Assembly (NCBI GenBank): GCA_003020925.1 | Contig: PXRT01000006.1 | Location: 1 to 64,000 of the forward strand | Origin: Halobacteriales archaeon QS_6_64_34 | GTDB lineage: Archaea; Halobacteriota; Halobacteria; Halobacteriales; Haloarculaceae | Direction: 5' to 3' | DNA: 64,000 nucleotides | Shown: positions 1-64,000 of the stretch, one piece after another | Position numbering within the stretch: position 1 is the stretch's first letter | Layout: each line of letters starts with the position of its first letter | Notes under the pieces: model-generated | What the model was told of the DNA's origin: nothing | The model's input: the letters and a program-made list of their open reading frames with translations, nothing else | Databases searched by the model: none | Position numbers and translations under genes: made by a program

Positions 1-351
1 GGAGCGCGTGCGAACCTTTACAACCGCCCGCAACGACTCTCTGACTGTCCATGACGGGCCACAGACAGTCCGTGAGGGCTGGCGTCCCAACGAGGCCACG
101 GTGCGTTTCTCGGCATGGGCGGGCCGCCGTCAGCCGGCCCCGAAGTCGGGTCCGTCAAAGCGAGCGTGACGCCACGCGCCTCTCCGCTCCCGGTGTCCAC
201 CGGGGATAGAGTGGAGGACACCGACAATTGAATTGCCGCTGGCGTCTGGCCCTGCGCCACAAGCCGACTTCGAGCGGGTGAGTCCCACCCGACGAGCCGG
301 CGTGCAAGCCCCACCCTCAGCGAGCGCGTCAGCGCGAGTAGGGTGGGGTAG
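1..351 (+). pseudogene. Decayed C-terminal end of a TnpB-like (IS200/IS605-type) protein
   Basis: One forward frame reads through this stretch to a stop at 349-351 but is broken by stops at 52, 73 and 229. Its last residues, including SRRASPTLSERVSASRVG, resemble from memory the variable tails of haloarchaeal IS1341-type TnpB proteins. The frame ends on a perfect 9-bp hairpin, CCCCACCCT (309-317) with AGGGTGGGG (340-348), followed by TAGTTGAC. Such hairpins are usual at the right end of IS200/IS605 elements, where they are also the scaffold end of the guide RNA. The rest of the element would lie left of the window. No catalytic motif is visible, so the call is tentative. Confidence 0.35.
309..348 (+). 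repeat. Hairpin at the possible right end of a transposon remnant
   Basis: Nine-base perfect stem, CCCCACCCT and AGGGTGGGG, enclosing a GC-rich loop that can itself pair (GCG/CGC). It lies at the end of the broken TnpB-like frame and is followed by TAGTTGACTAGG. Position and shape fit a right-end structure of an IS200/IS605-type element, but the sequence was recognised only by pattern. Confidence 0.35.
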
Positions 352-383
352 TTGACTAGGTTGTGTGTCGTTGAGAACAGCAA

Positions 384-779
384 CTACTCTGACTGTGCTC
401 CTGTCTCACCACGCAGAAGGAACCGATCACATCCACGTGTAATCACTCAGCTGAATACCCGAACTGGGAATTCTAAATTAGGTGGCTTTGTTGAAACCCT
501 CAGAGCCTAACAAATGTCGCGTGCTGAATACAGAGGCTGGATTCAGCAGCGATGCTGATTATCCTCCGTCATTGTCGGATTCATCCTGTGGCTGAAGCCC
601 CAGGTATTCTCCTTGTTCTTTATAATAAAACCTTCAAAATTAATCATAGTATTTTCCGCGAAGCTGGGTGTCTTCCTCCGAATAATAACGATTAATGGGA
701 CTTGATGTAGTGGAAAATCTTTAGTCGTGGCCCCCCAACCTTCCGGTACGGCACCAAAGCTGGGGCCGAGGATCTTACA
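384..779. other. AT-rich non-coding region upstream of porA
   Basis: No convincing gene on either strand. The stretch is clearly richer in A and T than its surroundings, especially 615-720, and holds several TATA-like runs (AATAATAACGATTAATGG near 681-698, AAAATCTTTAG near 714-724) that could start transcription of porAB. A segment at about 480-560 (GGTGGCTTTGTTGAAACCC and a GCTGAATAC/GGATTCAGC hairpin) looks like mobile-element debris, but I cannot assign it. Together with the remnant before it, this suggests an insertion hot spot left of porAB. Confidence 0.5.
729..767 (+). promoter_or_regulatory. Hairpin in the porA leader
   Basis: GGCCCC at 729-734 pairs with GGGGCC at 762-767 around a 27-base loop, ending 12 bases before the porA start. 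If transcription starts at the AT-rich box near 691-698 the hairpin is in the untranslated leader; if it starts from the box near 714-724 only the right arm is transcribed. It could influence initiation, but that is inference. Confidence 0.35.
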
Positions 780-2678
780 ATGACAGACAATGAGCTAATC
801 TGGCGAATCGCTGGCGGTTCCGGTGATGGAATCGACTCGACCAGTCAGAACTTCGCGAAGGCCCTGATGCGCTCGGGACTTCACGTGTTCACACACCGGC
901 ATTACCCGTCGCGTATTCGCGGTGGCCACACGTACGTCGAAGTACGTGCGAAAGACGAGGATGTACAGTCACGCGGTGATGGGTACAACTTCCTGCTCGC
1001 CCTGGGTGACTCCTTCGCCAGGAACCCACAGGACGAAGCCTACTACGGCAAAGAGGAGCTGAAGCCGCTGTACGAGAATTTCGACGACCTCCGAGAGGGC
1101 GGCGTCCTGCTGTACGACGAGGGGCTGCTCGACGATGAGGACGTCGACGAAATCGGGCTCGAAGCGGCCGCCGAGGAGAACGGCTGGCACGTCGTCCCGA
1201 TGGACCTGCGCGGCATCGCGAAGGAACACGGCCGCGAGATTATGCGAAACACGGCCGGTATCGGCGCGACCGCCGCCATCCTCGACATCGACACTGAGGA
1301 GTTCGAGGAGCTCATCACGCAGAACATGAGCGGCGACATGCAGGAGGCGAACCTCAACGTCCTCCAGGACGCCTACGAAGCCGCTTCGGAACTCGACATC
1401 GACCACGACATCGAGGTCCCAGAGGGGTCACACGGGGAAGAGCAGGTCATTCTCTCGGGTTCTAACGCTATCTCCTACGGCGCTCTCGACGAAGGCTGTC
1501 GCTTCATCTCGGGGTATCCGATGACCCCGTGGACCGACGTCTTCACCATTATGTCCCAGCACCTGCCCGAGTTCGGCGGTATCTCCGAGCAGGTCGAGGA
1601 CGAAATCGCCGCCGCGGCGCTCGCCCTCGGTGCGTCCCACATGGGCGTCAAAGCAATGTCGGGCTCCTCGGGCGGTGGGTTCGCCCTCATGTCCGAGCCA
1701 CTCGGCCTCGCGGAGATGACCGAGACGCCAATCGTGCTGGTCGAAGCCATGCGTGCCGGTCCCTCGACCGGGATGCCGACCAAGCCCGAACAGGCCGACC
1801 TCGAACACGTCCTGTACACCTCACAGGGCGACTCCGCACGCGTCGTGTTCGCGCCCGCGAACATCCGCGAGTGTTACACCCAGACCCGCGCCGCCTTCCG
1901 CATCGCCTACGGGTACCAGATTCCGACCATCGTCGTCTACGACCAGAAGATTCAGGGCGAACTCCGGAACATGCCGGCGGACCACTTCGACGAGGAGCCT
2001 AACGCCGACCCCGGCTCCGTTCTCACGGAGGAGGAGATTCAGGACGCCGCCCACCACGCCTCCGGGAAGTTCAAGCGATTCCTCTACGAGCCGGAGGACG
2101 GCTCGAACGTCAGCCCGCGCTCGGTTCCCGGCCAGAAGGACGGCCGCTACCTGGCGACAGGTAACGAGCACAACGAGGAGGGCCACATCAGCGAGGACCC
2201 GGACAACCGCATCGTCCAGATGGAGCGCCGTCTGGACAAGTTAGACGACATCCGCGCCGACCTCGACGAGAACGCCTCCCACCAGACCTACTACGGCCCA
2301 GAAGAGGCCGAACACGGTATTCTCGTGTGGGGCAGCCAGCAGGACACGGCCTTCGAGGCCGTCGACCGCCTCAACGAGCAGGGTCGCAGCGTCAAAGCCC
2401 TGGGCGTCTCCGATATGGCGCCGTACCCGGTCGAGGAGGTCTCCGAGTGGCTCGAATCCGTCGACCAGGCCTTAGTCGTCGAGATGAACGCCACGGCCCA
2501 GTTCCGCGGGCTGACCCAGAAGGAAATCGGCAAGTACGGCGACAAGCTCTCGAGCTTGCTCAAGTACAACGGCAACCCCTTCGAGCCCGCCGAAATCGTC
2601 GACGGGTTCGAGTCAAGCATCAACGGCGAGGAGCTCGCCGCGACCAACATGAAGTACCTGCCAGCAGCGGGTGACTAA
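780..2678 (+). CDS. porA: Pyruvate/2-oxoacid:ferredoxin oxidoreductase alpha subunit
   Basis: Alpha subunit of the haloarchaeal two-subunit 2-oxoacid:ferredoxin oxidoreductase, which decarboxylates a 2-oxoacid to acyl-CoA and passes electrons to ferredoxin in the cytoplasm. The first ~200 residues are the fused gamma domain (GGSGDGIDSTSQNFAKALMR); the alpha (pyrimidine-binding) domain starts near residue 225 (NAISYGALDEG, SGYPMTPW), followed by the central SEQVEDEIAAAALALGASH segment. The 632-aa length fits PorA better than the shorter KorA (2-oxoglutarate) paralogue as I recall them, so pyruvate is the likely substrate. The ATG is followed three bases after the stop by porB. High confidence in family, moderate in substrate. 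Confidence 0.93.
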   Translation: MTDNELIWRIAGGSGDGIDSTSQNFAKALMRSGLHVFTHRHYPSRIRGGHTYVEVRAKDEDVQSRGDGYNFLLALGDSFARNPQDEAYYGKEELKPLYENFDDLREGGVLLYDEGLLDDEDVDEIGLEAAAEENGWHVVPMDLRGIAKEHGREIMRNTAGIGATAAILDIDTEEFEELITQNMSGDMQEANLNVLQDAYEAASELDIDHDIEVPEGSHGEEQVILSGSNAISYGALDEGCRFISGYPMTPWTDVFTIMSQHLPEFGGISEQVEDEIAAAALALGASHMGVKAMSGSSGGGFALMSEPLGLAEMTETPIVLVEAMRAGPSTGMPTKPEQADLEHVLYTSQGDSARVVFAPANIRECYTQTRAAFRIAYGYQIPTIVVYDQKIQGELRNMPADHFDEEPNADPGSVLTEEEIQDAAHHASGKFKRFLYEPEDGSNVSPRSVPGQKDGRYLATGNEHNEEGHISEDPDNRIVQMERRLDKLDDIRADLDENASHQTYYGPEEAEHGILVWGSQQDTAFEAVDRLNEQGRSVKALGVSDMAPYPVEEVSEWLESVDQALVVEMNATAQFRGLTQKEIGKYGDKLSSLLKYNGNPFEPAEIVDGFESSINGEELAATNMKYLPAAGD

Positions 2679-2681
2679 CCA

Positions 2682-3560
2682 ATGAGTGCATTCAGCGCAA
2701 TCGGAGACGACCGCGAGATAGACCGAGACGAGTTCACGCCCGGCATCGAGCCACAGGCCACCTGGTGTCCCGGCTGTGGGGACTTCGGTGTCCTGAAGGC
2801 GTTGAAACAGGCCATGCCCGAAGTCGGCAAGAACCCCGACGAGGTCGCCCTCTTTACGGGTATCGGCTGTTCCGGGAAGCTCAACAGCTACTTCAACAGC
2901 TACGGCTTCCACACCATCCACGGCCGCTCGCTGCCCGTCGCCCGGGCCGCGAAGCTGGCCAACCCGGAAATCGAGGTCATCGCCGCCGGCGGCGACGGCG
3001 ACGGCTACGGTATCGGTGGCAACCACACCATCCACACCGCCCGTGAGAACCACGATATGACCTACATCGTGTTCAACAACGAGATTTTCGGCCTCACGAA
3101 GGGCCAGACCTCGCCGACCTCGCCGAAGGGCCACAAATCGAAGACCCAGCCCCACGGCTCGGCGAAGTCGCCGATTCGACCGCTCAGCCAGCAGTTGAAC
3201 GCCGGCGCGACCTACATCGCCCGGACGGCTGCGGTCAACCCCAACCAGGCGAAAGAAATCATCGCCGAGGCCATCGAGCACGACGGCTTCGCACACATCG
3301 ACTTCCTCACCCAGTGTCCGACTTGGAACAAGGACGCGAAACACTACGTCCCGTACACGGACGTCCAGCAGTCCGACGAGTTCGACTTCGACGTCTCGGA
3401 CCGCGCGGAAGCCGCCGAGATGATGCGCGAGCGCCCCTCCTACGGGGCCGAGAAGCGCGCCATCGGCGAGATGCCCGAGGAGCCACTCGCCGAGCGGTAC
3501 TTCGACGAGGACGCCGAGTGGGAGCGGACCTACGACAAGCTCCTCGAACACCACAAGTAA
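2682..3560 (+). CDS. porB: Pyruvate/2-oxoacid:ferredoxin oxidoreductase beta subunit, apparently shortened
   Basis: Beta subunit that binds thiamine diphosphate; partner of the alpha subunit encoded just upstream in the same operon. The cofactor motifs are intact: WCPGCGDFGVLKAL near residue 30, GIGCSGK near 60, and the GDGDGYGIGGNH / NNEIFGLTKGQTSPTS pair near 105-150. The protein has 292 residues; the haloarchaeal PorB I recall has about 312. The missing part appears to lie near residue 248, where ...AAEMM runs directly into RERPSYGAEK without the usual stretch of about 20 residues ending in FYVD. The reading frame is kept. Whether the loss is real or an assembly fault cannot be decided from sequence. 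Confidence 0.92.
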   Translation: MSAFSAIGDDREIDRDEFTPGIEPQATWCPGCGDFGVLKALKQAMPEVGKNPDEVALFTGIGCSGKLNSYFNSYGFHTIHGRSLPVARAAKLANPEIEVIAAGGDGDGYGIGGNHTIHTARENHDMTYIVFNNEIFGLTKGQTSPTSPKGHKSKTQPHGSAKSPIRPLSQQLNAGATYIARTAAVNPNQAKEIIAEAIEHDGFAHIDFLTQCPTWNKDAKHYVPYTDVQQSDEFDFDVSDRAEAAEMMRERPSYGAEKRAIGEMPEEPLAERYFDEDAEWERTYDKLLEHHK

Positions 3561-3654
3561 CCCCGCACCGTCGGACTCGCCGGTGATATCGCCGGCCCCG
3601 AACGGGGGTTGCGGATTCGGAAGATATTTTTTCACCCACGGTAAATATTCGTTC

Positions 3655-4083
3655 ATGAGTGTCGAGTCCACGGAGCGTCGTATCCTGTCAGTTCTCGAAG
3701 AGGACGCACAGGCATCATACGCGGAGATAGCCGACCGGGCCGAAGTCTCCAAACCGACGGTCCGCAAATATATCAAGAAGCTGGAAGAGGAGGGCGTCAT
3801 CGTCGGCTACTCGGCCGACATCGACCCGAAGAAACTGGCGGGCCAGTCCATCGCGATGGTCGGCATCGACGTCGCCAGCGAACGCTACGTCGAAGCGACC
3901 CGGCAGCTCTCCGGTATCGACGCCATCGAGTCGCTCTACACCTCCAGTGGCGACCACATGTTGATGGCCGAAGTGCGCGCAACCGACGGGAACTCGCTGG
4001 CCGCCGTCATCGAAGACGAGATACTCGAACTCGACGGCGTGACCGCCGCACACCCGTCTTTCCTGCAGGAACGGCTGAAGTAA
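3655..4083 (+). CDS. Lrp/AsnC family transcriptional regulator
   Basis: 142 residues with an N-terminal winged helix-turn-helix (ERRILSVLEEDAQASYAEIA, EVSKPTVRKYIKKLEEEGVI) and a C-terminal ligand-binding RAM/ACT-like domain (SIAMVGIDVASERYVEATRQ; SLYTSSGDHMLMAEV). I chose ATG 3655 over the upstream in-frame start because the HTH begins directly and a TATA-like AAGATATTTTTT lies about 30 bases upstream, as for a leaderless transcript. It follows porAB in the same direction at about 95 bases, so control of that operon by 2-oxoacids or amino acids is plausible but inferred. The AT-rich GGTAAATATTC just before the start could be an operator. Confidence 0.9.
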   Translation: MSVESTERRILSVLEEDAQASYAEIADRAEVSKPTVRKYIKKLEEEGVIVGYSADIDPKKLAGQSIAMVGIDVASERYVEATRQLSGIDAIESLYTSSGDHMLMAEVRATDGNSLAAVIEDEILELDGVTAAHPSFLQERLK

Positions 4084-4117
4084 CGGGTTTTTAGACGCTC
4101 CGGGCAAGAGGGAAACT

Positions 4118-5626
4118 ATGCCGTCTCGGTTGGTGGTGGGAGCCGGTTCGACCGCACGTGCGATAATCGACGCGGTGAGTGACGGTCACGGCGAGCTGTG
4201 GGTCCTCACAGACGACGAGCACCGCGCCGAGACACTCCGTGAGGACGGTGTCTCCGTCACTGTCACCGACGAGTTCGGCCGGGCGACGATGCGTGAGCGC
4301 GATATCGCCCCGGTCACAGTGGCCGTCGCAAGCGACGACCCGTCGGTCAACGTCGCCGCCGCCGAGACCGCCGCCGAGCTGTTTCCCGACGCCTTCCGAC
4401 TCTGTTATACCGGCTACGGGGCGACCGACTCCCAGCGTGACCGTCTCGACGCCGTCGCCGACCGGCTGGTCGACCCCGAGGCCGTCCTTACCGAGCGACT
4501 TCGGGAGAGTGTGGGTGAGCCTGGCTCGCGTATCCGCAATCTCCGGGGCGTGTTACGGGACATCGACGGCCACCTCGCGGTCGTCACACACGACAACCCC
4601 GACCCCGACGCCATCGCCAGCGCGGTCGCACTTGGCGAACTCGCCGCCCGAGCCGGCTGTGAGGTGTCGCTGTGTTACTACGGCGACATCTCCCATCAGG
4701 AGAACCGCGCGTTCGTGAACCTCCTCGAGTACGACCTCGTGAATCTGGACGCCGACGACGCGGCGGCACTCGAGACCTACGACGGGTTCGCGCTGGTAGA
4801 CCACTCCCGGCCCGGCGTCAACGACCAGCTCCCCGAGGACCTCCCCATCGACATCGTCATCGACCACCACCCGCCCCGGCTCCCGGTCGAGGCCCGCTAC
4901 GTCGACCTGCGAAGCGGCGTCGGCGCGACGAGTACGCTGCTGGTCGACTACTTCGAGCGACTCGGCGTCGAGTTGCCCGAACACATCGCGACCGGACTGC
5001 TCTTTGGCATCCGCGTCGACACGAAGGACTTCCGCCGTGAGGTGTCGGCCGAGGATTTCCTGGCCGCCGCCCAGCTCGTCGAGCGGGCAGACATGGACGC
5101 GCTCCAGCGCATCGAGAACCCCAGCGTCAGCGGCGAGACGCTGTCCATCATCGGCCGGGCCATCGACAACCGCGAGGAGGAAGGGTCCGTGTTACTCTCC
5201 TGTGTCGGCGAACTCTCCGACCGCGACGCACTGGCACAGGCCGCCGACCGGCTGCTCGACCTCGAGGGCATCCACGCGACGATGGTCTATGGCGTCCTCG
5301 ACGGTACTATCTTCGTCTCCGCGCGGGCTCGGGGCGCCGATATCGACCTCGGCGAAGCGCTCAGGGACGCCTTCGGGCAGATAGGCTCGGCCGGCGGTCA
5401 CGCCGACATGGCCGGCGCCCAGATAGCCCTCGGTGTGCTCGATGGCGTCGACGACAGGGAGGAACCACTCCACAGCATCGTCAAGTCGGTTGTCAACGAC
5501 CGCTTCCTCGATGTCGTGCAGTCCCGCTCACACCGGCTGCTGGGCCGAATAGACGGCCGAACCGAGTTCGGCTTGGACGAGTATGTCAAACGGCTTCGCC
5601 CGGCCGACGACAACGAGCGCTCGTAG
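4118..5626 (+). CDS. DHH family phosphoesterase with N-terminal TrkA-N-like domain
   Basis: 502 residues. The first ~130 look like a Rossmann/TrkA-N fold (RLVVGAGSTARAIIDAVSDG ... EFGRATMRERDI ... VAVASDDPSVN). A DHH domain follows with the metal-binding motifs HDNPDPDAIASA (near residue 158), DHSRPG (near 228) and IDHHPP (near 246), then a DHHA1-type domain with GSAGGHADMAGAQIAL near residue 428. Family members hydrolyse oligonucleotides, pyrophosphate or cyclic dinucleotides; this domain order is frequent in haloarchaea but the substrate is not known. A TATA-like GGTTTTTAG about 30 bases before ATG 4118 supports the start. Confidence 0.85.
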   Translation: MPSRLVVGAGSTARAIIDAVSDGHGELWVLTDDEHRAETLREDGVSVTVTDEFGRATMRERDIAPVTVAVASDDPSVNVAAAETAAELFPDAFRLCYTGYGATDSQRDRLDAVADRLVDPEAVLTERLRESVGEPGSRIRNLRGVLRDIDGHLAVVTHDNPDPDAIASAVALGELAARAGCEVSLCYYGDISHQENRAFVNLLEYDLVNLDADDAAALETYDGFALVDHSRPGVNDQLPEDLPIDIVIDHHPPRLPVEARYVDLRSGVGATSTLLVDYFERLGVELPEHIATGLLFGIRVDTKDFRREVSAEDFLAAAQLVERADMDALQRIENPSVSGETLSIIGRAIDNREEEGSVLLSCVGELSDRDALAQAADRLLDLEGIHATMVYGVLDGTIFVSARARGADIDLGEALRDAFGQIGSAGGHADMAGAQIALGVLDGVDDREEPLHSIVKSVVNDRFLDVVQSRSHRLLGRIDGRTEFGLDEYVKRLRPADDNERS

Positions 5627-5663
5627 GCGAGTCTTTTTGCCGGTCGCTTGACAACGACTGGTG

Positions 5664-6455
5664 ATGGCAGACTCGGGCCGAGCAACGGTGGGGGAGTATA
5701 TGACGCGGGACGTCGCGACCGTCGAACTGGACGACACCGTCACGGACGTGGCAAACCGCATCGCGGAGAGCGACGACTTCAGTGGCTTCCCCGTCACCGA
5801 CGGACGACGCGTCGAGGGCTTCGTCAGCGCCCGCGACCTGCTGCTTGCGGCGGACCACGAACCTATGTTCAAGGTGATGACCGAGGATATCATCGTTGCC
5901 ACGCCCGAGATGGCGGTTCAGGACGCCGCTCGGGTCATCCTCCGGTCGGGCATCCAGAAGCTCCCGGTCGTCGACGAGGCGGGGAACCTCGTGGGCATCA
6001 TCTCCAATACCGACGTCATCCGCTCTCAGATCGAGCGAGCGACACCCGACAAGGTCGACAAGCTCGCCCGGACGCTTGCGAACATCCACGAGGTAACCCC
6101 CCACGACGAGCGTCGGACGGTCGACCTCGCCGCGCTCACGCCGACCCAGCCGACGGTGTACGCCGACGAGCTGGAGGGCCGGGTGTATGAACTCGAGCGG
6201 GGCCTGGCCGAGCCCCTCGTGGTCATCGACAACGACGGCCACCGCTACCTGGCCGACGGCCACCACCGCGTGAAGGCCGCCGACCGACTCGACATCGAAT
6301 CGATGGAGGCAAACGTCATCGTGCTGGGCGAGAGCGTCGAACTCGGGATGGCCGAGACAGCCGCCAAGGCCGGCCTCGAAGACATCGACGACATCGAGGT
6401 CGTCGACTACGCCCGCCATCCGCTCGTCCAACAGACCGAGCGGTTACAGGAGTAA
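5664..6455 (+). CDS. CBS-domain protein with ParB-like C-terminal domain
   Basis: 263 residues from ATG 5664; a GTG at 5661 directly before it is an equally possible start. Two CBS motifs occupy residues ~5-125 (VGEYMTRDVATVELDDTV; DIIVATPEMAVQDAARVI), the usual adenosyl-ligand sensing pair. The C-terminal half (VDLAALTPTQPTVY, EPLVVIDNDGHRYLADGHHR) resembles the ParB/Srx-like nuclease fold with its DGHHR signature. The pairing suggests a ligand-regulated nucleic-acid or phosphoryl-transfer function; the exact role is unknown. It follows the DHH gene in the same direction. Confidence 0.8.
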   Translation: MADSGRATVGEYMTRDVATVELDDTVTDVANRIAESDDFSGFPVTDGRRVEGFVSARDLLLAADHEPMFKVMTEDIIVATPEMAVQDAARVILRSGIQKLPVVDEAGNLVGIISNTDVIRSQIERATPDKVDKLARTLANIHEVTPHDERRTVDLAALTPTQPTVYADELEGRVYELERGLAEPLVVIDNDGHRYLADGHHRVKAADRLDIESMEANVIVLGESVELGMAETAAKAGLEDIDDIEVVDYARHPLVQQTERLQE

Positions 6456-6575
6456 ATCGTTACAACCGACCGTATGAGCGGTAGCGAAGACTCCAATACC
6501 GACGCGGGGAGAGCGGGCTGCTCGGCGCCTCGAACGGGGAGAACCTTCTTGCGAACAGCTACCGTACCACATGGT

Positions 6576-8270
6576 ATGTACGACGACGAGGAACTCCGGG
6601 CGATACGCGAGGCCAAGTCCGATTGGGAGGATGACACGCTCGACCCGACCATGGACGCCTACGGCGAGCGGCGCGACCGGTTTGCCACGGTGTCGAACCT
6701 CGAGGTCGACCGCCTCTACACGCCCCTCGACGTGGCGGACCTCGACTACGGCGAGGACCTGGGGTTCCCCGGCGAGGAGCCGTACACCCGGGGTGTCTAC
6801 CCGACGATGTACCGCGGGCGCCAGTGGACGATGCGGCAGTTCGCGGGTTTTGGGACCGCCGAGGAGACCAACGAGCGCTTTCACTACCTCATCGACGAGG
6901 GCCAGACCGGGCTCTCGACGGCCTTCGACATGCCGACGCTGATGGGCCTCGATTCGGACGACGCCATGGCAGATGGCGAGGTCGGCAAGGAGGGGGTCGC
7001 GGTGGACACGCTCGATGACATGGCCCGCCTCTTCGACGGTATCGACCTCGCCGAAGTCTCGACTTCGTTTACTATCAACCCCAGCGCGCCGGTCGTCTAC
7101 GCGATGTATCTCGCGCTGGCCGACCGGCGCGGGGTCCCCCGCGAACAGCTCCGGGGGACTCTCCAGAACGACATGTTCAAGGAGTTCATCGCACAGAAGG
7201 AGTGGGTCGTCGGCCCGGAGCCATCGCTGAAACTGGTCACCGACGTCATCGAGTTCGCCAGCGAGGAGACCCCCAAATTCAAACCGGTCTCGGTGTCGGG
7301 GTACCACATCCGAGAGGCCGGCTCGACCGCCGTCGAGGAACTCGCCTTCACGCTCGCCGACGGCTTTGCCTACGTCGAGGACTGTCTCGACCGGGGCCTC
7401 GACGTGGACGACTTCGCCCCGCAGCTCTCCTTTTTCTTCAACGCCCACAACGCCATCTTCGAAGAGGTCGCGAAGTTCCGGGCGGCCCGACGCATCTACG
7501 CCCGCGTGATGGACGAGTGGTACGGCGCCGAGACCGACGCGAGCAAGCAGTTAAAGTTCCACACACAGACCGCCGGCCAGTCCCTGACGGCCCAGCAGCC
7601 CCTCAACAACGTCGTTCGGGTGACCATCCAGGCACTCGCGGGCGTACTCGGCGGGACACAGAGCCTGCACACCAACAGCTTCGACGAGGCGCTGGCACTG
7701 CCCTCCGAGAAGGCCGTTCGGGTCGCCCTGCGGACCCAGCAGATACTCGCCGAGGAATCGGGCGCGGCCGACATCGTCGACCCGCTGGGCGGCAGTTTCG
7801 CCGTCGAAGCCCTCACCGACGAGATGGAAGAAGGTGCGATGGACCACATCGCCCACATCCGCGAGGAACTGGGCGACGGGTCGATGCGCGACGGCGTGCT
7901 CGCGGGCATCCGGGACGGCTACTTCCAGCGAGCGATACAGGACTCGGCCTACGAGTACCAGCAACGGGTCGAACGCGAGCAAGCGGTCGTCGTCGGCGTC
8001 AACGCCTACGCCGTCGAGGAAGAACCCGAGGCCGACGTGTTGACCGTCGACGAAGACGTCCAGAAGCGCCAGCGCGAGCGACTGGCCGCTGTCAGGGACG
8101 GGCGTGACGACGACGCCGTGGCGGCCGCCCTGGCGGACCTGCAAGCGACCGTCGACGCCGACGAGAACGTCCTGTCGGCCATCGTCACTGCGGTCAAAGC
8201 CGATGCCACGATGGGCGAGATAATGGACGTCTTCAGGGACGAATACGGCGCGTACCGCGAGACGCTGTGA
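6576..8270 (+). CDS. Methylmalonyl-CoA mutase large (catalytic) subunit
   Basis: 564 residues, the length of stand-alone catalytic subunits that lack the C-terminal B12-binding domain; that small subunit must be elsewhere. It interconverts methylmalonyl-CoA and succinyl-CoA with adenosylcobalamin, used in haloarchaea for propionate and odd-chain metabolism and in 3-hydroxypropionyl-type routes. Characteristic segments: YTRGVYPTMYRGRQWTMRQF, GLSTAFDMPTLMGLDSD, SGYHIREAGSTAVEELAF, LRTQQILAEESG. ATG 6576 is preferred over the upstream in-frame ATG 6474 because the family N-terminus (YDDEELRAIREAK) starts exactly there. Ends next to a convergent gene with no gap. Confidence 0.93.
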   Translation: MYDDEELRAIREAKSDWEDDTLDPTMDAYGERRDRFATVSNLEVDRLYTPLDVADLDYGEDLGFPGEEPYTRGVYPTMYRGRQWTMRQFAGFGTAEETNERFHYLIDEGQTGLSTAFDMPTLMGLDSDDAMADGEVGKEGVAVDTLDDMARLFDGIDLAEVSTSFTINPSAPVVYAMYLALADRRGVPREQLRGTLQNDMFKEFIAQKEWVVGPEPSLKLVTDVIEFASEETPKFKPVSVSGYHIREAGSTAVEELAFTLADGFAYVEDCLDRGLDVDDFAPQLSFFFNAHNAIFEEVAKFRAARRIYARVMDEWYGAETDASKQLKFHTQTAGQSLTAQQPLNNVVRVTIQALAGVLGGTQSLHTNSFDEALALPSEKAVRVALRTQQILAEESGAADIVDPLGGSFAVEALTDEMEEGAMDHIAHIREELGDGSMRDGVLAGIRDGYFQRAIQDSAYEYQQRVEREQAVVVGVNAYAVEEEPEADVLTVDEDVQKRQRERLAAVRDGRDDDAVAAALADLQATVDADENVLSAIVTAVKADATMGEIMDVFRDEYGAYRETL

Positions 8271-8552
8271 CTACCGGGGGTCCCGACGGCCGGCCGCGGC
8301 GTCGGTCCGGCGCGAGACGTAGATGACGAGCCCCAACAGAACACCGAGTCCGATGGCAATTGTTACCATCCCGTACAGCGCCACGCCGAAGGGCGTCGGT
8401 GGCAGGGCGATGACGCCAAAGAGCGCCGGCTGGAGGTCGTTCGGTCGAATCGTCCCCAGAACGAACCCCATCACGCCCGCGAGCGCGACGATGATGACGT
8501 ATATCTGGACGACGACCTTCTCGCCGGCGGTCTCGGCCACCTCGTCGGTCAT
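8271..8552 (-). CDS. Small membrane protein of the cox cluster (DUF7520-like)
   Basis: 93 residues with two predicted membrane helices (IYVIIVALAGVMGFVLGTI; VALYGMVTIAIGLGVLLGLV) and a basic C-terminal tail RRTDAAAGRRD. Similar small proteins accompany heme-copper oxidase genes in haloarchaea. It lies on the same strand as coxA, downstream of it. No catalytic motif; possibly an assembly or accessory subunit. The DUF number is from memory. Confidence 0.7.
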   Translation of the reverse strand: MTDEVAETAGEKVVVQIYVIIVALAGVMGFVLGTIRPNDLQPALFGVIALPPTPFGVALYGMVTIAIGLGVLLGLVIYVSRRTDAAAGRRDPR

Positions 8553-8610
8553 ACGCTCGGTTGGGCCGCGAGACGATTAGCCTTTTTCACTTCCGCTCCC
8601 AAGAGCGGCT

Positions 8611-8703
8611 GTGTCACAGAAGGAGCTGCTGTTTATCGTCCTCTCGGGTATCGCTATCATGATGTTCATCACCGCTATCGTGCTCGTCTCGGGCGCGAGC
8701 TGA
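8611..8703 (+). CDS. 30-residue single-helix membrane peptide
   Basis: A GTG at 8611 opens a 30-codon frame encoding an N-terminal SQKELL segment followed by a nearly uninterrupted hydrophobic helix (FIVLSGIAIMMFITAIVLV) and SGAS before the stop. A TATA-like CCTTTTTCAC lies about 30 bases upstream, fitting a leaderless transcript. It is divergent from the small cox-cluster gene and sits between it and coxA, so a role as a tiny oxidase subunit (compare CydX- or CcoQ-like peptides) is possible but inferred. Confidence 0.55.
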   Translation: MSQKELLFIVLSGIAIMMFITAIVLVSGAS

Positions 8704-8877
8704 GACGGACTCGGTCGGTCGTGGCTGTCTCAGTGTGTGGTTCAGTGTTCCATAACAAGACGGATGACAGCCGCCCCGCTCGACCTCCACGCACACTCGG
8801 GGTGGCGGCGTCGGGACTGGGCACACTGCTGGTGCTGACGACCGATTACGAGAGAGTAGCGATGGAAAACGGCGTCG

Positions 8878-10689
8878 TCAGTTGTCATCGGACCGGCTGG
8901 CGTCGCCTTCGGGTACGCCTCCATCGGTCAGTGCGGACTCTGTCTCGTCCTCGCCGCCGTCGGTGATGGCCGTCTCGAGCTTGCGGTCGTACCACTCCCA
9001 CTCCTTGTCGAGCATGCCGTCGCGCTCGAGGTTCCACGGGTCGCCGTCCTCGATTTTCGGGCCTTCGAGCCAGGACTGGAGCAGGTTCCAGATGAAGATG
9101 AGCTGGCCGACAAGCAGGATGAACGCACCGGTGGTCGCCAGCAGGTGGTAGGTGCTGACCTGTGCCAGCGGCGCGATGGCGCCGTCGAATTCATAGGTCG
9201 CATACCGGCGGGGCATCCCCAGGTAGCCAAGCGCCAGCATCGCAAAGAAGGTGATGTTGGTGCCTATCATCGAGAGCCAGAAGTGGGCCTTCCCGAGCGT
9301 GCGCTGGTACATCCGGCCGGTAAAGACCGGGAACCAGTAGTAGATGCCCGCGAAGACGGCGAAGGCGATAGCGCCCATGACGATGTAGTGGAAGTGCCCG
9401 ACGACGTAGTAGGTGTCGTGGAGTACGAGGTCGACGGGGATGGCGGCGAGGAAGACGCCGGTGACGCCGCCGATGATGAAGTTCGAGACGAAGCCGATAC
9501 AGAACAGCATCGGGCTCGTCAGGCGCAGGCGGCCGTTCCACATCGTCGTAATCCAGTTGAACGTCTTGACCGCACTCGGTATCGCAATCGCCAACGAGAC
9601 AGCCATGAAAGAGGCCCGCAGTCGCGGGTCCATGCCCGTCGAGAACATGTGGTGGGCCCAGACGCCAAAGGAGAGCACGCCGATAGCGAGCGTCGAGTAA
9701 ACGACGAACTTGAATCCGAACAGCTTCCGGCCGGCGAACTTCGGCAGGATGAGGCTGACCAGGCCCATCGGCGGCAGCACGAGGATGTACACCTCGGGGT
9801 GGCCGAAGAACCAGAACAGGTGTTGCCACAGCAGCGGGCCGCCACCCTCCACGGCGAAGAACGTCGTCGCCAGGTTGCGGTCCATCAGGAGCATGACGAG
9901 AGCGCTGCCAAGCAACGGGAACGCAAAGAGGATGAGCGCCGACTGGGTGAGGATGGTCCACGAGAAGATGTCGAGGTTCGCCCAGTTGACGTCGTCGCCG
10001 CGCTCGGTGAAGATGGTCGCGATGAAGTTGATGGCGCCCATCGTCGCGGCGACCCCGGAGAGATGCAGGCCAAGCAGCATCAGGTCGACGCCGGGGTTCG
10101 TCTGTTCGGCCGACAGCGGCGTGTACATCGTCCAGGCCGTCTGTGCCGGCTCTATCATGTTCTCGGTGACCGGCGCCAGGAAGAAGCCGGCCCAGATGAG
10201 GAGGGCAGCCGGTGGGAGGAGCCAGAACGCGATAGCGTTGATGCGGGGAAACGCCATGTCGTCGGCCCCGATGAGCAGCGGGATGAAGTAGTTCGCAAAG
10301 GCCGCGATGATTGGCGTCCCGAACAGGAACAGCATCGTGATGCCGTGACTCGTCAGGATTGAGTTGTACGCGTTTGCACCCAGAATCGCCCCACCGGGGA
10401 CGACGAGCTGGACGCGGATGAGCGTCGCCATGATACCCCCGACGGCGAAGGCGATGATGGCGTACAGGCCATAGAGCAGTCCGATGTCCTTGTGGTCGAC
10501 GGTGGTCAGCCAGCGGATGATTCCCGCCGGTTTCTCGCGGTTGAGGACGGCGCCGTCCTCACCGGTCGCGGTCCCACCTCCGGCCAGTGGTGTATACGAC
10601 CGCCAGTTCTCGATGCGCGTCAGCGCGGCGATAATGCCGACGAGGAGGACGGCCATCAACCCCGTCAGCAATAGATCTCCTACAGCCAT
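8878..10689 (-). CDS. coxA: Heme-copper oxidase subunit I
   Basis: 603 residues, polytopic, terminal oxidase core of the respiratory chain in the cytoplasmic membrane; reduces oxygen and pumps protons. Family hallmarks: WLTTVDHKDIGLLYGLY at the N-terminus, SHGITMLFLFGTPI with a heme-ligand histidine, FWFFGHPEVYILVLPPMGLV with the CuB-ligand histidine and cross-linked Tyr, WAHHMFSTGMDPRLRA with two further CuB histidines, and DTYYVVGHFHYIVMG with the heme histidines. The C-terminal ~60 residues are an acidic cytoplasmic tail. Subunit II is not in the window; subunit III is at 24.5 kb. Several small membrane genes lie upstream on the same strand. Confidence 0.95.
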   Translation of the reverse strand: MAVGDLLLTGLMAVLLVGIIAALTRIENWRSYTPLAGGGTATGEDGAVLNREKPAGIIRWLTTVDHKDIGLLYGLYAIIAFAVGGIMATLIRVQLVVPGGAILGANAYNSILTSHGITMLFLFGTPIIAAFANYFIPLLIGADDMAFPRINAIAFWLLPPAALLIWAGFFLAPVTENMIEPAQTAWTMYTPLSAEQTNPGVDLMLLGLHLSGVAATMGAINFIATIFTERGDDVNWANLDIFSWTILTQSALILFAFPLLGSALVMLLMDRNLATTFFAVEGGGPLLWQHLFWFFGHPEVYILVLPPMGLVSLILPKFAGRKLFGFKFVVYSTLAIGVLSFGVWAHHMFSTGMDPRLRASFMAVSLAIAIPSAVKTFNWITTMWNGRLRLTSPMLFCIGFVSNFIIGGVTGVFLAAIPVDLVLHDTYYVVGHFHYIVMGAIAFAVFAGIYYWFPVFTGRMYQRTLGKAHFWLSMIGTNITFFAMLALGYLGMPRRYATYEFDGAIAPLAQVSTYHLLATTGAFILLVGQLIFIWNLLQSWLEGPKIEDGDPWNLERDGMLDKEWEWYDRKLETAITDGGEDETESALTDGGVPEGDASRSDDN

Positions 10690-10751
10690 AGACGCACGTC
10701 AGGACTGAGTGATAATGAAAGGGACGGTTCCGGTGGTCCGTCCCGTGGCGG

Positions 10752-11096
10752 TTACGCCTCGGGCAGGCCTTCGTCGTCGGACCCGAGTTCCGCGTCGTCC
10801 TCGGTCGACTCGTCGTCGTCCGCCAGCTCGGTCGCCCCGTCCGGGTCGTCGAGCGTGGCGTGTTCTTCTTCCGCTCTTTCGGCGTCCTCGACTGCCCGGC
10901 CGGCGTAGTACGTGAGCACGGCCAGCAGGAGGAACATCGAAATCATCAGCGAGAACTGCAGTCCGCTGAAGACCGGGTCGAGACCGAACGGACTCACGAC
11001 CGCGAAGGCCGCAATGAAAAAGAGGATGATACCAAGCGGGATGACGTTGACAGTGAGGTCAAGCAGCGTCTCCTTTTCGAACCCGAACAGTTCCAT
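10752..11096 (-). CDS. Cox-cluster membrane protein (DUF6684-like)
   Basis: 114 residues: two membrane helices (LTVNVIPLGIILFFIAAFAV; FSLMISMFLLLAVLTYYAG) followed by a strongly acidic, disordered tail rich in D and E. It lies 62 bases upstream of coxA on the same strand and is probably co-transcribed. Proteins of this shape are regular partners of haloarchaeal coxA. Function unknown; an oxidase assembly role is inferred from position. Confidence 0.75.
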   Translation of the reverse strand: MELFGFEKETLLDLTVNVIPLGIILFFIAAFAVVSPFGLDPVFSGLQFSLMISMFLLLAVLTYYAGRAVEDAERAEEEHATLDDPDGATELADDDESTEDDAELGSDDEGLPEA

Positions 11097-11143
11097 GTAG
11101 CCAGGGGTTGGACGCGGGGCGGTAAATAGGCTGTTGGTTTCTC

Positions 11144-11539
11144 TTAGACGCTCGTCTGTTCCATGACGGAGCCGACCCCGCCCATCGCCACCATCACGAT
11201 GCCGGCGACGGCGACGGCGACGAGGCGGGTGAAGACGGGTCCGTTACCGATGTTGGCGACCGCGATATTGGCGGCCGGGAGATAGGCCACCGCCAGTCCG
11301 GCGGCGATGAACGCGAGGACGACGCCGACGCCCACGAGCGTGGGCCACGGGCGCGTGACATAGCCCGACTCGGTGAGGATGCCGGCGACGGAGCCCCCAA
11401 AGAGGATGAGACCGAAGACGGCCACCGGAAACAGGCCGATGAAGACGCCGATTTCCGAGAGGACAAGTCCCAGCGCGACGAACACCGGCCACGGACTCGC
11501 CGTCCGGTACTGGTCGCTCAGTCCGGGTTGCTCTTCCAT
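11144..11539 (-). CDS. Cox-cluster membrane protein (DUF7541-like)
   Basis: 131 residues with four hydrophobic helices (PVFVALGLVLSEIGVFIGLF, FGLILFGGSVAGIL, TLVGVGVVLAFIAAGLAVAY, RLVAVAVAGIVMVAMG). The start at 11539 (MEEQPGLSDQYR) is chosen over an in-frame ATG seven codons upstream because the conserved acidic N-terminus begins here. First gene of the likely coxA operon on this strand. Role unknown. Confidence 0.72.
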   Translation of the reverse strand: MEEQPGLSDQYRTASPWPVFVALGLVLSEIGVFIGLFPVAVFGLILFGGSVAGILTESGYVTRPWPTLVGVGVVLAFIAAGLAVAYLPAANIAVANIGNGPVFTRLVAVAVAGIVMVAMGGVGSVMEQTSV

Positions 11540-11641
11540 ACCCCCGATTGGGTGTGACACGTCTTAGGCCCATCGGACTACTGCCCGGCAGACGGGGCAC
11601 AAACTATTTGTCTGCGATACGGCTTGATGAAGGTAATGAGT

Positions 11642-13678
11642 ATGCGTACGGTAGAGCTAGTATCAGAGTGGGACGCGGTGCCCTTCGACGGTGGCTACGA
11701 CGGGCTTCGGTCCCTCTCAGACCAGGGTTTCTCCGGTGCCGTCACCGCCGGGCCCACACAGCTGTTCATGCTGAACGGCACCGTCGTGGGCATCCTCGAG
11801 GGCGATATCGAGGACTTCGACGGCACCGACGGTACCGCACGGACAGCGCCCCACGACGCCTTGCCACTGCTCATCGTGATGCAGGACCGGGCCGAGGGCC
11901 CGCGTGCACAGTACTACACCGAGGACACCGCAATCTCCGAGGTCGACCGAACGCTCGAGGACGGTAACTTCACCGGGTTCGTCGAGCTGTCCGAGAACGT
12001 GCTTTCGGGGGACTACTATCTGGTCTACCACCAGGGCCGCTCGATGAGCGTCGCGTGGGTCGGGAACTCGAAGCGGCTCGTCACGGACGAGGCGGCGTTC
12101 GAACAGGCCGACGACGAGGTGGGTATCTATCAGGTCATGCCGGCCGACATCGAACCGGTCGAGATTCCCGAGCCGTCGGCACCGAGTCCAGCGGCCGACG
12201 ACGTGGGTGTGGCGACCGGGTCGGCCCCGAGCGACGCAAGCCAGCCCAGCGATGCACAGTCAGTCGCGGATGTGGCCGACACGGAGCCCGCCTCGGCCAC
12301 GGCTGCCGACGTCACGGAGCAAGAGCGCGGTACGGCCGGCCCACCCGGGTCGAAAGCGGCCGGCGCGAGTCAGGGGACAGCCGTCGACAGGACCCAGCGC
12401 GAAGAGCCCGACGCAAGGAGCGAGGCCACGGCGGCGACGGAAGCCGAACCGGCGACAACGACGCCGACGGAGAGTCGAGCGACCGAGCAGTCCGAGAAGC
12501 CACCGACGCCAGCGGGTGGGAGCCAGACCGCCGCCGCGACGACCGACAGTGACGCGGTAGGGGAACTCGAAACCCGGTCGATTCCGTCGCTGGACCCCGA
12601 GCGGTCGAGTTCCACGCCCGAGGAAACGGCCCGGTCGGCGGCCTCGTCGACCGCCGCGCAGTCGGCGGACACCGCCTCGACACAGTCCCAGTCGACGGCC
12701 ACTGCGTCAGCACAGCCGGCGGCGTCCGAGCAGCGCCAGCCCGAGCCGTCCCCGGAGCTGGAGGCGAAACTCGAGGAACGCGTGGCCGAGATAACCGAAC
12801 TCGAAAGCGAGATACGCGACCTCTCGGCCGAGAACGAGGAGCTGGCCGCCGAGCGGGACCGACTGGTCGCCGAACTGGAGGAGGCCAGAGCGGAGATACA
12901 GCGACTCGAAGCGGAACTGGCGGCCGCCGGCGAGGCGGCGCCAAGCGGCGAGACGCTCTCGCCGGCGGCGGCCATCGACGGGACGAACCTCTTCATCCGC
13001 TACCACTCCAAGGGGGATGCCACCCTCGAGAAGGCACAGAACGGCGGTGCCGACAGAGCGGCCGTCGAGGAGAACCTCCGGCTGGAACACCACACCCAGT
13101 TCGACGCCGCAGACACCGTCGTCGACGGCGAGACCTTCGAGGCGTTCCTCCAGAACAGCATCCAGTACCGCTTTGCCGACTGGCTCGTTCGCAATCTCCT
13201 GTACGAGATTCGCGACACCGGCCACGAGAGCGCGATGGGCGTGCTCTACGAGGCGCTGCCGAAGGCCGACCGCGCCGAACTCAACGGGAACGTATCGGTC
13301 ACCTACACCGAGGACGGCCAGGAACACCGCTCACAGGAGACCTTCGACGTGGTCGTCCGCGACCGGATGGGGAACCCGCTCGCCGTGGCAAACATCAACG
13401 ACTCGCGCCAGCCCGCGACCGAGGGCCAGATGACCGACATCATCCAGAACGCCGAGCGGGTCGGGAACGCCTCCGACTCGCTGGCGGCGGCGTTTCTGGT
13501 CACGAGCAGTTTCTTCGAGCCCGAGGCCCTCGAGACGGCCAGGGAGGCCACCTCCAGTGGCCTGTTCAGCCGCGACAAGCGCAAGAGCTTCGTCAACCTC
13601 TCGCGGAAGGGCGGCTACCACCTCTGTCTGCTCGAAGCGCGAAACAAGGAGTTCCACCTCGCGGTACCGGAACTCTAG
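11642..13678 (+). CDS. Large haloarchaeal protein with long disordered linker (DUF7527-like)
   Basis: 678 residues from ATG 11642; in-frame ATGs upstream at 11624-11636 precede the conserved MRTVELVSEWDAVPFDGGY start. Three parts: an N-terminal globular domain (~1-170) with regular GF.G.V patterns, a 230-residue low-complexity linker rich in A, S, T, E and P (~175-370), a coiled coil (~380-425, leucine/glutamate heptads such as ERVAEITELESEIRDLSAEN), and a C-terminal domain (~440-678) containing FIRYHSKGDATLEKAQNGG and VRDRMGNPLAVANINDSRQP, reminiscent of restriction-nuclease-like folds. Cytoplasmic, function unknown; the build suggests an elongated scaffold or nucleic-acid-associated protein. 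Confidence 0.75.
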   Translation: MRTVELVSEWDAVPFDGGYDGLRSLSDQGFSGAVTAGPTQLFMLNGTVVGILEGDIEDFDGTDGTARTAPHDALPLLIVMQDRAEGPRAQYYTEDTAISEVDRTLEDGNFTGFVELSENVLSGDYYLVYHQGRSMSVAWVGNSKRLVTDEAAFEQADDEVGIYQVMPADIEPVEIPEPSAPSPAADDVGVATGSAPSDASQPSDAQSVADVADTEPASATAADVTEQERGTAGPPGSKAAGASQGTAVDRTQREEPDARSEATAATEAEPATTTPTESRATEQSEKPPTPAGGSQTAAATTDSDAVGELETRSIPSLDPERSSSTPEETARSAASSTAAQSADTASTQSQSTATASAQPAASEQRQPEPSPELEAKLEERVAEITELESEIRDLSAENEELAAERDRLVAELEEARAEIQRLEAELAAAGEAAPSGETLSPAAAIDGTNLFIRYHSKGDATLEKAQNGGADRAAVEENLRLEHHTQFDAADTVVDGETFEAFLQNSIQYRFADWLVRNLLYEIRDTGHESAMGVLYEALPKADRAELNGNVSVTYTEDGQEHRSQETFDVVVRDRMGNPLAVANINDSRQPATEGQMTDIIQNAERVGNASDSLAAAFLVTSSFFEPEALETAREATSSGLFSRDKRKSFVNLSRKGGYHLCLLEARNKEFHLAVPEL

Positions 13679-13689
13679 AAAGAGACCGC

Positions 13690-13995
13690 TTAGCTCTCTA
13701 TCTCTGCGGCGTCGTCGATTTTCATTCCGTTGAGCTTGTCGATTATCTCGTCGATTTTCTCGTCTAAGTCGTCGACGAACTCGCCTGTCTGTTCCGTTGT
13801 AATAGCGCCCTGGCTGGAGGGTTCGATGAGGTTCTCCTCTTCGAGGACCCGCAGGGAGTAACGAACCTTGTGGTGTGGATAGCCCGTCTCGTTGGACATC
13901 TTCACGATACCGATAGGCTCGTTCTCGATTACCATGCGAAGCACCTGCAGGTGGCGCTCCAGCATGTCGACTTCCTTCTCAAGCCTGTCTATCAT
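13690..13995 (-). CDS. Winged-helix transcriptional regulator
   Basis: 101 residues. N-terminal helix with coiled character (DRLEKEVDMLERHLQVL), then a winged HTH (VIENEPIGIVKMSNETGYP, HHKVRYSLRVLEEENLIEPS) and a C-terminal amphipathic helix that may dimerise (FVDDLDEKIDEIIDKLNG). ATG 13995 is preferred to an upstream extension that lacks family character. It is divergent from purA, with about 225 bases between them, and may regulate it; target unknown. Confidence 0.8.
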   Translation of the reverse strand: MIDRLEKEVDMLERHLQVLRMVIENEPIGIVKMSNETGYPHHKVRYSLRVLEEENLIEPSSQGAITTEQTGEFVDDLDEKIDEIIDKLNGMKIDDAAEIES

Positions 13996-14104
13996 GGCAA
14001 TTGTTAACTTGTGTTGGGTGGGTTTAAAAGTTGCCCTCGCTAATCCGATTTCGCCTGTTTCGCGTTTCAAAGGGGTGGTTCTTAAATCCGTCGTAACCGT
14101 TCAC

Positions 14105-14173
14105 ATGGGGCTTGTTGGCGTACCCGGGCCAACCGGTGACGACTGGCAGTCACTGCAGGCGAGTCGCGACTGA
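14105..14173 (+). CDS. Possible 22-residue leaderless ORF upstream of purA
   Basis: ATG 14105 opens a 22-codon frame (MGLVGVPGPTGDDWQSLQAS...). A TATA-like TTCTTAAATCC sits about 27 bases before the ATG, the spacing of leaderless haloarchaeal transcripts, which is the only reason to consider it. It could equally be the start of a transcript with no product. No similarity recognised. Confidence 0.2.
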   Translation: MGLVGVPGPTGDDWQSLQASRD

Positions 14174-14220
14174 CTGTGAGACCGTAATCTGTTTATCATG
14201 GTGGCCGGAACGTCCGGTCG

Positions 14221-15597
14221 ATGACCGTAACCATCGTCGGCTCGCAACTCGGCGACGAGGGCAAGGGCGGCATCGTCGACCTGTACGGCGACGACGTCGA
14301 CGTCGTCGCCCGGTATCAGGGCGGCGACAACGCCGGCCACACCGTCGTCCACGAGGGCGAGACCTACAAGCTCTCCCTCGTTCCGAGCGGAGCCATCCGG
14401 GGCAAGGTCGGCGTGCTGGGCAACGGCTGCGTCGTCAACCCGCGAACACTGTTCGACGAGCTAGACACACTACAGGAACGCGGGCTGGACCCGGACGTGC
14501 GTATCGCCGAGCGCGCGCATATCATCTTCCCCTTCCACCGCGTACTCGACGGTATCGAGGAGAAAGTAAAGAGCGAATCCGACAGCGAGGTCGGCACCAC
14601 GGGCCGGGGTATCGGCCCGACCTACGAGGACAAGGCCGGCCGGCGAGGGATTCGGGCCGGCGACCTTCGCAACCCCGACGTGCTCCGTGAGCGACTGGAG
14701 TACATCGTCCCGCAGAAACGCGCCGTCGTCGAGGACGTCTACGGCGTGGCCGTCGAGGACCTGGACGACCCCGACGCGCTCGACGTCGACGCGCTCTACG
14801 AGGAGTTCCGCGAGTACGGCGAGCGCTTCGAGGCCGAGGATATGATGGTCAACGCGGGCGTCTTCCTCAGCGACGCCATTGCCGAGGGCCAGAACGTCAT
14901 GCTCGAAGGCGCCCAGGGGACCACTATCGACATCGACCACGGGAACTACCCCTACGTCACCTCCTCGAACCCGACTGCGGGCGGGGCGACCACCGGGACG
15001 GGACTCAACCCCGGCGTCGTCGGCGGCGGCGATGTCATCGGCATCGTCAAGGCCTATCTGACCCGCGTCGGCAGCGGCCCCCTGCCCACCGAACTGGGCG
15101 GCGTCGTCGGCGACACGCCCGGCTACGAGGAACAGGGTGAGGGCGAAAACGAGGCACTGGCGACCCGGATTCGCGAGGAGGGCGGCGAGTACGGCACCGT
15201 CACCGGCCGGCCGCGACGGGTCGCCTGGCTCGATATGCCGATGTTGCGCCACGCCGCTCGTGTCTCTGGCTTTACCGGACTCGCTATCAACCATCTGGAC
15301 GTCCTCGCCGGGCTGGACGAGGTCAAAGTCGGCGACACCTACACGCTCGACGGCGAGGAGCAACACACCGTACCCGCGACCACCGAGGAGTGGGGCCGCT
15401 GTAAGGCCCAGTACCGCACGTTCGACGGCTGGCCGGAGTTCGACCCGGCGACTGTCGCCAGCGAGGGCTACGAGGCGCTGCCCGAGAACGCTCGGGACTA
15501 CATCGAGTATATCGAGGCCGAACTGGACACGCCGGCCTACGCGCTCGGTGTCGGGCCCGGTCGCAGCGAGACCGTTGTCCGCGAGCGCCCCTACTAG
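14221..15597 (+). CDS. purA: Adenylosuccinate synthase
   Basis: Joins IMP and aspartate with GTP to form adenylosuccinate, first committed step to AMP. 458 residues. The GTP-binding start (TIVGSQLGDEGKGGIVDLYG), the IMP loop (GGDNAGHTVVHEGE), the TTGRGIGPTYEDKAGRRGIR segment and the C-terminal GRPRRVAWLDMPMLRHA are all present. TATA-like TGTTTATCATGG about 27 bases before ATG 14221 indicates a leaderless transcript. The haloarchaeal insertion in the middle (VYGVAVEDLDDPDALDVDAL) is acidic, as expected. Confidence 0.95.
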   Translation: MTVTIVGSQLGDEGKGGIVDLYGDDVDVVARYQGGDNAGHTVVHEGETYKLSLVPSGAIRGKVGVLGNGCVVNPRTLFDELDTLQERGLDPDVRIAERAHIIFPFHRVLDGIEEKVKSESDSEVGTTGRGIGPTYEDKAGRRGIRAGDLRNPDVLRERLEYIVPQKRAVVEDVYGVAVEDLDDPDALDVDALYEEFREYGERFEAEDMMVNAGVFLSDAIAEGQNVMLEGAQGTTIDIDHGNYPYVTSSNPTAGGATTGTGLNPGVVGGGDVIGIVKAYLTRVGSGPLPTELGGVVGDTPGYEEQGEGENEALATRIREEGGEYGTVTGRPRRVAWLDMPMLRHAARVSGFTGLAINHLDVLAGLDEVKVGDTYTLDGEEQHTVPATTEEWGRCKAQYRTFDGWPEFDPATVASEGYEALPENARDYIEYIEAELDTPAYALGVGPGRSETVVRERPY

Positions 15598-15658
15598 TCG
15601 CTCCGTCGGATTGTCGGCAGACAGTATCCTTTTATCCCTACCGACCCGACGAGCGGAT

Positions 15659-15853
15659 ATGAAAGAGGACCTGATGGATATCATCTGCTGTCCGCTGGAC
15701 AAACACGACCTCGACCTCGGGGTCTCCGAGCGCGACGGCGAAGAGATTCTCGACGGCACGCTCACCTGTATGGAGTGTGGCGAGACCTTCCCCATCGAGG
15801 ACGGCATCCCGAACCTCCTTCCGCCGGACATGCGCGAGGAAGCCCCGGCCTGA
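15659..15853 (+). CDS. Trm112-family zinc protein (methyltransferase activator)
   Basis: 64 residues with a CCPLDKHDL start (residues 10-18), CMECGETFPI near residue 40 and the closing DGIPNLLPPDMRE typical of the Trm112/YcaR family. Members bind zinc through four cysteines and activate partner SAM methyltransferases that modify tRNA, rRNA or release factor; a hub role for such a protein has been shown in Haloferax volcanii. TATA-like CTTTTATCC lies about 28 bases upstream. Follows purA in the same direction. Confidence 0.88.
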   Translation: MKEDLMDIICCPLDKHDLDLGVSERDGEEILDGTLTCMECGETFPIEDGIPNLLPPDMREEAPA

Positions 15854-15901
15854 GCGTGACGCGCCTGTACCTTTTTCTTTCCTCCCCGATGATATGCTAG
15901 C

Positions 15902-16447
15902 GTGTCCGACGTGTTACCCGTCCACATCAACCGCGAGGCGCCCCAGAGCCTCGCGGTCCCCGACAGCTTCGAGGCGAGCGACAGTTTCGACATGCGCCTG
16001 GTCAACCACGGCGGGTCCTGTCACGTCCACATCCACCTCGACGACGCCCTCTCGGAACAGGCCGCCATCGACGTCCCCAATCACCACGTCGATGGCAACG
16101 GGGAGCGACTTGTCAGGGTGACTCGCATCGGGGACGGCACCGCTCGCGGGAAGCTGAAAGTCGTCACGGCCTACGGGGCGACGACCCGCTACGTCGACCT
16201 GCAGCTCACGGAGCCGGTATCGACGGACGAACCGGTCATAGTCGGCGAGGAGCTATCGAAACCACAGCCCCGACCCGCGGAGTCATCGCCCTTCGAGCGA
16301 CGCCCGGAGATACTGGTGGGTGTCGTCTTGCTGCTCGGGCTCACCGTCGGGACAGTCGCGCTGTTCCAGAACGCCGTCCTCGTGCTCGGAGTCGTCGTTC
16401 TCGTCGTCGGGGTCGTGGCGGCACTGGTCGTGGCTCGTTCCGATTAG
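15902..16447 (+). CDS. Membrane-anchored haloarchaeal protein (DUF7524-like)
   Basis: 181 residues from GTG 15902. Residues ~1-105 form a beta-rich domain (VHINREAPQSLAVPDSFEAS, VTAYGATTRYVDLQL) without a signal peptide, followed by a Pro-rich spacer and two C-terminal membrane helices (ILVGVVLLLGLTVGTVALF; AVLVLGVVVLVVGVVAALVV). The soluble domain therefore precedes a helical hairpin anchor. Function unknown. Its end overlaps the convergent DR2241-like gene by four bases. Confidence 0.72.
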   Translation: MSDVLPVHINREAPQSLAVPDSFEASDSFDMRLVNHGGSCHVHIHLDDALSEQAAIDVPNHHVDGNGERLVRVTRIGDGTARGKLKVVTAYGATTRYVDLQLTEPVSTDEPVIVGEELSKPQPRPAESSPFERRPEILVGVVLLLGLTVGTVALFQNAVLVLGVVVLVVGVVAALVVARSD

Positions 16448-17523
16448 TCGTCGGTCTCGACGCCGGCGAGGTTACCCTCGTCGTCGAAGAGCTTTGCCCG
16501 CAGGAAGCGGGTCCGGTAGCGGTTCGCACCGTCGTAGACGTCCGCTTCGCGGATGTCGTCCGCCCGTCCGTCGGCGACGGCTTCGATGATTGCCTCGACC
16601 TGCGCTTTCTCGCTCGGCGTCAGCTCGAACTCGTAGGTCCGGGTCTGTTCGCCCTCCAGTTTCGTCCACTGGCGGGCGGCTGCGATGACCAGCGAACACG
16701 GTTCCCGACAGGGGAACTCCCCGTCGCCGCCGTCGACATCCAGCTCTGTTTCCCCGTCGTACTGCCACTCCCGCCGTTTCAGACACTGGGAGTCGTCACA
16801 GCAGGCCTCGGCGACCCAGTTGACGTGTTCGTACCCCTCGCCACGGTCCCAGGTCCTGACGACCCCGTAGATACCGGTCTGGCGGGAGACGGTCTCGTGC
16901 CAGTGGTCGATATCGAGTTCGCCCTCGCGCTCGCGGTGCCAGTTCTGGACCGTCGCCGGGTAGAAGGCGTGGACGGCCTCGACGATATCGGGGGCGCCGA
17001 GGGCGGGGAACCGCCAGCCGGTCTGGAGGGTGGGGGCGGTCTTCAGCGGCCGGTAGTCGCCGTCGTCGTCGTGTTTGGCGAGGTCGCGGGCCGCGAGCGG
17101 GTCGTCGTGGTCGTCCAGTTCGCCGGCTGGTGTCTCGGCGTCCTCGACGTGTCGCAGTTCGTACGTTCGGCCGGCCGGCCCGTCGAGCGAGACGGCGACC
17201 TGTAGCTGGCCCCACTCGGTGGCCAGCCCGTCGGCGAGCGCGTCGTAGCGCTCCGGAACAGCGTGGTCCTCGGCGCCCTCGAGCCAGCGCAGGAACGCCC
17301 AGCGGGCGTCGGTCTGGGGCGCGACCGCGTGCCAGAAGTACCAGTTCCCGACGTGGGCGTCCTCGGCCGCTAGCTCGCGGAGGGCGGCCTCTTCGAGTCC
17401 CGTCCGGACGGCCTCGGGTGTCTCGAAGGTGTAGCCGTCGGCGTGCTTCTCGACGCTGAGCCCGTCGAAATCGATGCCGTCCGGCGCGGTAGCCACCAGC
17501 GCGTCCACCGGGTCCTCGTCCAT
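16444..17523 (-). CDS. DR2241 family protein, partner of CbiX
   Basis: 359 residues. The C-terminal half holds a cysteine set (CCDDSQC near 246, FPCREPCSLVIAAARQW near 278) that could bind an Fe-S cluster or metal, embedded in a region like DR2241-type proteins found beside or fused to sirohydrochlorin chelatases. ATG 17523 chosen because the conserved acidic start MDEDPVDAL follows. The gene is downstream of cbiX on the same strand (about 90 bases), supporting a shared role in cobalamin or siroheme synthesis; the biochemical activity is not established. Confidence 0.78.
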   Translation of the reverse strand: MDEDPVDALVATAPDGIDFDGLSVEKHADGYTFETPEAVRTGLEEAALRELAAEDAHVGNWYFWHAVAPQTDARWAFLRWLEGAEDHAVPERYDALADGLATEWGQLQVAVSLDGPAGRTYELRHVEDAETPAGELDDHDDPLAARDLAKHDDDGDYRPLKTAPTLQTGWRFPALGAPDIVEAVHAFYPATVQNWHREREGELDIDHWHETVSRQTGIYGVVRTWDRGEGYEHVNWVAEACCDDSQCLKRREWQYDGETELDVDGGDGEFPCREPCSLVIAAARQWTKLEGEQTRTYEFELTPSEKAQVEAIIEAVADGRADDIREADVYDGANRYRTRFLRAKLFDDEGNLAGVETDD

Positions 17524-17604
17524 ACCTGCCCTCCGGACTCCGGCGAAAAAAGCGAGTCGATTCCCACGGCGATTGCCACGGCACACCGCGAGCGGCGAAC
17601 GTAT

Positions 17605-17634
17605 CATACGGATTATTGTAGATTATTTCCGGCG
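17605..17634 (+). repeat. Half copy of a dispersed ATACGG-TTATTGTAG repeat
   Basis: CATACGGATTATTGTAG followed by ATTATTTCCGG. The same string occurs, in reverse complement, as the right arm of the large palindrome at 25612-25698. Here only one arm is present, and it supplies the last codons and the stop of cbiX. Confidence 0.7.
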
Positions 17635-18554
17635 GCCGGCCCCGCGCCGCTCTCACCGCGAATCTGCTCGATGGCCGCGCTCACGTCCGCGCCGGCGTCG
17701 GCCGTCCGCTCCAGCACCACGTCGGCCATCAGCGGCTCGGTCCCGACGGCACCGGCGTACCAGATACGGTGGCCGTCGACAGTTTCTGGGACGTCCCATC
17801 CGTCGCGGTAGTCCTCACACAGCCCCATGTCCTCGGGGATGTCCTCCTGGGTGTGGTAGCCGTCGGCGATGAACAGGGGGACGACGACGACGTCTTCACA
17901 CGGGCGACGCCCGTGTGAACGGCCCGAGGCGCTGTGTGCCTCGCTGTCCTCGCTGTCGAAGAAGTCGGTCACGTCGTCGACCTCGGGGTCCTCGTCCATG
18001 AACAGCGCCTTCACCTCGTCGAAGCGGTCCTGCTCGGCGATACGGTCGGCGTGGTACTCGATTGCCTTCGCGGAGTTTTCGTTGCGCTCGGTGCCGTGGC
18101 CGACCACTGCCAGGCCGACACCGTCGCCCACGTCGGGGTCGTCGGTCACCGATTTGGCCCGCTGGACGATGACGTCGCTCATCGAGTCGTGGGTGCCGAC
18201 GGGGCCACAGTAGTGGACGGTCTGGCCGGTGTCTCCGGCCGTGAGCGTGGCGACGTCGGCACTCGTTCCGTCGGAGTCCCACAGCTCGGGGTCCCACTCC
18301 TCTAAGCGGAACTCACGGGGAATTACCTGCTCGGTGAAATATCCCTCCGAGATGAACAGCGGAACGAGATACACCTCCTCGGCGTCCACGGTGCGGAGGG
18401 CCTCCCGGAAGTGCGGTTCCTCCTTCCAGAACGACTCTCTGACCTCGCTGAACGCGCCGGTCGCACGGACGGTGTCGGCGTGTGAGAACGTGGGCGTGCT
18501 CGACTCGGCGTTCAGGTGCGAGCCGTGGGCGGCGATGACGAGCGCTTGCTCCAT
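17613..18554 (-). CDS. cbiX: Sirohydrochlorin cobaltochelatase (CbiX)
   Basis: 313 residues, two CbiX/CbiK-like half domains. Inserts cobalt into sirohydrochlorin in the anaerobic (early-insertion) cobalamin pathway. N-terminal half: ALVIAAHGSHLNAES with the metal-binding His, and EVYLVPLFISEGYFTEQVIP; C-terminal half: VGLAVVGHGTERNENSA and VVVVPLFIADGYHTQEDIPE. Between residues ~203 and 222 a short segment (SASGRSHGRRPCED) is encoded by a perfect 25-base palindrome that looks inserted. The last residues are encoded by a dispersed repeat. The DR2241-like partner lies downstream. Supplies cofactor for the mutase upstream in the window. Confidence 0.92.
   Translation of the reverse strand: MEQALVIAAHGSHLNAESSTPTFSHADTVRATGAFSEVRESFWKEEPHFREALRTVDAEEVYLVPLFISEGYFTEQVIPREFRLEEWDPELWDSDGTSADVATLTAGDTGQTVHYCGPVGTHDSMSDVIVQRAKSVTDDPDVGDGVGLAVVGHGTERNENSAKAIEYHADRIAEQDRFDEVKALFMDEDPEVDDVTDFFDSEDSEAHSASGRSHGRRPCEDVVVVPLFIADGYHTQEDIPEDMGLCEDYRDGWDVPETVDGHRIWYAGAVGTEPLMADVVLERTADAGADVSAAIEQIRGESGAGPAAGNNLQ
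17895..17919. repeat. Perfect 25-base palindrome inside cbiX
   Basis: TTCACACGGGC-GAC-GCCCGTGTGAA, an 11-bp perfect stem with a three-base loop, located in the linker between the two CbiX half domains and kept in frame. Perfect palindromes of this kind within coding sequence suggest a small mobile or replication-derived insert. Confidence 0.8.
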
Positions 18555-18631
18555 ACGGGTCGGTTGGGCCGAATCGGCCTTAGGGGCTTCGCCACGCGAC
18601 GAGTCGAGGGGAGCGCCACGGCCTGGTCGCC

Positions 18632-19672
18632 CTACTCGTCCGTTATCTCGGTCACGTGGCGCGGGGCGAGCGAGTCCGACTTGACCAGCCGAACGCCGAG
18701 TTCCTCGGCCAGTTGCTCGTCGTCGTCCCGAACGGTACCCGTCGTCGCCAGCATTACCGTGTCGGTGCCGGCCGCGCCGGTGACGACGTTGCAGTGTTCG
18801 ATACTGCTTCTGACGGTCCCGTCTTCCGGGCTGTGGATGACGATACCCATCAGTTCGTCCTCACACTCGGCGAGCAGGTCGAGCGGGCTCTCGGGCTTTG
18901 CGCCCCTGGCTCGCCAGTCCGTCTTCGCCAGCGCCTGCAGGATTTCATCTATCGCCGTCTCTTTGTCCGGCCTGTCGGACTCCCCGCCTGCGTCACTGTC
19001 GGTCCCCCCGCTGTCGGTCGCAGTCGGTGTCGGTTCGTCCGAGCCGGCGCGGTCGATACGTTTCACGCTGCGGGGCCGTGACTCGTCCAGCGCCGGCATC
19101 AACTTGGCCACCTTGTCGCTCTCGAAGGACTTCGCCGAATTCACCGTCGCGCCGAACAGCCCCCGTATCGACTGGGTGGCGGCGCGCACCCGACCGGGGG
19201 CCTGACACGCCACACACCGACTTCGGATGTAGTCGGCCACCGCCCCCAGCCCGTTGGCCTCAGTGTGGATACGCCAGGTCGTCCCGTCGGCGCGTCGGAG
19301 TATCAGCTCTCCAGTCCGGCGGTCCGATTCCGTTTTCACGTCGGTCACCTCCGCAAGGTCGAGTGTCAAGTGCTCGTCACCACTTACCTTCCCGACCAGG
19401 GCAATGACTCGCCGTTCCGTGACGAGCACGACAGTATCGTACCGGCTGTCAGGCAAGACGTGTCTGGTCGTCTCACCCGCTATCGCGATACCTTGCTTCC
19501 GGTTCGTCACGACGTACTCGACCGTCTCGTCGTTCGCAACGTACTCTATTGCCGGTCGGTCCGCGAGATACTCGCCGGAATGAAAGCCGCTCTTGACGGT
19601 CTCGGTGAGAGCCGCCGGCAGTTCGCCGTCTTCCGTTACGTTGCTGATTTGACCCACGAATATCGCCCCCAT
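18632..19672 (-). CDS. PH-like domain protein with nuclease-fold C-terminal domain
   Basis: 346 residues from ATG 19672 (a GTG three codons upstream is possible). Residues ~60-130 resemble a bacterial PH/GRAM domain (RYDTVVLVTERRVIALVGKV, LTLDLAEVTDVKTESDR). A Ser/Thr/Asp-rich linker follows. The C-terminal ~110 residues (DLLAECEDELMGIVIHSPED, VMLATTGTVRDDDEQLAEEL, GVRLVKSDSLAP) match the pattern of Mrr/restriction-endonuclease-like domains at their last strands, but the usual D-(E/Q)xK centre is not evident. Function unknown. Confidence 0.65.
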   Translation of the reverse strand: MGAIFVGQISNVTEDGELPAALTETVKSGFHSGEYLADRPAIEYVANDETVEYVVTNRKQGIAIAGETTRHVLPDSRYDTVVLVTERRVIALVGKVSGDEHLTLDLAEVTDVKTESDRRTGELILRRADGTTWRIHTEANGLGAVADYIRSRCVACQAPGRVRAATQSIRGLFGATVNSAKSFESDKVAKLMPALDESRPRSVKRIDRAGSDEPTPTATDSGGTDSDAGGESDRPDKETAIDEILQALAKTDWRARGAKPESPLDLLAECEDELMGIVIHSPEDGTVRSSIEHCNVVTGAAGTDTVMLATTGTVRDDDEQLAEELGVRLVKSDSLAPRHVTEITDE

Positions 19673-19821
19673 ATGATACACAACCCCACCGAGGTACTAC
19701 AAAATCATCGAACGCTATCGATTAAAAAGCTTCCCCGTTATCGAAGCGATGTGATTAGTGGCACAGCCGACGCCGGAAATCACGCCGACCACACTTTTAG
19801 GCTCCCACCCGGAGATACGGT

Positions 19822-20295
19822 ATGTCACTCGCCGCCGCCACACGCGACGCCGTTCGCGAGCGCCCGTTTCTCTACGACGCCCTGCGGGCCGGGGTCGTCA
19901 ACTATACCGCCGCCGCACGAACGCTCGACGTCGATGGCGACACCGACGCCGTCGCCACCGCCCTCCGTCGGTTCGCCGAGGAACTGTCCGACGGCCCCGT
20001 CCACGACAGCGAGGCCAGCGTCTCGATGCAGAGCGGTCTCGGCCGCGTCGAGACCGACGACGCGCTTCTCGTGGTCGGCGACACCCGCTTGGGCGAGGGC
20101 GCCGGCTCACTGACTGGTATCGTCGCCAGCGGCGACGTCTCCGGCGCGGCCCTCGGAGACGTGCTGGGCCGGTTGCGCGTGGCCGACATCGCTGTCGAAG
20201 CGGCCGGCGTCGGCGAGGGGACGCTCGTTGTCGTGGTCCAACGGCGGGACGGTCCCGATGCGTTACGCGCCGTCGAGAGCACAGCCGGTCGGTAG
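19822..20295 (+). CDS. Conserved haloarchaeal protein (DUF7523-like)
   Basis: 157 residues. N-terminal helical part reads like a small helix-turn-helix (RERPFLYDALRAGVVNYTAA, ARTLDVDGDTDAVATALRRF); the C-terminal part ([40 protein letters not shown]) looks like an ACT-type ligand-binding fold. TATA-like CACTTTTAGGC about 28 bases before ATG 19822. It precedes cysS by 58 bases on the same strand. An amino-acid-sensing regulatory role is a guess from the fold. Confidence 0.65.
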   Translation: MSLAAATRDAVRERPFLYDALRAGVVNYTAAARTLDVDGDTDAVATALRRFAEELSDGPVHDSEASVSMQSGLGRVETDDALLVVGDTRLGEGAGSLTGIVASGDVSGAALGDVLGRLRVADIAVEAAGVGEGTLVVVVQRRDGPDALRAVESTAGR

Positions 20296-20353
20296 CACAT
20301 CGGTCCCGCCCGCTTCGACGCCTTGAAGCGGCCCGGTCCGGTGAGTGCAAACA

Positions 20354-21841
20354 ATGACACTGCGCGTGACGAATACGCTGACCGGCGAGACAGAGCCGTT
20401 CGAGCCACGCGACCCCGATTCGGTGTTGCTGTACTACTGCGGGCTGACGACGTCGGACCCGCCCCATCTGGGCCACGCTCGCGGCTGGGTCCACGTCGAC
20501 GTGATGGCGCGCTGGCTGGAGTGGCTGGGCTATGACGTCTACCACGTCGAGAACTTTACCGACGTCAACGAGAAAATCGTCGCCCGCGTCGGCGAGGACG
20601 GCGACAGCGAGGCCGACGTCGCGCGCCACTACGTCCAGCAGGTCATCGAGGACATGCGCTCGCTGAACCTCGCCAGAGCGGAGGTGTATCCGCGCGTCTC
20701 CGAACACGTCCCCGAGATTATCTCGCTCGTCGAGCGCCTCCTCAAGGGGGGCCACGCCTACGAGGTCGACGGCTCCGTCTACTTCGACGTGACCAGTTTC
20801 CCCGAGTACGGCGAACTGTCGGGCCAGTCGGTCGAGGCCCTCAAGTCCCAGGGCGAGTCGACGGGCGAGAAGCGCAACCCGGCCGACTTCGCGCTCTGGA
20901 AGGCCGGCGGCGTCGCCCCCGAAGACATCGCCGACCACCAGCACCCCGAGGCCACATCCGCCGAGGAGGCCTGTGAGACCGCCCAGACGTGGGACTCGCC
21001 GTGGGGCGAGGGCCGACCAGGCTGGCACATCGAGTGTTCGGCGATGTCGATGACCCACCTGGACGAGACCATCGATATCCACGTCGGCGGCCAGGACCTG
21101 GTCTTTCCCCATCACGAAAACGAGGTGGCCCAGAGCGAGGCCGCCACGGGCCAGCGCTTTGCCGACTACTGGCTCCACGTCCGCTTACTGGAGACCAGCG
21201 GCGAGAAGATGTCCTCCTCGCTGGGGAACTTCTTTACCGTCTCCGACGCGGTCGCGGAGTTCGGCCCGGACGTGCTTCGGACCTTCCTGCTGTCGACGGC
21301 CTACACCTCCAAGGCCACATATAGCGAGGAGACCATCGGCGAGGCCCGTGAGCGCTGGGACCGCCTTCAGCGTGGTTACGAACGGACGGTAGAGGCCTGT
21401 GACGGCGTAGACGCCTACGCGACTGTGACCCACGATGGGCTCCGCGAGGCGGTCGCCGAGGCACGCGAGTCGTTCGAGGCGGCGATGAACGACGACTTCA
21501 ACACACGCGAGGCGATGACGGCACTGCTGGACCTGACGGGGGCAGTCAACGCCTACGTCGACGACCGGGTCGAATACGACTACGTCGCGCTCCGGCAGGC
21601 CGTCGGGACCTTCGAGGAGTTCGGCAGCGACGTTCTGGGGCTCGCCTTTGGCACCGAAGAGGGCGGCGACGTCTCGCTGGCCGGTGACCTCGTCGAACTC
21701 GTCCTCCAGGCCCGCGAGGACGAGCGGGCGGCGGGCAACTACGAGCGGGCCGACGAGCTGCGCGACGAACTCGAAGCGATGGGCGTCGAGGTCCAGGACA
21801 CCGACGACGGACCGACCTACCGGCTCGGTGACGGGAGCTGA
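20354..21841 (+). CDS. cysS: Cysteinyl-tRNA synthetase
   Basis: 495 residues, class I aminoacyl-tRNA synthetase charging tRNA-Cys. Visible: YYCGLTTSDPPHLGHARG with a zinc-ligand Cys and the HIGH-type HLGH, GWHIECSAMS and FPHHENEVAQSEA (remaining zinc ligands and substrate pocket), and the GEKMSSSLGNF signature. C-terminal DALR-like helical region and AREDERAAGNYERADELRDE anticodon-side helix. ATG 20354 preferred to GTG 20345 because the family motif TLRVTNTLTGE starts there. Confidence 0.95.
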   Translation: MTLRVTNTLTGETEPFEPRDPDSVLLYYCGLTTSDPPHLGHARGWVHVDVMARWLEWLGYDVYHVENFTDVNEKIVARVGEDGDSEADVARHYVQQVIEDMRSLNLARAEVYPRVSEHVPEIISLVERLLKGGHAYEVDGSVYFDVTSFPEYGELSGQSVEALKSQGESTGEKRNPADFALWKAGGVAPEDIADHQHPEATSAEEACETAQTWDSPWGEGRPGWHIECSAMSMTHLDETIDIHVGGQDLVFPHHENEVAQSEAATGQRFADYWLHVRLLETSGEKMSSSLGNFFTVSDAVAEFGPDVLRTFLLSTAYTSKATYSEETIGEARERWDRLQRGYERTVEACDGVDAYATVTHDGLREAVAEARESFEAAMNDDFNTREAMTALLDLTGAVNAYVDDRVEYDYVALRQAVGTFEEFGSDVLGLAFGTEEGGDVSLAGDLVELVLQAREDERAAGNYERADELRDELEAMGVEVQDTDDGPTYRLGDGS

Positions 21842-21917
21842 GCACGGGGCGGCCGGACCCTTTCACCCACCGCTCAAAGCCACGAAACTTATAACCGAAG
21901 AACGGAGTAGTAGTGGT

Positions 21918-22625
21918 ATGCGACGGATAGTTCTGACAGCCGTTGTGGTACTGATGGTCGTCTCTTCGGGTTGTGTCGGTCTGATTACGGGCGATACGGT
22001 GGAGTTCGAGGCCAACGAGTCGTCGGTGAACGAGAGCGCGCTGGACTCGACCGACTACGAGCTGAACAACTCGACGGAGCGCTCGATTACGCGAGATGTC
22101 TCTTTCTTCGGCCAGGAGCGGACCATCCGCATCGTGAACCAGGTCGACAGATACACCAGCAACGGCTCGCTGGGCGACGCTATGGACAACGAGACGCTGG
22201 CGAACAACGAGACCTTCCAGGACGGGATGGAAAATAGGACAGGCAACACGACAGAAGTCCAGGACATCAAGCGGTTCGTCGTGGTCTCCTCGCCCGGGGC
22301 GAACGTGCTCGGCCAGACGCTCAACCCAGCAGCGTCCTGGTCCAACGAGCGTATCCTCAAACAGGTCGCCGGACAGACCGGACAGCTAAACAACGTCGAA
22401 CAGAACGACAGCCGGACGACGGAGTCACTGGGCGAGGAGCGCGACGTCACCGAGTTCATCGCGACGACCGAGATAGAGGGGCGTGAAGTCGACGTGCGAG
22501 TCCACGTCGCCAGCTTCGAACACGAAGGCGACGTCATCATCGCCGTCGCCGTCCACCCCGAGGAGTTCGACGAGGAGGACAACGTCGACGAACTGCTCGG
22601 TGGCCTCGAACACAGCGGGAACTGA
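21918..22625 (+). CDS. Secreted lipoprotein (DUF6517-like)
   Basis: 235 residues with a lipoprotein signal: short basic start, hydrophobic core (IVLTAVVVLMVVSSGC) and lipobox cysteine at residue 19, so the mature protein should be lipid-anchored on the outside. The remainder is acidic and Asn/Thr-rich with many potential N-glycosylation sites (NES, NNS, NGS, NET), and beta-rich near the end (EIEGREVDVRVHVASFEHEG). TATA-like ACTTATAACC about 30 bases before the ATG. No enzymatic motif. Confidence 0.78.
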   Translation: MRRIVLTAVVVLMVVSSGCVGLITGDTVEFEANESSVNESALDSTDYELNNSTERSITRDVSFFGQERTIRIVNQVDRYTSNGSLGDAMDNETLANNETFQDGMENRTGNTTEVQDIKRFVVVSSPGANVLGQTLNPAASWSNERILKQVAGQTGQLNNVEQNDSRTTESLGEERDVTEFIATTEIEGREVDVRVHVASFEHEGDVIIAVAVHPEEFDEEDNVDELLGGLEHSGN

Positions 22626-22653
22626 ACCGTCGGCCGCGTTCCGTTTTCCGCGT

Positions 22654-22911
22654 TCACACGAGCGCGTAAATCATCAGCAGGCAGAAATAGACGAGCACGA
22701 GCGCGCCAAGTGCCCGCAGTCGGAAGTTCCCAAGCCGGGATTCCTCGGCCTCGTGGGCCGCCCGGAACGCCGTGACTTCTTCCTCGTCCAGTTCGGCCGG
22801 GTGGTCCAGCCCGCGATGCAGGGCAAGCCACTCCTCGCGGGCGAACGGGCGCCCGCAGTGGCGACAGTCGTAGGCCGCTACGTCGTCGGGGACGTCGTAG
22901 TCGTCGGTCAT
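22654..22911 (-). CDS. Small zinc-finger membrane protein (DUF7410-like)
   Basis: 85 residues: a C2H2-like finger CRHCGRPFAREEWLALHRGL with the following histidine, then a C-terminal single membrane helix (ALGALVLVYFCLLMIYALV). Its ATG overlaps the end of the upstream polytopic membrane protein gene by four bases (ATGA), so the two are translationally coupled and probably act together. Confidence 0.75.
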   Translation of the reverse strand: MTDDYDVPDDVAAYDCRHCGRPFAREEWLALHRGLDHPAELDEEEVTAFRAAHEAEESRLGNFRLRALGALVLVYFCLLMIYALV

Positions 22912-24287
22912 AGGTACGGCAGTGGCACCTCCGGTCGGGAGACGACCCACAGGCTCGTCATCGTGTAGAAGACCATCACGGCGATGAAGGGGTACTGCGA
23001 GCGGACGGCCTGGAGCCGGGAGGGAAAGGTGTCGTAAGCGGCGGCGTGAGCGACCCAGATAGCGACGAGGTGGCCCGCGACGACGGCGGCGACGCCGACG
23101 CCGCCGAACCACCCCGGCGGCTCGTAGACCGGGACCGCACCGGGGTCGGACAGCGGCGACAGCAGCGCCACCCACAGCGCCGGCGCGAGCACGAGGAAGT
23201 AGCCCAGGTAGTGTGCGAGGTGATAGCCCGCCGCGATGGCAAGCAGCGGCGGGGCAAAGCGCTCGGCCAGCGTGGATTCGTCGAGATACGTCTCGGCGGT
23301 CTGTCGGCTCAGCCTCACAGCCCCCCAGTAGGCTCCGAGGAAGAGCCCGAAGCCAACGGCGAGCGCGAGCGGGTAGAGCACCTGGGCCGGCAGTCCCGCC
23401 TCGACCAGCGGCGCCGTCAGGTCGGCCCAGGCCGGCGTCGTCACCAGCCCGTCGAAGGTGGTCCCCCATAGCAGGGCAACGACGAAGGCCACCTCGTCGC
23501 GACCGTCGACCAGTCGCGGCGTCGAGAGGTCCATCCCGGGCAACCGGAGTCGCAGTCCGTACTCGCCGTAGCCGATGGGAGCCACGCGGCCGTAATAGCG
23601 AAAGACCCGCTCGACCGGGTCCGCCTCGGCGAACCACGTCTCGCGGCCGAACACGACCGCGCCCGCAAGCGTCAGGACGCTGTAGCCCACGACGGCGGTC
23701 GCCAGCAGGCGCGGCTCGTCGGCCAGCGGGCTCACGACTTCGAGCCAGATGAGCGCCAGCAGGCCGACGACGCTCGGCCAGGCGCCCGCGCGGTCGGGGT
23801 ATCTGCGGTCCAGGGTCGGCAGTGCCAACGCGATGGTGTCGAGCGGGTTGAGCGCCCGCCAGGTGTTCCCGACGAGATACGTCGTCATGGCGAGGCCGGC
23901 CCACCAGCCGACCCACACCAGCAGGATGGCGAGGTTCGTCTGCGGGGTCGTCGGGCCGAGAAAGCCGACGACGAGCACCGTCACGAAACCCGCGAGGCCC
24001 ACGAGACGGGCCGCCAACCCGGGTAGCCGGGAGTCGCTCACCGTCAGCGGCGTCCCCCAGTCGTGGATGCGCTCGATGAACGCCCTGTCGGTGACGAAGG
24101 ATGCCAACAGGAACGAAGCACCGACCGCGGCCCCGCCCGTCGAGAGGAACAGCCACGTCGGTACCGTGATTGACTCGCGGCCGCCACCGGCGAGACTCCC
24201 CCCGTGGGCGGCGACGGTTCCGGCCGCAAGCACCAGCGAGACCGTCCCGACCAGCCAACCGACGACGCGGCGTCGACGCGTGGTCAT
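22908..24287 (-). CDS. Polytopic membrane protein of unknown function
   Basis: 459 residues, about eleven hydrophobic helices. The N-terminus has a signal-like helix ending in AHGGSLAGG. Histidines and arginines occur inside or next to helices (GYHLAHYLGYF; GHLVAIWVAHAAAYD). Relatives in actinobacteria are sometimes labelled fenitrothion hydrolase, a name I do not trust for function. Coupled by a four-base overlap to the small zinc-finger membrane protein downstream. Possibly a metal- or heme-associated membrane enzyme; unproven. Confidence 0.65.
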   Translation of the reverse strand: MTTRRRRVVGWLVGTVSLVLAAGTVAAHGGSLAGGGRESITVPTWLFLSTGGAAVGASFLLASFVTDRAFIERIHDWGTPLTVSDSRLPGLAARLVGLAGFVTVLVVGFLGPTTPQTNLAILLVWVGWWAGLAMTTYLVGNTWRALNPLDTIALALPTLDRRYPDRAGAWPSVVGLLALIWLEVVSPLADEPRLLATAVVGYSVLTLAGAVVFGRETWFAEADPVERVFRYYGRVAPIGYGEYGLRLRLPGMDLSTPRLVDGRDEVAFVVALLWGTTFDGLVTTPAWADLTAPLVEAGLPAQVLYPLALAVGFGLFLGAYWGAVRLSRQTAETYLDESTLAERFAPPLLAIAAGYHLAHYLGYFLVLAPALWVALLSPLSDPGAVPVYEPPGWFGGVGVAAVVAGHLVAIWVAHAAAYDTFPSRLQAVRSQYPFIAVMVFYTMTSLWVVSRPEVPLPYL

Positions 24288-24482
24288 CAGCGGCGCTTGG
24301 GTCTTCGGGCCCCTGTAGCTTCCGACATCGCGATGCAGGGAGCGCTGGTTGTCACGGGGCTGTACGGGTCACTGCGCTCACGGCTCCCTCCGGTCGCCGT
24401 TCCGCCACGAGGTACCTCCCTTCGGTCGGCACCTCGCGACCAATGGGATGGGCTTTTAGTAATCCGCTCGTAAGGTCCGGAT

Positions 24483-25340
24483 ATGGGTACGACCGACGAA
24501 CACGAGGGGGGACACGAACATCACCTCCCCGCGACCGCGGACTGGCCACACGGCTTCGGCGAGGCAAGTTGGTGGCCCTTCATCACGGCTATCGGCGGGT
24601 CGGGAATCTACGTCGGTGCGGCGCTGTTCGTCCTCTCGATGGGCGAGGAGCCACTCGTGAGCACGACCATCGGCGCCGGCACCACCGTCGGCAGTATCGG
24701 CCTGTTCCTGGTCGGTATCTACGGTTGGCTCTACCACGCCTTCGTCATCGACTTCTGGGAGCGTGGCACCAACCACCACTCCGGCCGTACGCTGAAGTTC
24801 GCGATGTTGCTGTTTCTGGGGACCGAAGTGGCGACGTTCGGCGCCGGCTTCGTCTACTACTTCTTCGTTCGCGGAAGCGACGTCTGGCTCGCCGCCGACA
24901 TCCCACACGTGTTCGGGTCGCTGGTCATCGTCAACACGCTCATCCTCATCGTCAGCTCGGTCACGCTACACTACAGCCACGTTGCGCTCCGGAACGATAA
25001 TCGCTCGAGGTTCCTGAAACTGCTCGCCGTGACCCTCCTGCTGGGCGTCGTCTTCATCGGCGGGCAGGTCTATGAGTACTACGAGTTCATCGTCCACGAG
25101 GGCTTTACCATCGGTGAAGGAATCTACGGCTCGGCCTTTTACGGACTGACCGGGCTCCATGGCCTCCACGTCACGATGGGCGCGGTGCTGCTTGGCATCG
25201 TCTTCCTCCGTGGCTGGTACGGCCAGTACTCCGCCGAGCGCCACACCTCGGTCTCGACGGCCTCGATGTACTGGCACTTCGTCGACATCGTCTGGGTGTT
25301 CCTGGTGGTCGTCCTCTATGCCGGCGCGAACCTGGTCTAA
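24483..25340 (+). CDS. coxC: Heme-copper oxidase subunit III
   Basis: 285 residues, seven-helix subunit III. His-rich start (GGHEHHLPATADWPHGFGEA), conserved MLLFLGTEVATFGAGFVYYF, VYEYYEFIVHEGFTIGEGIY and GLTGLHGLHVTMGAVLLG, and the closing MYWHFVDIVWVFLVVVLY. Supports proton uptake of subunit I. It lies 14 kb from coxA on the opposite strand, so the oxidase genes are split. TATA-like CTTTTAGTAAT about 28 bases before ATG 24483. Confidence 0.93.
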   Translation: MGTTDEHEGGHEHHLPATADWPHGFGEASWWPFITAIGGSGIYVGAALFVLSMGEEPLVSTTIGAGTTVGSIGLFLVGIYGWLYHAFVIDFWERGTNHHSGRTLKFAMLLFLGTEVATFGAGFVYYFFVRGSDVWLAADIPHVFGSLVIVNTLILIVSSVTLHYSHVALRNDNRSRFLKLLAVTLLLGVVFIGGQVYEYYEFIVHEGFTIGEGIYGSAFYGLTGLHGLHVTMGAVLLGIVFLRGWYGQYSAERHTSVSTASMYWHFVDIVWVFLVVVLYAGANLV

Positions 25341-25371
25341 CGCTTAAGCGCCTCCCTATCCTTGCGGCTTC

Positions 25372-25614
25372 ATGGAGCAGCTAGACGTCAGCCACGGCTT
25401 CGACGTCCACGACTACCGCCACGGGCTGAAGCTACTGAAACAGGACCGCGGAACGATGACGCTCGAAAACAGGGACGACTTTGCCTGTCCGGCCTGTGGC
25501 GACCCCTTCGAGCGGCTGTTCGTCTCCGAGAACAGAACGGCGACCTTCGGCGACCCGGGCACCCCGTTCTGTCTCGCCCGGACCGACGAGTCGCTGCTCG
25601 TGCTCACGCACTGA
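25372..25614 (+). CDS. Small zinc-ribbon protein (DUF7385-like)
   Basis: 80 residues with a CPACGDPFERLF half-ribbon near residue 39 and a later single Cys (FCLARTDESLLVLTH). TATA-like GCTTAAGCGC lies about 28 bases upstream, and the gene follows coxC by 31 bases. Its stop codon is the first three bases of the dispersed palindrome. Function unknown. Confidence 0.72.
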   Translation: MEQLDVSHGFDVHDYRHGLKLLKQDRGTMTLENRDDFACPACGDPFERLFVSENRTATFGDPGTPFCLARTDESLLVLTH

Positions 25615-25698
25615 TACGGATTATTGTAGCGATTTACCGGTATGTGCCGACCCCGGGGTCGGCACAATCCGGAAATAATCTACAATAAACCGTATGAG
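25612..25698. repeat. Large dispersed palindrome (ATACGG-TTATTGTAG element)
   Basis: An imperfect inverted repeat of about 87 bases. The centre GTGCCGACCCCGGGGTCGGCAC (25644-25665) is a perfect palindrome; outside it the left arm TGATACGGATTATTGTAG and the right arm CTACAATAAACCGTATGA pair with one or two mismatches, with CCGG boxes between. One arm recurs at 17605-17634. It starts at the stop codon of the gene before it, so it may act as a terminator or be a small mobile element. Confidence 0.8.
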
Positions 25699-25964
25699 AC
25701 GGCAGTGCGGACTCATAGTGATGCCGCCGACCGAGTCCCCGCAGGCGATGCACGTGACAGTCGTGGTGCCAGGCGTTCCGTAAGCCCATCGTTACAGTAG
25801 CAGTCACGGGATTGTGGGTCACCATATCCGTGCGTTCACCTGTCCGCTCACTCGCTGTTGTGCCCCAGCTGAGAGGTCAGTTTATGCGTAGTGGTGAACG
25901 GCTGGACCCCGGGAAAATGTCGATAGAGGCCTTTCGGACCGAGAGCCGAGAAATTAACAACACA
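25699..25964. other. Non-coding interval between palindrome and adh promoter
   Basis: No credible gene on either strand. The composition shifts from GC-rich to AT-rich towards the adh promoter. Confidence 0.6.
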
Positions 25965-25965
25965 A

Positions 25966-25976
25966 GTTTATAATGA
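25966..25976 (+). promoter_or_regulatory. TATA box of the alcohol dehydrogenase gene
   Basis: AAGTTTATAAT lies about 27 bases before ATG 25998, the spacing of a leaderless haloarchaeal transcript. A second AT-rich run (GAATATATTTAGG) lies between it and the start. Confidence 0.6.
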
Positions 25977-25997
25977 TTTATCGAATATATTTAGGGG

Positions 25998-27038
25998 ATG
26001 CGAGCTGCCAGACTACACGAGTACACAGACGAGATGGAGGAGGGGCTCTCTGTCGACGAGGTAGACGAGCCACAGGTGACAAACAGCGACGACGTAATCG
26101 TGGACGTCGAGGGGGCAGGCTGGTGCCAAACGGACAACCACATCATCGAGGGGATGTGGGAGCAGTACGTCCCACAGCCGCTGCCGATGACGCTGGGCCA
26201 CGAGAACGCCGGTACCGTCGTCGATGTCGGCGAGGAGGTCCAGCTGGTCGAACCGGGCGACCAGGTCATCTGTCACCCGGTCCAGACCTACGGGACCTGC
26301 CGGCCCTGCCGGCAGGGCGAGACGATGTACTGCGAGAACGACGCGTTCAACGGGCTGACAACGGACGGTGGCTTCGCCGACAAGCTCCACACGAGCGAGC
26401 GGTCGGTCATCCCGCTGCCCGACGGCGTCGACCCGGCCGACATCGCCCCCCACGCCGACGCCGGTATCACGGCCTACCACGCCGCCAAGAAGGCCGTTCG
26501 AGAGCTCAACCCCGGCGACGCAGCGGTCGTCATCGGCGTCGGCGGACTGGGCCACATCGGATTGCAGTGTCTCGACGCGATGAGCGCCGCCGACATCGTC
26601 GGCGTGGACATCAAACAATCCGCCCGCGACCTCGCCAGTGACCTCGGTGCCCACTACACCATCGACCCGACCAGCGAGGACGTGGCAAGCGAAATCGAGG
26701 GAATAACCGACGGTGCCGGCGCCGCACAGGTCCTCGACTTCGTCGGTGCCGACGAGACCACCGCGCTCGCGCCGGATATCACCGCAGCCGGTGGCGACCA
26801 CCACATTATCGGCTACGGCGGCCACATCCACGAGCCCGCACAGGCGCTCGTCAACGGAGAATTTGCCTTCCAGGGCAACATCGTTGGCCGGTACGCCGAA
26901 CTTCAAGAGCTTGTCGCTCTGGTCGAACGCGATGCCGTCGACCTTCACACCACCCGCTACGACCTCGAGGACGTCAACGACGTGGCAGTAAAGCTGGAAC
27001 ACCGGGAGATAGACGGCCGCGCGGTCATCATCCCATAA
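25998..27038 (+). CDS. Zinc-dependent alcohol dehydrogenase family protein
   Basis: 346 residues, medium-chain dehydrogenase/reductase. Catalytic zinc ligands: WCQTDNH (Cys near 38) and GHENAG (His/Glu near 64). Coenzyme motif GVGGLGHIGLQ near residue 178, with DIKQSARD following the second strand, favouring NAD. In the structural-zinc lobe the usual four cysteines are reduced to three: TYGTCRPCRQGETMYC has Tyr where the first Cys is expected. Oxidises or reduces an alcohol/aldehyde; substrate unknown. Strong AT-rich promoter and a run-down neighbourhood around it. Confidence 0.88.
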   Translation: MRAARLHEYTDEMEEGLSVDEVDEPQVTNSDDVIVDVEGAGWCQTDNHIIEGMWEQYVPQPLPMTLGHENAGTVVDVGEEVQLVEPGDQVICHPVQTYGTCRPCRQGETMYCENDAFNGLTTDGGFADKLHTSERSVIPLPDGVDPADIAPHADAGITAYHAAKKAVRELNPGDAAVVIGVGGLGHIGLQCLDAMSAADIVGVDIKQSARDLASDLGAHYTIDPTSEDVASEIEGITDGAGAAQVLDFVGADETTALAPDITAAGGDHHIIGYGGHIHEPAQALVNGEFAFQGNIVGRYAELQELVALVERDAVDLHTTRYDLEDVNDVAVKLEHREIDGRAVIIP

Positions 27039-27378
27039 GCGGTATCAGCCGAGACGCCGCGACCCACGCTTTGTATCACTATCATCGGCATCGTCGTCGC
27101 GCTCCCGCTTGCGCTGCTGGCGTCTCTCGTCTGGGCCGTCGGCGCATCCGTCGCTTTCCTCGCAATCGGTGACGACCTTGGGTGACCGTCACCGGCCGAA
27201 ACGGTACTGGTGGTCGGGCCACCCGGTAATGCCACCCCACGCCGGAGAAACAAGCGTTCGCAGTCCCGAACTCGCGGTCGCATTGTGTGCGCTGCGTCGT
27301 CGAACCGACAACACGGCCGACTGAGGGGGTCGATATCGACACATCCTTTATACGATCAAGCGAGCAGGACGTAAACGG
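27039..27378. other. Intergenic region with an open membrane-like stretch but no start
   Basis: From the adh stop to 27184 one frame stays open and encodes a hydrophobic helix (IGIVVALPLALLASLVWAVG) then AFLAIGDDLG, but no ATG, GTG or TTG precedes it, so it is either a gene fragment or chance. The rest holds only the promoter of the next gene: CCTTTATACG at about 27346-27355, 24-33 bases before its ATG. Confidence 0.5.
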
Positions 27379-28539
27379 ATGACCGGGACGTTCGCAGATA
27401 GGACCCTCGCTGAGCACCGGCGTGTCTTCGAGAAGATATGGTGGCAGAATCCGGAGCGACAGAACGGCACCTCCTCGTCGTGGTGGTTCTTCCTGCTGTT
27501 CCCCGACGGCGAGGCGGGGTACGGCCCGCGACAGCTCATGTTCTCGATAGCTGCCTGCATGGGTGAGCAGTGTCATGTCAACGGCCTCCCGGCTCGCAGT
27601 ATGTCCCCGGACCGTCCTGTTTCCGACGGCGTGGACAGGTTCAACGCGACGACGGTCGGCTGGGCCGGCGACGCCGACGTAGTCCACGACCACGTCGTCA
27701 AGCAGCCGGCCGAAGCGGTCCTCTCTCGTGACGACCAGCGTCTCGCGGCCTGGGCAGACCGCGATGACGGCACCAGACGCGGCAGCGAGATAGCCACACT
27801 CTCAAACCGACCACTGGGGCTGCGAGCCCACGTCGTCGGCGACGACGCCGAAGCGGAGTTCGAGGCATGGGGCGAACTCGACTCGAAGATGACTGCACCG
27901 CACCACTCCCTGGATATCGACACGCCGCTCGGTGGCGCCGAGGTCATCGCCTGGCGCCAGATGTCGTTCGAGGGCGAGTTCGACCTCCCCGGGGGAGCGG
28001 AGACGCTTTCGGGGTCGTGTTACTTCCAGCGGGTCTGTTTCGATATGCCGCTCGTCCCCTGGAAGTGGATATGGGCACTCTTCCCGGACGGGTCCACCTT
28101 CTCCGCGCTGGTTCCGTTCATCGGCCCGCAACTGTTCCGACGGGGGTACAGATTCTTCGACTCGAACAGGCTCGAACGGCTGACGATTCCACTCAAACAG
28201 TCCGGGTTCTGGCACTGGGGCGACGACGGGGGCCACGTCGAGTTCGACAGAATCAGCATCGAGCCGCTCCTCGACACCGGCGAACACCCGGACTTCGACG
28301 TTCGCGTCGAGAACGACGCCGGTGAGTACGTGCGTTTCGTCGCCCGGACCTACGGGCACGCACGAAACTGGCTCGACCGTATGCGATTCGGTGGACGGGT
28401 CGGCTCACACTGGAGCTACAACGAGTTCATGTTTCGCATGGCCGGGCTCGCCGGCCACGTCGGCGGCCAGCGTATCGACGAGGCGTCGATGGGCCCCGGG
28501 TTCGGAACGCTGGAGTACAGTACCGGCCTGGGCCTGTGA
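27379..28539 (+). CDS. Unrecognised 386-residue protein, possibly lipocalin-like
   Basis: Trp-, Gly- and His-rich soluble protein without signal peptide or clear membrane helix. Repeated beta-type motifs (WWQNPERQNGTSSSWWFFLL, SLDIDTPLGGAEVIAWRQMS, SGSCYFQRVCFDMPLVPWKW, GFWHWGDDGGHVEFDRISIE) recall the CrtC/AttH lipocalin-like fold seen in hydroxyneurosporene synthase relatives, but that resemblance is weak and by eye. Its own TATA box gives a leaderless transcript; it is bounded by tRNA-Thr on the other side. Could be recently acquired; substrate and role unknown. Confidence 0.6.
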   Translation: MTGTFADRTLAEHRRVFEKIWWQNPERQNGTSSSWWFFLLFPDGEAGYGPRQLMFSIAACMGEQCHVNGLPARSMSPDRPVSDGVDRFNATTVGWAGDADVVHDHVVKQPAEAVLSRDDQRLAAWADRDDGTRRGSEIATLSNRPLGLRAHVVGDDAEAEFEAWGELDSKMTAPHHSLDIDTPLGGAEVIAWRQMSFEGEFDLPGGAETLSGSCYFQRVCFDMPLVPWKWIWALFPDGSTFSALVPFIGPQLFRRGYRFFDSNRLERLTIPLKQSGFWHWGDDGGHVEFDRISIEPLLDTGEHPDFDVRVENDAGEYVRFVARTYGHARNWLDRMRFGGRVGSHWSYNEFMFRMAGLAGHVGGQRIDEASMGPGFGTLEYSTGLGL

Positions 28540-28611
28540 GCGGCAGTACGCAGCTGCCGTGCTCAGCAGGCACACCCGGATGTCCGCTACTCTCGTTTGT
28601 TCGCAGTAGAA

Positions 28612-28685
28612 AGCCGGTGGAGGGATTTGAACCCTCGGCCTAATCCTTACGAAGGATTCGCTCTGCCAGTCTGAGCTACACCGGC
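28612..28685 (-). tRNA. tRNA-Thr (anticodon CGT)
   Basis: Complete cloverleaf: acceptor GCCGGTG with CACCGGC, D-stem GCTC/GAGC, anticodon stem AATCC/GGATT with loop TTCGTAA giving anticodon CGT, T-arm GAGGG-TTCAAAT-CCCTC, discriminator T. No intron and no encoded CCA. Confidence 0.95.
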
Positions 28686-28794
28686 GCGTTGGCACACTCG
28701 ACCAGGCACGCGTTACGACAGCACGTCTGCAGTGTGCCACTCGGCAATAGTGGATAGTGCCGAAACCCGCAATAAGGATTGCGAATCGCCGCCG

Positions 28795-29208
28795 TCAGGC
28801 GGGTCTCGTGCCGACGATAGTGACCGGAACGGGCGATTCCAGCAGGACCTGCTGGGAGACGCTACCGAAGATGACCTTCCCAGTCGGGGAGCGCTTTCGC
28901 GACCCCATGACGATGTGGTCTACGTTGTGGTCCTCGGCCAGGTCGAGGATGCCGTCGGCCGGCGGGAGTCGGCCTGTGGCGGGGGTCACGTCGTAGTCGC
29001 GCTCGGTCAGGTACTCACGGGCCAGCGTGACGGTCTCGATGGCCTCCAGATTGGCGGGGTCGCCGGGGTCTTTTACGTCTTCTGGGGGTAACGCGTGGGT
29101 GACGATGACCTCGATGGTCTCCGCGCCCGTCGGCAGGTCCTCGACAAAGGCGGCCTGTCCGCGAGCGCGGTCCGGGTCTGTGTCGACTGGAATGAGTATC
29201 CGATACAT
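28795..29208 (-). CDS. Universal stress protein (UspA family)
   Basis: 137 residues, single UspA domain. Start YRILIPVDTDPDRARGQA and the nucleotide-binding motif MGSRKRSPTGKVIFGSVSQQ followed by SPVPVTIV, suggesting an ATP-binding Usp. Cytoplasmic stress-related protein of unknown target. The N-terminal Asp and the glycine pattern are intact. Confidence 0.9.
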   Translation of the reverse strand: MYRILIPVDTDPDRARGQAAFVEDLPTGAETIEVIVTHALPPEDVKDPGDPANLEAIETVTLAREYLTERDYDVTPATGRLPPADGILDLAEDHNVDHIVMGSRKRSPTGKVIFGSVSQQVLLESPVPVTIVGTRPA

Positions 29209-29284
29209 GGTAGTGAGAGGGACCGTCGGGTCCCGTTGTGTCCCAATTCACCGGCGGCCCCCGTAACTTTTGCTACTCCGGTCG

Positions 29285-30265
29285 TCAGCGGCGGAGCCGA
29301 GCGTCGACGACGACGTTGTGTTCACCCGGTGCGTACGACCGGACGGTCCGGTGGGTCTCGATACTGACCGCATACTCGGGTTCGGCCGCCGCACGGATGG
29401 CCCGCTCGCCCGGTCCGAAGGGGTCCGTGTCGGGCTGGATATCGTAGTAGTGTATCGTGCAGTCGTCACCCGCCAGCTCGACTGCCGTTTCCAGAAACTC
29501 GCCGGCGCTGTGGGGGAGATTCATCACGATGCGGTCGGCCCACCCCTCGTAGTCGGATGCGACCTCGCGCACGTCGCCACAGATGGCCGTGACGCGGTCC
29601 GGGACGCCGTTGCGCTCGACGTTGGCCCGGAGATACTCGACGGCCCGCTCGTTGATGTCCGTCCCGACGCAGGTCGCGCCACGTTTGGCAAAGGGGACGA
29701 CGAAGGGGCCGACGCCGGCGAACATGTCGAAGGCTCGCTCGCCCTCGCTGACCTGCTCGACGACCCGATGGCGCTCGGTCGCCAGTCGCGGGGAGAAGTA
29801 CACCTCGGCGAGGTCGAGTTCGAACGAACAGCCATACTCCCGGTGGAGCACCTCGGTCGTGTCGCCGGCCAGCACCGCCCAGTCCCGGACCCGCTCGGTC
29901 CCTTTGATTTTCGAGGCCCGGTTCAACACGCCCTCTACAGGCAGGTCAGACGCCATGATGGCGTCGGCAATCGCCCGGGCCCGCTCGGGGTCGTCCTCGT
30001 CGATGATGACCAGGTCGCCCAGCCGCTCGTAGCTCGGGGCAAAGCCCAGCTCGTCGGCGGGCATCGTTTGGCCCTCCCGGACCGGCGCGTCGAACTCGAC
30101 AACCTCGAAGGTGTCCGGCACCTCGGCTGGGTCGGTCACCGGGACGTACAGCACACCGTCCTCGGCGGTGATGTCGTAGCCGTCGTCGATGGCATCCGTC
30201 TCGGCGAGGCGCTGTCGGGTCGCCTCGCCATCCGTGACGGGCACACGAACGCAGGGAACGCCCAT
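29285..30265 (-). CDS. trm5: tRNA (guanine37-N1)-methyltransferase Trm5
   Basis: 326 residues. Makes m1G37 next to the anticodon with SAM. N-terminal D1-like part (VRVPVTDGEATRQRLAETDA), then the class I methyltransferase core: FELDLAEVYFSPRLATERHR, SAM motif DMFAGVGPFVVPFAKRG, GTDINERAVEYLRANVERN and the active-site NLPHSAGEFLETA. ATG 30265 chosen because the family start GVPCVRVPV follows; a longer open frame upstream runs antisense through dphB and is spurious. Divergent from dphB, 75 bases between starts. Confidence 0.93.
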   Translation of the reverse strand: MGVPCVRVPVTDGEATRQRLAETDAIDDGYDITAEDGVLYVPVTDPAEVPDTFEVVEFDAPVREGQTMPADELGFAPSYERLGDLVIIDEDDPERARAIADAIMASDLPVEGVLNRASKIKGTERVRDWAVLAGDTTEVLHREYGCSFELDLAEVYFSPRLATERHRVVEQVSEGERAFDMFAGVGPFVVPFAKRGATCVGTDINERAVEYLRANVERNGVPDRVTAICGDVREVASDYEGWADRIVMNLPHSAGEFLETAVELAGDDCTIHYYDIQPDTDPFGPGERAIRAAAEPEYAVSIETHRTVRSYAPGEHNVVVDARLRR

Positions 30266-30340
30266 GCGCTCACTCTCCCGGCGGCGGCGGTAAGCCTGAC
30301 GCTTCGCGCCCTTTATCCCCGGCGCCGACTGACTCCGGGT

Positions 30341-31111
30341 ATGCTCACATTCGTCGGCCTTGGCCTCTACGACGAACGCTCGGTCACCATCGAGGGACGC
30401 GACGCTATCGGCGACGCGGACCGCGTCTTCGCCGAATTCTACACCAGCCGCCTCGTCGGAACTGACCTCGACAGGCTCGAAACGTTCCACGGAACCGACA
30501 TCGAGGTTCGCGACCGCGCCGGTATCGAGCGCGAGCCCGAACCGATTCTCGAGGCCGCCCAGTCGGCCGACGTGGTCTTTCTCACGGCCGGCGACACCAT
30601 GGTCTCGACGACCCACACCGACCTCCGAATCCGGGCCGAAGAACGCGGTATCGAGACCCGCATCGTCCACGGGACGACCGCCCAGACGGCCGCCGGGTCG
30701 CTCACCGGGCTCCAGAACTACCGCTTCGGGAAGGCGACGACGCTGCCCTTCGAGAAGGCCCACGGCGGCGAGGGCGTTCCGGATAGCGTCGTCTCGACTA
30801 TCGAGGGCAACCGCGAGCGTGATTGTCACACCCTCGTCTACCTCGATATCAAGGTCGACGACCCCCACTGGGCCGACGGCGACGACACGTACATGACCGC
30901 CGACACGGCTGCCGAACTGCTCAGCGTCGAGTTCCCCGATCAATTGGCTGTCGTCGTCGCCCGGGCCGGGAGTCCCGACCCGCTCGTCGTCGCCGACACG
31001 CTGGAAGAGCTGGCCGGCCGCGACTTCGGTAGCCCCCTGCATCTGCTCGTGATTCCCGGCGAGTTACATCCCATTGAGGACGAGGCTCTCGCCGCTGTCG
31101 CCGACAGCTAG
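30341..31111 (+). CDS. dphB: Diphthine synthase
   Basis: 256 residues, SAM-dependent methyltransferase of the tetrapyrrole-methylase fold in diphthamide synthesis on elongation factor 2. Starts LTFVGLGLYDERSVTIEGRD, with VVFLTAGDTMVSTTHTDLRI, the HGTTAQTAAGSLTGLQNYRF central segment and HTLVYLDIKVDD. TATA-like CCCTTTATCC about 30 bases before ATG 30341. Its end overlaps convergent artA by four bases. Confidence 0.94.
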   Translation: MLTFVGLGLYDERSVTIEGRDAIGDADRVFAEFYTSRLVGTDLDRLETFHGTDIEVRDRAGIEREPEPILEAAQSADVVFLTAGDTMVSTTHTDLRIRAEERGIETRIVHGTTAQTAAGSLTGLQNYRFGKATTLPFEKAHGGEGVPDSVVSTIEGNRERDCHTLVYLDIKVDDPHWADGDDTYMTADTAAELLSVEFPDQLAVVVARAGSPDPLVVADTLEELAGRDFGSPLHLLVIPGELHPIEDEALAAVADS

Positions 31112-32109
31112 TCGTCACTCGGGGCGGCGACCTCGTCGGCCTCGCCGCTCGCGTCGACCGCTGTGGCGAGGTCGTACTCGTTGCCCGTCAGCAAAAAGAG
31201 GAGGTCCTCGACGAGGACGGTTATCTCTGGCAGCTCCCGGACGAGGAAATACGTAATCGCCACGAGGGCGACCACCGACCCCGTCTGTGCGAGGATGCGG
31301 TCGGCCACGTAGTACGACACCAGCTGTGGGTCCTCGATGCTGAACAGCGCCATGACGAGACCGGGGAATAGCTGCATCCGCTGTTCCCCAAAGGAGACGG
31401 CGATGAAGACGTTTCGGACCAGGTTCAACACGTAGATGACCGACACCGTAATCGCCAGCGCGCGGAGCTTGCGGCGCCACGGCGCCGACACGGCCAGGAT
31501 ACCGCCGACGAAGATGGCGATGCTCCCGATACCGGTACAGGCCAGTATAATCGTATAGGTTATCGGCCGGGAGTTGCCCTCGAACCAGAACGTGCTCTCG
31601 TAGGGGTAGGGTTTGTCCGCTATCGGGACGCCGTTGTATTCGAGTCCACCGACCAGCAGCGGGTCAACGCCCAGCAGCGACAGCAGGAACGCCGTCTGGT
31701 CGGCGACGGACTCGACGATGGCCTCTCGCATCGGGCCGATAGTGAGGAAGGGGACGTAGACCAGTCCCATCAGCCCCACCGCCCGCGTGAGGACGAACAG
31801 CGAGTCCCGCCCCCGCAAGAGGTGGTACCCCGCCCAGAGCGACAGCGGTACCGCCGCGAAACTGCCCACGCCCTCGATGAGGCTCTTCTGTGTCAGCGTG
31901 AAATGCGGAACGAGCACCAGCCAGAACGCCCCGAAGGCGACCCAGCCAGCGACCGCGACCCGTCGGGCCCACGCCACGTCGTATCGATGGACGAGCGCAC
32001 TGCCCAGAAACGCCGCGAGCACCACCCACATCAGCGGTTCCGACCACACGAGCGGGTCGACCGAAACCCCGCCAAACGTGATAGTCGACTGGAGGACAGG
32101 GGTACTCAT
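31108..32109 (-). CDS. artA: Archaeosortase A
   Basis: 333 residues, polytopic membrane transpeptidase-like enzyme that removes the PGF-CTERM tail of surface proteins, coupling them to lipid. The catalytic Cys191 (ILACTGIGSIAIF), Arg232 (LNLVRNVFIAVSF) and Arg271 (VADRILAQT) are present and spaced exactly like C173, R214 and R253 of the Haloferax volcanii enzyme. Transcribed away from the S-layer gene with 366 bases between, which hold a mobile element. A clear substrate, the S-layer glycoprotein, is the next gene. Confidence 0.94.
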   Translation of the reverse strand: MSTPVLQSTITFGGVSVDPLVWSEPLMWVVLAAFLGSALVHRYDVAWARRVAVAGWVAFGAFWLVLVPHFTLTQKSLIEGVGSFAAVPLSLWAGYHLLRGRDSLFVLTRAVGLMGLVYVPFLTIGPMREAIVESVADQTAFLLSLLGVDPLLVGGLEYNGVPIADKPYPYESTFWFEGNSRPITYTIILACTGIGSIAIFVGGILAVSAPWRRKLRALAITVSVIYVLNLVRNVFIAVSFGEQRMQLFPGLVMALFSIEDPQLVSYYVADRILAQTGSVVALVAITYFLVRELPEITVLVEDLLFLLTGNEYDLATAVDASGEADEVAAPSDD

Positions 32110-32157
32110 TGCTCTATCTTTGCCAATCCGGCCTAAATGCTTTGTCGTTGTGCGGGC

Positions 32158-32389
32158 GGTGGTGTTTAGTTAGGCGATTCAGACTGTCACCAGCCAGAAA
32201 GCCCCGGCTGGCTTCGGTCGGGGGGCTTGCTGCGCTCCTCGGCCTTCGGCCTGTGGTGCTTACGTCGCCCGCCTTCCCGAAGCCAGCCGCCCCTTTCAGT
32301 CCCACCCGCACTGATTGACCAACCGGCATGGGCGGGACTGAAAGGGGCCGACCCTCTCTTCCGCGTTTTCTACCAAACTAAACACTACC
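32158..32389. mobile_element. MITE-like element, copy A, with 8-bp target duplication
   Basis: Terminal inverted repeats GGTGGTGTTTAGTT (32158-32171) and AACTAAACACTACC (32376-32389), 13 of 14 matching. The flanks are GTGCGGGC at 32150-32157 and GTGCGGGC at 32390-32397, an exact 8-bp duplication. Inside, one complete minus-strand module (32191-32307) has arms GGCTGGCTTCGG (32206-32217) and CCGAAGCCAGCC (32277-32288). The second, plus-strand module is cut: GGGCGGGACTGAAAGGGGC is present, then sequence jumps to the right end. No transposase; presumably moved in trans. Confidence 0.85.
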
Positions 32390-32475
32390 GTGCGGGCTGT
32401 ACATCGGACACACAGCGCCGCCGCTACCGGACGAGCACGCAAAAAAGTTCGAAAGTCAAGGACGGGGCGGTCCCG

Positions 32476-34695
32476 TTAGTTGTTGCGTCGGACTGCGAGC
32501 AGCGCAGCAGCGATGAGAGCGATGAGCGCGAGGGCGGCCGTGAAGCCGGGACCGCTACCGCCGGTTGCGGTCTCCTCGGACTCGTTGCCATCAGTCGCTT
32601 CTGCGGGGTCCGTCATCGGCTCTGCCGTATCCGTCATCGGCTCTGCCGTGTCCGTCATCGGCTCTGCCGTGTCCGTCATCGGCTCTGCCGTGTCCGTGGT
32701 CTCGTTCGGACTTGGGGTCCCGGCTTGGCCCGAGTCTTCGACGAGTCGACCGTCGTACTCGTCGCTGCTCACGTCACCGAAGACTGCGTCGGCGGTGAGT
32801 TCGGAGCCAGCGTTGTTTTCGCTGAAGTCAGCGACAGCGGTGAAGGTACCGTCCGCCTGGACGGTCGCTTCGGGCCGCTTGACGAACGGGTCGCCGCTGG
32901 TATCGCTGTCGAGGGTAACCTCAACGTCGGTGCCAGGTGCGAGGTTCGTCTCGCCGGTCACTTCCTGACCAGCCGCAGCTTCGAGAACGATCTCGTCGTC
33001 TGCGTTGGCGTCGAGTTCGAGTTCAGCGTCTTCGACGTCGAACGCTCCAGTGACGGAGACATCGTCATCGAAGAGGTCGCTGTTGTCATCGTACGCGGTG
33101 AAGTTCGCGGTGTACTCGTCACCGGATTCGTGGTTGCTGGCCGAGTCGGTCAGCGCCCAGCTGTCGATGACCACGAAGTGCACGTCGTTCACATCGTCGT
33201 AGACGACGGAGACGTTGTCGTCACCGAGGTCGCTGACACCGATGACGTCATCGCCCTGGTTCGGGACGCTCTCGCCCTCGAACGTGAGGTTGAACAGGTC
33301 CCCGGTCGAGGATGCGGCCGTGTAGGACGACGTCGGGTTGTCGACGAGTGCACCTTCGAAGCCGGAGGCTTCGACCTGCACGACGACCGTGTCGTTCTGT
33401 GCGACCGTGTCAGTCTGGGTAAGGTTCCCTCCCTGTGCGTAGGCGGGGATATCCTCGGCATCAGCGCTACCGATGTCGCTGTCCTCGGGAGCCGTCCAGA
33501 CCTGCATACTGTCGACGGACGGGTCTTCCAGCGAGAGCGTGCCACGGCTGTCGGCATTGCCATCGATACTGCCGCTAGCGTGTCCGCTTTTCACATACAG
33601 GTTGTAGTCCGCGGCGTCAAGGATGTCATCTCCCCTCGGGCTGTTGAAGTTGATACTGGAGTCGTTCGTGATCGTATCAATGGTCGTTTCACTACCGGCG
33701 GTGAGCGTCTCTCCTGCTTGAGCATCACTGGTATTGTTCCCAGCGAGGTAGGTGTTGAACTCGAGGTACGCAACACCGTCGTTATTGTCGTCGGTAATGT
33801 CAGCGGCGACCTGGTAGCCGTTGTTACTCTCCTTGCCGATCTGGACAGTCGCCTCGTCGGTGTTGTCCATCTCGACGGAGATGTTCACCACGTCACCACG
33901 CTGTTCAGTGTAGACGTTCTCACTGAACTCCGCGTCAGCGGAGCCGGTATCGGTGACTTCGATGTCGTCCGAGTCGGACGCCGAGGTGTCGTTCACCTCC
34001 GCGTCGAACGTGTACGTGCCGGCATCATCGTCGCTGAAGTTGAGAGTGTACGTCGTGTCACCGGGGACAAGAATCGTGTCGTCGTCGGAGAACTCGTTAA
34101 CGGCAGCACCGTTGAAGGTGTCATTGAGTTCCGACGCGTCCAGGTCGCCCTGGGCCGAGATGTTGACGTAGTAGTCCGTTCGAACATTGGAACTAATCTC
34201 GTAGTCAACCTCTGCGGAACCGCCGGAGTTGCCGACGGAGTCCTCATCGAATTCGGCCGTCAGGTCCTGCGTGACGACTTCGAAGGATTCAGCGCTCACG
34301 TCATTGGTGTTGGTGTTAACATCACCAGCGTGGCCGTTGCTCTGAATGTCGACCGCATACCCGGTATCGTTGACGAGAACGAACTCACCGTCGGAGAGTG
34401 AGCCATCGAGCGTAAACGTAGCGTTGGTGGTGTCAACGTCGAGCGTCCGAACGAGTGTGCTTGCCTCGTCGTCGCTGTTTACTTCTCGAATCTGGTAGGT
34501 TTCGTCACTGTTGAGTTGCGATACGAACACGTCTTGTCCGGCATAGAAGGTGCCACCTGAATCGAGCGGCTCGCCTTCTAGGCCTTCGTTTGTCGCAGCG
34601 GCACTCCCGGACAGCGCGATGGACCCGGCGAACACCGAGAAAACCATCAGCGCAGCCAGAATCAGGCCACGAAGCTTGTCTGAATTGTTTGTCAT
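32476..34695 (-). CDS. csg: S-layer glycoprotein (major cell surface glycoprotein)
   Basis: 739 residues. Signal peptide (LRGLILAALMVFSVFAGSIA ... GSAAA), beta-rich extracellular domains with many N-glycosylation sequons and an extreme acidic bias, a Thr-rich spacer with four EPMTDTA-type repeats near residues 668-696 (likely O-glycosylated), and a C-terminal PGF motif (716-718) followed by a membrane helix and RRNN, the ArtA recognition tail. Forms the two-dimensional wall lattice. Transcribed from a strong TATA box with a leader of roughly 110 bases, as in Haloferax volcanii csg. Confidence 0.93.
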   Translation of the reverse strand: MTNNSDKLRGLILAALMVFSVFAGSIALSGSAAATNEGLEGEPLDSGGTFYAGQDVFVSQLNSDETYQIREVNSDDEASTLVRTLDVDTTNATFTLDGSLSDGEFVLVNDTGYAVDIQSNGHAGDVNTNTNDVSAESFEVVTQDLTAEFDEDSVGNSGGSAEVDYEISSNVRTDYYVNISAQGDLDASELNDTFNGAAVNEFSDDDTILVPGDTTYTLNFSDDDAGTYTFDAEVNDTSASDSDDIEVTDTGSADAEFSENVYTEQRGDVVNISVEMDNTDEATVQIGKESNNGYQVAADITDDNNDGVAYLEFNTYLAGNNTSDAQAGETLTAGSETTIDTITNDSSINFNSPRGDDILDAADYNLYVKSGHASGSIDGNADSRGTLSLEDPSVDSMQVWTAPEDSDIGSADAEDIPAYAQGGNLTQTDTVAQNDTVVVQVEASGFEGALVDNPTSSYTAASSTGDLFNLTFEGESVPNQGDDVIGVSDLGDDNVSVVYDDVNDVHFVVIDSWALTDSASNHESGDEYTANFTAYDDNSDLFDDDVSVTGAFDVEDAELELDANADDEIVLEAAAGQEVTGETNLAPGTDVEVTLDSDTSGDPFVKRPEATVQADGTFTAVADFSENNAGSELTADAVFGDVSSDEYDGRLVEDSGQAGTPSPNETTDTAEPMTDTAEPMTDTAEPMTDTAEPMTDPAEATDGNESEETATGGSGPGFTAALALIALIAAALLAVRRNN
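32608..32691. repeat. Four tandem 21-base repeats in the S-layer gene
   Basis: Four direct copies of GTCCGTCATCGGCTCTGCCG plus one T, with one base change in the second, encoding MTDTAEP-type units in the cell-wall spacer of the S-layer protein. They are coding repeats, not a CRISPR array, and could change number by slippage. Confidence 0.9.
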
Positions 34696-34832
34696 AGTTG
34701 TTGGTTGCTATCGGGCGGCGTCAGCCGTTTTCCACGTGGTCGGAACGCAGTCACCGCGACCGCGCATAGACCGAACCGGTGTACTCACTTCTGGCGCCAT
34801 AGGTAGGGGTACGGTAGTAACCTCTGGCGGGT

Positions 34833-34843
34833 ATTATAAATGT
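34833..34843 (-). promoter_or_regulatory. TATA box of the S-layer gene
   Basis: On the minus strand CATTTATAATA lies about 140 bases before the csg start; transcription about 25 bases downstream would give a leader of around 110 bases, unusual in a genome of mostly leaderless genes but known for csg. The leader (34696-34810) contains no competing ORF of note. Confidence 0.6.
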
Positions 34844-35000
34844 TTTGTGGTCACGGCTGTGGGATGACATGATTTGCCACACTCGAAATCGGAGTATAGA
34901 GGCGCTCCTGAGTTAGTATAAGGGCTTTGTGGCTACTGTCAAACATGTGTCATACAGGCGTCTGACGCTGTGGGTTCAAGTACTACGACAGAACGGTCCG
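34844..35000. other. Non-coding region between csg promoter and antitoxin gene
   Basis: No gene recognised. No toxin gene lies next to the antitoxin-like gene on this side. Confidence 0.5.
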
Positions 35001-35240
35001 CTAGTGGTCCCGTTGGGTCCACGCGAACGCAGCCCCAAGGCTGGACTCGTTCAATCGCTCCCGAGCCCGGTCCATCTCCTCGATATCTTCCTCGTCGAAC
35101 GATGGGAGCGACTCGGCAATCGCTTCCACGTCTTTCTCGCTCCGGCTGAGACGGTCCAGCAGGTCGTCAAACGTCTCGTCGTCCCGTTTGAGGTCTCGAA
35201 GGCGTTCTTTCACCTCGTCGGAGACACGTATTGTACTCAT
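35001..35240 (-). CDS. VapB-type antitoxin-like protein, no adjacent toxin
   Basis: 79 residues: MSTIRVSDEVKERLRDLKRD is a typical strand-helix start of haloarchaeal VapB/RHH-like proteins, followed by DETFDDLLDRLSRSEKDVEA and an acidic tail. Such proteins usually pair with a PIN-domain VapC toxin, but none is encoded on either side, so it is an orphan antitoxin or a stand-alone DNA-binding protein. TATA-like ATATATCGTATAC just upstream. Confidence 0.75.
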   Translation of the reverse strand: MSTIRVSDEVKERLRDLKRDDETFDDLLDRLSRSEKDVEAIAESLPSFDEEDIEEMDRARERLNESSLGAAFAWTQRDH

Positions 35241-35345
35241 GTGTATACGATATATACGAAAAAGCGTAGGCGTTTCGGTCACCGAGAGAGCGGGGCCAAC
35301 AGCCGCGCTGTGTTCTATCGAAGACGTTGGTCGCCGTGCACGTCG

Positions 35346-36098
35346 CTACTCTCTAACGATTTCGACTTCGTGCCCCTGTGGCGTCTTGGTGAACGCATAG
35401 CGGTCGTCACAGCTCTCGGGGTCCCGATAGTCCTCGGCGTTGCGCTGCAGCAGCGTCTCCCAGGTGTCGTGGAGGTCCGGAGTCCGAACAGCGACGTGGC
35501 CCCAGGCGTCGCCGATATCGTAGCTGCGGCCGTCGTAGTTGTAGGTCAGCTCCACGGACATCGCCTCGTCGGCGGCGTCGCGGGGCTTGAGGAAATACAG
35601 CGCAAAGGAGGAGTGCTCGGAGCGCCGGAACATCTCGTAGTCCAGCTTCCGTGTGTACCAGCCGATAGCCGTGTCGGCGTCCTCGACCCGCAGCATCGTG
35701 TGGTCGAGACTCCACTTCGCGCCGTGGTCGCGCTCGACGATTTCGACTTCGTGGCCGTCGGGGTCCTTGATGAAGGCGTACGAGCCGCCACAGGAGTCGG
35801 GGTCCCGGTAGTCCTCGACCCCGGCGTCCATCAGCTCCTCGTAGGCGTCGTAGACGTCTTCGACCCGAACGGCGATGTGTCCCCACGCGTCCCCGTGCGT
35901 GTACGAGCGCCCGTCATGGTTGTACGTTAGCTCGAGCAGCGCCCCCTCCTCGTGAACGTCTTCGGGCCCGAGGAAGACGTTCGTGAACGTATCGGCCTCC
36001 CAGCGGCTCTTCTCCTCGTAGTCCAGGTAGTCCTGATACCAGGAAAGCGAGGCTTCGAGGTCTTCGACACGCATCATCGTATGGTCGAGTGTCAGCAT
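35346..36098 (-). CDS. Two-domain VOC (glyoxalase-like) family protein
   Basis: 250 residues made of two tandem glyoxalase/VOC units: LTLDHTMMRVEDLEASLSWY near residue 2 and SLDHTMLRVEDADTAIGWYT near 125, each ending in GHEVEIVER/VRE. Metal-ligand His and Glu are present in both (LDHTM; LLELTYNHDG; GHIAVRVED; HEVEIV). Lactoylglutathione-lyase annotation is common for such proteins, but haloarchaea lack glutathione, so the substrate is open. ATG 36098 preferred to an upstream in-frame start because the first VOC strand begins immediately. Confidence 0.88.
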   Translation of the reverse strand: MLTLDHTMMRVEDLEASLSWYQDYLDYEEKSRWEADTFTNVFLGPEDVHEEGALLELTYNHDGRSYTHGDAWGHIAVRVEDVYDAYEELMDAGVEDYRDPDSCGGSYAFIKDPDGHEVEIVERDHGAKWSLDHTMLRVEDADTAIGWYTRKLDYEMFRRSEHSSFALYFLKPRDAADEAMSVELTYNYDGRSYDIGDAWGHVAVRTPDLHDTWETLLQRNAEDYRDPESCDDRYAFTKTPQGHEVEIVRE

Positions 36099-36145
36099 GG
36101 TCGAACGGTCGGCCCGAACGGCGAAAAGCGTACCGACAGCTCGTG

Positions 36146-36331
36146 TCACTCAGCCGTCTCGCCGGCAGCGAACAGCGGCCAGTAGCACCACCAGACGACC
36201 CCCGAAAACGCACTCGCGAGCGCGAGAAGATACAGCAGGACGCCAGTGTGCCACGACTGGATAAGGACCGTCCACGGGAGCAGTCCCACCAGAGCGACGA
36301 CAGCGAGCCGACGCCGCGAATCAGCGACCAT
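36146..36331 (-). CDS. Small two-helix membrane protein
   Basis: 61 residues: basic start MVADSRRRL, helix VVALVGLLPWTVLIQSW, helix GVLLYLLALASAFSGVVWW and AGETAE end. Lies 47 bases upstream of the VOC gene on the same strand. No function recognised. Confidence 0.6.
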   Translation of the reverse strand: MVADSRRRLAVVALVGLLPWTVLIQSWHTGVLLYLLALASAFSGVVWWCYWPLFAAGETAE

Positions 36332-36392
36332 ACCGGACGGGAGGACTGCAGCGTAAGTACCGTTGTGCGCGCACGCGAACCACCATCGGAAT

Positions 36393-37502
36393 CTACCGCC
36401 GAGCGACGATGCGCAACACGTCTTCGTCGGCCAGTTCGTGGTCCCGACCGACCTGCTGTTCGTCGTGTTTCGCGCTCGGACCGGTGACTCGAGCGAAGCG
36501 GAACCGCTCGTCGAAGCTCCCGCCCAGCTTCTCGCAGGCGTCGTCGACGGTGGCACCCTCGCGGAGTATCAGGGGCTCCTCGCGGTCGACGCCGCGGCCC
36601 GGCTTGTCCATGTAGATGCGGATGAGCCCGAGTTCCGCCCAGATGCGCTCGACGAGCCCCTCCAGACCCTTCTCCTTCTCGGCGCTGATGAAGATGGCGT
36701 CGTCGGGGTCGATATCGCGCTCTTCGAGTTCCGCTTCGACCGTCGGGAGATACTCCGGCTCGATGAGGTCGGCCTTGTTGACCACGACGATGGAGGGGAG
36801 GTAGACGCGGTTGTCCATCACGCCGTCGACGAGCCGGTCGATGTCGACCGTCTCGCCGATGGTGACGTCGGCGTTGACGTAGCCGTGCTCGCGCAGGACG
36901 CCTTTGATGGTCTCTTCGTCCAGTTCGAGGTCGGCGGCCTTGTTGATGGAGAGGCCGTCTTTGCCCTTCTTTCGGATGGTGACACGCGGGGGCTCCGCGT
37001 CGAGTCGAATCTTGTTCTTGTACAGCTCCTCGCTCAGGCGGTCGTACTGGTCGATGTCGAAGACGGAGACCATGAAGACGATGAGGTCGGCGGTCCGGAC
37101 GACCGACAGCACCTCCTGACCGCCGCCCCGGCCGCCGGCCGCGCCCTCGATGAGTCCGGGGACGTCGAGAATCTGGATGTTCGCCCCCTTGTGTTTGAGC
37201 ATTCCCGGATAGACGTCAAGCGTCGTGAACTCGTAGGCACCGGTCTCGGATTCAGCGTTCGTCAGCGCGTTCAACAGCGTGGACTTCCCGACGCTGGGAA
37301 AGCCGACGAGCGCAACGGTGGCGTCGCCGTGTTTCTCGACGCCGTAGCCGCCGCCCCCGCCCGAGCCGGACTGCTGTTCTAGCTGCTCCTTTTTCTCCGC
37401 GAGCTTAGACTTCAACCGGCCGATATGGGCCTCTGTCGACTTGTTGTAGGGCGTACTGGCGATTTCGTCTTCGAGTTCCTGAATCTCGTCTTCGAGCCCC
37501 AT
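36393..37502 (-). CDS. DRG/Obg-family GTP-binding protein
   Basis: 369 residues. Coiled N-terminal region (LEDEIQELEDEIASTPYNKS), G1 GFPSVGKST near residue 68, G3 DVPGLIEGA, G4 NKAD near 247, and a C-terminal TGS domain (IRIYMDKPGRGVDREEPLIL ... ADEDVLRIV). Archaeal counterpart of eukaryotic DRG, ribosome-associated. Start 37502 (MGLEDEI) fits the family. A mobile element has landed 53 bases upstream of the start. Confidence 0.93.
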   Translation of the reverse strand: MGLEDEIQELEDEIASTPYNKSTEAHIGRLKSKLAEKKEQLEQQSGSGGGGGYGVEKHGDATVALVGFPSVGKSTLLNALTNAESETGAYEFTTLDVYPGMLKHKGANIQILDVPGLIEGAAGGRGGGQEVLSVVRTADLIVFMVSVFDIDQYDRLSEELYKNKIRLDAEPPRVTIRKKGKDGLSINKAADLELDEETIKGVLREHGYVNADVTIGETVDIDRLVDGVMDNRVYLPSIVVVNKADLIEPEYLPTVEAELEERDIDPDDAIFISAEKEKGLEGLVERIWAELGLIRIYMDKPGRGVDREEPLILREGATVDDACEKLGGSFDERFRFARVTGPSAKHDEQQVGRDHELADEDVLRIVARR

Positions 37503-37555
37503 TGTGTGTACGTCCGCCCCGCACGCCGAATAAGGCTTTCTTCCCTCGCCGACCC

Positions 37556-37774
37556 GGTGGTGTTTAGTTAGGCGATTTAAACTGTCAACAGCCAGAAAGC
37601 CCCGGCTGGCTTCGGTCGGGGGGCTCGCTGTGCTCCTCGGCCTTCGGCCTGCGGTGCTTACGTCGCCCGCCTTCCCGAAGCCAGCCGCCCCTTTCAGTCC
37701 CACCCGCACTGATTAAGTCGAGCGGTCGGGGGCTTTCTGGCTCTCTTCCGCGTTTTCTACTAAACTAAACACGA
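37556..37774. mobile_element. MITE-like element, copy B, with 11-bp flanking duplication
   Basis: Left terminal repeat GGTGGTGTTTAGTT (37556-37569) and right repeat AACTAAACAC (37763-37772). The flanks carry CTCGCCGACCC at 37545-37555 and again at 37775-37785. The complete minus-strand module is nearly identical to copy A, including arms GGCTGGCTTCGG (37604-37615) and CCGAAGCCAGCC (37675-37686). Its plus-strand module is deleted differently: the GAAAGGGG start is gone but GGGGGCTTTCTGGCT remains. No coding capacity of its own. Confidence 0.83.
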
Positions 37775-37865
37775 CTCGCCGACCCCGACCGTGGCCCGCG
37801 ATTACCATGGTTAATTCCCGGAGATTTCGATACACCTATACGACGCCCGCCACCAGCAGACGAGT

Positions 37866-38066
37866 ATGGTGAACGCGGACAGATTCCGTGACAGCACGCA
37901 GATTCTGTTGCCTGCGGGCGCGCTCAACGGAATCCGTGACGAGCTGGAATCCCGCTTTACCGTCACCGTCCGCACCGAGGACGAGCGTATTCGCATCATC
38001 GGCTCACCCGTCGAAATAAAAGACGCGGGTGACTTCCTGGCGATGAACGGCATTACCTTCGCCTGA
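37866..38066 (+). CDS. Small conserved haloarchaeal protein (VNG_1110C family)
   Basis: 66 residues, beta-alpha-beta-like: DRFRDSTQILLPAGALNGIR, then FTVTVRTEDERIRIIGSPVE and FLAMNGITFA. Same neighbourhood in other haloarchaea, just before rpl11. May be a small DNA- or RNA-binding protein; no experiment known to me. Confidence 0.82.
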   Translation: MVNADRFRDSTQILLPAGALNGIRDELESRFTVTVRTEDERIRIIGSPVEIKDAGDFLAMNGITFA

Positions 38067-38082
38067 AAAACGTTCATGAAAG

Positions 38083-38118
38083 AGGCCGGAATCTCGGTCT
38101 CCGGCCTCGATTCCGGGG
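38083..38118 (+). terminator. Possible stem-loop terminator region
   Basis: AGGCCGGAATCTCGGTCTCCGGCCT: GGCCGGA pairs with TCCGGCC around a short loop, 17 bases after the stop of the VNG_1110C gene; a partial second copy (CGATTCCGGGG) follows. No T-run. Confidence 0.4.
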
Positions 38119-38169
38119 AAACCGCTCACTACGTTCGCGGTATGCTGCTGACAACAGCCGAAAAGCACG

Positions 38170-38388
38170 TCAAACCGGCGTAGTCCCGCGTCGCTTGCCG
38201 AATAGATAGATTATATAGACCAGCATCAGAGGCATAGAGTACAGTCCGCCAATGACTCCGCCGCCGACGACTGCGCTCAGTAGCGGCTCACCGGTGAGGC
38301 TTCCGGCGGTGATACCCAGAAGCACGAAGGTTCCAAACAGAATACGGAACAGTCGAAGTTCGGTTTGTTTCAGCGGAAGGAGGGACAT
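38170..38388 (-). CDS. Small two-helix membrane protein
   Basis: 72 residues with helices RLFRILFGTFVLLGITAGSL and GGLYSMPLMLVYIIYLFG and a basic end GKRRG. Lies between a conserved gene and the third mobile element. No similarity recognised. Confidence 0.6.
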   Translation of the reverse strand: MSLLPLKQTELRLFRILFGTFVLLGITAGSLTGEPLLSAVVGGGVIGGLYSMPLMLVYIIYLFGKRRGTTPV

Positions 38389-38440
38389 ACGTCAGTGGAG
38401 GATAGGCGAGCACATAACTGTTATCTGTCCATCACTGGCA

Positions 38441-38716
38441 GTGTTTAGTTAAGCGACAGCGACGGCAACAGCCAGAAAGCCCCCGCGTTCTCAGCTCCCG
38501 CGACTCGCTGCGCTCCGGTGGGTGCTTGCGTCGCCGGGATTCGCTGAGAACGCGGCCCCTTTCAGCCCCACCCATGCTGGCTGGTCACCCGGCTACGGGT
38601 GGGGATGAAAGGGGCGGCCTGCTACACGAAGGCGGACGACGTAAGCACCGCAGGGAACGAAGTGACCGAGGAGCGCAGCGAGGCCCCCGAGTGTAGCAGG
38701 CCGGGGCTTTCTGGCT
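38441..38716. mobile_element. MITE-like element, copy C: both modules complete, right end missing
   Basis: Begins with GTGTTTAGTT (38441-38450) but has no matching right terminal repeat; sequence changes after CTTTCTGGCT at 38716. It has two complete modules back to back. Minus module arms: CCGCGTTCTCAGC (38483-38495) and GCTGAGAACGCGG (38543-38555). Plus module arms: GGCCTGCTACAC (38616-38627) and GTGTAGCAGGCC (38691-38702). The centre CCCCACCC ... GGGTGGGG is a further inverted repeat. The element ends 25 bases before the rpl11 TATA box. Confidence 0.8.
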
Positions 38717-38742
38717 TCACGCGGCGCCCCCCGAAACGCAAT

Positions 38743-38752
38743 CCTTTAAACC
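38743..38752 (+). promoter_or_regulatory. TATA box of rpl11
   Basis: CCTTTAAACC lies about 27 bases before the ATG at 38774; CGAAACG just upstream fits a BRE. It implies a leaderless rpl11 mRNA. Confidence 0.6.
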
Positions 38753-38773
38753 AGCGGGCGGGATTGCACGTAC

Positions 38774-39256
38774 ATGGCTGGAACTATCGAAGTGCTCGTC
38801 CCGGGCGGACAGGCCAACCCTGGCCCGCCCCTCGGTCCCGAGCTGGGCCCGACACCCGTGGACGTGCAGGCAGTCGTGCAGGAAATCAACGACCGGACGG
38901 AAGCGTTCGACGGGACCGAAGTCCCGGTGACCGTCGAGTACGACGACGACGGCTCCTTTACCATCGAGGTCGGTGTCCCGCCGACGGCCGAACTCGTCAA
39001 AGACGAGGCCGGCTTCGAGACCGGCAGCGGCGAGCCCCACGAGGAGTTCGTCGCCAACCTCACCGTCGACCAGGTCATGCAGATAGCCGAGCAGAAACAG
39101 TCCGACCTGCTGGCGTACGACCTCAAGAACGCCGCCAAGGAAGTCGTCGGCACCTGCACCTCCCTGGGCGTCACCATCGAGGGCAACGACCCCCGCGAGT
39201 TCAAAAAACGCATCGACGAGGGCGAGTACGACGACCAGTTCGCCGCCACAGCGTAG
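38774..39256 (+). CDS. rpl11: 50S ribosomal protein L11
   Basis: 160 residues. N-terminal domain TIEVLVPGGQANPGPPLGPE with the Pro-rich helix that contacts 23S rRNA, central VQEINDRTEAFDGTEVPVTV, and C-terminal rRNA-binding DLLAYDLKNAAKEVVGTCTS, LGVTIEGNDPREFKKRIDEG. Forms the stalk base with L10/L12 (GTPase centre). Separately transcribed from L1-L10-L12, as in other halophiles. Confidence 0.96.
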   Translation: MAGTIEVLVPGGQANPGPPLGPELGPTPVDVQAVVQEINDRTEAFDGTEVPVTVEYDDDGSFTIEVGVPPTAELVKDEAGFETGSGEPHEEFVANLTVDQVMQIAEQKQSDLLAYDLKNAAKEVVGTCTSLGVTIEGNDPREFKKRIDEGEYDDQFAATA

Positions 39257-39309
39257 CTCCCCGACGCGTCTCGCTGTTCCAGTCGGCACCCTTCGGACCG
39301 GTGGTTCGA

Positions 39310-39320
39310 CGGGTTTAAGT
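39310..39320 (+). promoter_or_regulatory. TATA box of the L1-L10-L12 operon
   Basis: CGGGTTTAAGT lies about 93 bases before the rpl1 ATG, implying a leader of about 70 bases, in agreement with the leadered L1 operon transcripts described in haloarchaea. Confidence 0.6.
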
Positions 39321-39328
39321 TCCCCATC

Positions 39329-39382
39329 GGCTTCTACTTCGACGAGACAGGCATCCGCCTGTTTCACTGACCCGTAGAAGCC
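39329..39382 (+). promoter_or_regulatory. L1-binding autoregulatory leader
   Basis: GGCTTCTAC (39329-39337) pairs perfectly with GTAGAAGCC (39374-39382); inside, GACAGGC (39346-39352) pairs with GCCTGTT (39357-39363), leaving an asymmetric internal loop with TGACCC. This mimics the L1 site of 23S rRNA and is where L1 represses translation of its own operon in archaea. A strong GGAGGTG Shine-Dalgarno sequence follows at 39397-39403, rare in this mostly leaderless genome. Confidence 0.7.
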
Positions 39383-39407
39383 GTTTGGCGTACTACGGAG
39401 GTGAACA

Positions 39408-39955
39408 ATGGCAGACCAGGAAATTGAGAACGCAGTCTCTCGCGCACTCGAAGAGGCACCTGAGCGGAACTTCCGCGAAACGGGGAGACCACCATTGTGG
39501 TCTTTGCCGAGGGCGAGACAGCCCTCCGGGCCGAGGAAGTCACAGACGACGTACTCGATGAGGACGAACTCGCAGAGCTTGGCGACGACGACGATGCCGC
39601 CAAGGACCTCGCCGATGACACTGACTTCTTCATCGCGGAGAAGGGCCTCATGCAGGACATCGGCCGCTATCTGGGGACCGTCCTCGGTCCGCGCGGGAAG
39701 ATGCCGGAACCGCTCGACCCCGACGACGACGTCGTCGAAGTCATAACGCGATTGAAAAACACCGTGCAGCTCCGCAGCGGTGAGCGTCGGACCTTCCACA
39801 CCCGCGTGGGCGCCGAGGACATGTCCGCCGAGGACATCTCGGACAACATCGACGTCATCATCCGCCGCCTGCACGCCGACCTCGAGAAGGGGCCGCTCAA
39901 CGTCGACACCATCTACGTGAAGACGACGATGGGCCCCGCCGTGGAGGTGGCCTGA
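39408..39955 (+). pseudogene. rpl1: 50S ribosomal protein L1, internal deletion with frameshift
   Basis: The start is normal for haloarchaeal L1 ([24 protein letters not shown]) up to about 39482. There the frame breaks: the next recognisable L1 sequence, [19 protein letters not shown], continues in another frame from about 39485 to the normal end (VYVKTTMGP-type terminus, AVEVA). Haloarchaeal L1 has about 212 residues; only ~183 codons' worth remain, so about 90 bases are missing, not a multiple of three. Frame 1 alone would give a short chimera. L1 translation is also self-repressed through the leader, which is intact. Assembly error or true loss cannot be separated here. Confidence 0.85.
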
Positions 39956-39956
39956 T

Positions 39957-40994
39957 ATGAGCGCCGAAGGCGACCGCAAGACTGAGACCATCCCGCAGTG
40001 GAAACGGGAGGAAGTCGACGCCATCGTCGAGATGATTGTGTCCTACGACTCCGTCGGCGTCGTCAACATCGCCGGGATTCCGTCCCGACAGCTCCAGGAC
40101 ATGCGCCGTGACCTCCACGGCACTGCGGAGCTTCGGGTCTCCCGGAACACGCTGCTCGTTCGCGCACTCGAGGAGGTCAACGACGGCCTCAAGGGCCTGA
40201 CCGAGCACGTCACCGGCCAGGTCGGCCTCATCGGGACCAACAGCAACCCGTTCTCGCTGTACCAGGAACTGGAAGCGTCGAAGACGCCCGCGCCCATCGG
40301 CGCCGGCGAAATCGCCCCGAACGAAATCGTCGTTCCCGAAGGCGACACCGGCGTCGACCCCGGCCCGTTCGTCGGGGAACTCCAGTCCATCGGCGCGGAC
40401 GCACGGATTCAGGAGGGGTCGATTCAGGTCCTCTCGGACTCGACCGTGCTCGAAGCGGGCGGTGAGGTCTCACAGGACCTCGCGAACGTCCTCAACGAAC
40501 TCGGTATCGAGCCCAAGGAGGTCGGCCTCGACCTCCGTGGGGTCTTCTCCGACGGCGTGCTCTTTGCTCCCGAGGAGCTCGAAATCGACGTCGAGGAGTA
40601 CGAGCAGGACATCGCGGCGGCCGCGAGCCGGGCTTTCAACCTCTCGGTCAACGCCGAGTACCCGACCGCGACCACGCTCCCGACGATGCTCCAGACCGCA
40701 CGTGGCGACGCCAAGAGCCTCGCGCTCCAGACGGCCATCGAGGACCCCGAGGTCGTTCCCGACCTCATCAGCAAGGCCGACACACAGCTGCGTGCGCTGG
40801 CCACCCAAATCGACGACCCGGACGCGCTGCCCGAGGAACTCCAGGACGTGGAGGCCACGCAACCAGCAGACGAACAGGCCGACGACCAGACCGAGGACAC
40901 CGACTCCGAGGACGCCGACGACACCGAGGCCGACGAGGCCGCTGACGACGAAGACGACGGCGACGCCGGCGACGCGCTCGGAGAGATGTTCTAA
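39957..40994 (+). CDS. rpl10: 50S ribosomal protein L10 (acidic P0)
   Basis: 345 residues. rRNA-binding domain [40 protein letters not shown], then the archaeal insert domain and C-terminal helices that bind three L12 dimers ([20 protein letters not shown]), with a long Asp/Glu tail ending GDALGEMF as in archaeal stalk proteins. One base separates it from the rpl1 stop, so loss of L1 translation could reduce coupled translation of L10. Confidence 0.95.
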
Positions 40995-41012
40995 CCACAC
41001 CAACACAGAACC

Positions 41013-41351
41013 ATGGAATACGTTTACGCTGCACTCATCCTGAACGAATCGGGCGAAGAAATCAACGAAGACAACCTCACCGACGTGCTCGAGGCCGCCG
41101 GTGTCTCCGTCGAGGAGTCCCGCGTCAAGGCCCTCGTGGCCGCCCTCGAAGACGTCGACATCGAGGAGGCCGTCGAGCAGGCCGCCGCCGCACCCGTTCC
41201 CGCGAGCGGTGGCGCCCCAGCCAGCGAGGGTGACGACGACGAGCCTGACCACGACGAGCCGTCCGAAGAAGAGGTCGCCGAAGCCGAAGCGGACGACGAC
41301 GATGACGACGACGAGGCAGACGGCGAGGGCCTCGGCGAACTCTTCGGGTAA
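41013..41351 (+). CDS. rpl12: 50S ribosomal protein L12 (P1-type stalk protein)
   Basis: 112 residues. N-terminal dimerisation/L10-binding half ([40 protein letters not shown]), Ala/Pro hinge ([15 protein letters not shown]), acidic run and the conserved GLGELFG end that recruits translational GTPases. Last gene of the operon; followed by a terminator-like hairpin and T-run. Confidence 0.95.
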
Positions 41352-41360
41352 ACGGGCACA

Positions 41361-41391
41361 GACGGATATCCGTCCCACACCGAACTTTTTT
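41361..41391 (+). terminator. Terminator after rpl12
   Basis: GACGGAT/ATCCGTC forms a perfect 7-bp hairpin with no loop bases to spare, followed 11 bases later by a run of six T (41386-41391). Archaeal termination mainly needs the T-run. Confidence 0.55.
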
Positions 41392-41490
41392 GACGCAACC
41401 GGGCAGCGGTCGCGCTGTCGGGTCGGGCAGTCGCTGCGCGGGCACGCCGACAGGCGGAGGTTCAAGTACCGGAACACGACCAGCCCCGCT

Positions 41491-42717
41491 ATGTTCCCGG
41501 TCAGCGTCGCCACGGACCCCGTCGGCGTCGCCACGCTGCTCGCGGCCATCGCCGGCGGCATCGGACTGGGGACGGTCAGCGGCCTGGTGCCGGGCCTACA
41601 CGCCAACACGCTCGCACTCTTGCTGGCGGCGATGGCGGGGGCGGTTCCCGGCCCACGGGTGTACGTCGGCGCGGCGATGTTGGCTGCGGGGGTGACCCAC
41701 ACCTTTCTGGACGTAGTGCCGGCGCTGGCACTGGGCGTGCCGGACCCGGCGATGGCCGCCAGCGCGCTGCCGAGCCACCGACTGGTCATCGAGGGCCGGG
41801 GTCGGGAGGCGCTGCGGCTCTCGGCGCTTGGCAGCGCCAGCGCGGTAGTGCTTGCGGTCCCACTGGCCGTCCCCGTGACGTGGGTGATGGTCCGCATCTA
41901 TCCGTTCGTCGCCGCGCACCTCTCGCTGGTGCTTGGCGCTATCGCGGCGCTGCTCGTGCTCTCCGAACCGGGCTGGGAGCGCCGGGTTGGCGCGGTGCTC
42001 TCGCTTGGCGCCAGCGGCGGGCTGGGACTGCTGACGCTCGATGCACCGGTCGCGGGCGCGCTCCCCGTCGCTGACGTGTTGGTCCCGGTGTTCTCGGGAC
42101 TGTTTGGCGCCCCCGTCTTGCTGTCGGCCATCGAGGGCGAGGGCGTCCCGCCACAGGCCGATGCGAGGGTGACGACGCCGCGACGCACGGTCGCGACCCT
42201 GGCGGCCGTCGGGACGCTCTGTGGGGCTGTCGTGGGGTATCTCCCCGGTGTCTCCAGTGCCGTCGCGGCGACGCTGGCGCTTGGCCTGACCGCCCAGCGG
42301 GGCCCGCGAGCCTTCGTCGTGACGACCAGCGGCGTCAACACGGCGACGGCGGTGTTCGCGCTGTTCGCGCTGGTGGTTTTTGGCGACCCGCGTACGGGCG
42401 TACTGGTCGCGCTCGACCGAGCGAGTGTCCCACTCGTGCTCCCGTCGCTGCTGGCGGCGGTCGCCATCTCGGCTGTCGTCGCCGCCGTCCTCGTGCCCCA
42501 TCTCGGCGACCGTTACCTGCGGACGGTCGGACGGCTGGACCCGGCCCGGCTCTCGGTTGCCGTCCTCGTCGGCCTGCTCGGGCTGTCGGCCGTCTTCGCC
42601 GGCCCGCTCGGCGTCGGCATCTTCGCCGCCGCGACGCTCGTGGGCCATCTCCCGCCGACCACGGGCTGTCGGCGGGCGACGCTCATGGGGGTGTTGCTGG
42701 TCCCGCTGGCACTATAG
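41491..42717 (+). CDS. TctA-family (DUF112) tripartite transporter permease-like protein
   Basis: 408 residues, about ten membrane helices. The family signature near the N-terminus (GGIGLGTVSGLVPGLHANTL, with the GxxPGxxA-like core) and its repeat in the second half (CGAVVGYLPGVSSAVAATLA) are clear. TctA proteins are the large permease of tricarboxylate transporters, but no TctB or periplasmic TctC gene is nearby, as usual in archaea, so the substrate is unknown. ATG 41491 chosen: the first hydrophobic helix follows directly. Confidence 0.85.
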   Translation: MFPVSVATDPVGVATLLAAIAGGIGLGTVSGLVPGLHANTLALLLAAMAGAVPGPRVYVGAAMLAAGVTHTFLDVVPALALGVPDPAMAASALPSHRLVIEGRGREALRLSALGSASAVVLAVPLAVPVTWVMVRIYPFVAAHLSLVLGAIAALLVLSEPGWERRVGAVLSLGASGGLGLLTLDAPVAGALPVADVLVPVFSGLFGAPVLLSAIEGEGVPPQADARVTTPRRTVATLAAVGTLCGAVVGYLPGVSSAVAATLALGLTAQRGPRAFVVTTSGVNTATAVFALFALVVFGDPRTGVLVALDRASVPLVLPSLLAAVAISAVVAAVLVPHLGDRYLRTVGRLDPARLSVAVLVGLLGLSAVFAGPLGVGIFAAATLVGHLPPTTGCRRATLMGVLLVPLAL

Positions 42718-42824
42718 CCGACGACCCCGACGACGGTGAGCGCCAGTCCGGTGCCCGAGATGACGTTCATGGGCTCTGTAGCGAAGCGACACGTTGATGG
42801 GCACAAGCACCGGAGATGTTCGGT

Positions 42825-43109
42825 ATGGACCTGCGAGTCATCGACAAGTCGGATACGGAACTCTCTATCGAGATTGCGGGCGAAGACCACACGTTCATGA
42901 ACGTCATCAAGGGGGCGCTGCTGAAGACGGACGGCGTCACTGCGGCGACCTACGACGTCAACCCCGAGCAGTCCGGTGGCCAGACCGACCCCGTCCTGAC
43001 AATCAAGACCGAGGAAACCGTCGACGCCCTCGACGCCCTCGAAGCCGGGACGGACCGCGTCATCGAGAAGGCAGACGCCCTCACCGACGCGTTCGAAGCG
43101 GCGGCGTAG
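42825..43109 (+). CDS. rpo11: DNA-directed RNA polymerase subunit Rpo11 (L)
   Basis: 94 residues: [20 protein letters not shown], then [20 protein letters not shown], the signature of subunit L that pairs with Rpo3 in the assembly platform (bacterial alpha homologue). ATG 42825 chosen over ATG 42816 because the conserved start MDLRV is known for haloarchaeal homologues. Confidence 0.94.
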
Positions 43110-43113
43110 ATTC

Positions 43114-43950
43114 TCAACAGACCACGTACGTGACGAAGACAGTGTCGTCGGTCGCGACGTGGACGTCGACGCCGACGGTGTCACCGTCGCGGAAGGCGTT
43201 GCCCCGCTCGACGTAGCTGTCGACCAGCGCCGTCGCCAGTGTGGTCTCGTTTTCGAACTCGTCTATGGGCTGGCCGGCCCGCTCGGGGGCAACGCGGTAA
43301 CTGACGACGCTCGGCCTGTCACACGGGAGCCCGAAGCGGCCAAACGCCTCGCTATCCGGCCCGTCACCCTCCCCGGCGGCGGCAGCCGCGGTCGCCTTGT
43401 TGTAGTAGGCGGCGGCCTCGTCGCCCGTGGCGTTCCGGGCGAGCACGCTGGCGCCCTCGTTCTCGCGGCGCTCGTTGAATTCGGTGATGTAGGCGTCTTC
43501 GACCTCGGCAAGCGATAGCCCGGCGACGCTGTCGGCACTCCCCGGGGCGTCGGGAACCGATGGCGGGCCGGACGGTCCCCCGAGCGTCGGCAGCGAGATG
43601 ACGCCGACCACCGATAACAGGAGGACACTGAGCAGGACCGCCACGGCGGCGTAGCCGGCGACGTATTTCGGTTCGATGACGTCACGCCAGCCGGTACCAA
43701 TCTCGTCCAGCGGGTCCGTCTCCGGCGGTCCCTCGCGCAACTGGAGGTCCGCCCCGCCACAGCGCTTGCAGGGAGGTGAGTGCCGCTGGTGGGAGCGCCC
43801 GCAGTCCTGACAGACCCAGACGGTCCCGCCGGGAACGACCTCGTGGTTGACTTGTGTGACCGCCTTCTCGAAGCTGCCGTGCCCGCAGTTGTCACAGGGC
43901 GGGTCGTTCTCCTCGTGTGGTTTCTCGCACCACTCACACCGCCATTCCAT
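43114..43950 (-). CDS. Zinc-ribbon membrane protein with CAP-like extracellular part
   Basis: 278 residues. Two cytoplasmic zinc ribbons (CEWCEKPHEENDPPCDNCG near residue 5; CQDCGRSHQRHSPPCKRCG near 47), one membrane helix (AGYAAVAVLLSVLLLSVVGV near 100), then an outside domain beginning SLAEVEDAYITEFNERRENE that resembles the first helix of CAP/SCP-type domains, though the typical catalytic-like His/Glu set is not obvious. The product ends ...TVFVTYVVC. Unknown role; possibly envelope sensing. Confidence 0.65.
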   Translation of the reverse strand: MEWRCEWCEKPHEENDPPCDNCGHGSFEKAVTQVNHEVVPGGTVWVCQDCGRSHQRHSPPCKRCGGADLQLREGPPETDPLDEIGTGWRDVIEPKYVAGYAAVAVLLSVLLLSVVGVISLPTLGGPSGPPSVPDAPGSADSVAGLSLAEVEDAYITEFNERRENEGASVLARNATGDEAAAYYNKATAAAAAGEGDGPDSEAFGRFGLPCDRPSVVSYRVAPERAGQPIDEFENETTLATALVDSYVERGNAFRDGDTVGVDVHVATDDTVFVTYVVC

Positions 43951-44243
43951 CACCCAATCTAGGTGGCCGAGCTACAAAGGAGTCGCGGCAGGGGCAGCCA
44001 CCGCCGGGGTCGCCAGGGCAAGAGAGACCATTCGAGTGAGACGAGCCGCCGCGAAACGAGCAGGTGTCGGCCCGCTGGAACTCGACCCCCCATTGTACGA
44101 CGCTATCGACCCCGCCGAGGGGACGCCCTGCTCGATAGCTCGGACCGACCGAGCCACTCCCCGGTTGAGGTCACTATCACGGCTCCACCGTCACGGTCGA
44201 TGGCGACCTAGCGGTCAGCCTCGCGGAGCAACGTGGCAGTCGG
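43951..44243. other. Intergenic region without recognised gene
   Basis: Nothing credible on either strand; GC-rich with no obvious promoter for the flanking minus-strand genes beyond short AT runs. Confidence 0.5.
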
Positions 44244-45059
44244 TCAGAGGCGAACCGGAATCCCCCGTTCGTCCAGATACTGTTTCGTCTCCGCGATAGA
44301 GTACTCGCCAAAGTGAAAGATAGAGGCCGCCAGCCCGGCGTCGGCGCCGGCGTCGACGAACACTTCCTCCATGTCTTCCGGACCACCACAGCCGGACGAA
44401 GCGATGACCGGCGTCGAGACGGCGTTACAGACGGCTTTCATCAGCGGGATATCGTAGCCGTCCTTCGTGCCGTCGGCGTCGATGGAGTTGACGAATATCT
44501 CGCCTGCCCCCCGACGCTCGGCCTCCTTGGCCCACTCGACGGCGTCCAGACCCGTGCCCTCGCGGCCGCCCTTGACCGTACACTCGAACCAGCAGGACTC
44601 GCCGTCGACCTCGACGTACTGTTCGCCCTGACCGTCGAAGCGCCGCCGGGCGTCCAGCGAGATGACGATACACTGGCTGCCGAAGGCGGCCGCACCCGCC
44701 TCGATGAGGTCCGGATTGGCGATGGCGCCCGAGTTTATCGAGACCTTGTCCGCGCCGGCCCGCAGCGTCTCCTTGATGTCCTCGCGGGTCCGGATACCGC
44801 CGCCGACCGTAAGCGGGATAAAGACCTCGTCGGCCACGGCCGAGACGGTGTCGAGCATCGTCTCGCGACCCTCGGCGGAGGCGGTGATATCCAGAAAGAC
44901 GAACTCGTCGGCCCCCGACTCGTTGTAGGCCTTTGCCATCTCCACCGGGTCGCCGGTGTACTCCAGGTCCTCGAAGTTCACACCAGTGTAGACGGCCGCG
45001 TCCCCGTTCTCGTCGACGTCGACGTCAATACAGGGGACGATTCGCTTGGTGAGTGTCAT
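44244..45059 (-). CDS. hisF: Imidazole glycerol phosphate synthase subunit HisF
   Basis: 271 residues, TIM barrel cyclase of histidine synthesis working with HisH. Catalytic Asp in [20 protein letters not shown] and [20 protein letters not shown] region; phosphate-binding loops [20 protein letters not shown] and [20 protein letters not shown]; also [20 protein letters not shown]. The halophilic variant has a longer acidic loop after the first strand. hisH is not in the window. Confidence 0.95.
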
Positions 45060-45167
45060 TAGTTACTTCTTCGTTCGCTACAGAGCCGTTTCATGGTTTC
45101 GGCTGTCGATAGCTCCCACTGGGGTGAATCCGACAGCTACACGTGGTCGGTCACAAAACGAACAGGC

Positions 45168-45359
45168 ATGGCGGACGACCACCACGACGAGGACCGGCCA
45201 GACTACGACCCCGAACACGTCGAACTGCCCGCGAATGCGCCGCCGCTGCGCTCGACGGCCCCCCAGGACGACTTCACGATGGGGCAGGTCGGACAGGGCG
45301 CCGCCGTCGCCCTTGTCGGCCTCGTGTTGACGTTCGGTATCGCACTGGCGCTGGTCTAG
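45168..45359 (+). CDS. Small single-helix membrane protein (DUF7550-like)
   Basis: 63 residues: His/Asp-rich start (MADDHHDEDRPDYDPEHVEL), a Pro-rich turn and a C-terminal membrane helix (GQGAAVALVGLVLTFGIALA). ATG 45168 preferred to upstream in-frame starts because the conserved MADDHH start follows. Ends 18 bases before convergent purL. Function unknown. Confidence 0.68.
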   Translation: MADDHHDEDRPDYDPEHVELPANAPPLRSTAPQDDFTMGQVGQGAAVALVGLVLTFGIALALV

Positions 45360-45377
45360 AAGCCGTTTTCTGCCGTC

Positions 45378-47540
45378 TCAGGCCAGTTCGTCCTCGATAG
45401 TATCGCGTAGCTCGGCGATGTCGTCGGCGTCGTAGTGGAGCACCTCGTCGTCGACCGTGATTTCCAGGTGGTTCGAGCCGTCGGCCTCACCCAGTTTGGT
45501 GACGGGGGCGACGCCGTCGAAAGCCTCCCGCACCGCAGTGGGGTCGGTCGTCTCGAAGACGACGCGGCCGGGCTGTTCGCTGAACAGGAGTCGCTTGCGG
45601 GTGCCACGGTCGACCGTCCCGATGTCGACGCTGGCTCCGGCGTCGTCGTGGACCATCTCCGCGAGCGTCACCGCGAGGCCGCCGTGGCTCACGTCGTGGG
45701 AGGCGAGCACGTGGTCCTCGTCGGCCACCTCGGCGATGGTCTCGACGAGCCCCGTCGGGTCGGCAGGCAGTTCCGGGAAGGCGTCGGTACCGCCAAAGCG
45801 CGCGGTGTACTCGGAGCCACCAAGCCGGGGGTCGGTCTCGCCTTCCAGGGAGGTATCGCCGACGACGACGAGTGTCCCCTCGCCCGACAGCGACATCGGC
45901 GGAGCGTCATACCCCTCCTTGATGCCCACCAGGGCGAGCGTCGGCGTCGGCGGGATTGGGCCGGTCGCCGAATCGTTGTACAGCGAGACGTTGCCGCCGA
46001 CGACAGGGACGTCGAGTTCGCTGCACATGTCCGCGAGCCCGTCGACGATTCCCTTGAAGCCACCGTAGACGTCGGGCTTCTCGGGGTTGCCGCCGTTCAG
46101 ACAGTCCACGGCGGCGTGTGGGACCGCCCCCTTCGCAGCGACGTTCGTGGCGTTCTCCAGGGCGATGGCGCGAGCACCCTCGTAGGGGGCGGCGTCGGTC
46201 CAGTTGGGGTCCGCGCCGGCCGAGAAGGCCAGGCCAGTGCCTGACTCCCGAATCGCCAGCAGGGCGGCGTCGTCACCCGGCAACACGCTCGTCCGGACCT
46301 GCACCTCGTGGTCGTACTGGCGGTACACCCACCGTTTGGAGGCGGTGTTCGGGCTGGCGACGATGCGGTCGAAGGCCGCCGCGAGGTCCATCGTCGGCAG
46401 GTCCCGCTCCTGTTTCGGTGGGGCCTCGCTGGGGAGGTCGTTCATCGGCGCGCCCTCGCCGAGGAACTCGGCGTCGACGTCGACGACCGTCTCGCTCTCG
46501 AAGGTACAGACGTAGTTCGTGCCCGGTTCGGTGAGTTCGCCGATGACGGAGGCGCCGAGGTCGTAACGCTGTGCCAGTTCGACCACGCGGTCGACGTTCT
46601 CGGGGGCGACCTCGTACACCATCCGCTCCTGGCTCTCGGCCAGCAGATACTCCAGGGCCGTCATGTTTGGCTCGCGTTCGTGGACGCGCTCCAGTTCGAT
46701 ACGGGCGCCCAGCTCGCCCTTCGCGACGAGTTCGGATGAGGCGCCGCCCAGACCGGCCGCGCCGAGGTCGCGGGCCGACTCGATTAGGGCCTCGTCCAGC
46801 AGCGCCTCGTTGCACTCGATGAGCAGTTTCTCGGCGTATGGGTCGCCGACCTGGACCGCCGGCCGGTCCTCGGTCTCGGCGTCTTCGGCGAGGTCCTCGC
46901 TGGCGAAGGAAGCGCCGCCGAGCCCGTCGCGACCCGTCGCGTTCCCGACGAGGACGAGCTTGTTGCCCGGCTCCTGAGCCTCGGCCGTAATCATGCGCTC
47001 GGGCGAAAGCAGCCCGATACAGGAGACGTTGACGAGCGGGTTCCCCTCGTAGTCCTCGTGGAAGGCAGTCGAGCCCGCCACGGTGGGGACGCCGATGCAG
47101 TTGCCGTAGTGAGAGATGCCCTCGACGACGCCCTCGAAGAGATACTGGGAGTGTTCGCGCTCGAACTCGCCGAAGTACAGGCAGTCCGCGAGCGCGATTG
47201 GGTAGGCGCCCATCGAGAGGGTGTCCCGGACGATACCGCCGACCCCCGTCGCCGCCCCGTCGAACGGGTCGACGTAGGAGGGGTGGTTGTGGGACTCGAC
47301 GCCCAGCGTGATGTACATCTCCTCGCCGTCGTAGGTCGGCAGGGAGACGACGGCGGCGTCGTCACCGGGACCGATGACGACCTGGTCGCCCTCGCTGTCG
47401 AAGGCGGTCAAGAGCGGGCGCGAGGAGCGGTAGGCACAGTGCTCGCTCCAGAGGTTCTCGAACAGCGCTGCCTCCGCTCGCGTCGGCTCCCGACCGATTT
47501 CCTCGACCACGATGTCGTGGTCGCTGTCGGACAGGCTCAT
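45378..47540 (-). CDS. purL: Phosphoribosylformylglycinamidine synthase subunit PurL
   Basis: 720 residues, small (archaeal/Bacillus-type) PurL that needs PurS and PurQ. Converts FGAR to FGAM. Motifs: [13 protein letters not shown] near residue 33 with the catalytic His, [30 protein letters not shown] near 80, [16 protein letters not shown], and second-half [37 protein letters not shown]. Complete length; no sign of damage. Confidence 0.96.
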
Positions 47541-47612
47541 TAGGAAGTCGTGGCCCCCGCCCGGCTAAATCGCTTTCCATGCGGGCGCGCCAGCGACATC
47601 CCCGCCGCCGGC

Positions 47613-48209
47613 TTACTCGGCTGGCTCGGCCAGCAGGCTGTCGACGTAGGCCGTCCAGCCCTGCCGGAGGTCGTCGGTCACGTCCATCTCCAGGGCGACG
47701 GCGATTCCCGTCGACCCGTCGGCCGCCGCTAGCAGAAACGCGGCCGTCGCGCGCGGTTCGATGTCCCGAAACGCGCCTTGCTCGACGCCGGCGGCGACGA
47801 TATCGGTCAGCGCGTCGAGACAGGCCGTCTCCAGTTCCAGCAGCGGCGCCCGGAGCGTCTCGTTGTACTGGGCGTGTGAAAGTAACTCCATGATGGCGAC
47901 GGCGATGCCCGCGTGCTCGTGGTCGGGCGTGCGGAAGAGAAACTCACAGGCGTCCCGAAGCGCCGCCTCGGGGTCGTCGGCCTCGACGCGAAGCAGGTCC
48001 TCCCGGATGTGGTCGGCAGCGAGGTCCAGGAAGGCCGCAATCATCTCGTCTTTCGTATCGAAGTAGTAGTAGAGCCCCGCCTCGCTGTTCTCGTACTCCT
48101 CGGCGATTTTCGCGGTCGTCAGCCGCTCGTAGCCGTGCTGTGCGAGCGCTCGCTGGACCGCGAGGGCGACGGATTCCCGCGCGTCCGCGTCCATGTCGGG
48201 GCTCACCAT
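47613..48209 (-). CDS. TetR/AcrR family transcriptional regulator
   Basis: 198 residues with the TetR HTH at the N-terminus (AVQRALAQHGYERLTTAKIA, EEYENSEAGLYYYFDTKDEM) and an all-helical ligand-binding domain. ATG 48209 chosen; an alternative ATG lies five codons in. Divergent from the DUF2071-DCC pair with 88 bases between starts, so local control is likely. Ligand unknown. Confidence 0.88.
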   Translation of the reverse strand: MVSPDMDADARESVALAVQRALAQHGYERLTTAKIAEEYENSEAGLYYYFDTKDEMIAAFLDLAADHIREDLLRVEADDPEAALRDACEFLFRTPDHEHAGIAVAIMELLSHAQYNETLRAPLLELETACLDALTDIVAAGVEQGAFRDIEPRATAAFLLAAADGSTGIAVALEMDVTDDLRQGWTAYVDSLLAEPAE

Positions 48210-48297
48210 ACGGCCGAGTGGGTACTCAGTCGTTTCAGCGTTTCGCTGTGAGTCGACGGATGGCCTTTTTCCACTCGGCCCCGAAAGAAACCGTATG

Positions 48298-48561
48298 GTC
48301 CTCCCGCTGGAGATGGACTGGCGACATCTCCTCTTCGAGAACTGGCCCGTCGACCCGGAGCTGATGGATTCACACGTGCCGGACGGGCTCAGCCCGGACA
48401 CCTACGACGGGTCGGCGTGGCTGTCGGTCGTCCCTTTCACGAACGTCGACGTCCGCACCTACAGCAGTCGGCCCAAACACCCGGGCGCCCGACCCGCCCA
48501 CTACGAGGCGAGCTACTGGCCGACCGGCGAGCCCTTCAGCGCCCCGGAGGGGTCGGCATGA
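48298..48561 (+). pseudogene. DUF2071 (YqjF-like) gene with internal and C-terminal loss
   Basis: The first 54 residues are a normal DUF2071 start (LEMDWRHLLFENWPVDPELM, YDGSAWLSVVPFTNVDV). They then run directly into RTYSSRPKHPGARPAHYEAS and PTGEPFSAPEGS, which in full-length relatives (about 230-250 aa) lies near residue 130-170, and stop there. So about 75 residues are missing internally and roughly 70-80 at the end. The stop overlaps the next start as ATGA. The frame is kept, but the protein is probably inactive. Confidence 0.78.
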
Positions 48562-48980
48562 GTGCCAGCGAGCCACCGGGTGGCGACCACCCGGTCCTGC
48601 TGTTCGACGGCGTCTGCAACCTCTGTAACGGCGTCGTCCAGTTCATCATCCGACGGGACCCGGCGGGCAAAATCCGGTTCGCCCCACTGCAGTCGGCGGC
48701 GGGCAAGGCCCTGCTGTCGGGGCATGGGTTGCCCCCGAGCGACCTCGACAGCGTCGTCCTCGTCGAGAACGGTGAACTGTACCGGAAGTCAGCAGCGGTC
48801 ATCCGGGTCGCCGAACTGCTGGGCTGGCCCTACCGGGCCGTGGCGGTCGGATACGCCGTTCCACGGTCTGTCAGGGACGCGCTGTACGATATCGTCGCCG
48901 CCAACCGCTACGACGTGTTCGGCCGGAAAGACCAGTGTATGCTGCCCGACGACGACGTCAGCGACCGCTTTCTGGGCTAG
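48558..48980 (+). CDS. DCC family thiol-disulfide oxidoreductase-like protein
   Basis: 140 residues with the DxxCxxC signature in VLLFDGVCNLCNGVVQFIIR near residue 15 and downstream IRFAPLQSAAGKALL, ENGELYRKSAAVIRVAELLG, conserved in the DCC (DUF393) family, a thioredoxin-like fold with a presumed redox role. Coupled by a four-base overlap to the damaged DUF2071 gene; DUF2071 and DCC genes often neighbour one another. Confidence 0.88.
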   Translation: MSASEPPGGDHPVLLFDGVCNLCNGVVQFIIRRDPAGKIRFAPLQSAAGKALLSGHGLPPSDLDSVVLVENGELYRKSAAVIRVAELLGWPYRAVAVGYAVPRSVRDALYDIVAANRYDVFGRKDQCMLPDDDVSDRFLG

Positions 48981-49248
48981 GCCCGACCGCCTTCTGGCCA
49001 CCTCATCAGTGACGATTCTCAGTTCACAGGAACGGTTCCGTCGGGCCGGGAACGACCGGTGGAGAGTTTGATACTTCGTCCCGAACCGCCACGTATGACC
49101 GACTGCATCGACCACAGTAACCCGTCACCGGGGCCAGTCGGCCCGGACCGACGACGAGGTACGTGGCCCGAGACCGTTCGAGGGCGTCACGTCGGACTGG
49201 TGGCCGTGAACGTGGACCGGGGCGCTTTTGCCCCATCCATTGCTATCG
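48981..49248. other. Intergenic region with a possible broken small ORF
   Basis: ATG at about 49095 opens MTDCIDHSNPSPGPVGPD; the neighbouring frame over 49140-49207 reads ARTDDEVRGPRPFEGVTSDW and ends at a stop soon after. Both look more protein-like than random, as if one small gene were split by a frameshift, but I recognise no family. Confidence 0.3.
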
Positions 49249-49941
49249 ATGGGTGTGCTCTCGGTCGAGCTCCACACACACTCGTCGCTGTCCCACGACG
49301 GACGAGACGCTATCGAGCTACTGCTCGGACAGGCCCGTGCCGTGGGACTGGACGCCCTGGCCGTCACTGACCACGACGAACTCGAAGCCAGCCTCCGGGC
49401 CGCCGAACTGGCCCCCGAATACGGGCTGGTGGGCATCCCCGGGATGGAGATTTCCTCCGGTGCCGGGCACGTCCTCGCGCTGGGCATCACCGAGGCCGTG
49501 CCGCCGGGGCGGTCCTTCGGCGAAACGCTCGACCGCATCCGCGAACAGGGCGGCCTGGCCGTGGTTCCCCACCCGTTCCAGGAGTCACGCCACGGCGTCC
49601 TCGACGAGATATCGAAAGACGAGCTCGCGACCGCCGACGCTATCGAGGTGTACAACTCCCGACTGCTCACCGGCCGCTCGAACCGACAGGCCGAGCGGTT
49701 CGCCAGGCGGCGGGGGCTCCCGATGACTGCCGGCAGCGACGCTCACATCGCCGAGATGGTCGGGCAAGCGGTGACGACAGTCGACGCCACCGAGCGCTCC
49801 GTCGAGGCCATCCTCGACGCCATCAGGGAGGGGCGAACCACCGTCGAAGGCAAGCGGACGCCGTGGCACATTAGCTTCCGGCAGGCCGCCGGCGGCGCCA
49901 AGCGACGAATCGTGAACCGGCTCGGAGCACTGCTCGGCTGA
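49249..49941 (+). CDS. PHP-domain phosphoesterase
   Basis: 230 residues of the TrpH/RNase AM-like PHP family. Metal ligands: ELHTHSSLSHDGRDAIELLL near residue 8, VTDHDE near 40, GMEISSG near 67, VVPHPFQ near 105 and AGSDAHIAEM near 165. Likely removes a phosphate from a nucleotide or RNA end, inferred from family. ATG 49249 chosen; an in-frame ATG seven codons upstream is possible. Three bases separate it from the next gene. Confidence 0.88.
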   Translation: MGVLSVELHTHSSLSHDGRDAIELLLGQARAVGLDALAVTDHDELEASLRAAELAPEYGLVGIPGMEISSGAGHVLALGITEAVPPGRSFGETLDRIREQGGLAVVPHPFQESRHGVLDEISKDELATADAIEVYNSRLLTGRSNRQAERFARRRGLPMTAGSDAHIAEMVGQAVTTVDATERSVEAILDAIREGRTTVEGKRTPWHISFRQAAGGAKRRIVNRLGALLG

Positions 49942-49944
49942 GCC

Positions 49945-51027
49945 ATGCGTGGCACGGACGAAGAGACTGTCCGGCGTGCCCTGGCCGACGGCGACCCACT
50001 ACCCGGGACCACCGGGTTCGCCGGTACGTTAGACGGGGCGCTCGTCAGGGACGTCCTGGGCCGTGAACCCCTGTTCGTCGATGGTGGTGCAAATTCGGGG
50101 TCGCTGCCGGCCTGGAGCCACGACCCGACTGCGCTCGCGGAGCCCGAGCTGTTCCCGGCCGGGGGGGTTCGTGACACCGAGAGCGAGCGGACGGGCTGGA
50201 CGCTCCCCGACCCCGAGCCGTTCGGCGACCGCATGCGAGCAGTCGAGCGGGTTCGCGAAGCCGTCGAAGCGAGTATCGACGCCGTCGACACCGACGGCCT
50301 GGCTATCGCCTTTTCGGGCGGGGTCGACTCGGCGTTGCTCGCGGGTCGGCTCGACGTGCCGCTGTACGTGGCCGGCTTCCCGGAGAGCCACGACATCGAG
50401 GCCGCCCGCTCGGCGGCCGACCTGCTGGACCGCGAACTTCGAGTGGTCGAACTGACCCACGACGCCATCGAGCGGGCCGTCCCCGAAATTGCTGCCACAA
50501 CGGGTCGAACGGACGCGATGGCGGTCCAGATAGCGCTCCCGCTGTATCTGGCGGCCGAGCGCGTCGCCGCCGACGGGTTCGACCGCCTCGCGCTCGGCCA
50601 GGGCGCCGACGAGCTCTTTGGCGGGTACGCCAAGGTCGAGAAGGCACCCGACGACCCCCGCGTCGAGGCCGACACCGTCCGAGGCGCCCAGCGGGAGGTC
50701 GTCGCGACGCTGCCGGACCAGCTGTCCCGTGACGTGCTGGCTTTGCGGTCGGCGGGGGTCGAGCCGGTCACGCCGTTGCTCCACGACCGCGTGGTCTCCG
50801 TAGCGCTGCGGCTGGACGACGCCATGCTCGTCGACGGGGAGACGCGCAAGTGGGCGCTCCGTCAGGCGGCACTGGGGTCGCTGCCGGAATCTATCGCGAT
50901 GCGGGACAAGAAGGCCGCCCAGTACGGCTCGCTGGCCGCGCGCGAACTCGACCGGCTGGCCAGACAGGCCGGCTACAAGCGCCGGATGGACGACCACGTC
51001 GGCCAGTATATCGACTCGCTGCTGTAG
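49945..51027 (+). CDS. Asparagine synthase-like protein
   Basis: 360 residues with an N-terminal rudimentary glutaminase-like part (~1-90) lacking the catalytic N-terminal Cys, and a PP-loop synthetase domain: GLAIAFSGGVDSALLAG near residue 113, LGQGADELFGGYAKVEKAPD near 215 and DKKAAQYGS near 324. It is shorter than AsnB and probably uses ammonia or another amine; common in archaea, exact product unknown. Co-oriented with the PHP gene upstream. Confidence 0.85.
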   Translation: MRGTDEETVRRALADGDPLPGTTGFAGTLDGALVRDVLGREPLFVDGGANSGSLPAWSHDPTALAEPELFPAGGVRDTESERTGWTLPDPEPFGDRMRAVERVREAVEASIDAVDTDGLAIAFSGGVDSALLAGRLDVPLYVAGFPESHDIEAARSAADLLDRELRVVELTHDAIERAVPEIAATTGRTDAMAVQIALPLYLAAERVAADGFDRLALGQGADELFGGYAKVEKAPDDPRVEADTVRGAQREVVATLPDQLSRDVLALRSAGVEPVTPLLHDRVVSVALRLDDAMLVDGETRKWALRQAALGSLPESIAMRDKKAAQYGSLAARELDRLARQAGYKRRMDDHVGQYIDSLL

Positions 51028-51146
51028 CGTGGTTCCAAACACCGTGTGGAACCGCGAAGCGGTAGCGAGCGGACGGCCACTGCAACTCGCGTCGGGATGG
51101 CGGCCTCCGCCGGAGGTGACAGTCCGTGGTCACGCATCGGCGGTCC
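51028..51146. other. Short intergenic region with inverted repeats
   Basis: GTGGTTCCA ... TGTGGAACC (about 51029-51053) and GGCGGCCTCCGCC/GGAGG (about 51099-51118) can fold; they may end the preceding transcript. Confidence 0.35.
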
Positions 51147-51332
51147 ATGGTCAAGGCGATAAGCTACCGACTGTTCGCCACGTCGGTGGTCTTCGCCATC
51201 GCCTTCTTCTACACCGGGCAGATAGGCTCGTCAGTGAAAATCGGTCTCACGGCGGCCGCCACAAAGACGCTGCTGTACTACCTCTGGGAGCGGGTGTGGA
51301 CGGCTATCGACTGGGGGACCGACCCGGCGTAG
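51147..51332 (+). CDS. DUF2061 membrane protein
   Basis: 61 residues: KAISYRLFATSVVFAIAFFY and TAAATKTLLYYLWERVWTAI are the two conserved membrane segments of DUF2061. ATG 51147 begins at the family start MVKAISYR, so the GTG 21 bases upstream is not needed. Unknown function. Confidence 0.85.
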   Translation: MVKAISYRLFATSVVFAIAFFYTGQIGSSVKIGLTAAATKTLLYYLWERVWTAIDWGTDPA

Positions 51333-51333
51333 C

Positions 51334-51804
51334 CTACTCGACGGCCTCGATGGCCCGCTGTCCGATTTCCACCACGTCGGCGGGTATCTCGTCGCTGCGG
51401 GCGGCCAGTTCCTCGGCGGTGAACCACGTCCAATCCCCGGCCGGCTGTTCGCCGGGACCGGGCCGGATGTCCCGGTCAGGAGCGACACCGTAGAAGATGA
51501 AGTCGACGTGCTGGTGCCCGACCTCGCCGTTCTCGTGGACATTAATGTCCTCGACCAGGAAGTGCTGTGGCTGGGGAATCGAATGGACCGTCTCGCTCGT
51601 GATGGCCTCCTGCGGGGCGACGAGGTCGACGACAACGCCCAGTTCCTCCTCGGTTTCCCGGAGCGCGGCCTCGTGGGGGAGTTCGTCCCGGTCGAGGTGG
51701 CCCCCGGCGGGCAGCCACATCTCCAGTTTGTCGTGTTCGTGCAACGCGACGGCGCCGTCGTGGACGGCGTAGACCGTCGCAACGAAATGCCGAGTCGTCT
51801 CCAT
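51334..51804 (-). CDS. NUDIX hydrolase
   Basis: 156 residues; the Nudix box is complete: GGHLDRDELPHEAALRETEE followed by ELGV (G-x5-E-x7-REUxEExGU) near residue 34-57. Hydrolyses a nucleoside diphosphate linked to another group; substrate unknown. Convergent to the DUF2061 gene with one base between them. Confidence 0.9.
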   Translation of the reverse strand: METTRHFVATVYAVHDGAVALHEHDKLEMWLPAGGHLDRDELPHEAALRETEEELGVVVDLVAPQEAITSETVHSIPQPQHFLVEDINVHENGEVGHQHVDFIFYGVAPDRDIRPGPGEQPAGDWTWFTAEELAARSDEIPADVVEIGQRAIEAVE

Positions 51805-51836
51805 GCCGCTGCCGACGGTTCGGAGGGAAAACTACG

Positions 51837-52701
51837 TTACGGGTGAACGCTGTCTTCGGCTTCCAGCAGCTCGTGGTAGCGGTTCCGAATCGTCACTTCG
51901 GAGATGTTGGCGACCTCGCTGACCTCGCTCTGGGTGACCTTCTCGTTGGTCAGCAGCGAGGCGGCGTAGACGGCTGCTGCGGCGAGTCCGACGGGCGATT
52001 TGCCCGAGTGAACGCCCTCCTCCTTGGCGTTCTGGAGGAGCTGGCGGGCGCGGCGTTCGACCTCCTCGGAGAGCTCCAGGTCCGACACGAAGCGCGGGAC
52101 GTAACTCTCGGGGTCTGCAGGCTGGATTTCGAGGCTGAGTTCGCGGACCACGTAGCGGTAGGTGCGGGCGATTTCGTCCTTGCCGACGCGGGAGACGTTG
52201 GCGATTTCGTCCAGCGAGCGGGGGGTGCCGGCCTGTCGGGCGGCGGCGTACAGCGACGCCGTCGAGACGCCCTCGATGGAGCGGCCCGGCAGCAGGTCCT
52301 CGTCGAGTGCGCGCCGATAGATGACGCTGGCCGTCTCGCGGACGTTCTCGGGCAGGCCAAGCGCGGAGGCCATCCGGTCTATCTCACCGAGGGCCTGCTT
52401 GAGGTTGCGCTCCTTGGTTGGTCGACAGGCCCTTGTCGTGCATCATGTTCGTCGTCGGGGCGCCGACGCGGGACTTCTGGTCTTTCTCTTTCGAGTCGAA
52501 GGCACGCCACTCCGGGCCGGGGTCTATCTCGTCTTCCTCGACGACGAGACCGCAGTCTTCACAGACAGTTTCGCCGCGTTCACTGTCGGAGAGCAACGAG
52601 CCACCACACTCGGGACAGACCAGTGACTCCGCTTTCTCGTCGGTTTGCTCCTCTTCGGTTTCGCGCTCACTCGTGTATCGACGGATGGTGGTGTCGGTCA
52701 T
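51837..52701 (-). pseudogene. tfb: Transcription initiation factor TFB, internal deletion with frameshift
   Basis: Reading from 52701: a zinc ribbon (CPECGGSLLSDSERGETVCE, DCG) and the B-reader/linker (EWRAFDSKEKDQKSRVGAPT, TNMMHDKGLSTN) are normal. At about 52432 the frame goes off (NQGAQPQAGPR, stop). The expected continuation, KERNLKQALGEIDRMASALG and both cyclin folds to the normal end (LLEAEDSVHP), is present in another frame. The stretch missing between GLSTN and KERNLKQ, about 36 residues in relatives, is the B-linker and start of the first cyclin fold. TFB recruits RNA polymerase to TBP-bound promoters; the gatCA neighbourhood is the usual one for the main tfb. Confidence 0.85.
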
Positions 52702-52927
52702 TGGTTTGGGCGAACAGGCGGGCATGGGGACCCGAAAAACGTCTCTTGTATCCTTCCGTTGTGGTGCGAGCAACTTAAAACTTTTCCCAAATCACAAAGT
52801 TACGGTTTCCAAATCCGAATCAGTGTTCGTGTTTACAGCCCAAATTACTGTTCCATGGTGAACCACCCCAAACAGTTCGGCTCCCGGTTCCGAAACGCTT
52901 ACCGCCGGGCCAGTACTCGAAAATCCC
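52702..52927. promoter_or_regulatory. Divergent promoter region tfb / gatC
   Basis: AT-rich for this genome. On the minus strand AAAGTTTTAAGTTG (about 52770-52783) can serve tfb with a leader of ~50 bases; on the plus strand GAAACGCTTACC (about 52891-52903) lies about 27 bases before gatC ATG. No ORF. Confidence 0.5.
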
Positions 52928-53206
52928 ATGAGCGACAACGCTGTCGACGGTGACGAGGTGACCCACATCGCCGACCTCGCCCGCATCGACTTAGACGAGG
53001 CGGAGGTGGAACGGTTCACCGAGCAGTTCGGCGAGATTCTCTCGGCGTTCGAGGCGCTCGACGAAGTGCCCGAAACCGACCGGGACGCCGAACTGACGAA
53101 CGTGATGCGCCCCGATAAGGTCCGGGAGTGTCTGAGTCAGGACGAAGCACTCCAGAACGCTCCCGACTCGGAAGCCGGCCAGTTCAAGGGCCCCAAGGTG
53201 TCGTAG
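52928..53206 (+). CDS. gatC: Aspartyl/glutamyl-tRNA amidotransferase subunit C
   Basis: 92 residues: VDGDEVTHIADLARIDLDEA, EVERFTEQFGEILSAFEALD and the closing DSEAGQFKGPKVS, matching GatC, the small stabilising subunit of GatCAB that makes Gln-tRNA or Asn-tRNA. The gatA ATG follows the stop with no gap. Confidence 0.94.
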   Translation: MSDNAVDGDEVTHIADLARIDLDEAEVERFTEQFGEILSAFEALDEVPETDRDAELTNVMRPDKVRECLSQDEALQNAPDSEAGQFKGPKVS

Positions 53207-54487
53207 ATGACCGACTACAACGCCTACATCGCCACGGACACAATCGAGGGGGCCGAGGGCGGACCACTCGCGGGCAAGACCGTCGCAGTAAAGGACAACA
53301 TCTCCACGAAAGGCGTCCAGACCACCTGCGGGTCGGCGATGCTCGAGGGGTACGTCCCCCCGTACGACGCGACGGTCATCAAGCGGCTCAAAGACGCCGG
53401 CGCGACCATCCCCGGCAAGACCAATATGGACGAGTTCGGGATGGGGACCACGACCGAGACGTCGGCCTACGGCGCCGTTGAGAACCCCGCCGCCAGGGGG
53501 CGTGTCCCCGGTGGCTCCTCCGGCGGGTCCGCCGCCGTCGTCGCCGCTGGCGACGCCGACTACGCGCTGGGCAGTGACACCGGCGGCTCGGTCCGCTGTC
53601 CCGCCGCGTTCTGTGGCGTCGTCGGCATCAAACCCACCTACGGGCTCGTCTCGCGGTACGGTCTCGTCGCCTACGCCAACAGCTTAGAGCAAATCGGCCC
53701 ACTCGCCCCGACGGTCGAGGAGGCCGCAGAGCTACTCGAGGTCATCGCCGGACCCGACGAACGCGACGGAACCACGCGGGACGCCCGCGAGCACGGCACC
53801 GACTACGACTTCGCGGACGCCGCCGACGGCGACGTCGAAGGACTCTCTATTGGCGTCCCGACCGAGCTGCTCGACGGGGCCGACGAGCGCGTCGTCGAGA
53901 CGTTCTGGGACGCCATCGACGAACTCGAATCTCGGGGGGCGAGCTACCACGAGGTCGACCTCCCGAGCGTCGAACACGCCGTCGAAGCCTACTACGTCAT
54001 CGCCATGTCGGAGGCCTCCTCGAACCTCGCACGCTTCGACGGCGTCCGGTATGGACAATCCGGTGGGGAGGGCAACTGGAACGAATCGTTCGCCAAGGCC
54101 CGCGACGAGGGTTTCGGCGAGGAGGTCAAACGCCGGGTTCTCCTTGGCACCTACGCCCTCTCTGCGGGCTATCACGACAAATACTACAAGAAGGCTCAGG
54201 ACGCCCGCGCGTGGGTCAAACAGGACTTCGACGAGGCACTCTCTGGGGCCGACGTACTCGCCTCGCCGACGATGCCGGTCCCGCCGATGAAACGCGGCGA
54301 GAGCCTGGACGACCCCCTGACGATGTATCTCGCCGACGCCAACACGACGCCGGTGAACCTGGCGAACCTGCCCGCCATCTCGGTGCCGGCCGGGGAGACC
54401 GACGACGGGCTCCCGGTCGGACTCCAGCTGGTCGGGCCGGCCTTTGGCGAGAAGACGATTATCCGAGCGGGCAGCGCGCTGGCGTGA
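53207..54487 (+). CDS. gatA: Glutamyl-tRNA amidotransferase subunit A
   Basis: 426 residues, amidase-signature enzyme freeing ammonia from glutamine. Ser-cisSer-Lys triad: Lys in GKTVAVKDNISTKG near residue 30, GGSSGGSAA near 102 and GSDTGGSVRCPAAFCGVVG near 125. IKPTYGLVSRYGLVAYANSL and the end LQLVGPAFGEKTIIRAGSAL are typical. gatB is not in the window. Confidence 0.95.
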   Translation: MTDYNAYIATDTIEGAEGGPLAGKTVAVKDNISTKGVQTTCGSAMLEGYVPPYDATVIKRLKDAGATIPGKTNMDEFGMGTTTETSAYGAVENPAARGRVPGGSSGGSAAVVAAGDADYALGSDTGGSVRCPAAFCGVVGIKPTYGLVSRYGLVAYANSLEQIGPLAPTVEEAAELLEVIAGPDERDGTTRDAREHGTDYDFADAADGDVEGLSIGVPTELLDGADERVVETFWDAIDELESRGASYHEVDLPSVEHAVEAYYVIAMSEASSNLARFDGVRYGQSGGEGNWNESFAKARDEGFGEEVKRRVLLGTYALSAGYHDKYYKKAQDARAWVKQDFDEALSGADVLASPTMPVPPMKRGESLDDPLTMYLADANTTPVNLANLPAISVPAGETDDGLPVGLQLVGPAFGEKTIIRAGSALA

Positions 54488-54655
54488 TAGTCGTTCTGTA
54501 GCCGTGGTACGAGAACGTGATTTCGACCTGGGCCACCGACGTCGGCGGCTCGCCGAACAGTTCCGCCAGAACCAGATAGTTCGGGTCTTCGCCGTCAGGG
54601 TCGACGGTCCGTTCGATGGTTCGCTCACCGGGTCGCGGCCGAACTGATACGTTTT
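54488..54655 (-). pseudogene. Possible remnant of a HalX/HalOD1-like small protein
   Basis: On the minus strand an open frame encodes ERTIERTVDPDGEDPNYLVL, then AELFGEPPTSVAQVEITFSY and HGYRTTI, which resembles the end of a HalOD1-type output domain (F-Y-G-Y-V). No ATG, GTG or TTG precedes it in frame within the promoter-bearing stretch, although a TATA-like GGTAAAAACG is placed correctly. Decayed gene or chance. Confidence 0.25.
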
Positions 54656-54681
54656 TACCGGCCGCCTCTCTCTGTCGGGGT

Positions 54682-54849
54682 ATGAGTGCTCTTGACTTCC
54701 TTTGCTGGCCGCTGATAGCGAAATCCGTCGCCGCAGGCACCGGTCTCGGGAGCATCTATGGCGTCGCGACGGGAGAGTTCGTCTTCGGGCTCGTGTTGGG
54801 AGCGATGGGCGGCTTTGGCTTCGCCGTCGGCCGGTCGTACACGTCCTAA
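54682..54849 (+). CDS. Small glycine-rich membrane protein
   Basis: 55 residues: SALDFLCWPLIAKSVAAGTG, then GVATGEFVFGLVLGAMGGFGFAV region with GxxxG spacing that could pack as a glycine zipper. ATG 54682 with TATA-like CGTTTTTACC about 30 bases upstream. Unknown function. Confidence 0.6.
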   Translation: MSALDFLCWPLIAKSVAAGTGLGSIYGVATGEFVFGLVLGAMGGFGFAVGRSYTS

Positions 54850-54891
54850 CCGCCACCCCCGTTTTTATTGCCACAGGCCGTACCCCGGACA

Positions 54892-56403
54892 GTGACCGAC
54901 ATCGTCGTCTGGCACCGGGCCGACCTGCGTACCGTCGACAACGCCGCGCTGGCGACCGCTGTGGAGGACGCCGACCGCGTGGCGCCGGTGTTCGTCGTCA
55001 ACCCGGCCTACTACGGCGAGGCCGGGTTAGCGTGTGACGCGCGCCTTCGCTTTCTCCACGAGTCACTGTGCGACCTCCGCCGGCAGTACCGCGACCTCGG
55101 GAGCGACCTCACCCTGCTGTCGGGTGACCCGCGCCGGCGTCTCGCGGAACGACTCGCCGACGGCTGGACGGTCTACTGCAACCGCGACGTGACCAGCCGT
55201 CGGGGCCGCGAGCGCGACCGTGCGCTGCTGGACCGCGATGGCGTCACCGTCTTCGAGGACGACGGCATCCGGTGGCCCGACGAGCGCGACCCCGACGGGA
55301 CCGTCGCCGTCGACACTCGCGTGAGATGGGACGAGAGCTGTGCGGACTACTTCGAGCGCGACCAGCACCCGCGACCCGACTCGGTCGGACCGAACCCCAT
55401 CGACAGCGAGGTGACGGTCGAGGAGATAGCGCGTCGCCACGACGTGGCGCCCGAGAAGTCGGGGGTCCCGGAGGGCGGCACGGTCGCGGGTTCCGAACGG
55501 CTCTCGGCTTTCCTCGACCGGCTGGGGGAGTATCCCGGCGTCGTCTCGCCGCCGGCGGCGGCCCAGGCGCGCTCGTCCAGACTGTCGCAGTACCTGAAAT
55601 TCGGCTGTCTCTCCGAGCGCCAGGTCTACCAGCGGGTGCAGGCGGCGCCGTCCTCGCGGGGCCGCTCGATGTACACATCGCGGCTCTACTGGAACCGGCA
55701 TTACCACCAGAAACTGGCCGACTGGCCCGGATGGACCGAACGCGCCGTCAATCCGGTCTTTCGCGGCCTCTACCGTGACCAGCACGATGCCGACCTCGAC
55801 CGGGCCTGGCGGGAGGGACGGACCGGGTTCCCGATGGTCGACGCCGCGATGCGTGCGCTCACGGAAACCGGCTACATCAACTTCCGGATGCGGGCCCTGG
55901 TGGCGACGTTCTACGTCTACGTCCTGAAACAGTGGTGGAAACCCGGAGCCGATTTCATGTACTACCACCTCGTTGACGCCGACCCCGCTATCAACTACAC
56001 GCAGTGGCAGTCCCAGTGCAACCTGACCGGCGTCCATCCGGTCCGGGTGTACGACCCGGCAAAGCAGGCCCGGGAGTACGACCCCGAAGGCGAGTTTGTC
56101 CGCGAGTACGTCCCCGAACTCGCTGGGCTACCGGACGAACACCTCGCCCGCCCGGAGGCGACACCGGTCGGCGTCCAGGACGCCTGTGGCGTCGATATCG
56201 GGACGGCGTACCCCTATCCCGTCGTGGAGTACGACCACGAGGCTCGGGTCGCCAGGGACGACTTCGCCACACTCGACGAGCGAGCGAAAGAGGCATTGAG
56301 TGACCCGCAGGTGCGACGGCGCTGTTCGTTCTCGAATCGCGGCCGAGAGACCGACGAGGGCGACGGGGACGACAGCGGACAGGCGAGCCTCTCGGAGTTC
56401 TGA
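54892..56403 (+). CDS. Deoxyribodipyrimidine photolyase / cryptochrome family protein
   Basis: 503 residues. N-terminal alpha/beta antenna domain (DIVVWHRADLRTVDNAALAT) and helical FAD domain: SRLSQYLKFGCLSERQVYQR, SRLYWNRHYHQKLADWPGW, FPMVDAAMRALTETGYINFR and YYHLVDADPAINYTQWQSQC with conserved Trp residues for electron transfer. Probably repairs UV pyrimidine dimers with blue light, useful for surface brines. GTG 54892 preferred to TTG 54868; the TATA-like GTTTTTATTG is about 28 bases before it. Confidence 0.9.
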   Translation: MTDIVVWHRADLRTVDNAALATAVEDADRVAPVFVVNPAYYGEAGLACDARLRFLHESLCDLRRQYRDLGSDLTLLSGDPRRRLAERLADGWTVYCNRDVTSRRGRERDRALLDRDGVTVFEDDGIRWPDERDPDGTVAVDTRVRWDESCADYFERDQHPRPDSVGPNPIDSEVTVEEIARRHDVAPEKSGVPEGGTVAGSERLSAFLDRLGEYPGVVSPPAAAQARSSRLSQYLKFGCLSERQVYQRVQAAPSSRGRSMYTSRLYWNRHYHQKLADWPGWTERAVNPVFRGLYRDQHDADLDRAWREGRTGFPMVDAAMRALTETGYINFRMRALVATFYVYVLKQWWKPGADFMYYHLVDADPAINYTQWQSQCNLTGVHPVRVYDPAKQAREYDPEGEFVREYVPELAGLPDEHLARPEATPVGVQDACGVDIGTAYPYPVVEYDHEARVARDDFATLDERAKEALSDPQVRRRCSFSNRGRETDEGDGDDSGQASLSEF

Positions 56404-56405
56404 AC

Positions 56406-57512
56406 TCACCCCAACACCGCGCCGTACACCTCAACCAGTCGGTCGACGGCATGGTCGACGCTGACCGCGTCCCGGCGGGCCAGACAGTGGTCTCGGAGCG
56501 TCGCCTGCTCGTCGAGCACGCGCTCGATGGCCCGCTGGAACCCGTCCATATCGCCCTCCTCGTAGCTGGAGCCGGTCTCGCCGTCGACGATGGTGTCACT
56601 GAGTGCACCGGCGTCGACGCCGGCGACGGGGGTCCCACAGCAGTTGGCCTCCAGTGCGACCAGGCCCTGCGTCTCGACGGGGCTGGGGAAGGCAAAGACA
56701 TCCAGCGCCGCGTAGAACTCGGGGAGCTCCTCGCGGTCGAGAAACCCCAGAAAGCGGACATCGAGTTCGCTGGTCGCGGCTGCTGCCTTCAGGTCCCCCC
56801 GGGCGGGGCCATCGCCGGCGAACACGACGGTCACGTCCAGTTCCACACAGGCCGTAAGGATGTCGCCCAGACACTTCTCGTGGCCGTGGCGGCCAGTGTA
56901 CCCCACCAGCGGCCCGTCGGGCAGGTCATACCGCTCCCGGAAGTCACTCGTTTCGGGCGGGGCGAAAAAGTCAGTGTCGACGCCGTTGGAGACGACCTCG
57001 ACGGGGGTGTCGGTGCCGATGGTCCCCCGGACGTACTCGGCGGTCCGCCCGGTAGGGGTGATGATGCGGTCGGCGCCGCCGAGATACCACCGCTCGTACT
57101 GCTCGGCGCTGGACCGGACGGCCGACTCGACGACGCCGTTTTTCGAGACGTACTCGGCGTACTCGCCGGTCGGCGTGTGATAGGAGGCCACCAGCGGCGC
57201 GTCTATCTTCCGGGCGAGCCGTTTGCCGGCCATCCCGAGGCTGAAGGCGGTATGGGCGTGGACCACGTCGGCGTCGCGGACCTCGCTCGGAATCTGGGGC
57301 ATCCCGAGTCGGTACCCCTCGTAGAACGGGAACGGGAGGCTCCGGACTGGATGCTCCCCTGTCACGGGGACGTGGTCACTCTGGGGATAGACCACGTCCA
57401 TGCGGCCGCCGCGAGACTGCCACTGGTCGCGCCACGTCTGGACCGTGTAGGTCACGCCGTTGACCGTCGGCAGGTAGGTGTCGGTGAAGGCGGCGACCTG
57501 CGGCAGTGCCAT
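56406..57512 (-). CDS. Glycosyltransferase family 4 protein
   Basis: 368 residues, GT-B fold. N-terminal acceptor domain (AAFTDTYLPTVNGVTYTVQT) and C-terminal donor domain with VGYTGRHGHEKCLGDILTAC and the EX7E motif in VETQGLVALEANCCGTPVAG. Transfers a sugar from a nucleotide-sugar, perhaps to a glycolipid (similar to diacylglycerol/archaeol glucosyl- or mannosyltransferases). Next to a second GT4 on the same strand; the pair may make one glycolipid head group, unproven. Confidence 0.88.
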   Translation of the reverse strand: MALPQVAAFTDTYLPTVNGVTYTVQTWRDQWQSRGGRMDVVYPQSDHVPVTGEHPVRSLPFPFYEGYRLGMPQIPSEVRDADVVHAHTAFSLGMAGKRLARKIDAPLVASYHTPTGEYAEYVSKNGVVESAVRSSAEQYERWYLGGADRIITPTGRTAEYVRGTIGTDTPVEVVSNGVDTDFFAPPETSDFRERYDLPDGPLVGYTGRHGHEKCLGDILTACVELDVTVVFAGDGPARGDLKAAAATSELDVRFLGFLDREELPEFYAALDVFAFPSPVETQGLVALEANCCGTPVAGVDAGALSDTIVDGETGSSYEEGDMDGFQRAIERVLDEQATLRDHCLARRDAVSVDHAVDRLVEVYGAVLG

Positions 57513-57603
57513 GGCCACGGCGTAGACAGACCAGCGGCTAAACGCTTGCCATTGGCCGGTGGCTGCTGGCGTGGGCGCTCGCGTCGGCACCGCGCTCGTG
57601 GCG

Positions 57604-58653
57604 CTAAACCAGCCCCTCGTACACCTCGACTAACCGGTCGCCGACGCGGTCCAGACCGTGCTCGCGGGCCGTCTCCTTTGCGTTCTCGCCGAGGCGCTCG
57701 CGCAAGTCCGGATTCGATTCGAGCCGCGCGAGCGCTTCGCTGAACTCCCGCTCGTCGCTACAGATGAGACAGTCGTGGCCGTCCTCGTAGTATTCGCGGA
57801 AGACGGGGATATCGGAGAGGACGACGGCCTTCCCGCAGGCCATCGCCTCGAGGACAACGATTCCCTGATTTTCGACCTTCGAGGGAAATAGAAAGACGTC
57901 ACCGGCGCCGTAGGCCCCTCGGATATCGTCGACCCAGCCGGTAAACGTGACGTTCGCCGGCGGGTCGGCGGTCCACCTTCGCGCCGCGTCGGAGCCGTGG
58001 GGGCCGTCGTCGTAGGTCCCGAACCAGGCGAAGTCGTACTCGGTCTGTCGGGCGAGCTCACAGAACGTCGTCACTCCTTTGCGCTCGAAGACGCTGCCGA
58101 CGGCGAAGACGACCATCCCTTCGAGGTCGTAGCGGTCTCGGTACTGGTCGCGGAACCCTTCGAACCCTTCGAGGGGGTCAGTGTCGATGCCGTTGGTCAC
58201 CGGTTCGATGGGCGCGTCGATAGGGTACGCTTCGAGGACGCCTTTCGTGTACTCGGAGGGACACAGCACCTGGTCGGCCTGAGAGTAAAACCACTCGAGA
58301 TACTCCCCCAGCGCCGGCGCGACCAGGTTCGAGCCGCGAAAGCTGCCCCGGAAATCCTCCCGGGTGACGTGGGCGTGCAGGACCAGCGGGATGTCGTTGC
58401 GGTCGGCGTGGCGGGCCACGGCGACCGAACCCGGCCCTATCATGTTGCAGTGAGCGACGTCATAGCTCTCAAAGACCGGGTCGTCGAACGCCAGCTTCCC
58501 GCAGACGGCCCAGGCCGGGTGGCCGTCAGTCCAGGGCGTCGTCACCACGTCGACACCGGCGTCGGCGAGCGCCTGCCGCTGGTGGTCGACGGAAGTGGCG
58601 ATACCGGACCGGTCGAGCCGGTCTTGTAGTTCCAGATAGTTCAGGACGCGCAC
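57604..58653 (-). CDS. Glycosyltransferase family 4 protein
   Basis: 349 residues, GT-B fold. RVLNYLELQDRLDRSGIATS start, PIEPVTNGIDTDPLEGFEGF hinge, VFAVGSVFERKGVTTFCELA and EX7E motif in VENQGIVVLEAMACGKAVVL. Located upstream of the other GT4 gene by about 90 bases on the same strand and likely co-transcribed with it. Substrate unknown; glycolipid or surface glycan synthesis is inferred. Confidence 0.87.
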   Translation of the reverse strand: MRVLNYLELQDRLDRSGIATSVDHQRQALADAGVDVVTTPWTDGHPAWAVCGKLAFDDPVFESYDVAHCNMIGPGSVAVARHADRNDIPLVLHAHVTREDFRGSFRGSNLVAPALGEYLEWFYSQADQVLCPSEYTKGVLEAYPIDAPIEPVTNGIDTDPLEGFEGFRDQYRDRYDLEGMVVFAVGSVFERKGVTTFCELARQTEYDFAWFGTYDDGPHGSDAARRWTADPPANVTFTGWVDDIRGAYGAGDVFLFPSKVENQGIVVLEAMACGKAVVLSDIPVFREYYEDGHDCLICSDEREFSEALARLESNPDLRERLGENAKETAREHGLDRVGDRLVEVYEGLV

Positions 58654-58749
58654 GACCGGTCACTTGCCGGCCGCGAGCAAAACGATATCGGCTCGCGGCG
58701 ACCGACGTCGTCCGGAAGGCGTTTGGCCCCCGCTCCCGGATTTCGGATG

Positions 58750-59037
58750 ATGACCGACGAGGAGACCATCGCCCGCGAGCGCATCGAACGGCTGCAGTCG
58801 ATGGCCCGCGAGGCCGTCCACGAGGGTCGCGAGGAGCGGGCCCGCGAGTACGTTCGCCGCGCCCGTCGCATCGCCGAGCGCCACCGGCTCCGGCTCCCCA
58901 AGGACTTCTCGCACTCGATTTGTCGGGCCTGCGATGCCTTCCTCGTCCCCGGTGCCAACGCCCGCGTTCGGACCCAGTCGGGCCACGTCGTCGTCACGTG
59001 TGACTGTGGGAGTCAGGCACGCTATCCCTACGCATGA
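58750..59037 (+). CDS. rnp4: Ribonuclease P protein component 4
   Basis: 95 residues, archaeal Rpp21. Helical start (ARERIERLQSMAREAVHEGR, EERAREYVRRARRIAERHRL) and a zinc ribbon from SICRACDAFLVPGANARVR to VVVTCDCGSQARYPY (CxxC...CxC). Works with RNase P RNA and Rnp1-3 to process tRNA 5' ends. ATG 58747 directly before is an equally possible start. First gene of a conserved rnp4-yhbY-mscS run. Confidence 0.92.
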   Translation: MTDEETIARERIERLQSMAREAVHEGREERAREYVRRARRIAERHRLRLPKDFSHSICRACDAFLVPGANARVRTQSGHVVVTCDCGSQARYPYA

Positions 59038-59081
59038 GCCGTTGGTGATGCTTTTAAATAACTCCACAGTTACTTTCGACC

Positions 59082-59330
59082 ATGCCATCGAAATCGAGAG
59101 ACCAGCGGATTCACGACCTGGACGCGACGCTCCGGGTCGGCAAACACGGCGTCGAATCCGTCGCGGACGAACTCGCAAATCAGCTCGAGGATACCCAGTT
59201 CGTGAAAGTGAAGTTCCTGCGTGCGGCTCGCGGCGGAACGACGAGTGAGGAACTGGCCGACGAACTCGCCAGTCGCGTCTCGGCCGAGGTGGTCCAGGTT
59301 CGCGGCCACACAGCGGTGTTCGAGCGATAA
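59082..59330 (+). CDS. YhbY/CRM-domain RNA-binding protein
   Basis: 82 residues: LDATLRVGKHGVESVADELA with the GxxG-type RNA-binding loop (VGKHG), FVKVKFLRAARGGTTSEELA and VVQVRGHTAVFER, all typical of the CRM domain associated with ribosome assembly. TATA-like CTTTTAAATAAC about 28 bases before ATG 59082. The next start overlaps its stop (TAATG). Confidence 0.9.
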   Translation: MPSKSRDQRIHDLDATLRVGKHGVESVADELANQLEDTQFVKVKFLRAARGGTTSEELADELASRVSAEVVQVRGHTAVFER

Positions 59331-60214
59331 TGCAGGTTCCCGCTATCTCCGCGCTCATCCAGGAGTTCCTCCCGCTGGGGCCCGGCATCGCCGGAACTAT
59401 CGCGAGTCTCCTCGTGTTCGCCGGGGCCTTTGTCGCCGTCTACTTCGTCGGTAAGCTCGTCGTGACTCCGCTCGTCGACCGGTCGCTTTCGAGTCGTGAC
59501 CTCGACGCACACGCGCGAAAGCCGATACAGAAAGTCGTCAGCATCCTCATGCTGTTTGTCGCCGTCGCCGTCGCCTTCGGGATGGCCGGCTTCGAGAACT
59601 TCCTGACGGCGATTGCGACTATCGGCGCCGCCGCGACGCTCGGAATCGCCTTCGCGATGCAGGACGTCCTGAAGAACTTCATCGCCGGCGTCTTCATTTT
59701 CACCGACAAGTCGTTCCGCATCGGCGACTGGATTGAGTGGGACACGAACGCCGGCGTCGTCGAGGACATCAGCCTGCGTGTCACCCGCGTGCGCACCTTC
59801 GACAACGAACTGCTCACCGTGCCAAACTCCAACCTGACCGAAGACGTCATCAAGAACCCCGTCGCCAAGGACCGGCTCCGGCTGAAGTTTCTGTTCGGCA
59901 TCGGCTACGACGACGACATCGACCGCGCGACCGAGATTATCATCGACGAGGCCGAGGCCCACGAGGACATCCTCGCGGACCCCGCACCGTCGGTCTGTCT
60001 CACCGAACTGGGCGACTCCTCGGTCGGCCTGCAGTCCCGCATCTGGATAGACGACCCCAGCCGCGCTGACTGGGTGAAAACTCGCGGCGAGTACGTCAAA
60101 GCCGTCAAACAGCGGTTCGACGAGGAGGATATCACCATCCCCTACCCGAACCGCACCATCGGCGGCGGGCTGGAGATGGCCGGCCTCGACAGCCCAATCA
60201 CTGCTCAGGATTGA
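59330..60214 (+). CDS. mscS: Small-conductance mechanosensitive channel (MscS family)
   Basis: 294 residues. N-terminal helices (GTIASLLVFAGAFVAVYFVG; VSILMLFVAVAVAFGMAGF), the pore-lining helix rich in Ala/Gly (TAIATIGAAATLGIAFAMQD), and the cytoplasmic beta domain (FRIGDWIEWDTNAGVVEDIS, RTFDNELLTVPNSNL). Releases solutes on osmotic downshift in the cell membrane. Overlaps the upstream yhbY stop by two bases. Confidence 0.92.
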   Translation: MQVPAISALIQEFLPLGPGIAGTIASLLVFAGAFVAVYFVGKLVVTPLVDRSLSSRDLDAHARKPIQKVVSILMLFVAVAVAFGMAGFENFLTAIATIGAAATLGIAFAMQDVLKNFIAGVFIFTDKSFRIGDWIEWDTNAGVVEDISLRVTRVRTFDNELLTVPNSNLTEDVIKNPVAKDRLRLKFLFGIGYDDDIDRATEIIIDEAEAHEDILADPAPSVCLTELGDSSVGLQSRIWIDDPSRADWVKTRGEYVKAVKQRFDEEDITIPYPNRTIGGGLEMAGLDSPITAQD

Positions 60215-60237
60215 CCTCCTTTCCGCCCTGAGCAAGC

Positions 60238-60540
60238 TCAGGCCTCGGTGTCAACCGACGATGCCGGCGACACATCGTTGCTGTCTGCCAGCCAGTAGCC
60301 GGTCGCCAGCCCGAAAGTGGCCAGTCCGAGCCCGAACATCGCAGCCCCGAAGTGGAAATCAGTTCCCAAAGCATCACCGAGCACCATGCCACCGAACACT
60401 GCACCACCGCCGAAGACGCCAGAGGCGACCGACGCTGTCCCGTCCCCCCAGACCAGCTTCGGATAGCGGACACAGAGCGCTGCAGTGATGGCGAACGTGA
60501 CGAAGATGCCAAGCAGTATGGTAGCCGACCGGGTCGTCAA
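60238..60540 (-). CDS. Small membrane protein downstream of SRP RNA (TTG start)
   Basis: The only in-frame start compatible with the conserved-looking part is TTG at 60538-60540, giving 100 residues: SATILLGIFVTFAITAALCV, ASGVFGGGAVFGGMVLGDAL, FGAAMFGLGLATFGLATGYW are three membrane helices, then an acidic end. The open frame continues upstream into the SRP RNA gene and is not coding there. Transcription may come from read-through of the RNA gene. Modest confidence in the start. Confidence 0.5.
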   Translation of the reverse strand: MTTRSATILLGIFVTFAITAALCVRYPKLVWGDGTASVASGVFGGGAVFGGMVLGDALGTDFHFGAAMFGLGLATFGLATGYWLADSNDVSPASSVDTEA

Positions 60541-60559
60541 CGCGACGAGCCCGGTAAAA

Positions 60560-60865
60560 AGTGGGTACTGAATGGTCTGTAAACGGACACTGGGATTGCC
60601 CGGCGTTCGGACGCGGGTAATCCCGTTTGCCTCCTCCACCCCGCGACCCCACGAGCGACGGGTGTTCGATGGTCCGCTGCTCACTTCCGTGCCTGGCGGA
60701 GTGCCTCCCTGCAGATGCGACCACGTGGACCGCCGTCCCCGTGGGACGAGGCTTCCACGTTGGCTCACGGGGTCCACGTCCGTCTGACCGGACGCCCCCG
60801 GGTTCGGTCCCCGCTGATGACCATACTGCGGGTACAGAGGGGGGCCAAACCCCCCGACCTAGTCC
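60560..60865 (-). ncRNA. ffs: Signal recognition particle (7S) RNA
   Basis: Read on the minus strand it begins GGACTAGGTCGGGGGGTTTG and folds GGGGGG/CCCCCC near the 5' end as in archaeal SRP RNA; further along, CCAGGCACGGAAGTGAGCAG is the highly conserved helix 8 (GGAAG ... GAGCAGC) bound by SRP54, and CCGTGAGCCAACGTGGAAGC lies in helix 6 region. TATA-like CCCTTATGGG (about 60885-60894) is about 25 bases upstream; a TTTTT run at about 60555-60559 follows the end. Ends are placed to within ~10 bases on the 5' side and ~25 on the 3' side. Confidence 0.9.
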
Positions 60866-60955
60866 ACTCTGAACTCCGCCACCGGCCCATAAGGGCCTTT
60901 CGGAACTGGAAAACCGCACGGCGACAGGGTGGTCCTGTGGCGCCGCCCGAGCGTC

Positions 60956-61369
60956 TCAGAAGAGGTCCAGCCCGACGGCAAACCAGACAGCGCCGAGCGG
61001 AATCGGGAGCGCGGCGACGACCACGGCCCAGCGGTGCTGTTCGATGAGCGTCGATTCGGTCAGCCCCAGCACGAGACTGGTCGGTACCGTCGTCGCCCAC
61101 AGCAGGCTCAGCCCGACGATGAAAACGCCCAGAACGAGCCCGGCGCCGGCGGCGAGGCTGGGGTCGGTGCGTCCCTCTCGGCCGGCGGCCAGCAGGATGA
61201 TAGCGAGCAGGGCGAAGACGGCGGCAATCGCCGGCGAGAGCGCGCCGGCACCGTAGTACGCCCCGACGGCACTCGTCGTCTCGACGATGAGATACGGCAC
61301 GACGAGGACCAGCAGATAGGCGACACACCCGACGATACCGACCGTCGGGCCGGTCCGAAGCCCGTTCAT
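60956..61369 (-). CDS. Four-helix membrane protein (DUF7548-like)
   Basis: 137 residues with four hydrophobic helices (GIVGCVAYLLVLVVPYLIVE, LSPAIAAVFALLAIILLAAG, GLVLGVFIVGLSLLWATTVP, WAVVVAALPIPLGAVWFAVG). It sits directly upstream of the SRP RNA gene on the same strand, a position I recall for this family in haloarchaea. Function unknown. Confidence 0.7.
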   Translation of the reverse strand: MNGLRTGPTVGIVGCVAYLLVLVVPYLIVETTSAVGAYYGAGALSPAIAAVFALLAIILLAAGREGRTDPSLAAGAGLVLGVFIVGLSLLWATTVPTSLVLGLTESTLIEQHRWAVVVAALPIPLGAVWFAVGLDLF

Positions 61370-61492
61370 ATCCGCGCTGGGGTCGCGGGCGTCTTAACAG
61401 CGACGTTCCGACGGCGGGCCGCGACGAAGCGCGAGTGAGTCCCCAACGACGTGGAGCGAAACCGGCAAATGGGCCCTGGACCTACTCCGGGT

Positions 61493-61780
61493 ATGGGTTT
61501 TGGTTCCACAGCGAAGAAGTTACAGAAAGTCGTCGACATGGCCGACGACCTCTACGCGAAGCTAAACGAGCAGATGGAGCAACTCCAGAAGCTCCGGGAC
61601 ACAGTCGAGGAGACGAGCGGCCGCGTCGAGGCCATCGACCGCGAACAGGCCGAACAGCGGGCGCTACTGGAGGCCATCGCCGAGGAGCAGGGGCTCGATA
61701 CGGACGCGATTCTGGCCGAGGCGGTCATCGAGGACGGAACGGACGAGACGACACAGTCCGCGCCCGAGACGACCGACTAG
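61493..61780 (+). CDS. Coiled-coil protein (DUF5798-like)
   Basis: 95 residues, start GFGSTAKKLQKVVDMADDLY, then a long charged helix with heptads (KLNEQMEQLQKLRDTVEETS, RVEAIDREQAEQRALLEAIA) and an acidic end. ATG 61493 preferred to an upstream in-frame ATG since the conserved MGFGSTAKK start is there. Overlaps the convergent neighbour by four bases. Role unknown. Confidence 0.75.
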   Translation: MGFGSTAKKLQKVVDMADDLYAKLNEQMEQLQKLRDTVEETSGRVEAIDREQAEQRALLEAIAEEQGLDTDAILAEAVIEDGTDETTQSAPETTD

Positions 61781-62403
61781 AGCGTCACCGTCTGGCTGTC
61801 GTCATCCGGCAGCGTGAGCGTCGCCGTCCCGTCGGCGTTGATATCGATAGTGGCGTCGAACAGCTGGTCGAGCGTGGACAGCGTCTCGGCGTCGTGGGCC
61901 GTGGACTCGATAGTGTACAGCCCCAGCCCCTCGACGCTCTCGACCCGTGAGGTAAACACGTGGAGGAACCGGAACACCGTCTGGAGGTTCGCATACACCA
62001 ATAGGGTCGTCAACGAGTCGACCAAAACGCGGTTGTGCTCGCGTTGCTGGTCCGTGTAAAACGACTGGATGTACTCGGAGAACTTGACGCCGATATCGCT
62101 CATATCCCGAGGGGACGACGCGTACTTCGTCATCTCGGTGTCGGTGGAGCGACCGATATGCTGAGTGACGGCGTCGACGACTGCTATGTCTGCCGTCCCA
62201 TCGATTAGGGGCGCGAAGCTATCGCGCACCCGAGCAGCGCTGTCGCGAGTCGAGACAACAATCGTCCCTTCGCCGCGTCGGGCGCCTACGGCGAGTGTCT
62301 CCATCGCCAGACAGCGCTTGCCCGACAGGGGTGGCCCGGAGAGCAGGATATTCGTCCCCTGTGGCACCGATGTGCCGCTGAATGGAGGGTCTAGTTCGTA
62401 CAT
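61777..62403 (-). CDS. RecA/KaiC-like ATPase domain protein (HTR-like)
   Basis: 208 residues, single RecA-fold domain: Walker A-type GPPLSGKRCLAMETL near residue 23 (GPPLSGK lacks the final S/T, replaced by R), Walker B-like VLVDSLTTLLVYANL near 125. Resembles the haloarchaeal family next to signal-transduction genes (DUF7504/HTR-like). Its AT-rich promoter (ATCTATATG near 62450) gives a leader of ~35 bases. Nucleotide binding may be weak given the altered P-loop; role unknown. Confidence 0.7.
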   Translation of the reverse strand: MYELDPPFSGTSVPQGTNILLSGPPLSGKRCLAMETLAVGARRGEGTIVVSTRDSAARVRDSFAPLIDGTADIAVVDAVTQHIGRSTDTEMTKYASSPRDMSDIGVKFSEYIQSFYTDQQREHNRVLVDSLTTLLVYANLQTVFRFLHVFTSRVESVEGLGLYTIESTAHDAETLSTLDQLFDATIDINADGTATLTLPDDDSQTVTL

Positions 62404-62569
62404 AGAGTGGAGACAGTGAACCGGAAACTACTTTCATGTGGCTCTGACACACATATAGATTTTTCGGGTCCCCTGTAGTGGAATTTACCATAGGGGGCCG
62501 GAGAGAGGCCCCGCTCCGAGTGGACCAGGTGGCCGTTGTGTCGGTCCCACATCGTCGTCATGAATCGGT

Positions 62570-62579
62570 TGGTTTAAAC
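62570..62579 (+). promoter_or_regulatory. TATA box of tRNA-Arg
   Basis: GGTTTAAACC, itself a perfect palindrome, lies 27-36 bases before the first tRNA base, followed by GAAACACC. Confidence 0.6.
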
Positions 62580-62605
62580 CGAAACACCGGTCATGGTAGT
62601 GTACA

Positions 62606-62680
62606 GGGCGCTTAGCTCAGCCTGGACAGAGTGCTTGGCTTCGGACCAAACCGTCGGGGGTTCAAATCCCTCAGCGCCCG
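62606..62680 (+). tRNA. tRNA-Arg (anticodon TCG)
   Basis: Acceptor GGGCGCT with AGCGCCC, D-stem GCTC/GAGT, anticodon stem CTTGG/CCAAA with loop CTTCGGA giving TCG, T-arm GGGGG-TTCAAAT-CCCTC, discriminator G. One mismatch in the outer pair of the anticodon stem. No intron, no CCA. Confidence 0.9.
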
Positions 62681-62720
62681 TGACTTCTGCGCAAACGACA
62701 GTGAGCGCTGAGGAGCGTCG

Positions 62721-62745
62721 GCTGAGGGATTTGAACCCTCTCAGT
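62721..62745 (-). repeat. Inverted fragment of a tRNA T-arm
   Basis: On the minus strand GGGTTCAAATCCCTCAGC is identical for 18 bases to 62658-62675 of the tRNA-Arg gene, in opposite orientation and 45 bases after it. A complete T-stem/loop (GAGGG-TTCAAAT-CCCTC) is preserved but nothing else of a tRNA. Confidence 0.75.
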
Positions 62746-62793
62746 CGCGCGCCGCTCCCACACAGTTATTTCTGTCGGGGTACTGGAGTAGGT

Positions 62794-63252
62794 GTGACAG
62801 AGTGGCCACCGGCCGACCCCGCCGACGCATCAGCGGTCACACAACAGCGAGACGAACTTATCGCGGCAGTCAGGGACCACGCCGGCCAGATTGCCTACCA
62901 GCTGGCTCGCCTCCAGGGTGGGGATTACGGCTCGGCGACCATCGAGACCGACCGGGCCGAGTGGACAGTCAAGTACGAGGGTGGCGACCTGGAGTATCTC
63001 CGTTATGACCCCGGACGCGGCGACGAGGTGTACGTCATCTCGACGAAGCAGCCGCCCGAGCCGGGTGCGCTGGCCGACGCGCTCGCGGACTATGACGCCT
63101 TCGTCGCCGAGCGCGACCGCGTACTGGACCGGATTCGGGAGGTCTGTGACCGCATCGCTCGACAGTACGCGCCGCTGTTTTCGGCCTTCGTCGAGGCGTA
63201 CAACGACCACGCCGCGGGGCTAGAGTCCGACCTCGAACGGGTCGAGCCGTAG
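62794..63252 (+). CDS. Conserved haloarchaeal hypothetical protein
   Basis: 152 residues from GTG 62794 (TEWPPADPADASAVTQQRDE). Alpha-beta protein: two helices framing a strand-rich middle (DYGSATIETDRAEWTVKYEG, DLEYLRYDPGRGDEVYVIST) and a long C-terminal helix (ADYDAFVAERDRVLDRIREV). No motif known to me. The frame continues upstream through the tRNA fragment and tRNA-Arg, which is not coding. Confidence 0.7.
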   Translation: MTEWPPADPADASAVTQQRDELIAAVRDHAGQIAYQLARLQGGDYGSATIETDRAEWTVKYEGGDLEYLRYDPGRGDEVYVISTKQPPEPGALADALADYDAFVAERDRVLDRIREVCDRIARQYAPLFSAFVEAYNDHAAGLESDLERVEP

Positions 63253-63303
63253 CGGCGGTCGTCGTGTCGGTACACCTATACCCCGCGAGGTCCGGGAACG
63301 AAC

Positions 63304-63906
63304 GTGGATTCTAATGACGTCCGGGAGGCGTGGGCCGACCGGTCCGGCGAGTACTCACCGACCTACTACGCCCACTACGGGCCGGACGAGACGAGCGAGT
63401 TGGTGCGGGCGAAGATAGGACGGTACGTGGGCACGGACGCGCGGGTACTGGAAGTCGGCTGTGGCGTCGGCCGACACCTCGCCGAGCTGGTCTCGGCGGG
63501 CTTTACGGAGCTGTCGGGCGTCGACGTGAACGACGATGCGCTCGCGGTCCTGCGGGACACGTACCCCAAGCTCGGGGCCGTCGGCGAGTTCCATGCGGGG
63601 ACCATCGAGGGGTACGTGCAGTCACTCGAGACGGACGCCCTCGACGCCGTCTTTTCGGTCGAGACGCTCCAGCATATCCATCCCGAGACGACCTGGGTGT
63701 TCGAGGAGCTGGCCCGGGTTACCGGTGACCTCCTCGTCACCGTCGAAAACGAGAGCGGTGAGTACGGGACGGTAAACCACGTCGACGACCAGTTACCGCT
63801 GTACTACCGGGACTGGCAGCGGGTGTTTACCGAACTGGACTTCGAGGAAATCGAGTCCCTAGAGCGAAAGCGCGATACGGTTCGGGTCTTCCGGAACCGG
63901 GACTGA
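63304..63906 (+). CDS. Class I SAM-dependent methyltransferase
   Basis: 200 residues from GTG 63304. SAM-binding motif VLEVGCGVGRHLAELVSAGF near residue 48, acidic second strand LSGVDVNDDALAVLRDTYP, and motif IV region DAVFSVETLQHIHPETTWVF. Small-molecule or lipid methyltransferase; substrate unknown. TATA-like CCTATACCCC about 28 bases upstream. Confidence 0.85.
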   Translation: MDSNDVREAWADRSGEYSPTYYAHYGPDETSELVRAKIGRYVGTDARVLEVGCGVGRHLAELVSAGFTELSGVDVNDDALAVLRDTYPKLGAVGEFHAGTIEGYVQSLETDALDAVFSVETLQHIHPETTWVFEELARVTGDLLVTVENESGEYGTVNHVDDQLPLYYRDWQRVFTELDFEEIESLERKRDTVRVFRNRD

Positions 63907-64000
63907 TACTGTGGCGGTACGTTCCCGAAGCGATTCGACTCTCGGGGTGTCAGACGCGCTGCCGTTCCAGTGTTGACGGTCAGCGAAGCCAACGGCTGAG
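63907..64000. other. Window end, no feature seen
   Basis: No gene start or RNA recognised in the last 94 bases. Confidence 0.5.

What the first reader, a model, noticed from the sequence alone, without database searches (positions are those of the whole stretch)
32150..32397. Copy A: inverted ends with a perfect 8-bp target duplication
GTGCGGGC stands immediately outside both ends of the GGTGGTGTTTAGTT/AACTAAACACTACC inverted repeat. This is direct evidence of transposition by a DDE-type enzyme acting in trans, since the element has no gene. Several families duplicate 8 bp, among them IS1595 (with the haloarchaeal ISH4 group) and some IS5 members; I cannot choose between them.
Basis: seen in the sequence. 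Interest (0 to 1): 0.7.

Follow-up and report, generated by a model that had tools for sequence, protein, structure and literature searches.

The report
IS6-driven mini-transposon with hairpin cargo
This is one of about fifty tiny gene-less jumping elements in a salt-loving archaeon (Haloarcula), moved by the enzyme of a known transposon family (IS6), and it carries a hairpin-forming DNA unit that is widespread in haloarchaea and that we could not find described.

Summary
GTGCGGGC (32150-32157 and 32390-32397) directly flanks a 232-bp gene-less element (32158-32389) whose 14-bp ends match at 13 of 14 positions. It belongs to a family: 50 copies with paired ends and the same core were found in this Haloarcula draft genome. 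33 of them have 7 or 8 matching bp in the 8-bp flanks, against 3 of 3,933 unrelated flank pairs, and agreement stops exactly at 8 bp. Three other Haloarcula species have the unoccupied site for copy A.

The transposase source is neither IS1595 nor shown to be IS5. It is an archaeal IS6-family element (ISH14-like, 696-697 bp) found intact in related Haloarcula genomes, with the same GGYRGTGTTTAGTT ends, the same left/right polarity and 8-bp duplications. So copy A is an IS6-type MITE, a known kind (ISfinder lists MITEHarch3).

The less expected part is the cargo: a ~115-nt hairpin module, normally an inverted pair, found in 84 of 117 sampled genomes of the order and also outside IS6 frames. Its stems differ between copies yet stay complementary within a copy, with no preference for G-U wobble, which points to a DNA hairpin rather than an RNA. 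No Rfam family or open-access paper describing it was found.

The parts
32150..32157 (.). Copy A target-site duplication, left (GTGCGGGC)
   Evidence: single-copy octamer position in empty sites of G017, G022, G023
32158..32191 (+). Copy A left end, 34 bp, starting with TIR GGTGGTGTTTAGTTAGGCG; matches the end upstream of the transposase gene in IS6 elements (GGYRGTGTTTAGTTAAGCG)
32192..32307 (+). Hairpin module AGCCAGAAAGCCCC-stem-...-stem'-GCCCCTTTCAGTCCCACCC
   Evidence: covariance-model hit, 125.7 bits, E 3e-29
32330..32355 (-). Remnant of the inverted second module (GGGCGGGACTGAAAGGGGCCGACC...); the rest, including the GGGGCTTTCTGGCT arm present in most copies, is missing in copy A
   Evidence: weak model hit 32330-32375
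32356..32389 (-). Copy A right end, 34 bp, TIR GGTAGTGTTTAGTTTGGTAG read inwards; matches the end downstream of the transposase gene in IS6 elements (GGTAGTGTTTAGTTTGGAG)
32390..32397 (.). Copy A target-site duplication, right (GTGCGGGC)
37547..37785 (+). Copy B: second IS6-type MITE with flanking direct repeat CGCCGACC(C), element about 37556-37776, module 37590-37705; unoccupied site in relatives (clearest in G022 and G017)
38437..38716 (+). Copy C: left IS6-type end (GGCAGTGTTTAGTTAAGCG) plus a full inverted pair of modules (38470-38573 +, 38597-38716 -); right end missing
   Evidence: insertion absent in L386

Best explanation
[quoted passage not shown] A DDE transposase of an ISH14-like IS6-family element, supplied in trans, recognised the two polarised ends (34-bp arms, outer 14-19 bp shared with the IS) and inserted the element with an 8-bp staggered cut, giving GTGCGGGC on both sides. 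The site is a gap between two genes on the minus strand, 48 bp upstream of the start codon at 32109. By analogy with bacterial IS6 elements the route was probably replicative (cointegrate, then homologous recombination between copies); that step is inferred. Between the arms lies a passenger, an array of DNA hairpins built on a ~115-nt module usually present as an inverted pair, of which copy A keeps one complete module and part of the second. Shown: ends, duplication, family, empty sites, IS6 partners in the genus. Inferred: that IS6 transposase moved this copy, and the cointegrate route.
For: TIR and duplication present. 50 copies, 33 with >=7/8 duplication, sharp 8-bp limit. At least 14 IS6-family elements of 696-697 bp in the genus carry GGYRGTGTTTAGTT-type ends, 10 of them with exact 8-bp duplications and one more with a one-base shift. 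Their transposases score 184.5 and 182.2 bits against NCBIfam IS6 (cut-off 125) and pass Pfam DDE_Tnp_IS240. Polarity agrees: MITE left GTTAGGCG with IS 5' end GTTAAGCG; MITE right GTTTRGTAG with IS 3' end GTTTGGAGC. No IS1595 transposase in the genome. Empty sites for A and B in relatives. Copies match copy A at 94-99% in their best stretches while flanks differ by about 13-16% from the species with empty A sites, so amplification is recent in this lineage.
Against: No intact IS6 transposase was found in the window's own genome, only one interrupted IS6-like gene with different ends (GGGTCGCGTTAAGTT); but the assembly is only 80% complete and many contigs end inside MITE copies, so the source may be missing. 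Sequence shared between MITE and IS is confined to the outer ~19 bp. Transposition was not observed. 8 of 50 paired-end copies have no recognisable duplication. Interior length is unreliable in this draft: many copies contain runs of N.
Confidence: 0.9

Rival explanations
1. The element is mobilised by an IS1595-family (ISH4 group) or IS5-family transposase.
For: PF12762 does ring in Haloferax volcanii (control), so the family exists in haloarchaea.
Against: PF12762 has no match in this genome. Elements with these exact ends encode IS6-family transposases.
Confidence: 0.04
2. The covarying interior module is a structured non-coding RNA, and the MITE is mainly a vehicle for an RNA gene or regulatory leader.
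For: Strong covariation: 26 of 30 pairs with changes on both sides over 128 sequences, score 0.553 against 0.139 shuffled; conserved unpaired blocks.
Against: G-T (G-U) cells are not preferred over A-C cells: 30 against 45 of 3,730 (6 against 14 of 1,076 in the independent alignment), with 3,530 Watson-Crick cells; selected RNA helices are expected to favour G-U over A-C. No Rfam match.
Confidence: 0.15
3. The hairpin module is a REP/BIME-like DNA repeat with its own (single-strand, HUH or hairpin-based) spread, which IS6 MITEs have captured as cargo.
For: Modules occur in inverted pairs and in frames without IS6 ends; Watson-Crick-only covariation suggests DNA hairpins; the genome has four Y1 (IS200-type) transposases.
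Against: Far longer than REPs (20-40 bp, PMC3733652); no GTAG/CGTC tag; linkage of a Y1 gene to modules was not tested; many non-IS6 copies sit between CTAG-containing flanks rather than standing alone.
Confidence: 0.35
4. Stem diversity arises by exchange of whole hairpins between copies (gene conversion or recombination), with no function of the hairpin at all.
For: At one orthologous site the window genome and G017 share flanks but carry different stems in both modules; there are tens of copies per genome to recombine.
Against: Exchange spreads but does not create the many distinct stems (95 distinct 5' arm sequences among 149 modules); conserved blocks outside the stems (GAAAGCCCC, CTTTCAGTCCC) suggest constraint.
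Confidence: 0.4

Closest known systems
ISH14 / ISHarch12-type archaeal IS6-family insertion sequences (PMC6807381 Table 5; PMC7986276)
   Same: GG-starting ends, 8-bp duplication, 696-698 bp, 211-aa transposase in the named elements; the elements found here in related Haloarcula are 696-697 bp with GGYRGTGTTTAGTT ends.
   Different: Copy A has no gene, is 232 bp, and shares only the outer ~19 bp with them. The named ISH14 sequence itself was not compared.
MITEHarch3 (IS6-family MITE listed in ISfinder, named in PMC6807381; PMC7986276 gives the two IS6 MITEs as 227 and 336 bp)
   Same: An archaeal IS6-type MITE without transposase, of similar size.
MITE, PATE and SMR families of Haloquadratum walsbyi (PMC3119063)
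   Same: Gene-less, repetitive elements in a haloarchaeon; MITEs there too can lack a functional transposase in the same genome.
   Different: No member with these ends or this module is given in the passages read; SMRs there lack target duplications and PATEs lack terminal repeats.
REP/BIME repeats of bacteria (PMC3733652, PMC2817692)
   Same: High-copy extragenic palindromes, often in opposite orientations.
   Different: The module is about 115 nt, lacks GTAG/CGTC tags, occurs in haloarchaea, and sits in IS6 and CTAG-type frames.

Membership tests
IS6-family MITE | Terminal inverted repeats like those of an IS6-family element, with matching left/right polarity | tested here: met
   Ends equal to those of IS6 elements L042, L050, L109, L113, L115 and others over the outer 14-19 bp
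IS6-family MITE | 8-bp target-site duplication | tested here: met
   8/8 in copy A; 33 of 50 copies >=7/8; agreement stops at 8
IS6-family MITE | No transposase gene, small size, many copies | tested here: met
   Element ends enclose only 232 bp of hairpin sequence; copies 86-420 bp, 50 copies
IS6-family MITE | Partner elements encode an IS6-family DDE transposase | tested here: met
   NCBIfam NF033587 184.5 and 182.2 bits, cut-off 125; PF13610 above cut-off
IS6-family MITE | Intact transposase source in the same genome | tested here: inconclusive
   Only one interrupted IS6-like gene with other ends found; genome 80% complete in 17 contigs
IS6-family MITE | Mobilisation by IS6 transposase in trans | not testable with these tools
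   Needs a mobility assay
IS1595 family (ISH4 group) | IS1595 DDE transposase associated with these ends | tested here: not met
   PF12762 absent from the genome; elements with these ends encode IS6 transposases
IS5 family | IS5-type transposase associated with these ends | not tested
   No direct search; displaced by the IS6 match
REP/BIME repeats (for the cargo module) | 20-40 bp palindrome with GTAG or CGTC tag | tested here: not met
   Module about 115 nt, consensus starts AGCCAGAAAGCCCC; definition from PMC3733652
REP/BIME repeats (for the cargo module) | Regular occurrence in opposite orientations | tested here: met
   Most module loci examined hold a + and a - module, usually about 15-30 nt apart
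REP/BIME repeats (for the cargo module) | Linked RAYT (Y1) transposase | tested here: inconclusive
   Four Y1 transposases in the genome; linkage to modules not examined
Rfam-described structured RNA (for the cargo module) | Match to a curated family | tested here: not met
   No gathering-level match in 11 module loci; only sub-threshold matches, mostly to microRNA models, in the window

The most novel reading that the evidence does not exclude
The cargo is an undescribed, order-wide family of haloarchaeal DNA hairpin modules (conserved AGCCAGAAAGCCCC and GCCCCTTTCAGTCCCACCC edges, freely changing but Watson-Crick-complementary stem, normally an inverted pair). It spreads in several unrelated transposon frames (IS6-type with 8-bp duplications, and a CTAG-flanked type), and its stems are replaced as whole hairpins at the DNA level.
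Probability: 0.4. Interest if true: 0.75.

Novelty: new variant of a known kind. Interest (0 to 1): 0.52.

Why it matters
It shows which transposase type most likely makes these insertions (IS6, not IS1595), and describes an archaeal IS6-type MITE amplified to about fifty copies, with insertions in AT-richer sequence and less often inside open frames than control positions. More broadly, the same hairpin cargo occurs in most haloarchaeal genomes sampled, with clear covariation but no wobble preference. This raises a testable question: how does a DNA hairpin keep its complementarity while its sequence changes, and why do different transposon frames carry it?

Tried and rejected
IS1595 as source: no PF12762 in the genome. 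Structured RNA for the interior: Rfam negative and no G-U preference. Known repeat: literature searches by sequence and by term found no description of the module (open-access library only). Phage carriage: no match to copy A in the phage collection. Plasmid collection: only the interior matched, at 72-78% in Halobacteria. Precise duplication of the CTAG-type frames: not resolved. An alignment of the copy A site with relatives by MAFFT was uninformative because it forced the empty sites against the element; BLAST of joined flanks was used instead. The 2007 review of archaeal insertion sequences could not be read.

Full report
CHECK. The window lies in a draft genome (2.20 Mb, 17 contigs, 80% complete). 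Close relatives by one protein (a GTPase next to copy B) are named Haloarcula, so the host is a Haloarcula in the broad sense.

FAMILY. A DNA search gave 95 matching pieces in the genome, and the end pattern had 58 + 61 matches against 0 in the reversed control. After fetching the places, 50 copies with paired ends and the shared core were compared: 33 have at least 7 of 8 and 24 have 8 of 8 bases equal in the flanks, against 3 of 3,933 for flank pairs drawn from different copies. Position by position, agreement is 34-41 of 51 inside the eight bases and mostly 8-12 of 51 outside (22 at most). This is an 8-bp target duplication by any standard.

EMPTY SITES. The joined flanks of copy A align without interruption to three other genomes of the genus (G017, G022, G023; 84-87% identity over the joint), and those of copy B to several, at up to 91%. 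A conserved block, CTTTGCCAATCCGGCCTAAATGCTTTGTCGTT, ends directly before the copy A duplication; it lies upstream of the gene that starts at 32109 and may hold its promoter (inference). Copy A sits 48 bp and copy B about 53 bp upstream of minus-strand genes. Across copies the flanks are AT-richer (0.46-0.47 at 10-30 bp against 0.354 overall) and less often inside a long open frame than control positions, so insertion is biased to intergenic sequence.

SOURCE. PF12762 (IS1595) is absent from the genome. PF13610 finds one interrupted IS6-like gene here with different ends but matches in 25 of 32 genomes of the genus. Among the fetched loci, 14 elements of 696-697 bp have GGYRGTGTTTAGTT-type ends, and most have perfect 8-bp duplications, e.g. 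L042 CCGTTTCC and L050 GTCTCTGC. Two of their proteins were tested: both are IS6-family transposases by NCBIfam (184.5 and 182.2 bits, cut-off 125) and pass the Pfam DDE_Tnp_IS240 cut-off. Size, transposase length, GG ends and 8-bp duplication agree with ISH14 and ISHarch12 in the published table (PMC6807381). The MITE ends also keep polarity: left GTTAGGCG with the end upstream of the transposase gene (GTTAAGCG), right GTTTRGTAG with the end downstream (GTTTGGAGC). IS6 elements form cointegrates that are resolved by homologous recombination, leaving an insertion flanked by new 8-bp repeats (PMC7986276); this route is inferred for the MITE.

CARGO. In nearly all copies AGCCAGAAAGCCCC stands exactly 34 bp from the left end and its inverse exactly 34 bp from the right end, while the interior differs between copies by deletions and added hairpins. 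Runs of N and contigs that end inside copies mean that interior lengths in this draft, copy A's included, are not reliable. The repeating unit is a ~115-nt module. In 149 distinct modules there are 95 different 5' arm sequences; the arms pair 10/10 within a copy in 100 cases, but in only 14 of 3,306 between copies with different arms. An alignment of 36 modules gives 30 pairs, 20 with changes on both sides. A model built from it finds modules in 84 of 117 genomes of the order, in 36 of 48 genera, with counts limited by the number of scored candidates (31) in the richest genomes, and four modules in this window. On 128 distinct matches the covariation score is 0.553 against 0.139 in shuffles (that alignment was fitted to the model). 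G-T cells (30) are not commoner than A-C cells (45) among 3,730, with 3,530 Watson-Crick; the independently made alignment agrees (6 against 14 of 1,076). An RNA helix would be expected to tolerate G-U far better than A-C, so DNA-level pairing or copying is the better reading (inference).

FRAMES. In relatives the same inverted pair lies in IS6-type frames with 8-bp duplications (G017 GTCTTGTT, G018 GTCGGGTC, G105 ATCGAGGA), and also in frames whose flanks contain CTAG on one or both sides. At one CTAG-type site shared by the window genome and G017 the outer flanks agree but both stems differ, as expected if whole hairpins are exchanged. Other genera show modules preceded by 44-54-bp tandem repeats of the 5' edge.

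VERDICT. Copy A is a new member of a known kind, the archaeal IS6-type MITE, with an unusual and widespread hairpin cargo that makes it a variant worth following. The cargo's function is not known; the most likely reading is a DNA hairpin that travels as passenger in several transposon frames. Limits: a draft genome, open-access literature only, ISfinder not available, and no experiment.

Noticed in passing
window 38437-38716: A third element with an IS6-type left end and a full inverted pair of hairpin modules but no right end, about 60 bp upstream of the ribosomal protein L11 gene; absent at that place in L386.
   Followed up: partly
L265, L266, L269, L270 and other loci of other genera: Tandem repeats of 44-54 bp made of the module's 5' edge directly upstream of a module (seven units in L265).
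   Followed up: partly
L096, L066, L089, L278, L283: Pairs of short perfect hairpins (for example CGGGAGAGC...GCTCTCCCG followed by GTCGGCGC...GCGCCGAC) inserted at particular places inside modules in some copies; they look like a tiny mobile double-hairpin unit.
   Followed up: no
L319 about 855-1290 and 6170-6500; L343; L284: Modules framed by sequences that begin or end with CTAG (CTAGGAAC / CTAGCA ends), a second non-IS6 frame whose transposase was not identified.
   Followed up: partly
G000 contig ends (C1, C3, C4, C5, C7, C10, C15): Many contigs of the draft genome end inside a MITE copy, and many copies hold runs of N, so the repeat is probably what breaks the assembly.
   Followed up: partly
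L031 (G000:C5:30584-30976): Interrupted IS6-like transposase gene with ends GGGTCGCGTTAAGTTA, a different IS6 subgroup from the one that matches the MITE.
   Followed up: partly

Follow-up and report, generated by a model that had tools for sequence, protein, structure and literature searches.

The window analysed is the whole 64,000-nucleotide stretch (positions 1 to 64,000 of contig PXRT01000006.1, assembly GCA_003020925.1) from Halobacteriales archaeon QS_6_64_34. It holds three related insertions, copies A, B and C, with the following features.

32158-32389, no strand assigned: copy A, a MITE with ends GGTGGTGTTTAGTT / AACTAAACACTACC, right-hand module lost (direct reading)
32150-32157 and 32390-32397, no strand assigned: left and right target-site duplication of copy A, GTGCGGGC, 8 bp (direct reading)
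32197-32297, minus strand: hairpin module of copy A, arms GGCTGGCTTCGG / CCGAAGCCAGCC (model match 32192-32307, 123.0 bits)
37556-37776, no strand assigned: copy B, a MITE with ends as in copy A, right-hand module lost
37547-37555 and 37777-37785: flanks of copy B, 9 bp CGCCGACCC on either side
37595-37695, minus strand: hairpin module of copy B (model match 37590-37705, 126.9 bits)
37729-37742: outer end of the lost right-hand module of copy B, still present
38437-38716, no strand assigned: copy C, a left terminal repeat and two head-to-head modules, lacking the right terminal repeat
38470-38483, plus strand: outer stem strand of copy C, AGCCAGAAAGCCCC, with its partner at 38703-38716
38475-38563, minus strand: left module of copy C, arms CGCGTTCTCAGC / GCTGAGAACGCG plus one C-G pair (model match 38470-38573, 111.2 bits)
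38564-38606, no strand assigned: central linker of copy C, AGCCCCACCC...GGGTGGGGAT, third arm of a four-way junction
38607-38711, plus strand: right module of copy C, arms GGCCTGCTACAC / GTGTAGCAGGCC (model match 38597-38716, 134.0 bits)

All four modules have the same frame: GAAAGGGGC, an arm, the core, the exactly complementary arm and GGGGCTTTC. A preliminary description had given four complete modules, with a minus and a plus module in copy C, and all four lie where it put them. Its frame with exact arms also stands; small corrections concern the core letters of A and B (which read GGAGCGCAGCAAG and GGAGCACAGCGAG, respectively), the right-hand modules, which A and B have lost, and the right terminal repeat, which is missing from C. 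The three copies are non-autonomous insertions, with IS6-family (ISH14-like) terminal repeats, of which C has the left one only, and no transposase gene. The ends of copies A and B are GGTRGTGTTTAGTT, and target duplications of 8-9 bp flank both copies. Copy B was absent from all 29 relatives' loci examined, which present the empty site, and at the site of copy C the outer end was found in none of 29 relatives' loci. Copy C (38432-38740) folds as a four-way junction (-177.7 kcal/mol, z -6.7). Since the single-module copies A and B persist, two modules are not required for presence.

The ends of copies A and B also bound IS6-family (ISH14-like) elements of about 696 bp, which show an identical 8-bp duplication in five of seven sequence stretches; the 211-aa transposase of one examined copy matches NF033587 (1.1e-54). 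The movable part is therefore a MITE. Elements with such ends, here type I, share their terminal inverted repeats with an autonomous IS and show the 8-bp duplication: eight of the 14 that retain both terminal repeats have a target duplication of at least 8 bp in the right place. The common ends and the fitting duplication length suggest that type-I copies would be moved in trans by the IS6-type transposase. The IS1595 transposase was considered as owner of GTGTTTAGTT and rejected in favour of IS6: its 18 matches in six of nine genomes included no locus with an end pair, only a single TIR-like motif at one (L177) and a single outer end at another (L187). The family had been called mobile in the preliminary description, and the target duplications, the empty sites and the autonomous IS6-type relative bear this out. 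The hairpin module is cargo of the MITE and not the IS end itself; at least two kinds of outer ends enclose it.

The family extends far beyond the three copies first described. The hairpin module was found in 224 of 292 Halobacteria genomes, and the number of matches per genome varies widely among related genomes (one scoring took at most 12 candidates per genome). The assembly contains the ends in the form GAAAGGGGC-N70..100-GGGGCTTTC at 38 places, 14 of them forward and 24 reverse, and the reversed control pattern not once, so the modules are not due to chance. Full elements consist of two head-to-head modules. The module also occurs in a second, widespread set of Halobacteria elements that has no IS6-type repeats (type II). 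The phage collection gave no match to the element; plasmid matches came from 17 records, all with haloarchaeal names and none at 80% query coverage. At the gathering score no Rfam family matched any of the four modules, the window yielding only an SRP RNA and two tRNAs, and our literature search found no recognisable earlier description of the hairpin module. We also considered a host element with an inserted core, an arrangement like that of SMR-A repeats placed in the near-terminal palindromes of PATEs. A search for empty hairpins gave one doubtful case, a coreless hairpin at 9111-9217 of locus L079, which may be a deletion.

The preliminary description held that pairing is kept and sequence is not, and the enlarged set agrees. 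Modules found by their ends alone have paired arms (at least 8 of 12) in 236 of 243 distinct cases, of which 131 are perfectly Watson-Crick, and far from being a few fixed sequences these arms comprise 185 distinct ones. Complementarity is 94% within a module and 47% between modules. Covariation was scored on 29 modules, which remained of the 32 in the first alignment once three had been removed for an inverted core, a broken upstream side and near-duplication, respectively. In this alignment 98.2% of the 945 cells are paired. Covariation is present at 22 of 34 pairs. The covariation score was 0.554, against 0.158 for shuffles (none of 500 reached 0.554) and at most 0.072 for slid pairings; the covariation tool, like the folds, uses RNA energies or none, so these results do not separate DNA from RNA. 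Since the stem varies between copies yet still self-pairs, selection on folding is indicated, more probably as DNA than as RNA.

Mismatches within the arms are strongly biased, with 87 G·T and 11 A·C pairs, so that one strand matters. The last two pairs of the arm hold 52 of the 87 G·T; elsewhere the counts are 35 G·T and 10 A·C. The motif CGNAG in the central 20 nt is likewise on the sense strand in 241 of 314 modules and on the other strand in 8. The bias bears on the idea of a functionless, decaying repeat whose arms still match only because one is copied from the other by hairpin-mediated repair or template switching. Arms do change block-wise at one orthologous site, one arm family occurs in the left module of one species and the right module of another, and in one module (L020 minus) the core lies the other way round between the arms, all as such copying would allow. 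Repair predicts G·T and A·C in equal numbers, however, and should heal fixed mismatches, whereas a C·C at positions 37/90 is conserved (23 of 29), as are the GA loops and the GGGC/GGGG bases adjoining the arms. We regard this explanation as quite unlikely.

If the modules acted as RNA, in a structured non-coding transcript of the element, the same strand-specific covariation, tolerating G·U and with few A·C, would be expected. The conserved interior and the frequent presence of genes downstream of the elements fit this too. The tips do not: of 275 single-loop modules, 152 end in a C(GNA)G triloop and none in a GNRA tetraloop. A transcript across the inverted pair would also hold one module in antisense, related genomes differ widely in match number and none of the modules reaches an Rfam gathering score. 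An RNA role is thus unlikely, if less so than arm repair. Loops of the C(GNA)G type are stable in DNA, and the DNA reading rests on such motifs. Of the two possibilities in the preliminary description, a functional RNA or a hairpin for movement, tip loops and positions favour the second, as a DNA hairpin, over the first.

GC-rich hairpins between genes might also be bidirectional transcription terminators or gene boundary elements. Of 98 classified elements, 13 lie between convergent genes and 34 between divergent genes; of 568 gaps of at least 100 nt, 109 are convergent and 156 divergent (genes were called with our own codon model, and 17 further elements lie in a called gene or at an edge). 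These positions do not fit terminators, and we rejected a reading that we find scarcely credible. A G-quadruplex formed from GGGYGGG...GGGG...GGGG was also considered; the G runs persist in single modules, and it was not adopted because several copies break the first run.

The two modules of one element, which we term mates, avoid common arms. None of 62 pairs share at least nine of 12 arm bases, where permutation gives a mean of 5.2 (p 0.004), and two share at least eight where 11.4 are expected. The outer triplets agree on both sides in 55 of the 62 pairs against 31% expected, in support of the fold. Greedy dereplication to 52 pairs preserves the avoidance. After single-linkage dereplication to 21 pairs, a clustering in which 64 of 124 arms were chained together, free re-pairing gives no significant result, nor does the count at nine or more in 47 pairs with first-base classes kept (p 0.085). 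We propose that the arms of mates differ because identical mates would make the element one long palindrome. Avoidance could nevertheless reflect survival of the less palindromic copies rather than function. At one orthologous site the element is present, whole or in part, in seven of 30 loci inspected, in several species, and the six of these copies that have a left arm carry five different arms. Mate avoidance and a site that retains its element while the arms change are the new observations here.

We put at about even the chance that the module is a single-strand DNA hairpin used in mobility, pairing with itself and distinct from its inverted mate. It would work as a folded single DNA strand rather than as a protein gene or, probably, as an RNA. 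Exposure of that strand, as lagging-strand template or on excision, would let each module fold into a hairpin whose conserved base is GAAAGGGGC/GGGGCTTTC; above this would come a 12-bp stem free to vary, a conserved GA-rich interior and a tip of the form C(GNA)G. A pair of inverted modules would then make a four-way junction, which a putative enzyme or host factor would read so that the element can move or be maintained. The arms would be free to vary as long as each self-pairs and does not pair with the inverted mate. More tentatively, and with less than even confidence, we propose a structure with 'private' stems that would be common to the class Halobacteria. Selection would keep each 12-bp arm self-complementary and unlike its mate, giving a four-way junction and not one long hairpin; the covariation would record folding of single-stranded DNA, a putative enzyme would read the hairpins, and CTAG would mark the ends.

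CTAG follows a variable flank at 56 of 102 type-II ends (2.8 expected), 15-70 nt outside. One orthologous site exists in filled and empty versions that are consistent with insertion at CTAG. PMC6471742 describes this tetranucleotide as probably the target of an orphan methylase, which is present in 174 of 217 haloarchaeal genomes. Near-terminal palindromes, a variable terminal stretch and CTAG would together place the module elements in the IS605/PATE world, moved by a Y1 transposase. The CTAG count speaks for this, as does resemblance to the PATEs described in PMC3119063. In 34 type-II elements no consistent long target duplication was seen, and nothing beyond a short targeting oligonucleotide, as for IS605/PATE. 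Against it, the two modules are inverted and the module was found in none of 40 IS605-type tnpA/tnpB loci, each with up to 1.5 kb on either side (30 TnpB loci, of about 95 matches, and 10 of 11 Y1 loci). The 30 TnpB loci had no end motifs, and in the 40 loci no relation of type-II ends to those of the IS605-type transposons was found. A Y1_Tnp match was absent from three of eight searched genomes (G001, G025 and G042), all module-bearing. A Y1 transposase was rejected as owner, one locus only (L161) having a single TIR-like motif and no outer end. We consider membership of this group very unlikely.

Covariation is normally read as a sign of functional RNA. Large, clean covariation in mobile DNA with a DNA-like tip motif could be a counter-example to that rule, and the modules are a ready test set. 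They offer a reason for variable stems round fixed cores, namely that the arms must differ from the inverted mate, and link a high-copy haloarchaeal repeat to the rare CTAG motif. IS6-type ends are also shown to enclose a structure that elements with different ends carry too.

REP/BIME sequences with TnpA-REP (RAYT) are high-copy intergenic hairpins, often in inverted pairs. The modules are alike in all these respects and differ in their much longer, variable 12-bp stem; a Y1 transposase, which REP/RAYT would require, had no match in three of eight genomes, all three module-bearing. Haloarchaeal IS6 MITEs (ISH14-like) share with copies A-C the TIR GGTNGTGTTTAGTT, 8-bp duplications, small size and lack of a transposase gene; the copies differ in that each encloses hairpin modules, one or two in number, which are class-wide and occur without these ends as well. 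The sizes given for ISH14 in PMC6807381 match the relative of about 696 bp with its 211-aa transposase, and both ISH14 and MITEHarch3, an ISfinder entry named there, are likened by description and not by sequence. The PATEs of Haloquadratum, as outlined in PMC3119063, also have near-terminal palindromes, a variable terminal stretch of 20-50 bp and a short conserved terminal oligonucleotide, without long duplications. Here, in contrast, two modules are inverted, CTAG lies on both sides in some copies and the IS605-type loci examined lack the module. SMR-A of Haloquadratum, also described in PMC3119063, resembles the modules in its length of about 110 bp, prominent inverted repeats, absence of duplications, many copies, association with palindromes and the lack of an assigned mover. 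It is set apart by description, as identity within an SMR type is reported there as commonly over 95%, whereas the modules vary freely in their arms.

The four hairpin modules assigned to copies A, B and C by the preliminary description were all found at the sites described. Each comprises a conserved core between two complementary, variable arms of 12–13 bp; A and B hold one module each and C holds two. The family is real, its size was understated (it is class-wide, not a matter of three copies) and the interpretation then offered was only partly right. The relevant features of the window are:

32158–32389: copy A, with ends GGTGGTGTTTAGTT and AACTAAACACTACC, flanked by the 8-bp repeat GTGCGGGC
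37556–37776: copy B, with ends as in A, between two copies of CGCCGACCC
38437–38716: copy C, with the left repeat only
32476–34695: large PGF-CTERM surface protein (DUF7827), adjoining copy A
32595–32699: 21-bp tandem repeat in the C-terminal part of this protein
35001–35282: VapB-like antitoxin (PF02697)

Using the ends alone as pattern, 38 modules were located in the assembly (2.2 Mb, 80% complete) and none with the reversed control pattern. The outer end, the conserved sequence at the outer side of a module (AGCCAGAAAGCCCC, 14 bases, at most one mismatch), gave 169 matches in the same assembly versus 3 for the control, 155 versus 3 in Haloarcula rara (G002) and 14 versus 2 in a further genome (G032). 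BLAST with copy B matched 47 of 60 genomes, its own included; most of the matches listed cover only nt 32–151 or thereabouts. A covariance model, scoring no more than 12 candidates in each genome, identified modules (E ≤ 1e-5) in 224 of the 292 genomes of the class, representing 62 of 77 genera. Among the matches listed in a separate scan, named carriers include at least Haloarcula, Natrinema, Halobaculum, Halorussus, Haloparvum, Natronococcus and Halonotius. Across the phylum 28 of 196 genomes were positive, all of them the genome itself or members of its genus, family or order. We note that one intergenic gap holds modules in several related genera (L229, L242, L248 and L287; Natrinema, Haloterrigena), and that L302 has a module in the same gap.

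This class-wide module shows strong, strand-biased covariation. Exact ends defined 243 distinct modules, and removal of seven with fewer than 8 of 12 arm pairs left 236, with 185 distinct arms; 131 are perfectly paired. Arm complementarity is 94% within a module and 47% between modules. Of 2832 cells, those that are not Watson–Crick comprise 87 G·T and 11 A·C, with 68 of other kinds. If both DNA strands mattered alike, G·T and A·C should be equally frequent, and the excess of G·T therefore indicates that one strand folds. The two innermost arm pairs contribute 52 of the 87 G·T; without them the ratio is 35 to 10. In an alignment of 29 modules (three of 32 dropped beforehand), 22 of 34 pairs have changed on both sides and 98.2% of cells pair. 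The covariation score of 0.554 was reached by none of 500 shuffles, and slid pairings gave at most 0.072; the count of further pair types, taken alone, does not stand out clearly from the shuffles, 51 of the 500 attaining it. Conserved non-pairs are also observed, including C·C at 37/90 in 23 of the 29 modules, and GA loops.

Modules occur as inverted pairs, and in C the pair takes up a four-way fold. Folded singly, the modules of C have z-scores of −2.5 and −3.5; the whole of C folds as a four-way junction (−177.7 kcal/mol, z −6.7) with an outer stem, two side hairpins and a central linker stem. Inside a module GGGC faces GGGG, and in the four-way fold each pairs instead with the other module. 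Many copies elsewhere keep GGGYGGGAYTGAAAGGGGC without a partner module, these loci having been chosen by GGGYGGGAYTGAAAGGGGC or, for 70, by a model including it. One module has its core inverted between otherwise normal arms (L020, 1501–1597, minus strand). A longer linker class upstream of the module (L346, L347, L219, L201, L205, L360, L370) has a conserved GCGAGGGAYGAGC...GARTCGGCTGGGGAGG-like stretch ahead of GGGTGGGACTGAAAGGGGC.

Unusually stable DNA mini-hairpins are typified by GNA triloops and PyGAPu tandem GA pairs. RNA minimum-energy folding gave a single hairpin loop in 275 of 314 distinct modules; the tips are C(GNA)G triloops in 152, other triloops in 60, other tetraloops in 9 and larger loops in 54, with no GNRA tetraloop among the 275. 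Within the central 20 nt, CGNAG is found in 241 of the 314 modules on the sense strand and in 8 on the other strand. These tip and loop motifs are the main, if indirect, reason to prefer DNA over RNA. The folded species is thus probably single-strand DNA, and a putative enzyme would read the hairpin.

The module is not bound to IS6-type ends. Elements with IS6-type (ISH14-like) terminal repeats are termed type I, and module-bearing elements without them type II. The right-hand module has been lost in A and in B. The closest relatives at the B site have a single, altered CGCCGACCC-like stretch without insertion, and no outer end or terminal repeat was seen within 450 nt in any of the 29 relatives' loci examined (31 relatives had a hit). 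Likewise, the region up to 1300 nt upstream of the gene near C that, from its sequence and position, encodes ribosomal protein L11 contains no outer end in any of 29 relatives' loci. Among 53 elements (41 stretches, two genomes) 19 carry the terminal repeat on at least one side; in 14 it is present on both, and 8 of these have a direct repeat of at least 8 bp at the expected place. A search of 10 genomes of the genus located the pattern GGTNGTGTTTAGTT in 9; in several instances it forms inverted pairs with a spacing of about 696 bp. Of seven stretches retrieved, five have identical 8-bp flanks and two, one of them a 276-bp element, do not. A 211-aa frame, the one examined from the ~696-bp elements, matches Pfam DDE_Tnp_IS240 (2.4e-6) and the NCBIfam IS6 transposase (1.1e-54). 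With the same ends, 8-bp flanks and an IS6 transposase in these longer elements, the type-I copies are therefore MITEs bearing IS6-type ends.

For type II, 855,812 bases from two genomes, in stretches chosen for holding elements, yielded 102 outer ends. CTAG lies 15–70 nt outside 56 of these ends (2.8 expected at the local rate of 0.5 per kb), an enrichment of about 20-fold immediately beyond type-II ends (Haloarcula stretches L061–L100 and the window). CTAG is described as rare in haloarchaea and as probably targeted by a conserved orphan methylase (PMC6471742). No consistent long duplication was found across 34 type-II elements. Repeated 45-bp or 54-bp blocks, every one with AGCCAGAAAGCCCC as its last bases, stand at one side of elements in Haloarcula rara; L074 carries similar blocks at its right side. 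Those of Haloarcula rara are:

L041, 299–500: four identical 45-bp blocks
L042, 223–281: blocks
L043, 266–333: blocks
L044, 243–310: blocks
L048 and L049: blocks

One site, flanked by two gene starts in divergent orientation, was inspected in 30 Haloarcula loci; there the element persists while its arms change. It is full in four (G002, G010, G000, G025) and partial in three (G029, G007, G023), bounded by CTAG or decayed CTAG. In 15 of the remaining 23 loci the two flanks are about 10–25 nt apart, which fits insertion at CTAG. The arms beside the left outer end are GCCGGGCTGAAC in G002, GACCCGTTCGAC in G010, GAGCGGCTACGG in both G000 and G025, GACTGGCTCCGG in G007 and GGCGTGCTACCC in G029, five different arms in six copies. 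Except in the truncated G007, every arm meets its complement, three of them with one or two mismatches. The family to which the left arm of G002 belongs occurs in G000 in the right module, and exchange or inversion between modules may therefore take part in arm change.

The mates, the two inverted modules of one element, differ in their arms. None of 62 distinct head-to-head pairs shares at least 9 of 12 arm bases (5.2 by random re-pairing, p 0.004); when re-pairing is confined to the four genomes that have three or more pairs each (28 pairs in all), 4.6 are expected (p 0.011). Mean identity is 4.79 versus 5.72 by re-pairing, and none of 5000 permutations falls to the observed value. When greedy dereplication leaves 52 combinations, two share at least 8 bases, versus 9.7 (p 0.001), or 7.4 with first-base classes kept (p 0.012). 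At 47 combinations, again keeping the classes, a difference persists in the mean (p 0.003) and in the count at ≥8 (p 0.012) and not in the count at ≥9 (p 0.085). Single-linkage dereplication to 21 was not significant by free re-pairing (mean p 0.12) and gave p 0.03 with classes kept. Common arm families are found on both sides of elements. Both sides have the same outer triplet after CTTTC (TGG, GAG, ACG, TTG, others) in 55 of 62 pairs, against an expectation of 31%, and in 24 of 31 non-TGG pairs. We infer selection against identical mates.

Our own codon model places 98 of 115 elements in gaps flanked by called genes on both sides: 34 between divergent, 51 between codirectional and 13 between convergent genes. 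The same DNA contains 156, 303 and 109 gaps of 100 nt or more in these three orientations, respectively. Such positions fit terminators poorly. The module is absent from all loci examined for the IS605-type proteins Y1 transposase and TnpB, and G001, G025 and G042 gave no Y1_Tnp match though all three genomes have modules. PATEs and SMRs, repeat elements of Haloquadratum, are both described as transposase-free; SMR-A is given as ~110 bp with inverted repeats, no duplication and an 'enigmatic' mobilisation (PMC3119063). Going by these descriptions, PATEs and SMRs are the nearest described kinds to type II.
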